A stretch of DNA of 35,661 nt, taken from positions 1 to 35,661 of the forward strand of contig CAIJYD010000099.1 in the NCBI GenBank assembly GCA_903824785.1. Direction: 5' to 3'. The translations under genes and the position numbers were made by a program. Shown here piece after piece: positions 1-35,661 of this stretch (position 1 is the first letter of the stretch; each line of letters starts with the position of its first letter). The stretch comes from an uncultured Bacteroidota bacterium. Lineage in GTDB: Bacteria; Bacteroidota; Bacteroidia; Bacteroidales; VadinHA17. Below the pieces are notes generated by a model. It saw only the letters and a program-made list of their open reading frames with translations, searched no databases and was not told where the DNA came from.

Positions 1-394
1 TCCGCAATTGACTTAAAATGAGATGTGATGAAAGATTAGCTTCAAAATGAGGGGAGAATTTTTTTATCGGACTTTAGCCTGGTGTTTAATCTAAATCAAA
101 GTTAAATGGAAGTTTCCCCTCCTTTTGAAGGAGGGGTGGACGCAATACAAAATAATAAGGTCATTGCAGATTTTTATTTGCGGCCGGGGTGGTTGATTAT
201 TCTGCCATATCGCTGGTTCTTTCCTGGTTTAATATTTTACTGATCTCACCATTTAAACATTCAGGATTCCGGAATACAAATCTGTTTTCAAACCGTAATT
301 GTTTCAGACATTTTTAATGTGAAAAGACTTAAACCATTTTTTAAATGATTTCTATCCTTTATCTTGCGCTATTAAACAATACATTTTTTTATCA
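1..394. other. intergenic region at left window edge
   Basis: No coding region is visible on either strand. The stretch is AT-rich apart from the palindromic repeat at 116-136 and a GC-richer tail near 181-192 (GCGGCCGGGGTGG). The bases just ahead of the gene starting at 395 contain TATCTTG near 360-366, one base short of the Bacteroidota -7 element TAnnTTTG, so a promoter there is possible but weak. Confidence 0.6.
116..136. repeat. REP-like perfect palindrome, intergenic
   Basis: CCCCTCCTT is followed by a 3-base loop (TTG) and its exact reverse complement AAGGAGGGG, giving a 9-bp stem. About 45 bases later comes GGCCGGGGTGGTTGAT. From memory, this combination of a CCCCTCC/GGAGGGG hairpin followed by a CGGGGTGGT tail is a common dispersed intergenic element in Bacteroidota genomes. 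That identification is recall and was not searched. There is no T-run after the stem, so it does not look like a terminator. Confidence 0.6.
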
Positions 395-3199
395 ATGAAT
401 ACTTTTGTAAAATCAGTGTTGCTGGTTAAACTAATTTTTGTATTATCTTCATATTCAGGATATTCACAGATACTTCAAGGTGTTGGAATTTTAAATAAGC
501 CGGGTCTCGCAGTCAGTTCGCTGGTTCTGTCTGACAGCAGCTCTATCTTACTTCCTGAAAGCAAACCGGCATTCAGTTTTCTGCTTAACAATAAAATCCG
601 GAATTCAGGAGAGGTTAATGCTGTAAAAAAGGATAGTCTCTACCTACAAACCTTTGATAACAATCTTAAGGTAACCTACATTTCATCAGCTCCCTCTGTT
701 TTCGGCATGGAGAGTGAAATTATATTCGAAAATTCAGGCGATGACACTATCTCCATAGCAAATGTTGTTCCCTTCGGCGAAAATGCCGGATCGGTATATA
801 TAACCGGAAGCGGTCCTGCTGATCTTGCCCGTGCATTCTTATTCCGCCCGGGGTTCCGTCCGGTCAGGATTATACTTCCTGATAACAGCTGGGAATCAGG
901 ATATTCATCATTCTTTGCAAGAAAAGAGATCTCGGTGTGCGCCCTGGCTCGTCGTACAAACACCGAAGGAGGAATAAAGCAGAGATACCAGACCTTGCTA
1001 CCTCCAAAAGCAAAAGTGTTTTATACCGTTCATACTGATGTATTTACAGGGGAATGGCAAAACGGACTTCGTATGATGTTCAGAGACAGATATATGTATG
1101 ATATAAAGGAGTTTGATAACTCTCTGTTTAAAAGAGAAGATCTGGCATGGATAAAAGAGAGCTACCTGATAATTCTTCAAATGGCATGGGACCGGGAATT
1201 CTATGACAGGCTTACCGGGAAATATACTTTTCCAGATTTATTGAGACGTGGTTTAGAACTTTTCGGTAACATCGATGTTCTTGGAATCTGGACTACCTGG
1301 CCACGCCTCGGTCTTGATCAGAGTAACCAGTGGGATCTGTACAGGAATCTTCCGGGTGGAACAGATCAGCTCCGGAACTTCACAAGAATGGCGCGGCAAT
1401 CGGGTACCAGAACCTTTATAGCTTATAATCCGTGGGATAACAGTACGTCGAAGGAAGATCATTATAAAGGGATGGCAAAGCTGATAGCTGAGACTGAAGC
1501 TGACGGAGTAATACTTGATACCAGAGGCAGTTCAAGTTTTGAGCTGCAGGCTGCCGCAGATACCGTAAGGAAGGGAGTAGTTATGTACTCTGAGGGGATG
1601 GCAATTCCAAAAGATATGCCGGGAATTATTTCAGGCCGTGTTCATAATGCGATCTTTTACAGCCCCGAACTGAATCTTAATAAGCTGATTAAACCCGATT
1701 TTTCAATTTTCAGAGTTTGTGATGTGGGAGAAGATCGGATCCATCGCGAAATAGCAATATCATTCTTTAATGGCTACGGTACCGAATTAAATATGTTTCG
1801 CCCCGGCGGAAGAGATGAAAACTATAAGGAGGATCTTAATTTCCTTGCACGCACAACATTTGTCCTCAGACAGAATAATGATGCATTCCTCGATTACGGA
1901 TGGACACCTCTGCTCGAAACGACAATTGATAATGTTTTTGTAAACAGGTGGAAATCGGGTGATAAATCAGTTTATACAATTCTTAACATGCGACCCGAGG
2001 GGATAAATGGAAAACTCTTTAAAGCCGACACTTCTGCAGGAAAACATTGGGTCTCTTTATGGAACCATGAAAACCTTAAGCCTGTCTTTGAAAAAGGCTC
2101 ACCATTTATCTCAGCAAATGCGGAAGGATGGCAGTCGTCATTCTCAGCCACACGCAGGGAAGGATCGGTCGACTGTATCGCAGAACTGCCTGATCTGATC
2201 AAATCGCAGTTGGTTGGTGATTCCATAAAAATCAAATCTGCCGGAAAGGGCAGGATAACTGTATGGAAGGGAAATCCGTCATATCAGACAGTAAAGTCAG
2301 AGTTCAGGATATTAAATGACACAACCATAAGAGTAAAAGACCTTTTTGGTTACTATGAGGGCAAGATAGTTATACAACTTATTGATAATAAGCATTTAAT
2401 AGATGAAAATGTACTAATTATGAAAGGAGGAAAGCCATGGATAATCAGTAATGTGAAACCAACAAAAAAAGCTTCAGATATTCCATCCGATATGGTTCTT
2501 GTGCCCGGGGCTCTCTTCTCTTTTGATGTTACTTCAAATGATGAATTTATTCCATGCCCTGAAGTTAGCGGCAAGGTTGTTAGAATTGACAGTTTTCTTA
2601 TCGACAGATACCCCGTTACCAATGCTCAGTATTATGAATTTTTAACAAGTTCAGGATACAGGCCTGCTGATACGACCAGGTATTTAAGACACTGGCAGTC
2701 AGGAATGATTACCCAGGGTCAGGAGAAATATCCGGTTGTATATGTCTGCTACGAAGATATGCAAGCCTATTCCAGATGGGCGGGAAAACGACTGCCAACA
2801 GAGGCAGAATGGCAGCTCGCTGCACAGGGGCCTGAAAAAAGAAAATGGCCATGGGGAGAAGAATTTCACGGGACTTACTGTAACAATTCTTTTAACAGGC
2901 TCACACCGGTAGATGCTTTCCTGAAAGGAGTGAGTCAGTATGGTGTTGCTGATCTGGTTGGAAATGTATGGCAGATGACAAATGATATGTATTTTAACGG
3001 CACAAACTATTTTACCGTTATCAGGGGAGGAAGTTATTACAAACCTGACTCAAGCTGGTGGTATCTTCAGGGAGGGCCTCAGTCGCTCGATAAAACCCAG
3101 ATTCAGCTTTTAGTCTCACCGGGCTTTGACAGGAATGCAACTGTCGGATTCAGGTGTGTAAGAGATATTGAGAGTCAGAAATTTAAGGATAAAAAGTAA
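395..3199 (+). CDS. secreted TIM-barrel glycosidase-like protein with C-terminal FGE/SUMF1-fold domain
   Basis: A 934-residue exported protein. A signal peptide covers about residues 1-25, with a likely cut after YSQ. Residues about 230-520 read like a TIM-barrel glycoside hydrolase. A segment beginning IDVLGIWTTWPRLG (from 293) is followed by DGVILDT, with Asp375 as candidate nucleophile, and YSEG, with Glu400 as candidate acid/base. Those roles are inferred from spacing and strand-end position. From about residue 700 the protein has the FGE-sulfatase fold: MVLVPG, then DRYPVTNAQYYEFL, RLPTEAEWQLAA, VGNVWQM and a final VGFRCVRD. Catalytic FGE enzymes carry two cysteines shortly after the RGGS motif. 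Here that stretch is RGGSYYKPDSSWW and has none, so formylglycine synthesis is unlikely. The domain may bind sugar or serve structure. The gene stands alone and converges on galK with 51 bases between. The family of the hydrolase part is not certain. Confidence 0.75.
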   Translation: MNTFVKSVLLVKLIFVLSSYSGYSQILQGVGILNKPGLAVSSLVLSDSSSILLPESKPAFSFLLNNKIRNSGEVNAVKKDSLYLQTFDNNLKVTYISSAPSVFGMESEIIFENSGDDTISIANVVPFGENAGSVYITGSGPADLARAFLFRPGFRPVRIILPDNSWESGYSSFFARKEISVCALARRTNTEGGIKQRYQTLLPPKAKVFYTVHTDVFTGEWQNGLRMMFRDRYMYDIKEFDNSLFKREDLAWIKESYLIILQMAWDREFYDRLTGKYTFPDLLRRGLELFGNIDVLGIWTTWPRLGLDQSNQWDLYRNLPGGTDQLRNFTRMARQSGTRTFIAYNPWDNSTSKEDHYKGMAKLIAETEADGVILDTRGSSSFELQAAADTVRKGVVMYSEGMAIPKDMPGIISGRVHNAIFYSPELNLNKLIKPDFSIFRVCDVGEDRIHREIAISFFNGYGTELNMFRPGGRDENYKEDLNFLARTTFVLRQNNDAFLDYGWTPLLETTIDNVFVNRWKSGDKSVYTILNMRPEGINGKLFKADTSAGKHWVSLWNHENLKPVFEKGSPFISANAEGWQSSFSATRREGSVDCIAELPDLIKSQLVGDSIKIKSAGKGRITVWKGNPSYQTVKSEFRILNDTTIRVKDLFGYYEGKIVIQLIDNKHLIDENVLIMKGGKPWIISNVKPTKKASDIPSDMVLVPGALFSFDVTSNDEFIPCPEVSGKVVRIDSFLIDRYPVTNAQYYEFLTSSGYRPADTTRYLRHWQSGMITQGQEKYPVVYVCYEDMQAYSRWAGKRLPTEAEWQLAAQGPEKRKWPWGEEFHGTYCNNSFNRLTPVDAFLKGVSQYGVADLVGNVWQMTNDMYFNGTNYFTVIRGGSYYKPDSSWWYLQGGPQSLDKTQIQLLVSPGFDRNATVGFRCVRDIESQKFKDKK

Positions 3200-3250
3200 A
3201 AGCCGAAGATGCTTACAGTTTTAATTATGAAGGTTTTAGAGTAGAAATAT

Positions 3251-4423
3251 TTAAAGGCTGAAGTCTGATTTCTCTGCTCCGTTGCCAATTTCAGGCAGAT
3301 AAAAGTCAGGTGTTACCCCGATTTTTTGCTGATAAATCTCTGATAGACGGGTCATAAAATCAGCAGAATCAGCTTTTCTGACAATACTAACCGTACAACC
3401 GCCAAACCCGGCACCTGTCATCCTTGAACCAATAACTCCGGGAAGTTTTCTTCCTTCATAAACAAGAGTATCAAGTTCGATGCCCGTAACTTCATAGTCA
3501 TAACTGAGTGAGTCGTGCGACAGGTTCATCAGTTCACCGAAGCGGATCAGATTATTCTCTTTTAAGACTTTTACAGCTTCAATAACCCGTCCGTTCTCAC
3601 TTATTACATGTTTAGCCCTATTCCTGACAACACTGTCCTCAATATATTTTTCGAGCTGATCGATCTCCCCTGTATTAAGCTCACTTAAATTCCGTATTGG
3701 TTTGTAAGCCTGAAGCAATTCAACTGCTTTATCGCATTCTCCACGGCGTTCATTATATTTTGAATCGGTCAGTCCCCGTTTTTTGTTGGTATTTGATATT
3801 ATGAGCGAATAGTCATTTAAAATGAGAGGAACATTTTCAAAAGAGAGGGTGTCGCAATTAAGAAAAATTGCATGGTCTTTTTTTCCGAATCCGACAGCAA
3901 ACTGATCCATGATGCCACAGTTCATCCCTACAAATTCGTTTTCAGCTTTCTGACTCATTTTAACAAGGTCAAGAGTGGTGAAACCGGTGTTAAAAAAGTC
4001 ATTCAGGGCAACAGCAGTTACCATTTCAATGGAAGCGGAGGAGGAGAGGCCTGCTCCGTTTGGTACATTACCGTAATAAAGGAACTCAAGGCCCGATAAT
4101 TTTATACCACGTTTTAGAAACTCGTTTATGACTCCCAGCGGATAGTTAATCCATTTCTTACCTGTGTTGATGAACAGATCTGAGAGAGGGGTTTTGAAAT
4201 CGTCACTGAAATTTATTGTGCTGAAATTAAGGTTGTTGTCTTCGGTTTTTCTGATAAGCAGATATGTTCCGTAGTTTAAAGCACAAGGAAATACAAATCC
4301 TCCGTTATAATCGGTATGTTCTCCTATTAGGTTAACCCTGCCGGGTGAGAAAAAAAGAACAGGATTATTGTTCCTGTTACCGTATTTTTCAAAGAATTTT
4401 TCAGCAAAGTCTTTTTTATCCAT
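3251..4423 (-). CDS. galK: galactokinase
   Basis: Galactokinase phosphorylates alpha-D-galactose to galactose-1-phosphate with ATP, the entry step of the Leloir pathway, in the cytoplasm. The 390-residue length is normal for GHMP kinases of this type. Visible motifs in order are the galactokinase signature GRVNLIGEHTDYNGG near residue 29, the GHMP ATP-binding loop NGAGLSSSASIE, GIMDQFAV carrying the catalytic Asp, and the C-terminal GSRMTGAGFGGCT loop. The start ATG lies 2 bases after the dnaA stop, with no room for a promoter, so it is probably read from the dnaA transcript. No other Leloir gene is in the window. The only sugar-related neighbour is the convergent glycosidase-like gene. Confidence 0.95.
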   Translation of the reverse strand: MDKKDFAEKFFEKYGNRNNNPVLFFSPGRVNLIGEHTDYNGGFVFPCALNYGTYLLIRKTEDNNLNFSTINFSDDFKTPLSDLFINTGKKWINYPLGVINEFLKRGIKLSGLEFLYYGNVPNGAGLSSSASIEMVTAVALNDFFNTGFTTLDLVKMSQKAENEFVGMNCGIMDQFAVGFGKKDHAIFLNCDTLSFENVPLILNDYSLIISNTNKKRGLTDSKYNERRGECDKAVELLQAYKPIRNLSELNTGEIDQLEKYIEDSVVRNRAKHVISENGRVIEAVKVLKENNLIRFGELMNLSHDSLSYDYEVTGIELDTLVYEGRKLPGVIGSRMTGAGFGGCTVSIVRKADSADFMTRLSEIYQQKIGVTPDFYLPEIGNGAEKSDFSL

Positions 4424-4425
4424 TA

Positions 4426-5856
4426 TTAAACTTTAAGTTTCTTCTCTATTTCGGTTATCTGGTTTCTGAAATGTTTATCAGTATCAATAAGATTATTAAC
4501 AGTTTTGCAGGCATGCAGGACAGTAGCATGATCCTTTCCACCGATATGCGATCCGATACTGGCCAATGATGCCTTTGTAAGGCTTTTTGAAAAGTACATG
4601 GATACCTGTCTTGCCTGAACAATCTCCCTTTTTCTGGTCTTTCCCTGGATGAAATCGATTGGGATTTTATAATAATCGCAGACTATTTTCTGAATGTATT
4701 CTATAGTTATCTCGCGTCTTGAAGTGCTGATAAGTTTTTCAACCATCATTCTTGCAAGATCAAGTGTTATCTCTTTTCTGTTCAGTGTGGACTGTGCGTA
4801 AAGAGAAATCAGCACTGCTTCAAGTTCTCTGATATTATTGGAGATGTTTACTGCAAGAAATTCAAAGATCTCTTCAGGCAGTTCAATACCGTCATTATAT
4901 GCTTTTTTCTTTAAGATAGCCAGTCTAGTCTCATAATCGGGTCTTTGAAGGTCAGCCTGCAGGCCCCATTTGAACCTTGAAAGAAGTCTCTGCTCCATTC
5001 CCTGGAGTTCAACAGGTGGTCTGTCGCAAGTAAGTATCAGCTGTTTGCCGGACTGGTGCAGATGGTTGAATATGTGGAAGAATGTGTCTTGCGTTTTTTC
5101 CTTTCCTGCAAATTCATGAACATCATCAAGAATAAGGACATCAATCATCTGGTAGAAATGGAGAAAATCGTTTTTATTGTTGTTTCTCACAGATTCAACA
5201 AATTGAGTCTGAAACTTATTCGCATTAACATAAAGAACAGTTTTATCTGCATGCTTCTCTTTAACCAGTATTCCGATAGCCTGTGCAAGATGTGTCTTAC
5301 CGAGCCCGGAATCGCCATATATCATAAGCGGGTTAAAAGCGGTACCTCCGGGGTTATTACCAACAGCAATGCCTGCTGATCTGGCAAGTCTGTTGCACTC
5401 TCCCTCTACATAATTGCTGAAATTGTAATCAGGATTCAGTTTTGGATCAAAATGAACTTTTTTAATACCCGGAATAACAAATGGATTTTTTATAGAAGGC
5501 TGAGTTATATCGAATGGAACCTGAACCGGCTTATTGTTAAGGTCCATTTTATTTCTTGAAGGATATCTTACAGTATAGGGTTTACCATCGGAATAATTAT
5601 TGTTTTCCATAACAACGTTATACTCAAGCTTAGCATCAGCACCGATCTCGCGTCGAAGTGTCTTCCTCAGGATATCTATATACTGCTCTTCAAGATATTC
5701 ATAGAAAAACGGACTTGGAACCTGAATGGTTAAAACATTGTTCTCAAGTTTTAACGGGATAATAGGTTCGAACCATGTCTTGTAGCTGATGGATGGAATA
5801 ATATCCTTAATGATCAGAAGACAGTTATTCCAAACGTCATTATGTGACTTATTCAT
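4426..5856 (-). CDS. dnaA: chromosomal replication initiator protein DnaA
   Basis: DnaA is the AAA+ ATPase that binds and melts the replication origin. With the start chosen here the protein is 476 residues and begins MNKSHNDVWNNCL, the usual beginning of domain I in Bacteroidota DnaA. The open frame extends 13 codons further upstream to 5895, but those residues do not look like DnaA. Domain III has Walker A GDSGLGKTHLA and Walker B VLILDDVHEF. Domain IV ends with the DnaA signature around GGKDHATVLHACKTV, which reads the DnaA box. The gene is followed after 2 bases by galK. The upstream gap of 0.6 kb shows no clear TTATCCACA boxes, so the sequence gives no support for oriC being right here. 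Confidence 0.96.
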   Translation of the reverse strand: MNKSHNDVWNNCLLIIKDIIPSISYKTWFEPIIPLKLENNVLTIQVPSPFFYEYLEEQYIDILRKTLRREIGADAKLEYNVVMENNNYSDGKPYTVRYPSRNKMDLNNKPVQVPFDITQPSIKNPFVIPGIKKVHFDPKLNPDYNFSNYVEGECNRLARSAGIAVGNNPGGTAFNPLMIYGDSGLGKTHLAQAIGILVKEKHADKTVLYVNANKFQTQFVESVRNNNKNDFLHFYQMIDVLILDDVHEFAGKEKTQDTFFHIFNHLHQSGKQLILTCDRPPVELQGMEQRLLSRFKWGLQADLQRPDYETRLAILKKKAYNDGIELPEEIFEFLAVNISNNIRELEAVLISLYAQSTLNRKEITLDLARMMVEKLISTSRREITIEYIQKIVCDYYKIPIDFIQGKTRKREIVQARQVSMYFSKSLTKASLASIGSHIGGKDHATVLHACKTVNNLIDTDKHFRNQITEIEKKLKV

Positions 5857-6438
5857 GCAGGTTGTTTTTAAAAAAATATTTTGGTTTGGAATCAATCTGA
5901 TTCCCGTAGCAATATTTGTAAAAAAAAAACTAATAAAAAAAAATTTATTTGCTTGCCTTTCTCAATAAAAGTATATGGTTTTAAACATCAGCTACTTATG
6001 AATTCATTTTTTTTAAAATTTTTATAACGCTGAATATGAGATACATAGCATTAATGTTTTTGGTTTCACAGTGTATTCCAACTCTTTACATATAGTTGCT
6101 CAAAATTTAACAAACAATGAAAAAAATAAGTACTTTTTTGTCAAAGATTCCAGCCTGTTTTTTAAGATAAAGATATTCTGAATTTTAGTTCATAAAAAGG
6201 AGGAAAAAGTAAAAATTCTTCATTCAAAGATCGGTGCTTAACTTTTGACGCATTTTTCAGTTTAAGTAATAAATATTTTTAAAGATCGGATTTTTATTTT
6301 GGAAAATGCATGAAAAATGAGATAACTTCAGATTATTTTCTGAATTATTTTAAAAAGGTACCCTATAAGTTGAAAACAATACCTAACAGAATGTTATTCA
6401 ATTAGATATCCGTGAGATTGACTTGATTTGGGCAATTA
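5857..6438. other. AT-rich gap upstream of dnaA and downstream of the mlaD-like gene
   Basis: This is about 580 bases without a convincing gene. It contains long A and T runs (for example near 5921-5943 and 6006-6018). I looked for DnaA boxes (TTATnCACA and its complement) and for strict TAnnTTTG elements pointing at dnaA and found none. A purine-rich AAAAAGGAGGAAAAAG near 6194 looks like a ribosome-binding site but no start codon follows. It must carry the dnaA promoter, but I cannot place it. Confidence 0.5.
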
Positions 6439-7392
6439 TTAGTTTGCAGGGGTACTTTTTTTCCCGAAAACAGAAAAGTGAACATATCTTTTTGGATTGG
6501 CTTTCAGATCCTGTAATAGTCCGTTTAAATTGCCAAGGCTGTTTGTCAGGTTAGTATAAAGTGTATCATTTGTGAGAAATTTGCCGGCAGATCCTTTTCC
6601 ATTATTCATATTATCCATTAGGGTGGCAGCTTTCTCAAGACTTGTTTTCAGATTTGATACAGTTTTAAATATATCAGCAGCAGCAAGTGTATCGGAGATT
6701 GCTTCCATATTGGTGAATGTATTGTTCATTTTTCCGGAATTCTCTGAAAGCATACGGGTAAACTTATTGATATTTTCCAATGTGGCTTTAAGTTCCTTTT
6801 CCTTTGATCCGATAATATTGTCGAGACTTTTTGTAGTACTGTTAAGGTTGGCAAGTGATCCGTCAAGATTTTTTATGAAATCATCATTCATTACATCATT
6901 TACTGAAATGATTACAGTATCGAGAACGGAAATGAGGTTCATAATTTTATTTTTAACAGGTATCAGCTCCGTTTCCATTTTATCAATAATGGATTCAGCC
7001 AGTCGACCAGGTATGGTATCGCCGTCGGCATATGTCCCCGGACCATTTCCAAAAACAAACTGAACTTTCATTCCTCCCAGGAGTGAAATGGGAACTATTT
7101 CAGCAACTGTATTCTTAGGGAGGCTGAAATCCTTGCTTACGGAGAAGGCAACCAGCAGTTTCCCACTTTCAGGAGTGACAAAGTCGATTGACTGAACCAC
7201 TCCGACTTTATAACCATTAATTTCAACCGGACTTGATTCAGCAAGTCCGCCTATCTCATTATAAACTGTATAATAATAAGCAGAATTTGAGAAAAAATCT
7301 TTTCCCTTAAGAAAATTGTACAGCCAGATAAATATAAGGATTGTTAATAATGTCGTTGCCCCAACTTTAACTTCATTTGAGATCTTTTTCAT
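6439..7392 (-). CDS. MlaD/MCE-family lipid-transport protein
   Basis: A 317-residue MCE-family protein, the periplasmic substrate-binding part of Mla-type phospholipid transporters that shuttle lipid between inner and outer membrane. One N-terminal membrane helix covers about residues 11-28. It is followed by the MCE domain at about 37-115: AYYYTVYNEIGGL, SPVEINGYKVG with the typical V.i.G..VG pattern, and LGGMKVQFVFG. The rest is a long polar helical region, likely coiled, ending before a short basic tail. The gene lies 12 bases behind the amidase gene on the same strand, so the two are probably one transcript. MlaE and MlaF partners are not in the window. Confidence 0.88.
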   Translation of the reverse strand: MKKISNEVKVGATTLLTILIFIWLYNFLKGKDFFSNSAYYYTVYNEIGGLAESSPVEINGYKVGVVQSIDFVTPESGKLLVAFSVSKDFSLPKNTVAEIVPISLLGGMKVQFVFGNGPGTYADGDTIPGRLAESIIDKMETELIPVKNKIMNLISVLDTVIISVNDVMNDDFIKNLDGSLANLNSTTKSLDNIIGSKEKELKATLENINKFTRMLSENSGKMNNTFTNMEAISDTLAAADIFKTVSNLKTSLEKAATLMDNMNNGKGSAGKFLTNDTLYTNLTNSLGNLNGLLQDLKANPKRYVHFSVFGKKSTPAN

Positions 7393-7404
7393 TTATATCT
7401 TGTT

Positions 7405-8562
7405 TTATTTCTTTTTTTTCTGGTCCAGCGCTTGCTGCAAAGGTAATACTTTGTTGTCTTTTACAGCTATAACAAAGGCATCAGGGTAATATACTTTAAG
7501 TTTTTTTCTGTAATTAACTGCAGATGAGTACTCAGCAAAACTGCCGGTTACATATCTGAAACGATCTTCAGTATTTATTTCAACAACATCTTTCAGACCT
7601 TTGAAGTGTTCAGGTGTAATATCTATTTTAAAGTTGGAGGAAGCTATCTGTACCATAAATGCCATTTCTCCGGTAGGGGAGGCTTTCTGTTCCGGCAGGC
7701 TGGCCACAGGATCGGTTATCTGACTCTTGTCAGGGAATATATTACTCTTGCTGTTAATTGCATTGATATAGTCGCGGCAGGCTCTGAAAATAGCTGATGC
7801 GATAAAATCCTGTCCCTGCATCGAATTCAGATACTTTTCTTCTACTGGATGAGTTATAAAACCGGTCTCTGTTAGCACGCTTGGCATAGTTGTCATGAAT
7901 AAAACCCAGAATCCGGCCTGTTTTACTCCTCTGTCGATCCTGTTGATCTTCTGCTTGTACTGACTCTGGATTTTTGATGCAAGATCAGTGCTCTGTTCCT
8001 GAAAAATGTTTTGCATCAAAGTAAACATAACATACGATTCAGGTGATTTGGGATCAAAGCCTTCATATTTTGTGGAGTGGTCATTTTCGAGGAGTATTAC
8101 TTCATTCTCTTTAATAGCCACTTCAAGATTCTGTTCGTCCTTAGCAAGTCCCATTACAAAAGTTTCAGTTCCCTGAATATTTTTTGAATCACCCCAGTTG
8201 GCATGAATTGAAATAAAGAGATCTGCGTTATTCTTATTGGCAATATTGGCACGTTCGCGGACCTCCACGAAAGTATCTTTTTCCCTGGTGTAAATTACAG
8301 TTGTATTGCTGATATTCTTTTCAATATATTCCCCTGTTTTAAGAGCAATAGCCAACGTGATATTTTTTTCAGAACTGAAAGAACCGAGAGCTCCGGGGTC
8401 TTTCCCTCCATGTCCGGCATCAATTACAATTACCCGTCCTTTGACATTATCAATTGCAGATGCTATCGATGAAGCGAGGGTGAAGGTAATTATGAGGACA
8501 ATCAGTTTTAGTATATATATATTATTGGATGGAAGCGTGCCATTATCAATTTCTTTTGCCAT
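7405..8562 (-). CDS. N-acetylmuramoyl-L-alanine amidase (Amidase_3) with C-terminal SPOR-like domain
   Basis: This zinc amidase cuts the bond between N-acetylmuramic acid and the stem peptide, acting in the periplasm during cell separation. The 385-residue protein has an N-terminal hydrophobic segment at about 17-36 (signal or anchor). The Amidase_3 domain follows: VIVIDAGHGGKDPGA with the first zinc His, SIHANW with the second, and LTETGFITHP with the catalytic Glu. From about residue 285 there is a SPOR-like module (MVQIASS, then RYVTGSFAEYSSAVNYRKKL, then AFVIAV), which in that family binds denuded glycan at division sites. The strict promoter element at 8623-8630 supports this ATG. It leads a two-gene unit with the MCE gene. 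The lysine-rich tail is unremarkable. Confidence 0.93.
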   Translation of the reverse strand: MAKEIDNGTLPSNNIYILKLIVLIITFTLASSIASAIDNVKGRVIVIDAGHGGKDPGALGSFSSEKNITLAIALKTGEYIEKNISNTTVIYTREKDTFVEVRERANIANKNNADLFISIHANWGDSKNIQGTETFVMGLAKDEQNLEVAIKENEVILLENDHSTKYEGFDPKSPESYVMFTLMQNIFQEQSTDLASKIQSQYKQKINRIDRGVKQAGFWVLFMTTMPSVLTETGFITHPVEEKYLNSMQGQDFIASAIFRACRDYINAINSKSNIFPDKSQITDPVASLPEQKASPTGEMAFMVQIASSNFKIDITPEHFKGLKDVVEINTEDRFRYVTGSFAEYSSAVNYRKKLKVYYPDAFVIAVKDNKVLPLQQALDQKKKK

Positions 8563-8622
8563 ATTTAATACATCTATTTTAAGTGGTTTTTGCTGTAATT
8601 AAGGTTTTCCACAAAAACTATA

Positions 8623-8630
8623 CAAAAATA
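8623..8630 (-). promoter_or_regulatory. Bacteroidota -7 promoter element for the amidase gene
   Basis: On the minus strand this reads TATTTTTG, an exact match to TAnnTTTG, the -7 element of the Bacteroidota housekeeping sigma factor. It would start transcription about 50-55 bases ahead of the amidase ATG. A second near-match (TAGTTTTTG) lies just downstream. No clear -33 TTTG is at the ideal distance. Confidence 0.55.
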
Positions 8631-8728
8631 GTATTAAAGTAGAGAAAAGAGATGCCTTTTCTTTACAATTGTTGATGAAGGCAATAATCACAGATTCATA
8701 CAGCATCAGGAATGGATGACTCAATGGT

Positions 8729-8787
8729 ATTCCAATTGGAATTCCGAGACAATTCTGGCAGGTTTCAGCACATTTGTGGTCAAATGT
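8729..8787. repeat. two small palindromes between amidase and ankyrin genes
   Basis: ATTCCAATTGGAAT (8729-8742) is a perfect 14-base palindrome. ACATTTG-TGGT-CAAATGT (8770-8787) is a perfect 7-bp inverted repeat with a 4-base loop. Both lie downstream of the ankyrin gene stop. Neither is followed by a T-run in the minus direction, so a simple intrinsic terminator is not supported. An operator or RNA hairpin is possible. Confidence 0.4.
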
Positions 8788-8821
8788 CGGCTTAAACCTA
8801 CGGATCTTTTTCTTGATAAGT

Positions 8822-9640
8822 TTATGATCCGTTTGCCGAATAAGAATGAGATGAGGCAGAATCTGAAAATGGATCAAGAATAGTATAACCGATAAAGAGG
8901 CAAATAATAATCACTGCGGCGGTTAATAGTATTTTTTTTACAAGCGTCATTTTTTCAATAGATCTTATTTCATCAGGATGCATCTCTTCTGCTCCTGCTT
9001 TTAATAAGAGTTCTCTCATTTCCGGTTTTTTCTTCATCCTGGCAAAATAGAGAGGGTTTATTTTGTTTCCGGCTTTATGGTTTATGTCAGCACCTCGATC
9101 TATTAAAACTTTTGCAATCGCTGTTGTTCCATACTCAATAGCATAAAATAGAGCAGTAAATCCCCTCTTGTCTTCGAGATTTATGGAGGCACCATAGCTG
9201 AGTAATAGTTTTACCATTCTTGTTGTACCAAAGCCAGCAGTATTATGTAAAGGATAAATATCTCTCTTCTGATTAGTATTGCACCATATTTCATTGGGAT
9301 TTATCCCTGCAATTAAAAGCAGCTCAGCCTTCTTGTAATCATTGATCAGTGAGTCGATTGTGTAAAAGATAAGGTTTTTTTGCTCATACCGGATATCCAT
9401 ATTCCCAAGCAATTTCAAAGCCTCCATCCTGGTAAGTTCCAGCTTCAGACCCGAATCATTATCAGCCCCATACATATTATCAATGACGGAAATTACTTTT
9501 TCCGGCATTTCAGCTTCTTGTTTCTCCACAACTTTTTTAAGCTGTGGTTTAAACAGATAAAATTTCTGTCTGGTAAATGATCCTGATTGATACGAATCGA
9601 ATAATCCGGATAGTTCTTTTGAAATTGTTAAGTCATTCAT
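8822..9640 (-). CDS. ankyrin-repeat protein with C-terminal membrane anchor
   Basis: With the ATG chosen here the protein has 272 residues. Residues about 101-218 hold ankyrin-type repeats (a degenerate one, then MVKLLLSYGASINLEDKRG, AKVLIDRGADINHKAG and MRELLLKAGAEE). A single membrane helix at about 234-255 is followed by a short Ser-rich tail, so the repeats should face the cytoplasm on a tail-anchored protein. Residues 1-100 are helical and unrecognised. The open frame runs 44 codons further upstream to 9772, but a strict promoter element (TAGTTTTG, 9738-9745) lies inside that extension and the extension enters the repeat block, so the shorter start is preferred. The extra N-terminal hydrophobic stretch would otherwise be a second membrane segment. 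Upstream lies a triple LytTR-type operator. Function unknown; ankyrin repeats bind proteins. Confidence 0.7.
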   Translation of the reverse strand: MNDLTISKELSGLFDSYQSGSFTRQKFYLFKPQLKKVVEKQEAEMPEKVISVIDNMYGADNDSGLKLELTRMEALKLLGNMDIRYEQKNLIFYTIDSLINDYKKAELLLIAGINPNEIWCNTNQKRDIYPLHNTAGFGTTRMVKLLLSYGASINLEDKRGFTALFYAIEYGTTAIAKVLIDRGADINHKAGNKINPLYFARMKKKPEMRELLLKAGAEEMHPDEIRSIEKMTLVKKILLTAAVIIICLFIGYTILDPFSDSASSHSYSANGS

Positions 9641-9737
9641 ATTCAAACTATTTTGTGAGTATTTAAATCCTGATAATAAAGTTTTCTGAAGATTAAACCT
9701 TTTTACTCCTAACCGAAAACTCAAAAGCAGTATTGAC

Positions 9738-9745
9738 AAAACTAC
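9738..9745 (-). promoter_or_regulatory. Bacteroidota -7 promoter element ahead of the ankyrin gene
   Basis: The minus strand reads TAGTTTTG, an exact TAnnTTTG match. It would give a leader of about 90 bases before the ATG at 9640. It competes with the conserved promoter-like segment at 9803-9810, which belongs to the repeat block shared with the lipoprotein gene. Confidence 0.4.
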
Positions 9746-9781
9746 TTCCGTCAGATTTAAAAAGCCGGTCATAGAAGCTGC

Positions 9782-9995
9782 AACTGATTTAAGTTCCCGC
9801 CATTAAGTTATAAAAAAATCAATCCTATCCTAGAAAAAATTTAAACGGGCGGTATTTCAGGATGAACGGTAACATCTGGTTAGTTAACGGGAAATGGAGG
9901 TAATATATTTCAGTATAATATCTCCTCATTTTTTCCGGATAGGCAATCATTTTCCTTACGCAAGAGAAAATGATTCTCCGAAAAAATGATTTTTA
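9782..9995 (-). repeat. duplicated non-coding block, copy A (upstream of the ankyrin gene)
   Basis: This block is homologous to copy B at 14299-14515. The best-conserved core is 9843-9899, which matches 14364-14420 at 53 of 57 positions without gaps. A second conserved stretch of 22 bases (9786-9807) matches 14308-14329 with two differences. The segments beyond the core (for example TTTTTTCCGG and CTCCGAAAAAATGA) are recognisably related but more diverged. Read on the minus strand, the order is core operator repeats, about 30 bases, a promoter-like TAACTTAA, then GCGGGAACTTAAATCA. In both copies the next minus-strand feature is a gene start. Confidence 0.8.
9841..9891 (-). promoter_or_regulatory. 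triple LytTR-type operator, copy A
   Basis: On the minus strand there are three 9-base direct repeats: CCCGTTAAC, ACCGTTCAT and CCCGTTTAA. Their CCGTT cores start exactly 21 bases apart (plus-strand AACGG at 9844, 9865 and 9886). The published LytTR operator is [TA][AC][CA]GTTN[AG][TG] twice, separated by 12 bases, which is the same 21-base period. The middle repeat matches 9 of 9 positions and the outer two 7 of 9. The conserved promoter-like TAACTTAA (9803-9810) lies about 30 bases downstream toward the ankyrin gene, a sensible position for an activator site. Confidence 0.65.
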
Positions 9996-10135
9996 ACCAT
10001 AATTTTCATCCGGCTTGAAATATAAATGCCCGGTTGTTTGAAGTATTTCCCTGATAATTGTGGAAGGGAATTACTACAAGGATTGAATTATTATTATTTA
10101 ATGATTTCAAAGAGCACAAAATTACTAACCAAAAC

Positions 10136-10348
10136 TTATGCCAGATTCATCAGATTTATACAAACTAATTGATGACCGTTGGTTAATCTACAGAAAATAT
10201 GTTTATTAACAGAAAATATTATTTCCCCGGAAGAAAGACAAATAATATTTCCCTGCTCAGATTGTACTTTTCTTAGTGAAAAAATCGCACATGTGTGCGG
10301 AAATGAGGTTGGAATTATAACATTGCAGCTGATGAAGATCGATGGCAA
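10136..10348 (-). pseudogene. possible remnant of a LytTR DNA-binding domain
   Basis: An open frame of 70 codons with only a TTG at its head. The C-terminal half (GNIICLSSGEIIF, then IFCRLTNGHQLV, then LMNLA) follows the strand pattern of the first part of a LytTR domain: hydrophobic strand, E-I-I-[FY], strand, L-x-NG, strand, L-x-x-L. The frame stops where the second half of the domain should begin, and no matching second half was found downstream. If correct, this is a dead piece of the regulator class whose operator pattern lies next to it. The resemblance is by eye and weak, and chance is a real alternative. The frame also runs over the conserved hairpin at 10286-10299. Confidence 0.25.
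10286..10299. repeat. small conserved hairpin motif, copy A
   Basis: CGCACA-TG-TGTGCG, an inverted repeat. On the minus strand it is followed by ATTTTTT, so it could act as a short intrinsic terminator for transcripts coming from the right, or as a protein-binding palindrome. Copy B has the related GCACA-AG-TGTGC at 14551-14562, also followed by a T-run on the minus strand. The distance to the operator core differs (387 against 131 bases), so the motif is conserved while the spacer is not. Confidence 0.5.
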
Positions 10349-10555
10349 AGCCTGAAACCCGTTATTCGCTATCGCTCATGTTCTCCCTCATCTCGCAAAC
10401 AGCGAACAGAATAACCCTCTTGCCTAGGGAGGTTGTTGAAGTTGTTTATTTTGGTGGCTTACAGGTTTTGCATAAAAACAAATATTAATGCATAAATTTA
10501 GATATTCTAAGAGGTTTCAGCGTAATATTAAATATGTGCCTATAATGTGCTCCAC

Positions 10556-10645
10556 CTATTTACCTAAAGTAAAGACATCCTGAAAAATAGAGTGAAGTGC
10601 TTCAATTTCATCATCCTTTAGCATATGATGGAAATTATTTTCCAT
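10556..10645 (-). CDS. small open frame, 29 residues, divergent from the Fic fusion
   Basis: ATG to TAG, reading MENNFHHMLKDDEIEALHS and continuing to FTLGK. Its first codons mirror the first codons of the longest Fic reading frame on the other strand (MEINYHNM), because both start inside arms of an inverted repeat. It has no recognised domain. It may be an antitoxin-like small protein, the broken front end of a lost gene, or a chance frame. Low confidence. Confidence 0.2.
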   Translation of the reverse strand: MENNFHHMLKDDEIEALHSIFQDVFTLGK

Positions 10646-10754
10646 TTATTTTATTTTGCTGGTAATTAATTGTGCATCCGGGACAGACTATTACTTTAAC
10701 TGGAAATTATTTGCTGCAAATTATCTAATATGGAAATTAATTACCATAATATGC
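10621..10754. promoter_or_regulatory. inverted repeat pair flanking the Fic control region
   Basis: The 25 bases at 10621-10645 and the 25 bases at 10730-10754 are inverted copies of each other with 22 of 25 matches, separated by 84 bases. Each arm is itself close to a palindrome: ATGGAAATTATTTTCCAT (7-bp arms, perfect) and ATGGAAATTAATTACCAT (one mismatched pair). The spacer holds another half-site, TGGAAATTATTTGC (10701-10714), and ATTTGC-T-GCAAAT. Repeated near-palindromes just ahead of a gene with an N-terminal winged helix suggest an operator for self-control. AT-richness makes chance matches easier. Confidence 0.45.
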
Positions 10755-10801
10755 CTCTTAATGGAATTTATTATCTATTTTTACAATATAATGCGCTTAT
10801 A

Positions 10802-12283
10802 ATGGAAAATATTTTACCTATCCACCTTCAGGAGATAATATTTGGTTCTTCAGATCCGAGAATCTCAAAACAAATTTCCAAACTTGAAAAAGGTGGTAAA
10901 ATAAGGAAGATTGCTCCACGCGTATATTCTTCTAACCTTACTGAACCAATTGAAGGAATAATAAGGAGAAACATTTTCCTGATACTTGGAAATCTTTATC
11001 CGGGAGCAGTACTGAGTCATCGTTCGGCATTTGAATTTCAACCCACAGAGGAAGGTCATATCTTTTTAACTTATTCCTATACTAAGAAGATCAGCTTGCC
11101 TGGGATTATATTTCGTTTCCTTTCTGGCCCCAAACCTATAAAAGGCGATAATGCAATTTCAGGTGAGTTGTATGCTTCTCAAAAGGAAAGGGCATTTTTG
11201 GAGAATCTTCAACCCTCTAAAAATATAAGTGGAAGTGCAAAGTGTCTGAAAATATCTCAGATAGAGGGTAAATTAGAGCAAATTATCAGAGTAAATGGGG
11301 AAGATGAAATAAACAAAGTAAGAGATCATGCAAAGATAATTGCAACAGAACTAGGAATGGAAAAGGAGTTCGAAAAATTAAATAAAATAATAAGCGCTTT
11401 GCTTTCGACTCATTCGTCAAAAATACTTTCCTCGCCGATTGCCCTGGCTAGAGCTTTCGGTTTTCCTTATGATCCCGCCAGGATGAAATTGTTCGAAGAG
11501 CTGTTCCGTAAATTGAAATCAAGTGAATTTAAGAACAGACCAGACAAAAACAGATCTGCTAAGTCCTTTCATAATTTTGCTTTTTTTGAGAGTTATTTTT
11601 CCAACTACATTGAGGGAACAGTTTTTGAAATAGATGAAGCAAAAAAAATTATTGAAACAAATAAGCCTTTGCCAACAAGGAATGAGGACAGCCATGATGT
11701 ATTAGGCACTTTTCATATTGTCTCCAATACCAGGGAAATGTCAGTAACACCACAGTCTCCTGATGAGTTTCTGAGTATTCTTGTGTACCGGCATAAAATT
11801 CTACTTATTGCACGACCGGAAAAAAGTCCTGGTCTTTTTAAAGACAAAAACAATTTTGCAGGAAATACCTCCTTTGTAGACTTTAATTTTGTAAAAGGGA
11901 CTTTGATACAATGTTATGATTTTTACAAATCTTTGGAACATCCATTCTCAAGAGCCGCTTTTATAATGTTTATTTTAAGTGAAGTGCATCCATTTCTTGA
12001 TGGTAACGGGAGAATTGCCAGAATAATGATGAATGCAGAGTTGACTTGTGCACATCAGTCAAAGATTATCATTCCAACAGTTTTCAGAGATGATTACCTT
12101 GGAGCTTTAAGAAAATTAACAAGACAAGGAGATTGTGATCCATATATTAAAATGTTGCAAAGGGCGCATGAATTCAGCGAAAATATTTTCGGAGATAACC
12201 TGAACGAAATGCAGGACTATCTTAAACAATGCAATGCATTCTCAGAGCATACTGAAGCCAGATTAATGATTATTCCAAGGTAG
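10802..12283 (+). CDS. AbiEi-like winged-helix / Fic AMPylase-type fusion protein
   Basis: Fic enzymes transfer AMP or other nucleotide moieties from NTPs to hydroxyl groups of target proteins. Numbering from the chosen ATG, the 493-residue protein starts MENILPIHLQEIIFG and has a winged-helix segment at about 8-50 (SDPRISKQISKLEKGGKIRK, then PRVYSSN), like the N-terminal domain of AbiEi-type antitoxins. An AbiEi-like region follows to about 175. The Fic core has the inhibitory helix motif SNYIEG (267-272), matching [ST]xxxE[GN], and the catalytic motif HPFLDGNGRIAR (396-407) with every key residue present. It should therefore be an active but self-inhibited Fic protein. The frame is open 24 codons further up to an ATG at 10730, but that ATG lies in a near-palindrome and a TATTTTTA promoter-like element sits at 10776-10783, so the shorter form is preferred. 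Targets unknown. Confidence 0.8.
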   Translation: MENILPIHLQEIIFGSSDPRISKQISKLEKGGKIRKIAPRVYSSNLTEPIEGIIRRNIFLILGNLYPGAVLSHRSAFEFQPTEEGHIFLTYSYTKKISLPGIIFRFLSGPKPIKGDNAISGELYASQKERAFLENLQPSKNISGSAKCLKISQIEGKLEQIIRVNGEDEINKVRDHAKIIATELGMEKEFEKLNKIISALLSTHSSKILSSPIALARAFGFPYDPARMKLFEELFRKLKSSEFKNRPDKNRSAKSFHNFAFFESYFSNYIEGTVFEIDEAKKIIETNKPLPTRNEDSHDVLGTFHIVSNTREMSVTPQSPDEFLSILVYRHKILLIARPEKSPGLFKDKNNFAGNTSFVDFNFVKGTLIQCYDFYKSLEHPFSRAAFIMFILSEVHPFLDGNGRIARIMMNAELTCAHQSKIIIPTVFRDDYLGALRKLTRQGDCDPYIKMLQRAHEFSENIFGDNLNEMQDYLKQCNAFSEHTEARLMIIPR

Positions 12284-12378
12284 TTTTAGCCCCGTTAGCA
12301 CCGAATTAAGACCTCATAATTAGAAAAAACGCCAGCACAGACCAGCTTTCTCCGGTACCGCCTGGCCATCTCACTTAA

Positions 12379-13137
12379 TTGATTGATAATAGTCGATTTA
12401 TAACCCTCGGATTAAGAACAAAAGGAGGATTTGTCGGGGAGCACGATCGCCAAACAGGTGAACCTATTCCTGAACATATTTCTGCTCGGGGGCAGGATCT
12501 GGAGACGCTATTGAATGGTTTAATTGAGACTTCTCTATTGTTGGAAAAAATTCAGTTTAATCCAGTCCTGACTGCTAGTAATATTGCATTTGGCTTTGTT
12601 TTTATTCATCCCTTTGAGGACGGTAATGGAAGAATTCATCGCTATTTGATACATCACTTGTTAGCGATAATGAAATATGCACCACAAGGAATAATCTTCC
12701 CGGTATCAGCAGCCATATTAGAAAAGTTAGACGATTATCGCAAAGTGCTGGAAATTTATTCACGACCCTTACTTGAATTTATTGAATGGAAAAAAACACA
12801 GGACAATAATGTTGAAGTTCTCAACGAGACTATAGACTATTATCGATACTTTGACGCTACATCGCAAGCTGAATTCCTGTTTGATTGTGTTAATTTTACC
12901 ATAAATAGGATAATTCCTCAGGAGGTTGAGTACCTGCAAAAGTACGATACATTGAAAGTCTGGTTGGATGATCGCTTTGAAATGCCAGACAAAATGGTAG
13001 CTATGTTAATTCGATTTCTTGAACAAAACAATGGGACATTATCAAAAATGGCACAGGAAAAGGAGTTTAAGGATTTAACATCCGAAGAAATAAAGAAGAT
13101 TGAAAAGAAGTATAAAATTATTTTCGAGAAGGAATAA
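12379..13137 (+). pseudogene. Fic-family gene lacking its 5' part
   Basis: The frame encodes the middle and C-terminal part of a standard Fic protein: RFITLGLRTKGGFVGEHDR, PIPEHISARGQDLETLL, then the active-site motif HPFEDGNGRIHR at residues 77-88. In full-length relatives a sizeable N-terminal region, which usually carries the inhibitory helix, comes before RFI. Here the frame starts with TTG immediately after an in-frame TAA, and the first ATG codon is residue 98, after the active site. The 50 or so bases upstream (about 12325-12375) are GC-richer and do not encode the missing part in any frame I read. The catalytic residues are intact, so a translated fragment would be an uninhibited Fic core, but a decayed gene is more likely. 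It is not a copy of the preceding Fic gene. Confidence 0.7.
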
Positions 13138-13440
13138 GAACCAATAATGATGCTATGAGTTAATATTAAGGTGTTTATGGCATATTCGATTGCTGCCCTT
13201 CAATCAACACTTTTCCTCAAAATTGTGAAAAAGTTTTTATTCGCTTGATATCAATACTTTCTAAATCACCGAAAATCCGGCCTTCTGAAAGGAGCTCAAT
13301 AACTGTGGCTGCTAATAGAATGGCTGCTGTGATCGTGAATATTTTTTTCACGGTCTTTACTGTTTTACTTCTCTGAGCTCGCAATCCCGTTTTTGAATTT
13401 GATCAATCATTTAAGTTTCAAAATTGTCGATTATGAACTT
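13138..13440. other. gap between the broken Fic gene and the lipoprotein gene
   Basis: About 300 bases. It holds the membrane-tail remnant at 13217-13351 on the minus strand and a short minus-strand frame, ATG to TAA, from about 13413 that reads MIDQIQKRDCELREVKQ just upstream of it in another frame. No terminator with a clear stem and T-run was seen after the Fic gene. Confidence 0.5.
13217..13351 (-). pseudogene. membrane-helix tail remnant resembling the ankyrin protein C-terminus
   Basis: A minus-strand frame headed by GTG reads VKKIFTITAAILLAATVIELL and then a polar tail to a TGA. The ankyrin protein has VKKILLTAAVIIICLFIGYTIL at the same place before its end. The preceding minus-strand bases read CELREVKQ in the next frame, comparable with DEIRSIEK ahead of the ankyrin protein's helix, with a frame change between. 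This looks like the decayed 3' end of an ankyrin-type gene. An independent 44-residue membrane peptide is the alternative. The resemblance of hydrophobic helices is weak evidence. Confidence 0.3.
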
Positions 13441-14101
13441 TTAATATCCTGAGAACTCAATACCTTTCACATTATAAGATGTAGTTGTTTGATACCCGCC
13501 CCCTAACCAATAATTTCCAACCATCTCAAATTTCCATTCTTTTGCATTGATTGGTGAAAATTCAATTTTATATGAATCTGACATTGGACAACTCAGATCT
13601 GATCTTACAGTTTGCAATTTCGGACAAGTATATGCACTGATCCATTGGCCGGTTCCATTCTTGTAGTATAAGTTACCCAGACAATTATAAGCAATGTCAC
13701 CAGGATAGTTACTGCATTTACCCTGCTTACAATTTGGAAATTCGTATGAAAACCTGAAGCCATCGATGGTTTTAGAAGTTCCAAAATCAAGATACATTAC
13801 CTTTGTATAAGTAGTAGAATAATATGACATTGATATTCCACCATTAGTTAAGAGGTTGTTATCCAATAAATTTTCAGGGGATGCAATCGTATTAGTTTCT
13901 GACGAATTTAACCATGATGTTTGACTTACTAACCAACCGGATGCCGTCGAATTGGTGATAAAACTTATTTCAGCTCCATAAGCTGTACCAACACTGATTG
14001 CGGCATAAGGCATCTCTGATGTCAGCTGTTGTGTCTTTGGTGCATCCATTAAATGTTGCTGTTGCAAGCAGCAGTAATGCGAGGAGAGTAGTGTTTTTCA
14101 T
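13441..14101 (-). pseudogene. discoidin-like lipoprotein gene interrupted by a frameshift
   Basis: The main frame (13441 to about 14030) encodes a domain with the look of a discoidin/F5-8C carbohydrate-binding fold: ENLLDNNLLTNGG, MYLDFGTSKTIDGFRFSYE, GQWISAYTC, a KEWKFEMVGNYW strand and a final VKGIEFSGY. Its own N-terminus has no signal. In another frame, an ATG at 14101 encodes a clean lipoprotein signal: MKNTTLLALLLLATATFNGC, then TKDTTADIRD, with Cys20 as the lipid-modified residue. That frame hits a stop after 43 codons. Removing one base between about 13995 and 14035 would join signal and domain into a protein of roughly 220 residues. So this is a surface lipoprotein gene with a one-base frameshift, a sequencing error, or a phase-type switch. 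Four to five Cys in the domain fit an exported protein. A LytTR-type operator lies upstream. Confidence 0.6.
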
Positions 14102-14298
14102 ATCTGTATCTGTTAATAAACCTGAAAAAATAGATTAATGAACCCTTCTGTTGGGTTATGATAAAATCAAAATATTCAAAAAGAAAATTATTGTATGTAA
14201 ATTGCCCCTTTATAAATGTTATCACGAAGTCCCCTGTTTATTCAAAACCATAATTGTCAAAACAAGTATGGTCAGTTTTTAAGTTTTCAGTCAATAAA

Positions 14299-14515
14299 AC
14301 TGCAAATGATTTAAATTCCCGCTATTAAGGTATTCAGAAAATCCATCAAACAAAAAAAAAAATAAACGGGCGGTATTTGATGATTAACGGTAACATCTGG
14401 TGAGTTAACGGGAAATGGAGTTTACAGTTTTCAGCAAAATATTTTTTCATTCTGTCCGGAAAAATCCACATTTCTCTTCAGTAATCGGAATTGTTTCTCT
14501 GAAAAAACGAAAAAT
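14299..14515 (-). repeat. duplicated non-coding block, copy B (upstream of the lipoprotein gene)
   Basis: Partner of copy A. Read on the minus strand it has the same order: triple operator, about 30 bases, promoter-like TACCTTAA (plus-strand 14325-14332), then GCGGGAATTTAAATCA. The operator-to-promoter distance is the same as in copy A within a base or so, although the bases between have diverged and include a long A/T run. That pattern of conserved sites with a diverged spacer suggests selection on the sites rather than a recent copy. Confidence 0.8.
14362..14412 (-). promoter_or_regulatory. triple LytTR-type operator, copy B
   Basis: The minus-strand repeats are CCCGTTAAC, ACCGTTAAT and CCCGTTTAT, with the plus-strand AACGG cores at 14365, 14386 and 14407, exactly 21 bases apart. 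The middle repeat matches the LytTR consensus at 9 of 9 positions, as in copy A. It faces the lipoprotein gene, whose ATG is about 260 bases away. Confidence 0.65.
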
Positions 14516-14550
14516 AATCGATGGGATTATGCTTTAATATTTTAAAAACC

Positions 14551-14562
14551 GCACAAGTGTGC
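14551..14562. repeat. small conserved hairpin motif, copy B
   Basis: GCACA-AG-TGTGC, related to CGCACA-TG-TGTGCG of copy A. On the minus strand it is followed by GGTTTTT. It may be a weak terminator for minus-strand transcription or a protein-binding site. It lies about 80 bases upstream of the lptD -7 element. Confidence 0.45.
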
Positions 14563-14640
14563 TGGAACAGCATGAAAGGAAAAAATCAACAGTTTTACCA
14601 ATTCCGTAACAAGGACCGAAGTATCTTAGCGCAACTTTTT

Positions 14641-14648
14641 TATCTTTG
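14641..14648 (+). promoter_or_regulatory. Bacteroidota -7 promoter element for lptD
   Basis: TATCTTTG, an exact TAnnTTTG match, on the lptD strand, with a predicted leader of about 215 bases. No good -33 TTTG lies at the ideal distance. Confidence 0.5.
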
Positions 14649-14868
14649 CCTTCATTTTAAAACTTCAATGTGTACTTTTTAATTGGTTTCATAGTTCTAT
14701 GTGTAGAGATTTAAAATGCAGGTTAAGTGTTAAGTATTTTAGCAAAACTATCGGAATAAACAGTTTATTTACATTATAATAACCAAGCATAAAACATAAA
14801 GCATTGATAGTTAGTTGTAACGCAAATTTTAAAATTATTATTATCATCCATTTTTAACAGTATCCAAT

Positions 14869-17502
14869 TTGTATTTTATCACAGAAAAGCGGTTGATTGT
14901 AGTATTCCTGGTGATGGTTCAATATTTTTCATTGTTCGCACAGGAAGGAACAGTTGCAATGGATACTTTGGTTATTCAGAAAGATTCCGTGTCAACCGAT
15001 ACCATTCTGACCAGATATCGCCGCTCTTCACCCAATGCAATTTCACAGAAGGTTTCCTATTCTGCCGCCGGCCATATTAAAAGGGATATTATCAACAAGA
15101 AAGTTGTTCTTATCGAATCAGCAGTTGTCAATTACGGTGAGATTGAGATCAAAGCCGACTCGATTGTTTTTGATATGACTACTAATCTGCTTTTTGCAGC
15201 TGGAAGAAGAGATACCACTGGCAAAAATATCGGAACACCTGCTTTTAAAGAGGGCTCACAGGAATTTGAGGCTGAGGAGCTTACATATAATTTCAAAACA
15301 CGGAAAGCTCTTATAAAAAATATTATCACCAAGCAGGCAGATGGTCTCCTTCACAGTGCTTTTACAAAGCTTCTTGAAGATGGTACTTCCAATATTTCAA
15401 AAAGCACCTATTCTACCTGCGATGCCGATACTCCGCATTTTTATATTAATCTTCCAAAAGCAAAAGTCTATCCCGGCGAAAAGATAATTTCAGGTCCGGG
15501 AAATCTTGTTATTGAAGGTATTCCGTTGCCTCTGGTTATCCCGTTTGGCTATTTCCCCGTAAATACTAAAAAAGCTGCTTCGGGTATAATGTTTCCTCGG
15601 ATTGGCGAAGAGCGTGAACGTGGATATTCGCTGACTGAAGGGGGGTATTATTTCGCAATAAGCGATTATTTTGATCTTGCCCTGAGTGGAAACATGTATT
15701 CAAATGGTACATGGATGGGTACGGCACAAACAAATTATAACAGACTATATAAATACAGCGGGAATTTTAATTTCAGTTATGCCAAGAATGTAACAGGTCA
15801 TAAAGGATTATCTGATTTCAGCGAATCGACCAACTACCGGCTCGGATGGAATTATAACCAGGATGCAAAAGCCTCACCGGGATCCAGATTTTCTGCAAGC
15901 GTAAATATGAGCTCAAGCGAGTTCGATCGGAATAACAGCTATAGTGTTGCCGACCATGTAACAACTCAGAGGCAATCAAGCATAAGTTATTCCAAATCGT
16001 GGGATGGAACTCCTTTCAACCTTTCGGCAAGTATGAATCATAGCCAGAACGTCAAGAATAAAACCGTCAGCTTAAACCTTCCGAAGGTCAATTTTAATGT
16101 TGGAAGAATTTATCCGCTTAAGTCCAGGAAAAGCTCCGGATCGACAAAATGGTACCAGGAGCTTCAGTTTCAATATACTGCATCACTTGATAACCAGATA
16201 AATACAACTGATACCCTTCTGTTTACAAAAGATGTCTTCAAGAATATGAAAAATGGATTTAAGCATGAGGCCCCTTTGAGTTTGCAGCTGCGACCTTTCA
16301 GAAATTTCTCGATCTCCCCTTCCTTAACCTATTCAGGGGTTTTGTATTCTCAAAAGATTGAAAAAGTATGGAACTCTGAAAACCGGACTGTTGTTAACGA
16401 TACCACTATGGGAGCATTCTATGGACAAGCCATTAAACCAACAATCAGTGCAAGTTACGCCCCCCAGATCTTCGGAACCTATGCATTCACTAATCCTGAT
16501 TCCAGGATTCAGGCAATTCGTCATGTTATAAAACCATCAATCGGTTTCAATTATGTTCCGGCTGTGCCTGGCCTCAGCTCTGACATGTACAGAACCGTTA
16601 AGACCGATACAATGGGAGGTTTCCGTGAATATTCTATTTATGAAGGCAATATATTCGGAACACCTTCATTGTCAAATAAAAGCGGCAGCGTTTCCTTTGG
16701 TCTCATAAATATTATCGAAGCAAAGGTTTTCGAAAAAAATGATACAACAGGAAAGGCCAAAAAAGTAAAAATCCTTGATAATTTCGGAATCAATACATCT
16801 TATAATATTTTTGCCGACTCCTTGAAATGGGCACCGGTTACCATGACATTCAGAACTATGATCCTGAATAACATTAATATCTCGGCAAATGGCAGCTTTT
16901 CACTTTATGGTATGGATAAAGACGGCAGAATGATCAACACGTTTGCTTATGAACAAGATAAAAAGCTGATGCGGCTGAGCAGTTTTACCACAAGTTTCAA
17001 TTTCAGTGTGAGTGATTTATTAAAGGGGAAAAAAGACAAGAATAGCAATAATGCTGCCCCGGTGGCCCCAACTCAGGGCATTGGGAAAAATAACATTATG
17101 GGCGGACCGAATTTAACAGGGCCTCAGGATCCGGCCGGCTCGTTAACTGATGCATACGGATATCCTGCATTCGATGTACCCTGGGGTCTTAATCTGAGTT
17201 ACAGTCTTAATTACAGCAAACCCGGGCTTAAATCGAATATCTCACAGACACTTTCAATAGATGGCAATATGGCATTTACAAAAAAAATGTCAATGACCTA
17301 TACAAGCGGATATGACTTCAAAAACAAGGAGATAACAATGACCCAGATCGGAATGAAGCGCGATCTTCATTGCTGGGAGATGAATTTTAACTGGATCCCC
17401 AACGGTACAATGAAAGGGTGGAATTTTACTCTTAGAGTTAAAGCTTCTGTGCTTGGCGATCTGAAATATGAGAGAAGAAAAGATTTTCACGATACCTACT
17501 AA
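14869..17502 (+). CDS. lptD: LPS-assembly outer-membrane protein, LptD family
   Basis: LptD is the outer-membrane beta-barrel that inserts lipopolysaccharide into the outer leaflet. The 877-residue protein starts with a signal peptide (MYFITEKRLIVVFLVMVQYF, cut after FAQ). The start codon is TTG. The nearest in-frame ATG, at residue 17, would cut the signal peptide in half, so TTG is the better choice. Residues about 60-210 are an OstA-type periplasmic domain (DIINKKVVLIESAVVNYGEIEIKAD is typical in pattern). The rest is a large barrel with alternating aromatic strands, ending in a C-terminal Tyr. An internal low-complexity stretch near 725-760 is likely a loop. The length suits the Bacteroidota form. 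ridA follows after 48 bases. The promoter element at 14641-14648 serves it. Confidence 0.88.
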   Translation: MYFITEKRLIVVFLVMVQYFSLFAQEGTVAMDTLVIQKDSVSTDTILTRYRRSSPNAISQKVSYSAAGHIKRDIINKKVVLIESAVVNYGEIEIKADSIVFDMTTNLLFAAGRRDTTGKNIGTPAFKEGSQEFEAEELTYNFKTRKALIKNIITKQADGLLHSAFTKLLEDGTSNISKSTYSTCDADTPHFYINLPKAKVYPGEKIISGPGNLVIEGIPLPLVIPFGYFPVNTKKAASGIMFPRIGEERERGYSLTEGGYYFAISDYFDLALSGNMYSNGTWMGTAQTNYNRLYKYSGNFNFSYAKNVTGHKGLSDFSESTNYRLGWNYNQDAKASPGSRFSASVNMSSSEFDRNNSYSVADHVTTQRQSSISYSKSWDGTPFNLSASMNHSQNVKNKTVSLNLPKVNFNVGRIYPLKSRKSSGSTKWYQELQFQYTASLDNQINTTDTLLFTKDVFKNMKNGFKHEAPLSLQLRPFRNFSISPSLTYSGVLYSQKIEKVWNSENRTVVNDTTMGAFYGQAIKPTISASYAPQIFGTYAFTNPDSRIQAIRHVIKPSIGFNYVPAVPGLSSDMYRTVKTDTMGGFREYSIYEGNIFGTPSLSNKSGSVSFGLINIIEAKVFEKNDTTGKAKKVKILDNFGINTSYNIFADSLKWAPVTMTFRTMILNNINISANGSFSLYGMDKDGRMINTFAYEQDKKLMRLSSFTTSFNFSVSDLLKGKKDKNSNNAAPVAPTQGIGKNNIMGGPNLTGPQDPAGSLTDAYGYPAFDVPWGLNLSYSLNYSKPGLKSNISQTLSIDGNMAFTKKMSMTYTSGYDFKNKEITMTQIGMKRDLHCWEMNFNWIPNGTMKGWNFTLRVKASVLGDLKYERRKDFHDTY

Positions 17503-17550
17503 TGTGGAAAATGCTTATCCTAACACCATAATAATAAAGCTATTACCAGT

Positions 17551-17931
17551 ATGAATAAAAGAATTATAAGTACAGCAAAAGCACCTGCGGCAATCGGCCC
17601 ATACAGCCAGGCAGTTGAAATGAATCAGACGCTTTTTGTTTCAGGCCAGATTCCGATAAACCCTGAAACAGGTAAACTGGTTGAGGGCGATATCTCGGTG
17701 CAGACAGAACAGGTATTCAGAAATATTGCAGCAATTCTTGATGAAGCAGGTTATACTTTTTCCGATGTGGTTAAATCAACCTGCCTCTTAAGCGATATGG
17801 CCAATTTTAAAGCCATGAATGAAGTTTATGCCGGATATTATCCTGAGAAGCAGCCGGCAAGGGCAGCATTTGCCGTAAAAGAACTGCCACTGGGTTCATT
17901 GATTGAAATAGAAACCATTGCAATGAAATAA
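17551..17931 (+). CDS. ridA: RidA family enamine/imine deaminase
   Basis: RidA hydrolyses reactive enamine and imine intermediates, such as those from threonine dehydratase, and so protects PLP enzymes in the cytoplasm. The 126-residue length is the family standard. Key motifs are APAAIGPYSQAV near the N-terminus, LFVSGQIPI, and the C-terminal RAAFAVKELPLGSLIEIE with the conserved Arg that binds the substrate carboxylate and the conserved Glu. It lies 48 bases after lptD on the same strand and is closed by a bidirectional terminator shared with the convergent ribosomal genes. Confidence 0.95.
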   Translation: MNKRIISTAKAPAAIGPYSQAVEMNQTLFVSGQIPINPETGKLVEGDISVQTEQVFRNIAAILDEAGYTFSDVVKSTCLLSDMANFKAMNEVYAGYYPEKQPARAAFAVKELPLGSLIEIETIAMK

Positions 17932-17932
17932 A

Positions 17933-17968
17933 AAAAAGAGGCTGCCTCTTTTGAGACAGCCCCTTTTT
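17933..17968. terminator. bidirectional intrinsic terminator between ridA and rplI
   Basis: AAAAAGAGGCTG pairs with CAGCCCCTTTTT (12 positions, one mismatch) around a 12-base loop. Flanking A and T runs give a U-tract in both directions, which suits the convergent stops of ridA and rplI. Confidence 0.85.
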
Positions 17969-17987
17969 ATAATATTGAAAGGATATT

Positions 17988-18434
17988 TTATTCTCCTTTT
18001 ATTTCAAAGTCAACTTCAACTCTTACATCTCTGTGAAGTTTTACAATAGCTTTGTAATTACCTACCTCCTTAATCTGATCTTCAGGCAGAGTAATATTTC
18101 TGCGGTCAATATCAAATCCTTTTTCTTTAAGCGATTCAGCTATCTGAATTGTATTGACTGATCCGAATATTTTTCCGGAAGTACTTGTTTTGGCGCCTAC
18201 AATAATTTTCACTTCTGCAAGCCTGCCTGCTATCTCCTGAGCTGCAACTTTTATCTTCTCCTCTTTATGAGCTCTCTGTCTGAGATTCTCGGTATGCATC
18301 TTTTTTGCTGATGAAGAAGCAGCTACGGCAAAACCATTCGGGATCAGAAAATTTCTTCCGTATCCGTCTTTAACATTTACTATGTCGTCCTTCTGCCCTA
18401 GCTTGTTGACGTCCTGTATTAGTATAATTTCCAT
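17988..18434 (-). CDS. rplI: 50S ribosomal protein L9
   Basis: L9 binds 23S rRNA domain V and helps keep the reading frame. The 148-residue protein has the L9 signature at the N-terminus (MEIILIQDVNKLGQKDD, then VKDGYGRNFLIPNG), a long connecting helix rich in Lys and Glu, and the C-terminal domain (KIFGSVNTIQIAESL, then VEVDFEIKGE). It is last in the rpsF-rpsR-rplI operon, 12 bases after rpsR, and ends at the shared terminator. Confidence 0.97.
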   Translation of the reverse strand: MEIILIQDVNKLGQKDDIVNVKDGYGRNFLIPNGFAVAASSSAKKMHTENLRQRAHKEEKIKVAAQEIAGRLAEVKIIVGAKTSTSGKIFGSVNTIQIAESLKEKGFDIDRRNITLPEDQIKEVGNYKAIVKLHRDVRVEVDFEIKGE

Positions 18435-18446
18435 AATTAATCCTCC

Positions 18447-18716
18447 TTATTTTAAAAGGTCAGTAACATAAGGAAGAAGAGCTACGTGTCGGGCTCTTTT
18501 AACGGCTTTAGCCACTTTCCTTTGATATTTAAGTGAAGTACCTGTGATTCTGCGTGGAAGAATCTTACCCTGGTCATTCAGGAATTTTTTAAGAAATTCA
18601 GGGTCTTTATAATCGATATAACGGATCCTGTTCTTCTTGAATCTGCAGTATTTCTTTTTTTTGATCTCAACCGTTGGGGGAGTCAAATATCTGATTTCTG
18701 ATTCGTTCTGTGCCAT
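18447..18716 (-). CDS. rpsR: 30S ribosomal protein S18
   Basis: S18 forms a pair with S6 on the platform of the small subunit. The 89-residue protein has the S18 core [15 protein letters not shown], then [19 protein letters not shown] and [13 protein letters not shown] lysine-rich [10 protein letters not shown] precedes the core. It lies between rpsF, 3 bases upstream, and rplI, 12 bases downstream. Confidence 0.97.
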
Positions 18717-18719
18717 ATC

Positions 18720-19073
18720 TTATTCCTCCTTCGATTTACCTGATTCTTTCTGTCTTCTCTTCTTCTCTGCATATTCGACGGCAAATTTTTCCATCCTGAA
18801 AGTTAAAAACCTGATTATCCTTTCATCTCTGCGATACTGGACTTCAAGTTTCTCGATTAGATCACCAGTGCCTTTAAATTCTAACAGATAATAGAAGCCG
18901 GTTGACTTCTTCTGTATGGGGTAGGCAAGTTTTTTTAAACCCCAGTTCTCTTCATGAACGATCTCACCGCTGTTGTCGGTAATGACCTTCTTGAATTTTT
19001 GTACCGCTTCCTTCATCTGGTTCTCAGATAAAACGGGAGTTGCAATGAAAACGGTTTCGTACTGATTCAACAT
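18720..19073 (-). CDS. rpsF: 30S ribosomal protein S6
   Basis: S6 binds S18 and 16S rRNA. The 117-residue protein begins [17 protein letters not shown] and shows the S6 pattern: [17 protein letters not shown], then [10 protein letters not shown] and the [15 protein letters not shown] strand. The charged tail of about 20 residues ([15 protein letters not shown]) is longer than in E. coli after maturation. It leads the operon. A well-formed Bacteroidota promoter lies 39-68 bases upstream, leaving a short leader with no room for the S6:S18-binding RNA motif known from other phyla. Confidence 0.96.
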
Positions 19074-19111
19074 AGTAATTAATTGTTTATTAGTTTAATG
19101 TTTTTGGCTCG

Positions 19112-19141
19112 CAAAAGTACAACTATTTTGTTTTATTCAAA
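19112..19141 (-). promoter_or_regulatory. complete Bacteroidota promoter (-33 and -7) of the rpsF operon
   Basis: On the minus strand the -33 element TTTG (19138-19141) is followed after 18 bases by the -7 element TACTTTTG (19112-19119), an exact TAnnTTTG. The spacing and both boxes agree with the described consensus of the Bacteroidota primary sigma factor. It is the best promoter in the window. Confidence 0.75.
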
Positions 19142-19245
19142 AATTAATCAGTGAAAAAATTCCACTTAATAATCTGGCTCTGATAATTGTTCCGCCCAAA
19201 GGTCGATAATTTTAGCTTAGCGTTTTATACGGAAGGCTTTTTAAC

Positions 19246-19253
19246 TATATTTG
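19246..19253 (+). promoter_or_regulatory. Bacteroidota -7 promoter element for dnaX
   Basis: TATATTTG, an exact TAnnTTTG, 40 bases ahead of the dnaX ATG. A T-rich CGTTTTATAC at about 19221-19230 could serve as -33 region. The element lies at the front of the extended open frame of dnaX (from TTG at 19251), which argues for the downstream ATG as the true start. Confidence 0.6.
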
Positions 19254-19292
19254 TATTTCAAAATATTTGAAAGAAACGAGGGTCAGAAATTT

Positions 19293-21038
19293 ATGGAAAA
19301 CTTTATTGTTTCAGCAAGAAAATATCGTCCTGGAAGTTTTGAAATGGTTGTAGGTCAGGACTCTATAACAAACACTCTGAAAAGTGCCATTAAGAATAAC
19401 CATCTTGCCCATGCCTACCTTTTTTGTGGTCCGCGTGGTGTGGGAAAAACTACCTGTGCCCGGATATTTGCCAAAACCATTAACTGCATTAACCTTGATG
19501 AAAACTCAGAAGCCTGCGATAAATGTGAGTCATGTATTTCATTTAATACTCTTCGATCTTTTAATATTCATGAACTTGATGCTGCTTCCAACAATAAAGT
19601 AGAGGATATCAGAAGTCTTAACGATCAGGTCAGGATCCCGCCACAGATCGGAAAGTACAGCATCTATATCATTGATGAGGTTCATATGCTTACTTCATCT
19701 GCATTCAATGCTTTTCTTAAAACACTTGAAGAGCCACCTTCACATGCAATTTTTATTCTGGCTACTACTGAAAAACATAAAATAATTCCAACTATTCTTT
19801 CGAGGTGCCAGATATTCGACTTTAACCGGATAAAAATTGAAGATATTGTAAGCCGCCTGATGTTTGTGGCAAAAAAAGAGAACATAATTGCCGAAGAGGA
19901 AGCCCTTCATATAATCGGTCAGAAAGCTGATGGCGCTCTCCGTGATGCATTATCAATATTCGATCAGATTGTAAGTCTTAGTGGCAAAACAATAACTTAT
20001 AAAGATGTAATTGAGAACCTTAATGTTCTCGACTATGAATATTATTTCAAATGTATCGAAGCAGCCCTTTCAGGGGATGTCTCTTCTATGTTGCTCACGT
20101 TTAATGAGATCCTCGAGAAAGGATTTGACGGGCATAATTTTATTTCGGGGATCAACAGCCACCTGCGTGATCTTCTTGTCAGCAAAGATCAGTCTACCAT
20201 AAAGCTTCTTGAGACGACTCCTTCGGTGCGACAAAGATATTTACAGCAGACCGAAAAATGTTCCGTCGATTTCTTATTTAAGGCTCTTGAAACAGGAACT
20301 AATTGTGATCTGACATACAAAAGCAGTAAGAATCAGCGCCTGCATGTGGAACTCTCACTGATACGGTTATGTATGCTGACAGCGGTGCAGGGAGCTGAGG
20401 TTGAAAAAAAAAATCCTGACCAGACCCCTTTGACAATAAAGGATAAAGATCAACCAATTCCTGCAAAATCTGAAATTTCTGGAAAAGAGAGTCATTATTC
20501 CGAAAAAGAGACAACCAGACCGGAAAACATCCATTCGAAACAGGTTTCGGTTGCGGATAAACAATCAAAGGCATTTTCAATTAAAGAGGTAATCTCCGAT
20601 GATAATAAGCCAATTGAAAAATCGGGGCAGGTAAATGAACCTGTTGTTAAAGAGGCTCAACCGAGAACAAAAGCAGAATTCACCCCCGAAGCTTTTGAAG
20701 CTGTCTGGAACGAATTTGTTCAACAATTGCAGGGTGATGGAACCCGGATTGTAAGTATGTTTAAAGCAATCAAGACTGAAGTAGATGATGACAAGACAGT
20801 AAAAATCCATCTCAGCAATACTGATCAGAAAGATATATTTATACTGAATTACAAACAAAAATTATTGAATTTTCTCGAAAATAAACTGATTACTGCCGGA
20901 CTGGATATTGAAACAATCGTTGACATGTCACAACCGGAAGATATCCTCTATTCGGATGATCAGAAGAATACCTATCTCTTGAAAAAATATCCCATTCTGA
21001 AGGAGATGAAAAAAAACTTTAATCTCGATATAAATTAA
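19293..21038 (+). CDS. dnaX: DNA polymerase III clamp-loader subunit gamma/tau
   Basis: DnaX is the ATPase of the clamp loader, which opens the beta clamp onto primed DNA; the tau form also joins polymerases and helicase. The start at 19293 gives 581 residues beginning MENFIVSARKYRPGSF, the normal DnaX front. The open frame extends 14 codons further to a TTG inside the promoter, which is rejected. Motifs: Walker A GPRGVGKT (46-53), zinc-binding Cys65, Cys75, Cys78 and Cys81, Walker B with DEVH (128-131), sensor-1 LATTE, and the SRC motif with arginine finger (170-172). Domains I-III end near residue 370. A low-complexity charged linker and a C-terminal domain from about 470 follow. At the end of domain III there is a run of ten A, described separately. 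It diverges from rpsF and is followed by a histidine kinase after 30 bases. Confidence 0.95.
   Translation: MENFIVSARKYRPGSFEMVVGQDSITNTLKSAIKNNHLAHAYLFCGPRGVGKTTCARIFAKTINCINLDENSEACDKCESCISFNTLRSFNIHELDAASNNKVEDIRSLNDQVRIPPQIGKYSIYIIDEVHMLTSSAFNAFLKTLEEPPSHAIFILATTEKHKIIPTILSRCQIFDFNRIKIEDIVSRLMFVAKKENIIAEEEALHIIGQKADGALRDALSIFDQIVSLSGKTITYKDVIENLNVLDYEYYFKCIEAALSGDVSSMLLTFNEILEKGFDGHNFISGINSHLRDLLVSKDQSTIKLLETTPSVRQRYLQQTEKCSVDFLFKALETGTNCDLTYKSSKNQRLHVELSLIRLCMLTAVQGAEVEKKNPDQTPLTIKDKDQPIPAKSEISGKESHYSEKETTRPENIHSKQVSVADKQSKAFSIKEVISDDNKPIEKSGQVNEPVVKEAQPRTKAEFTPEAFEAVWNEFVQQLQGDGTRIVSMFKAIKTEVDDDKTVKIHLSNTDQKDIFILNYKQKLLNFLENKLITAGLDIETIVDMSQPEDILYSDDQKNTYLLKKYPILKEMKKNFNLDIN
20404..20413 (+). 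other. A10 slippery run in dnaX, candidate tau/gamma switch
   Basis: Codons 371-374 read GAA AAA AAA AAT, a G followed by ten A. One extra A, or a -1 shift, gives GAA AAA AAA AAA TCC TGA and stops at residue 375. One missing A gives GAA AAA AAA ATC and then stops at TGA six codons later. Both products would contain exactly the clamp-loader core, like gamma. E. coli makes gamma by -1 ribosomal frameshifting on an A-rich heptamer and Thermus by transcriptional slippage on nine A, in the same part of the gene. Confidence 0.55.
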
Positions 21039-21068
21039 TGTGCTGCAAATAAATCAGGATTATTACCG

Positions 21069-23009
21069 ATGAAGAAGAAGTTAATAGTATCTGATGAAAA
21101 TGATTACCTGAAATTCCTTAAAGCAGAGAAGGAGATTTCAGATAAGATTATTAACCATTCCAGGTCGATGATAAGTGTCATTAACCGCAATTATATTTAT
21201 GAAAAAGTGAACAGTACTTTCTGTAATACGCACAGGGTAACTTACGATTCTATGGTAGGTAAATCTCTTGGGGAAGTATGGGGTTATGAGACCTTCAACA
21301 GTATAATTAAAAAAAACATCGACTTATGCTTTACAGGAAGAACGGTCAGATATGAAGCATCGTTCGATTTACCTCAATTGGGAAAAAGATATTTTGAGGT
21401 TGTTTTTCGTCCTGTTTCAGAAGATAATAATGAGATAAACTATATTCTGGCCGAGACATTTGATATAGATGATCTGATCCGTTCCAGACTTATTGCCATT
21501 GAAAATGAAGAAGCGCTAAGACGGCTGGAAACAAACCTGCCAATAGGTTTTCTGAGATGCGATACCGAAGGAAGAATAATGCATGCCAATAAAACCTTTC
21601 TCAGGCTTATGGATTGCAACGATGAATTTTCAGTAACCTCCATGAATATCAAGCAGTTTTATCCCGGGGATAGTCTGTTTGAAATCCAGCTTAACTATCT
21701 TCTTGAAAAAAACTCAAAAACATTTGGAAGAGTTTTGCTTATAAACTGCAAAGGGAGAGAGGTGCCATGTCGTATCAGCGGATTTATGGCTGCAGATGAT
21801 TCAGGTGCAACCTCTTTTATCGATTTTATTATTGAAGACCTGTCGTATGAAATGATGCTCGAAAATCGGCTTATTCAGGCACAGAAACTTGAGACAATAG
21901 GAGCACTTGCCGGTGGTATTGCACACGATTTTAATAATATACTTGCAACAATCTCCGGTTATTCGGAAATGTTGCAGGACGACCTGCCAAAAAATTCACT
22001 ATTATCCGATAAAGTCAGAAAGATTCAGGGAGCTGTCAATAAAGCACAATCACTTACAAATCAAATACTTACCTTCAGCAGGCAAGTAGAGCAGGAAAAA
22101 ATTCCGGTAAGTGTAGCAGAGGTTGTGAAGGATACTATAGGATTTTTAAAATCAGCTCTCCCTCACAATATTACAGTTAAAAGCCGAATCACCAGAAAAA
22201 ACGCAAATGTATTTGCCGATCCTACTCAACTATTCAGGGTCTTCCTTAACCTAATGACAAATGCCATACAGGCTATGGAGGAGAATGGTGGTACACTTTC
22301 TGTTAATATGACCGTTACCGACAGGAAACTGGTTATGCATGAATTAAATAAAGATATTGTTGCAGATGAGTATGTTCTGCTGACTTTTAAGGATACGGGA
22401 AAAGGAATGGACCCCTCTCTCCTCGGCAGAATTTTTGAACCATTCTTTACAACCAGAGAGGTGGGAAAGGGTACAGGTCTGGGCCTCTCTGTCATTTATG
22501 GTATCATTTCTGAGCTGGAGGGAGAAATTCTTGTTTCAAGTCAGAAGGGGAAAGGATCGGTTTTTTATGTCTACCTTCCGGTATCTTCTCAGTATGCTGA
22601 TTTTTCGGGAAACCTGTCTGACAGAAAAAAAATTGTACTGATAAAGGGTAATGAATACGAATCCCGGATATTCTCAATGGCACTTGAAAACTCGGGCTTT
22701 AGTCTTAGTTTTGTTTCAGAGCAGATGCAGCTGATAAAGGTAATGTCAGATGTAAAAGAGAAGCCTGACCTGATTATATACATGAGCGATTCAAAACAGA
22801 TTACGCCCGAAGACTTTATCACCATTTTCCGGCAGTTGAAGATTAAAACGCCATCTATTCTCATTACCGAACCAGGACATGAGTTTTTAGAAGAAAAATT
22901 ACTAAATTCGGGCATTATTAATCAGCATCTTATTCAGCCTGTTTCTCTGAAGGAGATCAGAAACGCAATTCAGATTTCTTTGAGAACAGAAAAAAATGAT
23001 AAAACTTAA
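21069..23009 (+). CDS. PAS-PAS hybrid-type histidine kinase with degenerate receiver tail
   Basis: A cytoplasmic sensor kinase of 646 residues with no membrane helix. Two PAS-like domains cover about 28-135 and 150-258. The HisKA segment has the phosphorylated His286 in [15 protein letters not shown]. The ATPase domain has the N box [11 protein letters not shown] (Asn398), the G1 box DTGKGMD (Asp442), the F box FEPFFTT and the G2 box GKGTGLGL, all intact. Residues about 520-640 have the length and strand pattern of a receiver domain, but the acidic pair is replaced by KG (526-527), the phospho-acceptor position is Met572 and the switch Lys is Gln623. That domain cannot be phosphorylated in the usual way and may instead act in regulation. 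The single-domain receiver 13 bases downstream is the obvious partner. The family with AHDFNN motif often uses such stand-alone receivers. Confidence 0.85.
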
Positions 23010-23022
23010 TTCTTAATATATT

Positions 23023-23409
23023 ATGCCTTGTGTACTGATCGTTGAAGATGATAAAGAATTGAGGGAAATGATTAAGATCGCCCTTATAAGAAGGAAATTT
23101 ACTGTTCTTGAAGCAGAAAATGGGAGAGAGGCAATCCTTCATTTTAAACCATCAATTACAGATGTTGTTGTAACTGACATTATTATGCCCGAAGAGGATG
23201 GACTTAATGTAATTATAAAACTCAAGGAATTTAAACCGGATCTTAAGATTATTGCAATATCAGGCGGAGGAAAAGCAGGTCCCGGAAGTTATCTTAAACT
23301 GGCAAAAGCACTTGGAGCAAATGCGATATTCTCAAAACCATTTTCTGTAAATGATCTTATCGCAAAAATTGAAGAATTTACGGGAAGTGAACAACCGGCT
23401 GACCTTTAG
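23023..23409 (+). CDS. single-domain response regulator (receiver only)
   Basis: A 128-residue CheY-like protein with no output domain. Acidic pair Asp9-Asp10 in VEDDKE, phospho-acceptor Asp52 in VVTDIIMPEEDG, Ser80 in AISGGG at the switch position, and the conserved Lys105 in FSKPF are all present. It starts 13 bases after the histidine kinase stop and is almost certainly its phosphoryl target. Without an output domain it must act by protein contact or pass the phosphate on. Ferritin follows after 30 bases. Confidence 0.93.
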   Translation: MPCVLIVEDDKELREMIKIALIRRKFTVLEAENGREAILHFKPSITDVVVTDIIMPEEDGLNVIIKLKEFKPDLKIIAISGGGKAGPGSYLKLAKALGANAIFSKPFSVNDLIAKIEEFTGSEQPADL

Positions 23410-23439
23410 TGTTAATATATAAACATTAATAATATAATT

Positions 23440-23952
23440 ATGATAAAGAAAAAAATTGAAGATATCTGCAACAGGCAGGTCGAAAGAGAAGGGTTCTCTT
23501 CAAACCTCTATCTTGCAATGGCCTCATGGGCTGAAACTAACGGATTTAGTGGAGTCGCCGGATGGTTATATGCCCAGGCAGAAGAAGAGAGACTTCATTT
23601 TCTGAGGTTTATTAAATATATTAATGAAAGAGGCGGCAAAGCCGTTATTCCTGAGTTGAAGATGCCACAAGCGGAGTATAAATCTGTTGAGGATGTCTTT
23701 AAAGAAGTTCTGGCGCACGAGGAATTTGTAACCAACAGCATTAATGAAATTGTTTCTCTGACTATGGAAGAGAAAGACTTCAATACACAAAACTTCCTTC
23801 AATGGTTTGTAATGGAACAGGTTGAAGAGGAGGCTTCGGTACGTGGGATACTTGACAAGGTAAGGCTTGTCGGGGCCAATAATATGTATCAGTTCGACAG
23901 GGATATTATGAGTTTACGCACTCCTCCGGCAAATGCTCAGGCTGGTCAATGA
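23440..23952 (+). CDS. ftnA: bacterial non-haem ferritin
   Basis: Ferritin oxidises Fe(II) and stores it as a mineral inside a 24-subunit shell. The 170-residue length is normal. The ferroxidase ligands align residue for residue with E. coli FtnA: Glu17 (EREGF), Glu50 and His53 (EEERLHF), Glu94 (HEEF), Gln127 (MEQVEEE) and Glu130. The C-terminal tail RTPPANAQAGQ is loose. The stop overlaps the start of the secreted protease (ATGA), and the receiver gene lies 30 bases upstream, so it may be co-transcribed with the two-component genes. No iron-box or TAnnTTTG element was seen directly ahead of it. Confidence 0.95.
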   Translation: MIKKKIEDICNRQVEREGFSSNLYLAMASWAETNGFSGVAGWLYAQAEEERLHFLRFIKYINERGGKAVIPELKMPQAEYKSVEDVFKEVLAHEEFVTNSINEIVSLTMEEKDFNTQNFLQWFVMEQVEEEASVRGILDKVRLVGANNMYQFDRDIMSLRTPPANAQAGQ

Positions 23953-26462
23953 AAAAAGTTTTTCCTTGCATTTCCTGCCTTCTGATGTTACTTTTGGTTA
24001 TCCCTGTGCAGGCACAGAAACTGATACCCAACTCATCAGTTACCGGTGTATGTTATGCAGGGAATAAAATAAACAGAATTTATATCCCTCCGCCTGATTC
24101 TTTTTTCAAAAAATCGGGTTCAAAAAGCGGGGGGTCTATAACAGTCTACTATACAGGCTTTTCCAGTCAGGGAATAGCAGCTGTGGAATATGCGGTTTCA
24201 ATCCTGGAAACAATGCTTCCGGCCGATACAAAGATGACAATTAAGGCCAGCTGGGAGAAAATTTCAACTGCCGGGGTTCTCGCCAACTCAAGTATTACAG
24301 GTTATGCAGGCGGTTGGGGAATTGATGCTCTTAATCCACTGGCCCTTTATCCTGTCGCTCTTGCAGAAAAGATTGCTGGTGAAAGTCTTAATGATGATCT
24401 GCAGGGCGACTTTATTATTACAGTAAACAATTCAATAAACTGGTATCTGGGAACTGACGGAAAACCTCCGGATAAGATGTACGATCTGGTTACTGTGGTG
24501 TTGCATGAGGTCTGCCATGGACTTGGTTTCTTTGACAGTATGAATATTTCCAATACCTATGGCCACTACGGTTATTCTATTCATCTGATGCTCAATGATT
24601 CTGTTCCAATCATAAACGATACTATTCCCATGATTTACGATACTTTCATTGAAAACCTTGCAGGGAAGAGGTTGACAGATACATTGCAATTTATTAATAA
24701 TTCAGGTGGTTTGACCAGCCAGATTACCGGAGGGCAGCTCTATTTTAACGGACCATTACTGAAATATTACACATCAGGTTCCAGAGCAAGATTATACGTT
24801 CCTTCTGTATTCAGTACGGGCTCAAGCATAGCGCATCTCGATGAAGCCACAACACTGGAGCCGAACACACTTATGACTCCATATGTTGACCTCGCTGAAG
24901 CTATTCACGACCCGGGAAAACTCACTTTCTCCATTCTCGGAGACCTTGGCTGGATAAATACAAGGATTATTCACCAGCCAATGGATGATACTGAAGAGAA
25001 CATTTCACAGGTTCACCTTTCAGCTATTATCAAATCAGATACTGCTTATAACCGGAACAAGGTTGGTGCTGTATTTTCTTTTGATGGGTTCAGGACAAGC
25101 GACACATTATGGATGGTCTCCCCGGATGAAAGCGATACTTTTAAGATTACTCTGAACCTGCCATCTTATAACACAGAACTGCAGTACTATTTCTTTACAG
25201 AGGACTGTTTCCTGAGGCTCTACCGGTCTCCCTCCTTTTTCAACAAGTTACCTTATAAAGTTTATATAGGTGCAGATACAGTTAAACCCTTAATCTTGCA
25301 CACACCGGCAGAGTACTACCTCGAATCACAGATCCCTGATTCTTTAAAGTTAGAGGCTACGGTGGCTGATAATAATGGAGTGGATTCAGTTTATATTGAA
25401 TACAGGAAAAATAATGGCCCTTCAAAATACATTGGACTGAAATTGAAAAAACCTTACAGATACAGTACTGTTTTTGATCTCAGCCACGAATTGCTTGCCG
25501 GCGGTGACTCATTGCAGTACAGGATCTTTGCATCAGACTCTGCCCATATATCCAATGTAGCGGTTTTGCCCAAAACAGGTTACTTTGTTATTAACATTGA
25601 AGATATAGGATCCACTCTGATCAATTATTCTACCGACTTTACAGGGGCAACCAATGACTTTTTCAACATCGGATTCAATATTTCAAAACCGGCAGGATTC
25701 AGCAAATACGGACTTCATACCCGGCATCCTTATGAAAGCCCGGAGATCGATAACGACAGTATTGAATATACGGCAATGCTTCGGCATCCTTTAAAATTCA
25801 ATGCCTCCGGAATGTTAATCGATTTCAGGGAGCTCGTTCTTGTTGAGCCTGGAGATCCCGGGTCAGTTTTTGGTTCGTCTGATTTTTATGATTATGTAAT
25901 TCTTGAAGGATCAAAGGATTTTGGCAAGACATGGTTCGGTATGCAAAATGGCTACGACTGCAGATATACCAAATCGTGGGAATCGGCTTATAACAGCTCT
26001 GTAACAGGAAATAATTCAACTTTTACAGGCACTGAAGGGATGCTGGTTAAACACTCTCTCTTTTATCATCCGTCTGCCAACATTGCAGCAGGAGATACAA
26101 TATTACTGAGGTTCAGGTTATTCTCCGATCCCTATGCCAACGGATGGGGGTGGGTGATTGAAGACCTCAATATAAATTCGCTCGTTGATGCTGTCGAGAA
26201 AATTGAAGACAATCCTGTTGTTATTTATCCCAATCCGGGCAGAGGACTTATCAGGATAAATGCTGACGTACAAGGCAAAACAGGAGGGAAGTCGCTACGA
26301 TACAGTATATTCAATTCCACAGGAACCTGTATTGTCAATAATTACACCTACGATTATTCGGAAACACTGGTTGATATCTCAGATTATCCTCCCGGATTTT
26401 ACATTATTGTACTATATCGCGATGACGGGATTAAGAGAATAAAATATACTCTCATAAAATAA
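23949..26462 (+). CDS. secreted metzincin-like metalloprotease with T9SS C-terminal domain
   Basis: An 837-residue exported protein. The signal peptide covers about 1-22, cut after VQAQ. The zinc motif HEVCHGLGFFD (186-196) fits HExxHxxGxxD, the variant with Asp as third ligand known from snapalysin-type enzymes; Glu187 would be the catalytic base. TLMTPY about 120 residues later resembles a metzincin Met-turn. The region 330-750 contains beta-rich modules without a clear family. From about residue 753, NPVVIYPNPGRGLIRIN through DISDYPPGFYIIVLY to a Lys-ending tail is a type A T9SS sorting domain, so the protein should cross the outer membrane and be released or anchored. Its start overlaps the ferritin stop by 4 bases. 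A terminator lies just behind the stop. The substrate is unknown. Confidence 0.85.
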   Translation: MKKVFPCISCLLMLLLVIPVQAQKLIPNSSVTGVCYAGNKINRIYIPPPDSFFKKSGSKSGGSITVYYTGFSSQGIAAVEYAVSILETMLPADTKMTIKASWEKISTAGVLANSSITGYAGGWGIDALNPLALYPVALAEKIAGESLNDDLQGDFIITVNNSINWYLGTDGKPPDKMYDLVTVVLHEVCHGLGFFDSMNISNTYGHYGYSIHLMLNDSVPIINDTIPMIYDTFIENLAGKRLTDTLQFINNSGGLTSQITGGQLYFNGPLLKYYTSGSRARLYVPSVFSTGSSIAHLDEATTLEPNTLMTPYVDLAEAIHDPGKLTFSILGDLGWINTRIIHQPMDDTEENISQVHLSAIIKSDTAYNRNKVGAVFSFDGFRTSDTLWMVSPDESDTFKITLNLPSYNTELQYYFFTEDCFLRLYRSPSFFNKLPYKVYIGADTVKPLILHTPAEYYLESQIPDSLKLEATVADNNGVDSVYIEYRKNNGPSKYIGLKLKKPYRYSTVFDLSHELLAGGDSLQYRIFASDSAHISNVAVLPKTGYFVINIEDIGSTLINYSTDFTGATNDFFNIGFNISKPAGFSKYGLHTRHPYESPEIDNDSIEYTAMLRHPLKFNASGMLIDFRELVLVEPGDPGSVFGSSDFYDYVILEGSKDFGKTWFGMQNGYDCRYTKSWESAYNSSVTGNNSTFTGTEGMLVKHSLFYHPSANIAAGDTILLRFRLFSDPYANGWGWVIEDLNINSLVDAVEKIEDNPVVIYPNPGRGLIRINADVQGKTGGKSLRYSIFNSTGTCIVNNYTYDYSETLVDISDYPPGFYIIVLYRDDGIKRIKYTLIK

Positions 26463-26466
26463 AGTT

Positions 26467-26494
26467 AAAACCCTGCATAATTGGCGGGGTTTTT
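26467..26494 (+). terminator. intrinsic terminator after the metalloprotease gene
   Basis: AAAACCCTGC pairs over all ten positions with GCGGGGTTTT (one G-U wobble) around a 7-base loop, and the stem ends in a T-run. It closes the dnaX-to-protease gene run. Confidence 0.85.
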
Positions 26495-26536
26495 GCATAA
26501 AGTGAAATTTTGGAATTCATTATTAGAAAATTAAGC

Positions 26537-26544
26537 TATTTTTG
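26537..26544 (+). promoter_or_regulatory. Bacteroidota -7 promoter element for secA
   Basis: TATTTTTG, an exact TAnnTTTG, about 33 bases ahead of the secA ATG. A TTTG at 26509-26512 lies 24 bases upstream, a few bases longer than the preferred spacing. The position right behind a terminator supports it. Confidence 0.6.
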
Positions 26545-26577
26545 CTTCATATTTTTTAAAATATAAAACACTTAAAA

Positions 26578-29500
26578 ATGAGCATCATAAATAATATATT
26601 GGGTCTTTTTCTGGGGAACAAATATGAGAGGGATATAAAAGAGATTAACCCTTATGTTGAAAAGATTCATCTTGAATACGAAAAGGTAAAAGATTTATCA
26701 AATGACAGTTTACGCGATCTGACTGATCTTCTCAGAAAAGAGATATCGGGAAGTATAGAAAGAGATGAAAATGAGATTGTAACACTCAGGGAAAAGGCCG
26801 AGAAAGAGGAAGATGTCTATCGGAAAGAGGAGATTTACAATGAAATTGATAAGGTTGAAAAGCAGATAAACGAAAAGCTTGAGGTAGTCCTCGACCAGAT
26901 TGTACCAAGGGCTTTTGCTATAGTAAAGGAGACTGCCAGGCGCTTCAAGGAGAACAGTATTCTTGAAGTTACTGCACGACAATATGACAGAGACCTTGCT
27001 GCCACAAGGGAAAGCATAACCATAAACGGAACAAAAGCATTATGGAGCAATAAATGGATTGCCGGTGGCAACGAGATTTCCTGGGACATGGTTCATTATG
27101 ATGTTCAGCTTATTGGAGGCGTTGCTCTTCATAAAGGTAAGATTGCAGAAATGGGTACAGGTGAAGGAAAAACTGTTGTGGCTACCCTTCCGGTCTTCCT
27201 GAATGCCCTTGCAGGAAAAGGGGTTCATATTGTTACTGTGAATGATTATCTTTCAAAACGCGACTCGGAATGGATGGGGCCGATTTATGAATTTCATGGC
27301 CTTTCTGTTGATTGTATCGACAAACACCAGCCTAATTCCCCCGACAGACGAAAAGCTTATAACGCTGATATTACTTTTGGGACAAATAATGAATTTGGCT
27401 TCGACTACCTGAGGGATAATATGGCCATCAATCCTGAAGACCTTGTCCAGCGTAAACATCACTATGCAATCGTTGATGAGGTCGATTCAGTTCTTATTGA
27501 TGACGCACGTACTCCGCTGATCATTTCAGGTCCGACTGCCAAGAGCGATACTCAGCAGTTTGACGAACTTAAACCAAAAGTTGAAAAACTTGTCAGTGCA
27601 CAAAAAAAACTTGTTACCCAGATTCTGGCCGATTCCAAGAAACTTATTGCAGAAAATAAAAATGATGATGGTGGCCTGCTTCTGCTCAGAGCATATAAGG
27701 GACTTCCAAAAAATAATGCCCTTATCAAATACCTCAGCGAGGAGGGAAATAAATCACTGCTTCTCAAAACTGAGAATTTCTATATGCAGAATAATAATAA
27801 AGAGATGCCAAAGGTTACCGATGAGCTCTTTTTTATTATTGATGAAAAAGTTAACTCCATAGAGCTTACTGAAAAGGGTATTGACCTTATCTCTACCTCT
27901 GTTGAAGATGCCGGGTTCTTTATCCTGCCCGATGTTGGTTCGAAGATCGCCGATATTGAAAAATCAGATCTGGCTGATCGCGAAAAACTTAAAATTAAAG
28001 ACGAACTGCTTCAGGACTATTCAGTTAAGTCGGAAAGGGTTCATACAATGACACAGTTGCTTAAAGCCTGGACACTTTTTGATCGCGACACAGAATACAT
28101 TGTTGTGGATAACAAAGTGAAAATAGTTGATGAGCAAACCGGTCGTGTTCTGGAAGGACGCAGGTATTCCGATGGACTGCACCAGGCAATTGAAGCAAAG
28201 GAAAATGTGAAAGTTGAGGATGCTACTCAGACCTATGCCACAATTACACTTCAGAATTATTTCAGAATGTATCATAAGCTTGCCGGAATGACCGGTACCG
28301 CTGAAACTGAAGCCGGTGAATTGTGGAATATATATAAGCTTGATGTTGTCGTTATCCCTACAAACAAACCAGTTGTCAGGTTCGACCGTGAGGACCTTGT
28401 TTATAAGACAAAAAGAGAAAAGTATAATGCGGTTATCGAAGAGATAGCTGAGATGAATCGTCTTGGTCGGCCTGTTCTGGTTGGAACTACTTCGGTCGAA
28501 ATCTCCGAACTCCTGAGCAGAATGCTTAAGATGAAGGGGTTGAGGCATAACGTCCTCAATGCAAAACTCCATCAGAGAGAGGCCGAAATAGTTGCTGAAG
28601 CAGGCAAGACAGGAACGATTACAATAGCAACCAACATGGCAGGGCGAGGGACCGATATTAAACTTACCAACGAAGTAAGACAGTCAGGCGGTCTGGCTAT
28701 AATCGGAACCGAAAGGCATGAGTCCCGAAGAGTCGACCGCCAGCTGCGAGGCAGGGCAGGAAGACAGGGAGATCCCGGTTCTTCGCAGTTCTTTGTTTCC
28801 CTCGAGGATGAACTGATGAGACTGTTCGGATCTGAAAGAATAGCAGGAATAATGGATAAGCTGGGCCTTAAGGATGGTGAGATGATTCAACATTCAATGA
28901 TCACTAAATCAATTGAAAGAGCACAGAAAAAAGTTGAAGAAAATAACTTTGGCATACGTAAAAGACTTCTTGAATATGACGATGTCATGAACTCCCAGAG
29001 AGAAGTCATTTACAAGAAAAGACGACATGCCCTGCTTGGGGAAAGGTTGAGTGTGGATATTGCAAATATGATGTTCGATGTTACAGAAAACCTGGTTGAG
29101 ATTTACCATGCCGATGGAAATTTTGAAGGTTTTGATTTCGATCTGATACGTTCATTTTCTATGGATTCCCCGCTTTCTGAAAATGAGTTCAGAAAAGCAG
29201 TAACGAATGATGTTACTAACCGGGTTTATTCAAAAGTGCTTGAAGCATATAAACGCAAAGTTGAAACCATATCTTCACAAGCCTATCCTGTCTTAAAAGA
29301 TGTATATGACAGAATGGCTCATGCCTATGAAAATGTTGTAGTACCTATTTCAGACGGTATCAGGGTTTATCAGATCGTAACAAACCTTAAAGCAACAGCT
29401 GAATCGGAGGGAAGGGAATTGGCAAGATCGTATGAGAAGACAGTAGTTCTTGCAACTATTGATGATGCCTGGAAGGAACATCTCAGGGAAATGGACGAGC

Positions 29501-29892
29501 TTAAGCAGTCAGTTCAGAATGCTACCTATGAGCAGAAGGATCCTTTGCTGATTTATAAATTTGAATCGTTCGAGCTATTTAAAACTATGCTTACAAAAGT
29601 GAATAAAGATGTTGTAAGCACGCTGATGAAAGGCCATATCCCCAATCAGGATCCGGAACAGGTTAAAGAAGCACAGAGAAGACGCCAGGTTGATATGAGC
29701 AATATGCGGACTTCAAAAAGCGATTTCTCACAGTATAGCTCTACAGGTGGCGGTGGACAGGAGAAAAATCAGAAAACTGAGCCGGTAAGGGTTGATAAAA
29801 AAGTAGGCAGAAATGATCCATGTCCCTGCGGAAGCGGAAAAAAATTCAAACAGTGTCATGGAATTCAGCAGGGAGCAGGTGCTAACGCCTGA
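26578..29892 (+). CDS. secA: protein translocase ATPase SecA
   Basis: SecA drives preproteins through SecYEG with ATP. At 1104 residues it is about 200 longer than E. coli SecA. Walker A GTGEGKT is at 193-199 and DEVD (300-303) of the Walker B motif is in [25 protein letters not shown] has its Arg at 690, against about 509 in E. coli, so most of the extra length lies between roughly 325 and 480, the insert usual for Bacteroidota Sec[15 protein letters not shown] motif VI follows. The C-terminal zinc tail [17 protein letters not shown], which binds SecB and ribosomes in other species, is intact. It has its own promoter and its stop abuts that of convergent dapA without a base between. Confidence 0.97.
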
Positions 29893-30777
29893 TCAGAGTT
29901 TATTTACCTCCTCCATAGCTTTTTGAATCCTGGTGAATATTGTTCTGCTTACTGGTACAAGTGGGAGCCTCAGATTGCTCTGGCAGATATTCATTATATT
30001 AAGCATTGCCTTTACTCCTGAAGGATTACCCTCAATAAACAGAAGTTCAATAATATCAAGGAAACGAAACTGGATTTCCCGGGCCGATTTGAAGTTACTC
30101 TTTAATGACTGATTCACAAGCTCACTGCACTGGGCAGGAAAAGCATTGGCAAGAACAGAAATAACACCTGATCCTCCGGCTGCAATTACCGGGATAGTCA
30201 TAATATCATCACCTGAAATAACAACGAAGTTTTCAGGTTTTCCCTTAATTATTTTCATAATCTGGGTAATATCGCCTGATGACTCTTTTACTCCGACAAT
30301 ATTATCGCAATCATGTGCAAGCTGAAGACATGTTTCAGGTAAGATATTGGTGCAGGTCCTGCCGGGTATATTATATAAAATAACAGGAATAGGACTGCTT
30401 GTTGCAATAGCTTTAAAATGCTGATATAACCCTTTCTGGCTGGGTTTATTATAATATGGGGCAACGGACAATATTCCATCCACTCCGGTGAGATTTGCAT
30501 GCCTTATACAGTTTATTACTTCCTGAGTATTATTGCCGCCAAAGCCAACTACCAAAGGAACACGCCCGTCAATTACTTCAACGACATAAGATATCACAGC
30601 CTTCTTTTCATCCTTGGTAAGGGTAACCGATTCTCCGGTAGTACCTAATGCAACAATATAATTTACTCCACCATTTATTACATGGTTAATAACCCTTCCG
30701 CATGCAGCAAAATCAATACTGGAGTCATTTTTAAACGGGGTAATTATGGCAACCCCTGTTCCTTTGAATTTTTTCAT
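29893..30777 (-). CDS. dapA: 4-hydroxy-tetrahydrodipicolinate synthase
   Basis: DapA condenses pyruvate with aspartate semialdehyde, the first committed step to diaminopimelate and lysine. The 294-residue length is standard. Lys164 in VGVKESSGD forms the Schiff base, Tyr135 in LYNIPGR is the proton relay, and GTTGES (45-50) is the conserved substrate loop. It follows the DUF6913-like gene after 23 bases on the same strand and ends directly against the secA stop, so read-through from either side would give antisense RNA to the other gene. Confidence 0.97.
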   Translation of the reverse strand: MKKFKGTGVAIITPFKNDSSIDFAACGRVINHVINGGVNYIVALGTTGESVTLTKDEKKAVISYVVEVIDGRVPLVVGFGGNNTQEVINCIRHANLTGVDGILSVAPYYNKPSQKGLYQHFKAIATSSPIPVILYNIPGRTCTNILPETCLQLAHDCDNIVGVKESSGDITQIMKIIKGKPENFVVISGDDIMTIPVIAAGGSGVISVLANAFPAQCSELVNQSLKSNFKSAREIQFRFLDIIELLFIEGNPSGVKAMLNIMNICQSNLRLPLVPVSRTIFTRIQKAMEEVNKL

Positions 30778-30800
30778 TTTATTTAGTTGGTATAAACTGT

Positions 30801-31358
30801 TTAAGCGGTTTCAGAATTTATCATCTCAAGGTATTTTATAACCTGATCGAGGTAATGATCAACATCAACAGGGCTTTTTATTTCCATCATCAGATCGAAC
30901 TGACTATTCTTTGTTTCGGGCTCAAATAATCCGACCTTAAATCCGGCATTGGATAATGATGAAATATATTGAAGTGGAAACAGTTTCTTGAAATTGATGT
31001 CGATAAGAATATCAAATTTATTGCTGATGAATCTGTCTGAATCAGCTGTTACAGGAGAATAGAAAAAGTTAATATCATTTCTCCGGAGACAGGTAAAATA
31101 TTTAATGTCAATATATTGCTGAGGTAAAATTTTTCCGGAATAATATCCGAACACTTTTACTTCAATTTTCCTCTCCTGCATTTTCTGGTAGAATCTTGAT
31201 ATGCAAAGGAATTCGTAAGGATTGGAAGCATCCCAGACTATACCAATAGTTCTGATCAGGCTTAATTTTGAATATGAAACTTTTCTCTTCGTTTTGGCCA
31301 CTACCTTAGATAGCATAGCCTTCGCGATCCGGATCCTGATATTTTTAAAAAATTCCAT
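30801..31358 (-). CDS. DUF6913-like protein of unknown function
   Basis: A 185-residue protein between ligA and dapA. I recognise it as a Bacteroidota-restricted family found in this neighbourhood, probably the one named DUF6913; that name is from memory. A basic N-terminal helix (MEFFKNIRIRIAKAMLSKVV) is followed by an alternating strand-helix pattern (TIGIVWDASNPYEF, then VKVFGYY, then FDILIDINFKKLFPLQYIS, then KVGLFEP), suggesting an alpha/beta Rossmann-type fold. No catalytic motif is evident. The conserved place next to dapA and ligA says little about its job. Confidence 0.7.
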   Translation of the reverse strand: MEFFKNIRIRIAKAMLSKVVAKTKRKVSYSKLSLIRTIGIVWDASNPYEFLCISRFYQKMQERKIEVKVFGYYSGKILPQQYIDIKYFTCLRRNDINFFYSPVTADSDRFISNKFDILIDINFKKLFPLQYISSLSNAGFKVGLFEPETKNSQFDLMMEIKSPVDVDHYLDQVIKYLEMINSETA

Positions 31359-31402
31359 TTTACAAACCTAACAGTTTTTTGTTGAAATATGTAAATTATC
31401 TC

Positions 31403-33412
<2,010 letters not shown>

Positions 33413-33427
33413 TTAATGTTACCTGTT

Positions 33428-34942
33428 TTATGGTTTTTTATCCTCAAGAACTACCCCCTCATAAATAAATATCTCAGCATCCTTCCATCCATCCCATCCG
33501 ATACCGGCTTTATCGCGCGATGTGTAGCCGAGAAACTGTTCAACTGTCCATCCGTTTTCTGTTGCCACCTGCGGAAGCATTGTCCCTGACCTGGAATCTT
33601 TTTTGATGTAAATCCCATGCTTTCCTAAAATGATCTCATTTATGTTACTTATCTTCTTTAAGGGTCCGAGTACTGTTATTTCAACATCTGTATTTCTGAA
33701 TTCCTCTCCGGTAAGCGGGCTGAACCGGGGATCTTCAAACGCTGATGACACTGCTGAAGCCCTTACTACTTCATGAAGCGGATCAGTTGAAATAAACCTT
33801 CCGATACAGCCTCTCAGTTTTCCTCCTGTTTTCAGAGTTACAAATGCTCCGTACTGTTTTCTGAACTTTTCAGGCAGCTCTTTTTCATCTAATTTAATCT
33901 TCTTTTTTTCTGAGAGCATTGTGCTGATACTGCTTTTAGCAATTGTAAAAAGCTTTCTTATCTCATCTTCCGAAAAGGAAAGCTCATCTGCCATATTCTT
34001 TCCTGTACTCTCTGGTTGAATTTTTTCAGTTATTGCAATAGCCTGATAACCAACTACATCAGTTTTTTTTCCATATTGTGAATCGCCTGAGTTGCAATAG
34101 TCTGTAAGTTTAATATCCAGATTTTTGTTTCCTTCAACCAGATATAAAAGTGTAAGACCGGAGGTCCATCCGCACATGCTTGTTGCCAATCCGGGAATAT
34201 GTTTTTCCGAATTCTTCCGTAGTTGATTCAGAAATGTCTGCGGATTGCCAGAAGCAATACTTAATGCTGTCAGATTATCCGATTCAATCGCCTCTTTATA
34301 GGGAGGATAGTGTGAGAAGTCGCTGCTTATGACAAAAAGATTCTCAGGAGTAAACCAGGGTCTGAGCGCCTCTGCTATCTTTTTAACAGTTAACTCATTG
34401 TCGGTTCCGATAATAACAGGCACAATTGAAGGTAAATTTTTAAAATAATACTGGATAAAAGGTATCTGGACTTCGATACTATGTTCCTGAGAATGGGCAT
34501 TTTCGGGGAAGCTGAATACATCATTCTCACGTATAAGTTTATCGGCTATCTCCCTGTTTACCACCGCTTTTCCCAAAGGAGTGATATAGTCACCCGATTT
34601 ATAAACAGAGGCTCCGTCGAATGACATCACATGGCTCGATCCGATAATAAAGATATTTTTATAAACCGAATTGGCAGGTATTGTGCTAAAGGCAGCAGCA
34701 GCTGTTTTACCGGAATAAACATATCCGGCATGCGGGCTTATTATAGCTCTGACTTTACCGGCGGAGGATGAGTGGGTGCAATCACGGAAAAGCAGGGAAA
34801 GGTCCTTAATAAGTGTTTCTTTGTCAGCCGAATAAAATTTTCCGGCAGCAATGGGCTGTCTGTCAGTTAATTTGTTGCCGGGAAATGATTCCATTATATT
34901 GATTATTGAAAGCAAAACAATAAATACTGTTCGCATGAACAT
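33428..34942 (-). CDS. exported MEMO-AMMECR1 fusion (AmmeMemoRadiSam proteins B and A)
   Basis: A 504-residue two-domain protein. Residues 1-19 are a hydrophobic signal or anchor after MFMR. The MEMO domain (about 28-305) keeps the metal-site residues known in human MEMO1: His71 in SPHAGYVYSGKT, His104 in GSSHVMS and Cys257 in SMCGWTSG, plus SSDFSHYPP. The AMMECR1 domain (about 322-500) has the hallmark LRGCIG at 376-381, the SAFEDPRF strand and LPQVATENGWTVEQFL. The genome-context system AmmeMemoRadiSam joins these two families with a radical SAM enzyme, which is absent from the window. Fusion plus an export signal is notable, because both families are normally thought of as cytoplasmic. The true function of the system is not established. 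Met3 is an alternative start. Confidence 0.85.
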   Translation of the reverse strand: MFMRTVFIVLLSIINIMESFPGNKLTDRQPIAAGKFYSADKETLIKDLSLLFRDCTHSSSAGKVRAIISPHAGYVYSGKTAAAAFSTIPANSVYKNIFIIGSSHVMSFDGASVYKSGDYITPLGKAVVNREIADKLIRENDVFSFPENAHSQEHSIEVQIPFIQYYFKNLPSIVPVIIGTDNELTVKKIAEALRPWFTPENLFVISSDFSHYPPYKEAIESDNLTALSIASGNPQTFLNQLRKNSEKHIPGLATSMCGWTSGLTLLYLVEGNKNLDIKLTDYCNSGDSQYGKKTDVVGYQAIAITEKIQPESTGKNMADELSFSEDEIRKLFTIAKSSISTMLSEKKKIKLDEKELPEKFRKQYGAFVTLKTGGKLRGCIGRFISTDPLHEVVRASAVSSAFEDPRFSPLTGEEFRNTDVEITVLGPLKKISNINEIILGKHGIYIKKDSRSGTMLPQVATENGWTVEQFLGYTSRDKAGIGWDGWKDAEIFIYEGVVLEDKKP

Positions 34943-35016
34943 AACAATAAATCTTCGTAATAAAGTTATGCCAATTTAATGAAAAAAACTGATTTCCCTG
35001 AAGGTAAAATTACCTG

Positions 35017-35466
35017 TTAAATTAGAACCATCGACTCTCTGAGTACCTCTCCTTTTTCGTCGGTGCCGTAAATTCGGATTCCAAGGCTGATAGAAGGAGT
35101 GCCAATCATATCAATTATCGGACTGAGTGTATCTTTCAGATCTTCGATATCCATATTATCAAACTCCTCAATAAAGAAATAGAGATGAATAATCAATGTA
35201 AACTTGCTCTCTTTTATTGAACAGAGAGCTTTAACAATTTTAGAGAGCCAGATTGAGGAGGAAGTATTGAAGTATTCGAGATTAAACCTGAGGTTGGTAG
35301 TATGCCTTGGTTGTTTAATGTATTCAAGAACCCAGCTCATGGGTCTTTCATAAAGCTCTGCAGCATTCTCCGGAATTGACTTTCCTGAAAGGATCAGTTC
35401 CCCTGTCAGATGATTTAAATCGATCGTCGGGGTTTTTACCGTAGGTTCAATAAATATACTTTTCAT
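35017..35466 (-). CDS. SiaC-family regulatory phosphoprotein (DUF1987)
   Basis: SiaC-type proteins are switched by phosphorylation; in Pseudomonas SiaC binds a diguanylate cyclase when unphosphorylated, under control of the SiaA phosphatase and SiaB kinase. With the ATG at 35466 the protein has 149 residues and starts MKSIFIEPTVKTPTIDL. A GTG two codons upstream is possible but the family usually begins as chosen. ELILSGKSIPENA and the YFNTSSSIWL segment are the family hallmarks; the Thr in FNTSS is the equivalent of the phosphorylated Thr68. It ends 74 bases before the MEMO-AMMECR1 gene. No SiaA or SiaB partner is seen, but the window ends 190 bases upstream. Confidence 0.85.
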   Translation of the reverse strand: MKSIFIEPTVKTPTIDLNHLTGELILSGKSIPENAAELYERPMSWVLEYIKQPRHTTNLRFNLEYFNTSSSIWLSKIVKALCSIKESKFTLIIHLYFFIEEFDNMDIEDLKDTLSPIIDMIGTPSISLGIRIYGTDEKGEVLRESMVLI

Positions 35467-35518
35467 TTCCACAAAATAGCTTTTCTTTTTTGTCGTTTGG
35501 TACTAAAAAGTTCATAGC

Positions 35519-35526
35519 CAAAAATA
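35519..35526 (-). promoter_or_regulatory. Bacteroidota -7 promoter element for the siaC-like gene
   Basis: The minus strand reads TATTTTTG, an exact TAnnTTTG, about 53 bases ahead of the ATG. No good -33 box is at the right distance. If real, the gene has its own promoter and is not the tail of an operon from beyond the window. Confidence 0.45.
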
Positions 35527-35661
35527 TATTATCTTTTTAAAGTATCATCTCTCCTTAATCAAAAAGAAAAGGTCAGTTATCAAATAATTAGGTCATTTGG
35601 CCCTAACTTTATATAATTTAAGATCTTTCTTACCTTCCTTTTGATCCTGTTTTCTTGTAAA

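Follow-up and report, generated by a model that had tools for sequence, protein, structure and literature searches.

The window, i.e. the whole stretch of 35,661 nucleotides that was analysed, contains two copies of a non-coding block of about 270 bases that are 74% identical according to BLAST, one lying upstream of a gene for an ankyrin-repeat protein and the other upstream of a lipoprotein-like gene (Table 1). The ankyrin ORF starts at ATG 9772, or possibly at ATG 9640 instead; with the former start, the last part of the copy A block may overlap the ORF. The gene next to copy B gave no match in a Pfam search. Its signal-peptide frame, opened by ATG 14101, runs into a stop, the main frame of 208 amino acids (13441-14067) being a different one, and these two separate frames imply that the gene is either broken or mis-sequenced.

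Table 1. Features of the duplicated block and of its surroundings in the window
Feature	Position	Strand	Basis
Copy A of duplicated non-coding promoter block	9721..9989	minus	blastn, 202/274 identical, E 3e-42
Copy A, predicted triple LytTR-type operator	9841..9891	minus	three boxes, two 12-base spacers
Copy A box 1, CCCGTTAAC	9883-9891	minus	read on minus strand
Copy A box 2, ACCGTTCAT	9862-9870	minus	read on minus strand
Copy A box 3, CCCGTTTAA	9841-9849	minus	read on minus strand
Predicted -7 element TAACTTAA	9803..9810	minus	30 bases past last box of copy A
Ankyrin-repeat protein, 316 aa, predicted target of A	8822..9772	minus	Pfam Ank_2, E 1.9e-27
Copy B of duplicated non-coding promoter block	14242..14510	minus	blastn versus copy A
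Copy B, predicted triple LytTR-type operator	14362..14412	minus	three boxes, two 12-base spacers
Copy B box 1, CCCGTTAAC	14404-14412	minus	read on minus strand
Copy B box 2, ACCGTTAAT	14383-14391	minus	read on minus strand
Copy B box 3, CCCGTTTAT	14362-14370	minus	read on minus strand
Predicted -7 element TACCTTAA	14325..14332	minus	29 bases past last box of copy B
Lipoprotein-like gene, predicted target of B	13441..14101	minus	sequence and frames

Within each block, three 9-base boxes follow one another on the minus strand with an exact period of 21 bases, the two copies being nearly identical. A search of the entire window for CCGTT-N16-CCGTT retrieves copies A and B only, with two occurrences in each, all on the minus strand, and thereby bears out the two triple direct-repeat sites with CCGTT cores 21 bases apart that had been described in the sequence-only reading. 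When scored against [TA][AC][CA]GTTN[AG][TG], the LytTR consensus quoted in that reading, the middle box fits at 9/9 positions in both copies, as stated there, and the outer boxes fit at 7/9, with a C at position 1, except for box 3 of copy B (8/9). The two cores share 52 of 57 bases over 9845-9901, the 53/57 announced earlier being reached only with the frame moved by one base. The divergence of the sequence beyond the core (149/212 identical in the flanks versus 52/57, Fisher p = 0.0009) and the recurrence of the promoter-like element and of GCGGGAA(C/T)TTAAATCA in both copies are as had been claimed.

Further copies, as anticipated by the sequence-only reading, exist in the same genome, ten matches being found in total. 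Seven of these fit three boxes in the 21-base register, the spacers being left free and at most 3 mismatches being tolerated in the letters scored; they are A, B and five others, with two 12-base spacers, C69 and C30 among the five having lost the middle GTT. The three remaining sites are cut or eroded: box 1 is missing from C17b, C23 breaks off in the middle of the site, and C73 is eroded, its match being weak (E 0.04). The same triple-box pattern matched nothing in 61 congeners and its reversed control nothing in all 62 genomes, which, against seven matches in the own genome, indicates that the sites are not due to chance. Besides, BLAST gave no match at E 0.001 in 59 relatives (35 from the same genus, 24 from the same order), and a two-box pattern allowing up to 2 mismatches added no clear site to those of the own genome: with 0 mismatches it finds five family sites, with 1 nothing, and with 2 it finds 16 places, some of them family sites, versus 15 in the control. 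A model built on the sequence only returned weak matches (E 0.01-0.04) in 7 of the 61 congeners, which were left out of the site count, and a scan of GTDB species contigs, from which the own genome may be missing, gave one match, in a Gammaproteobacteria MAG.

Genes for FISUMP surface proteins lie downstream of five of the ten sites, while C23 adjoins a FISUMP-like remnant, as read by eye. The other downstream genes encode a PAS kinase, a secretion-tail protein, the ankyrin protein and the lipoprotein-like product with its broken frame. The earlier idea that the operator precedes a family of membrane or surface genes is supported, with one correction: half of the sites stand before FISUMP genes, so that these are the main target and the genes for the ankyrin protein and the lipoprotein count as atypical. 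No site beyond the ten was detected when the regions around 30 of 32 FISUMP matches were scanned over 1500 bases from the domain, a span that leaves the starts of long genes partly outside. The scan returned a weak triple without TAnnTT at L038:15728, taken as chance.

The promoter -7 consensus is TAnnTTTG. In eight of the nine sites scored, TAnnTT stands at +29 to +31 from the last box, where shuffles would lead one to expect it in 6-14% per site, and these are taken as predicted promoters; C30 has none at these distances. A TTG at the distance expected for a -33 element is absent from A and C106b, and copy B has one TTG 8 bases after the box and another 12 bases after. That the conserved block upstream of genes would instead encode a structured RNA leader or another RNA element is hardly credible, and this reading was rejected: there are no consensus pairs, six folds of three copies do not surpass those of shuffled sequences (z -0.80 to 1.06), and a search of seven sources yielded no Rfam match at the block. 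Moreover, transcription is predicted to start downstream of the block.

The same layout recurs at LytTR operons. A box matrix trained on the own-genome sites only was applied to 62 LytTR stretches, taken from 55 of 81 relatives' rows and 8 own ones, the locus C106 and L185, which is repetitive, being left out. In their non-coding sequence, 18 pairs have a spacing of 21, versus a mean of 6.7 at other spacings (sd 3.1, maximum 17), and sit before LytTR operons, mostly those of congeners; spacing 14 nearly equals 21, with 17 versus 18 pairs at the loosest threshold and 7 versus 9 at threshold 13. TAnnTT occurs at exactly +29 for 10 of the 18, compared to 2.5% among 200 pairs whose spacing is not 21. 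Seven of these ten, from six congeners and the own C101 locus, are upstream of an ORF of 602-665 amino acids followed by one of about 254; at G017, which has three boxes and is the only locus so analysed, Pfam assigned His_kinase and LytTR to the ORFs. When coding sequence is included, spacing-21 pairs are not denser at the LytTR loci (82 per 1.06 million strand-bases) than at 87 other loci (80 per 0.71 million), the latter comprising, among others, sites of the family itself and loci that had been selected with a box pattern. Fourteen of those 80 pairs have TAnnTT at +29 to +31, 11 of these rows being family sites and 3 corresponding to two box pairs inside ORFs (window position 24752 and L038:9962), taken as chance. 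Unbiased 9-base direct repeats also peak at spacing 21 (81, others 5-53); since tandem repeats in L160, L185, L186, L207 and L220 inflate this peak, it is not relied on.

Among the six full copies, conservation ends sharply at the operator of about 60 bases, the flanks having diverged, but inside it boxes and spacers are conserved to nearly the same degree (0.29 versus 0.33 bits). No 21-base rhythm was seen in the conservation of these copies, and the middle box is the least conserved although it best fits the quoted consensus. Such evenness, together with the half-sites and eroded sites and the association with FISUMP genes or their remnant, would suit a block that is a decaying leftover of FISUMP duplications, or a dispersed non-coding repeat, without regulatory role. 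This is nevertheless unlikely in view of the sharp boundary, of the TAnnTT spacing kept in divergent copies and of the same grammar preceding LytTR operons elsewhere. A recombination site, considered because the right half of the core is retained in C17b and the left half in C23, was dropped, as C23 runs into the FISUMP-like coding remnant and C17b into different upstream sequence, which deletion explains. In the C106b copy, spacer 1 has only 4 of 12 letters in common with C17a whereas the boxes are kept; spacer 2 still shares 8 of 12. AraC-type activators, present in the hybrid two-component systems of Bacteroides, also bind direct repeats spaced by 21 bases beside promoters. It is however very unlikely that a regulator of this kind uses the sites, since boxes 1 and 2 of C106b are both CCCGTTAAT and the identity of the two repeats covers roughly this 9-base box alone rather than two patches per repeat, and since the same boxes stand before LytTR operons.

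A LytTR regulator, as the sequence-only reading required, is encoded in the genome, which has ten LytTR domain matches. The divergent copy C106b (C106:45567-45617), with its altered spacer 1 and preserved boxes, starts 12 bases past the kinase gene of a LytTR two-component pair, which favors the LytTR reading; this is a pair in which the regulator has Response_reg and LytTR domains and the next protein Reg_prop, Y_Y_Y and His_kinase domains (Pfam). The PAS kinase gene follows this site, and a second triple site lies 2.3 kb further, upstream of a FISUMP gene. This LytTR gene run therefore holds two triple sites, whereas C101 holds none, and among the ten LytTR proteins the C106 regulator would most likely be the binder. 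It is somewhat doubtful, in contrast, that the operators answer to another of the ten, such as the C101 kinase/LytTR pair. At C101, two boxes in the 21-base register are followed by TAnnTT at +29, and the boxes of its congeners (CCGTTAAC, CCGTAAAC) are similar to those of the window; the C101 boxes themselves, ACTGTCAAC and TCCGTTGAT, are less so than the C106 boxes. In favor of another regulator, the C106 protein has two clear orthologues, in G017 and G085 (57% identity), and neither shows such a site in the stretches read, the side downstream of the G085 orthologue running off the contig. Nor did a triple site turn up upstream of the gene for the C106 regulator itself.

Operators of this kind are already known. 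According to PMC6193735, LytTR promoters of S. mutans HdrR/BrsR and of other LRS operons carry paired 9-base direct repeats 12 bases apart. They share with the present sites the 9-12-9 layout upstream of the promoter, ACCGyTtAT-like boxes and, in the Bacteroides examples, a -7 element, TATCTTTG. The Bacteroides operators in that source are predictions; their layout is alike, and the B. ovatus box ACCGTAAATCA is nearly identical to ACCGTTAATCA of copy B. Unlike LRS operons, the present sites have three boxes and FISUMP surface genes as targets. Where LRS systems combine a regulator with a membrane inhibitor, the nearest LytTR protein here, that of C106, is a response regulator paired with a sensor kinase instead. 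The earlier view that a triple LytTR site would be unusual needs correcting in that precedents exist: RcoM and CoxC, according to PMC11347149, bind three direct repeats with a spacing of 12-13 bases through their LytTR domain, all three being needed for efficient CoxC binding. The triple repeats at this spacing are alike, but the box sequence (TTCNNGCA, TTNNNGCN) differs, both proteins are one-component CO sensors, and CoxC, a repressor, has a site that overlaps the -35 box (PMC11347149). Closest at hand, the congeners' kinase/LytTR operons display CCGTTAAC-like pairs with a 21-base period, CCGT(T/A)AA boxes and TAnnTT at +29; they differ by usually having two boxes (three in G017) and by preceding the regulator's own operon instead of surface genes. 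What looks new is this particular set of genes preceded by triple sites.

Taken together, the further copies, the encoded LytTR proteins and the same layout before LytTR operons elsewhere support the LytTR reading: the copies are probably activator-dependent LytTR promoters of a small surface-gene regulon, most likely under the C106 system. With a 21-base period, the three 9-base boxes would lie on one face of the helix, where several LytTR response regulators, most likely C106 once phosphorylated, could bind next to one another and recruit the polymerase to a promoter of the Bacteroidota type, with its -7 element 29-31 bases past the last box. The C106 system would thereby switch on surface or exported proteins, FISUMP above all, and the PAS histidine kinase. 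A cassette made of operator, promoter and leader may have been copied before unrelated genes, here those of the ankyrin and lipoprotein-like products. A, B and the FISUMP copy at C106 share the leader although the genes behind them are unrelated, and the sites are absent from every congener examined, from which we tentatively propose that the regulon could have been born in one species by dispersal of the whole cassette.

In the predicted regulon, a LytTR two-component system would be linked with surface proteins of the FISUMP family, on whose regulation a limited literature search found nothing. The sites also provide a testable operator grammar, i.e. boxes like [ACT]CCGTTAA at 21 bases and a -7 element at +29 to +31, which is met again upstream of LytTR operons in a genus represented here by draft genomes. 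Three bare CCGTT with up to 1 mismatch show no excess over the control across the genus; with zero mismatches, they occur at four own sites, at the G017 site, once in G069 and in a 7-base tandem repeat in G074.

Copies A and B belong to a real family that is well supported as one of LytTR-type operators, a kind already known. The regulon looks new, as do its triple sites within a two-component setting and the promoter grammar common across the genus. In the assembly (4.69 Mb, 135 contigs, 97.8% complete), the triple direct repeats claimed at a 21-base period are present in both copies, with minus-strand boxes arranged 9-12-9-12-9 as CCCGTTAAC-N12-ACCGTT(C/A)AT-N12-CCCGTTTA(A/T), and the CCGTT-N16-CCGTT motif occurs nowhere else in the window. 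The near-identity of the cores also held, but 52/57 positions were counted instead of 53/57, compared with 149/212 in the flanks. That a triple site would be unusual stands insofar as LytTR sites are usually paired, but triples have been published for RcoM and CoxC, according to PMC11347149, the only paper listed for LytTR with three direct repeats. None of the titles or abstracts returned by literature searches on FISUMP and on Bacteroides LytTR regulons or binding sites dealt with this regulon.

The expected further genomic copies were found. BLAST with copy A gave eight places in the genome at E < 1e-3, A and B among them, and a sequence-only model built from six copies gave ten, namely its six sources and four more. 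When up to 3 mismatches were allowed and the spacers left free, a pattern of three boxes matched seven places in the genome and none in 61 congeners, the reversed control pattern also giving none; the family therefore appears to be confined to its own species among the genomes searched. In one congener, a tandem repeat of the 7-mer CCGTTTA imitates CCGTT boxes at 21-base spacing.

Regarding promoter layout, TTG lies 7-10 bases past the box in 7/9 sites, being missing from A and C106b, and the TAnnTT offsets are listed in the table. Published predictions for LytTR operons of Bacteroides (Table 3 of PMC6193735) place a box pair 11 bp before TGTx, which is followed after 19 bp by TATCTTTG.

Sites and neighbouring features (C, contigs; L, fetched stretches; G, congener genomes; window, C99:1-35661; TAnnTT, predicted -7 element, start counted from the end of box 3; extra, additional match of the sequence-only model)
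Feature	Coordinates (strand)	TAnnTT	Downstream gene or remark
Copy A	window 9841-9891 (-)	+30	ankyrin protein
Copy B	window 14362-14412 (-)	+29	lipoprotein-like, window 13441-14101 (-)
C17a	C17:7325	+31	FISUMP
C17b	C17:50733	+31	FISUMP; extra
C106	C106:43236	+30	FISUMP
C106b	C106:45567-45617	+30	PAS histidine kinase; extra (C106:45560, E 2e-5)
C69	C69:91888	+30	FISUMP
C73	C73:75722	+30	895-aa fn3/FISUMP; extra (E 0.04)
C30		none at +29 to +31	161-aa Por_Secre_tail protein, ~490 bases downstream
C23	C23:1057		extra
TGGCAC-N5-TTGG	L040:7798 (+), L041:8131 (-), L103:1421 (+)
PAS kinases	L039:8367-10508, L043:1265-3670, L041:8270-9022
Fic-domain genes	window 10730-12283 (+), 12379-13137 (+)		between A and B
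CCGTTTA repeat	G074:C224:3685-3766
L195 box pairs	1112 (+), 4749 (-)	+29

TGGCAC-N5-TTGG, which we take to be a sigma-54-like element, precedes the C69, C30 and C73 sites by about 90 bases, so that these copies may carry a second promoter.

The surface-protein family FISUMP (Fib_succ_major, PF09603) has 32 domain matches in the genome, 30 of which were scanned over 1500 bases on each side; Por_Secre_tail and LptD_2 proteins are encoded as well, and the distribution of these three families points to Bacteroidota as the phylum. The C23 site adjoins a remnant resembling, by eye, the FISUMP N-terminus of C69. In the copy-B gene, the lipoprotein signal peptide is out of frame with the main 208-aa reading frame, through either a frame break or an error in sequencing. 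Upstream of C23 and of C30 there is likewise a PAS kinase or a fragment of one; related PAS kinases, one of them fragmentary, stand directly upstream of 3/10 sites, where the order kinase-operator-surface gene recurs. Between A and B, the profile match of the second Fic gene starts only at position 24 of 93.

A LytTR regulator is indeed encoded: ten domain matches were found, one within the C106 gene run, where a LytTR response regulator, a Reg_prop/Y_Y_Y kinase, a triple site, a PAS kinase, a second triple site and a FISUMP gene follow one another on a single strand. In the first of these sites, C106b, the boxes are kept (CCCGTTAAT twice, then CCCGATAAA), while 4/12 letters of spacer 1 and 8/12 of spacer 2 are shared with C17a; kept boxes with a changed spacer 1 would tend to be expected of direct repeats bound as units. 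Against this, the six full copies show about the same conservation in their boxes as in their spacers, and the middle box is the best LytTR match yet the least conserved. Recent copying, or contacts beyond the boxes, may account for this pattern. Spacers are partly common in relatives too (TCAAAACNGCAA), and the stretches read around two orthologues of the C106 regulator hold no such sites.

A box matrix trained on own-genome sites only was run on the non-coding parts of 8 own stretches (the other nine LytTR genes) and of 55 of the 81 listed places in relatives, the C106 locus and the repeat-rich L185 being left out. Spacing 21 yielded 18 box pairs above threshold; other spacings averaged 6.7, with 17 at spacing 14. 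At threshold 13 the corresponding values were 9, 2.1 and 7. TAnnTT stood at exactly +29 in 10/18 spacing-21 pairs, versus 2.5% of 200 pairs at other spacings. At seven of these ten (six congeners and the own locus C101) the pair stands before a 602-665 aa ORF, behind which comes one of ~254 aa; the other three precede a ~160-aa ORF. In congener G017, Pfam identifies the ORF pair as TPR/His_kinase, then Response_reg/LytTR, and the locus has three boxes, ACCGTTGCT, TCCGTTAAC and TCCGTTAAC. Over whole LytTR stretches, coding parts included, spacing-21 pairs were no more numerous than at 87 other loci, and TAnnTT at +29 to +31 accompanied 12/82 of them versus 14/80 at the other loci; the family's own sites account for 11 of those 14 rows, and the other 3 (two places) fall inside ORFs.

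Finally, the congener LytTR locus L195 has two box pairs with TAnnTT on opposite strands, and in LytTR loci of three species box pairs lie upstream of 157-161 aa ORFs.
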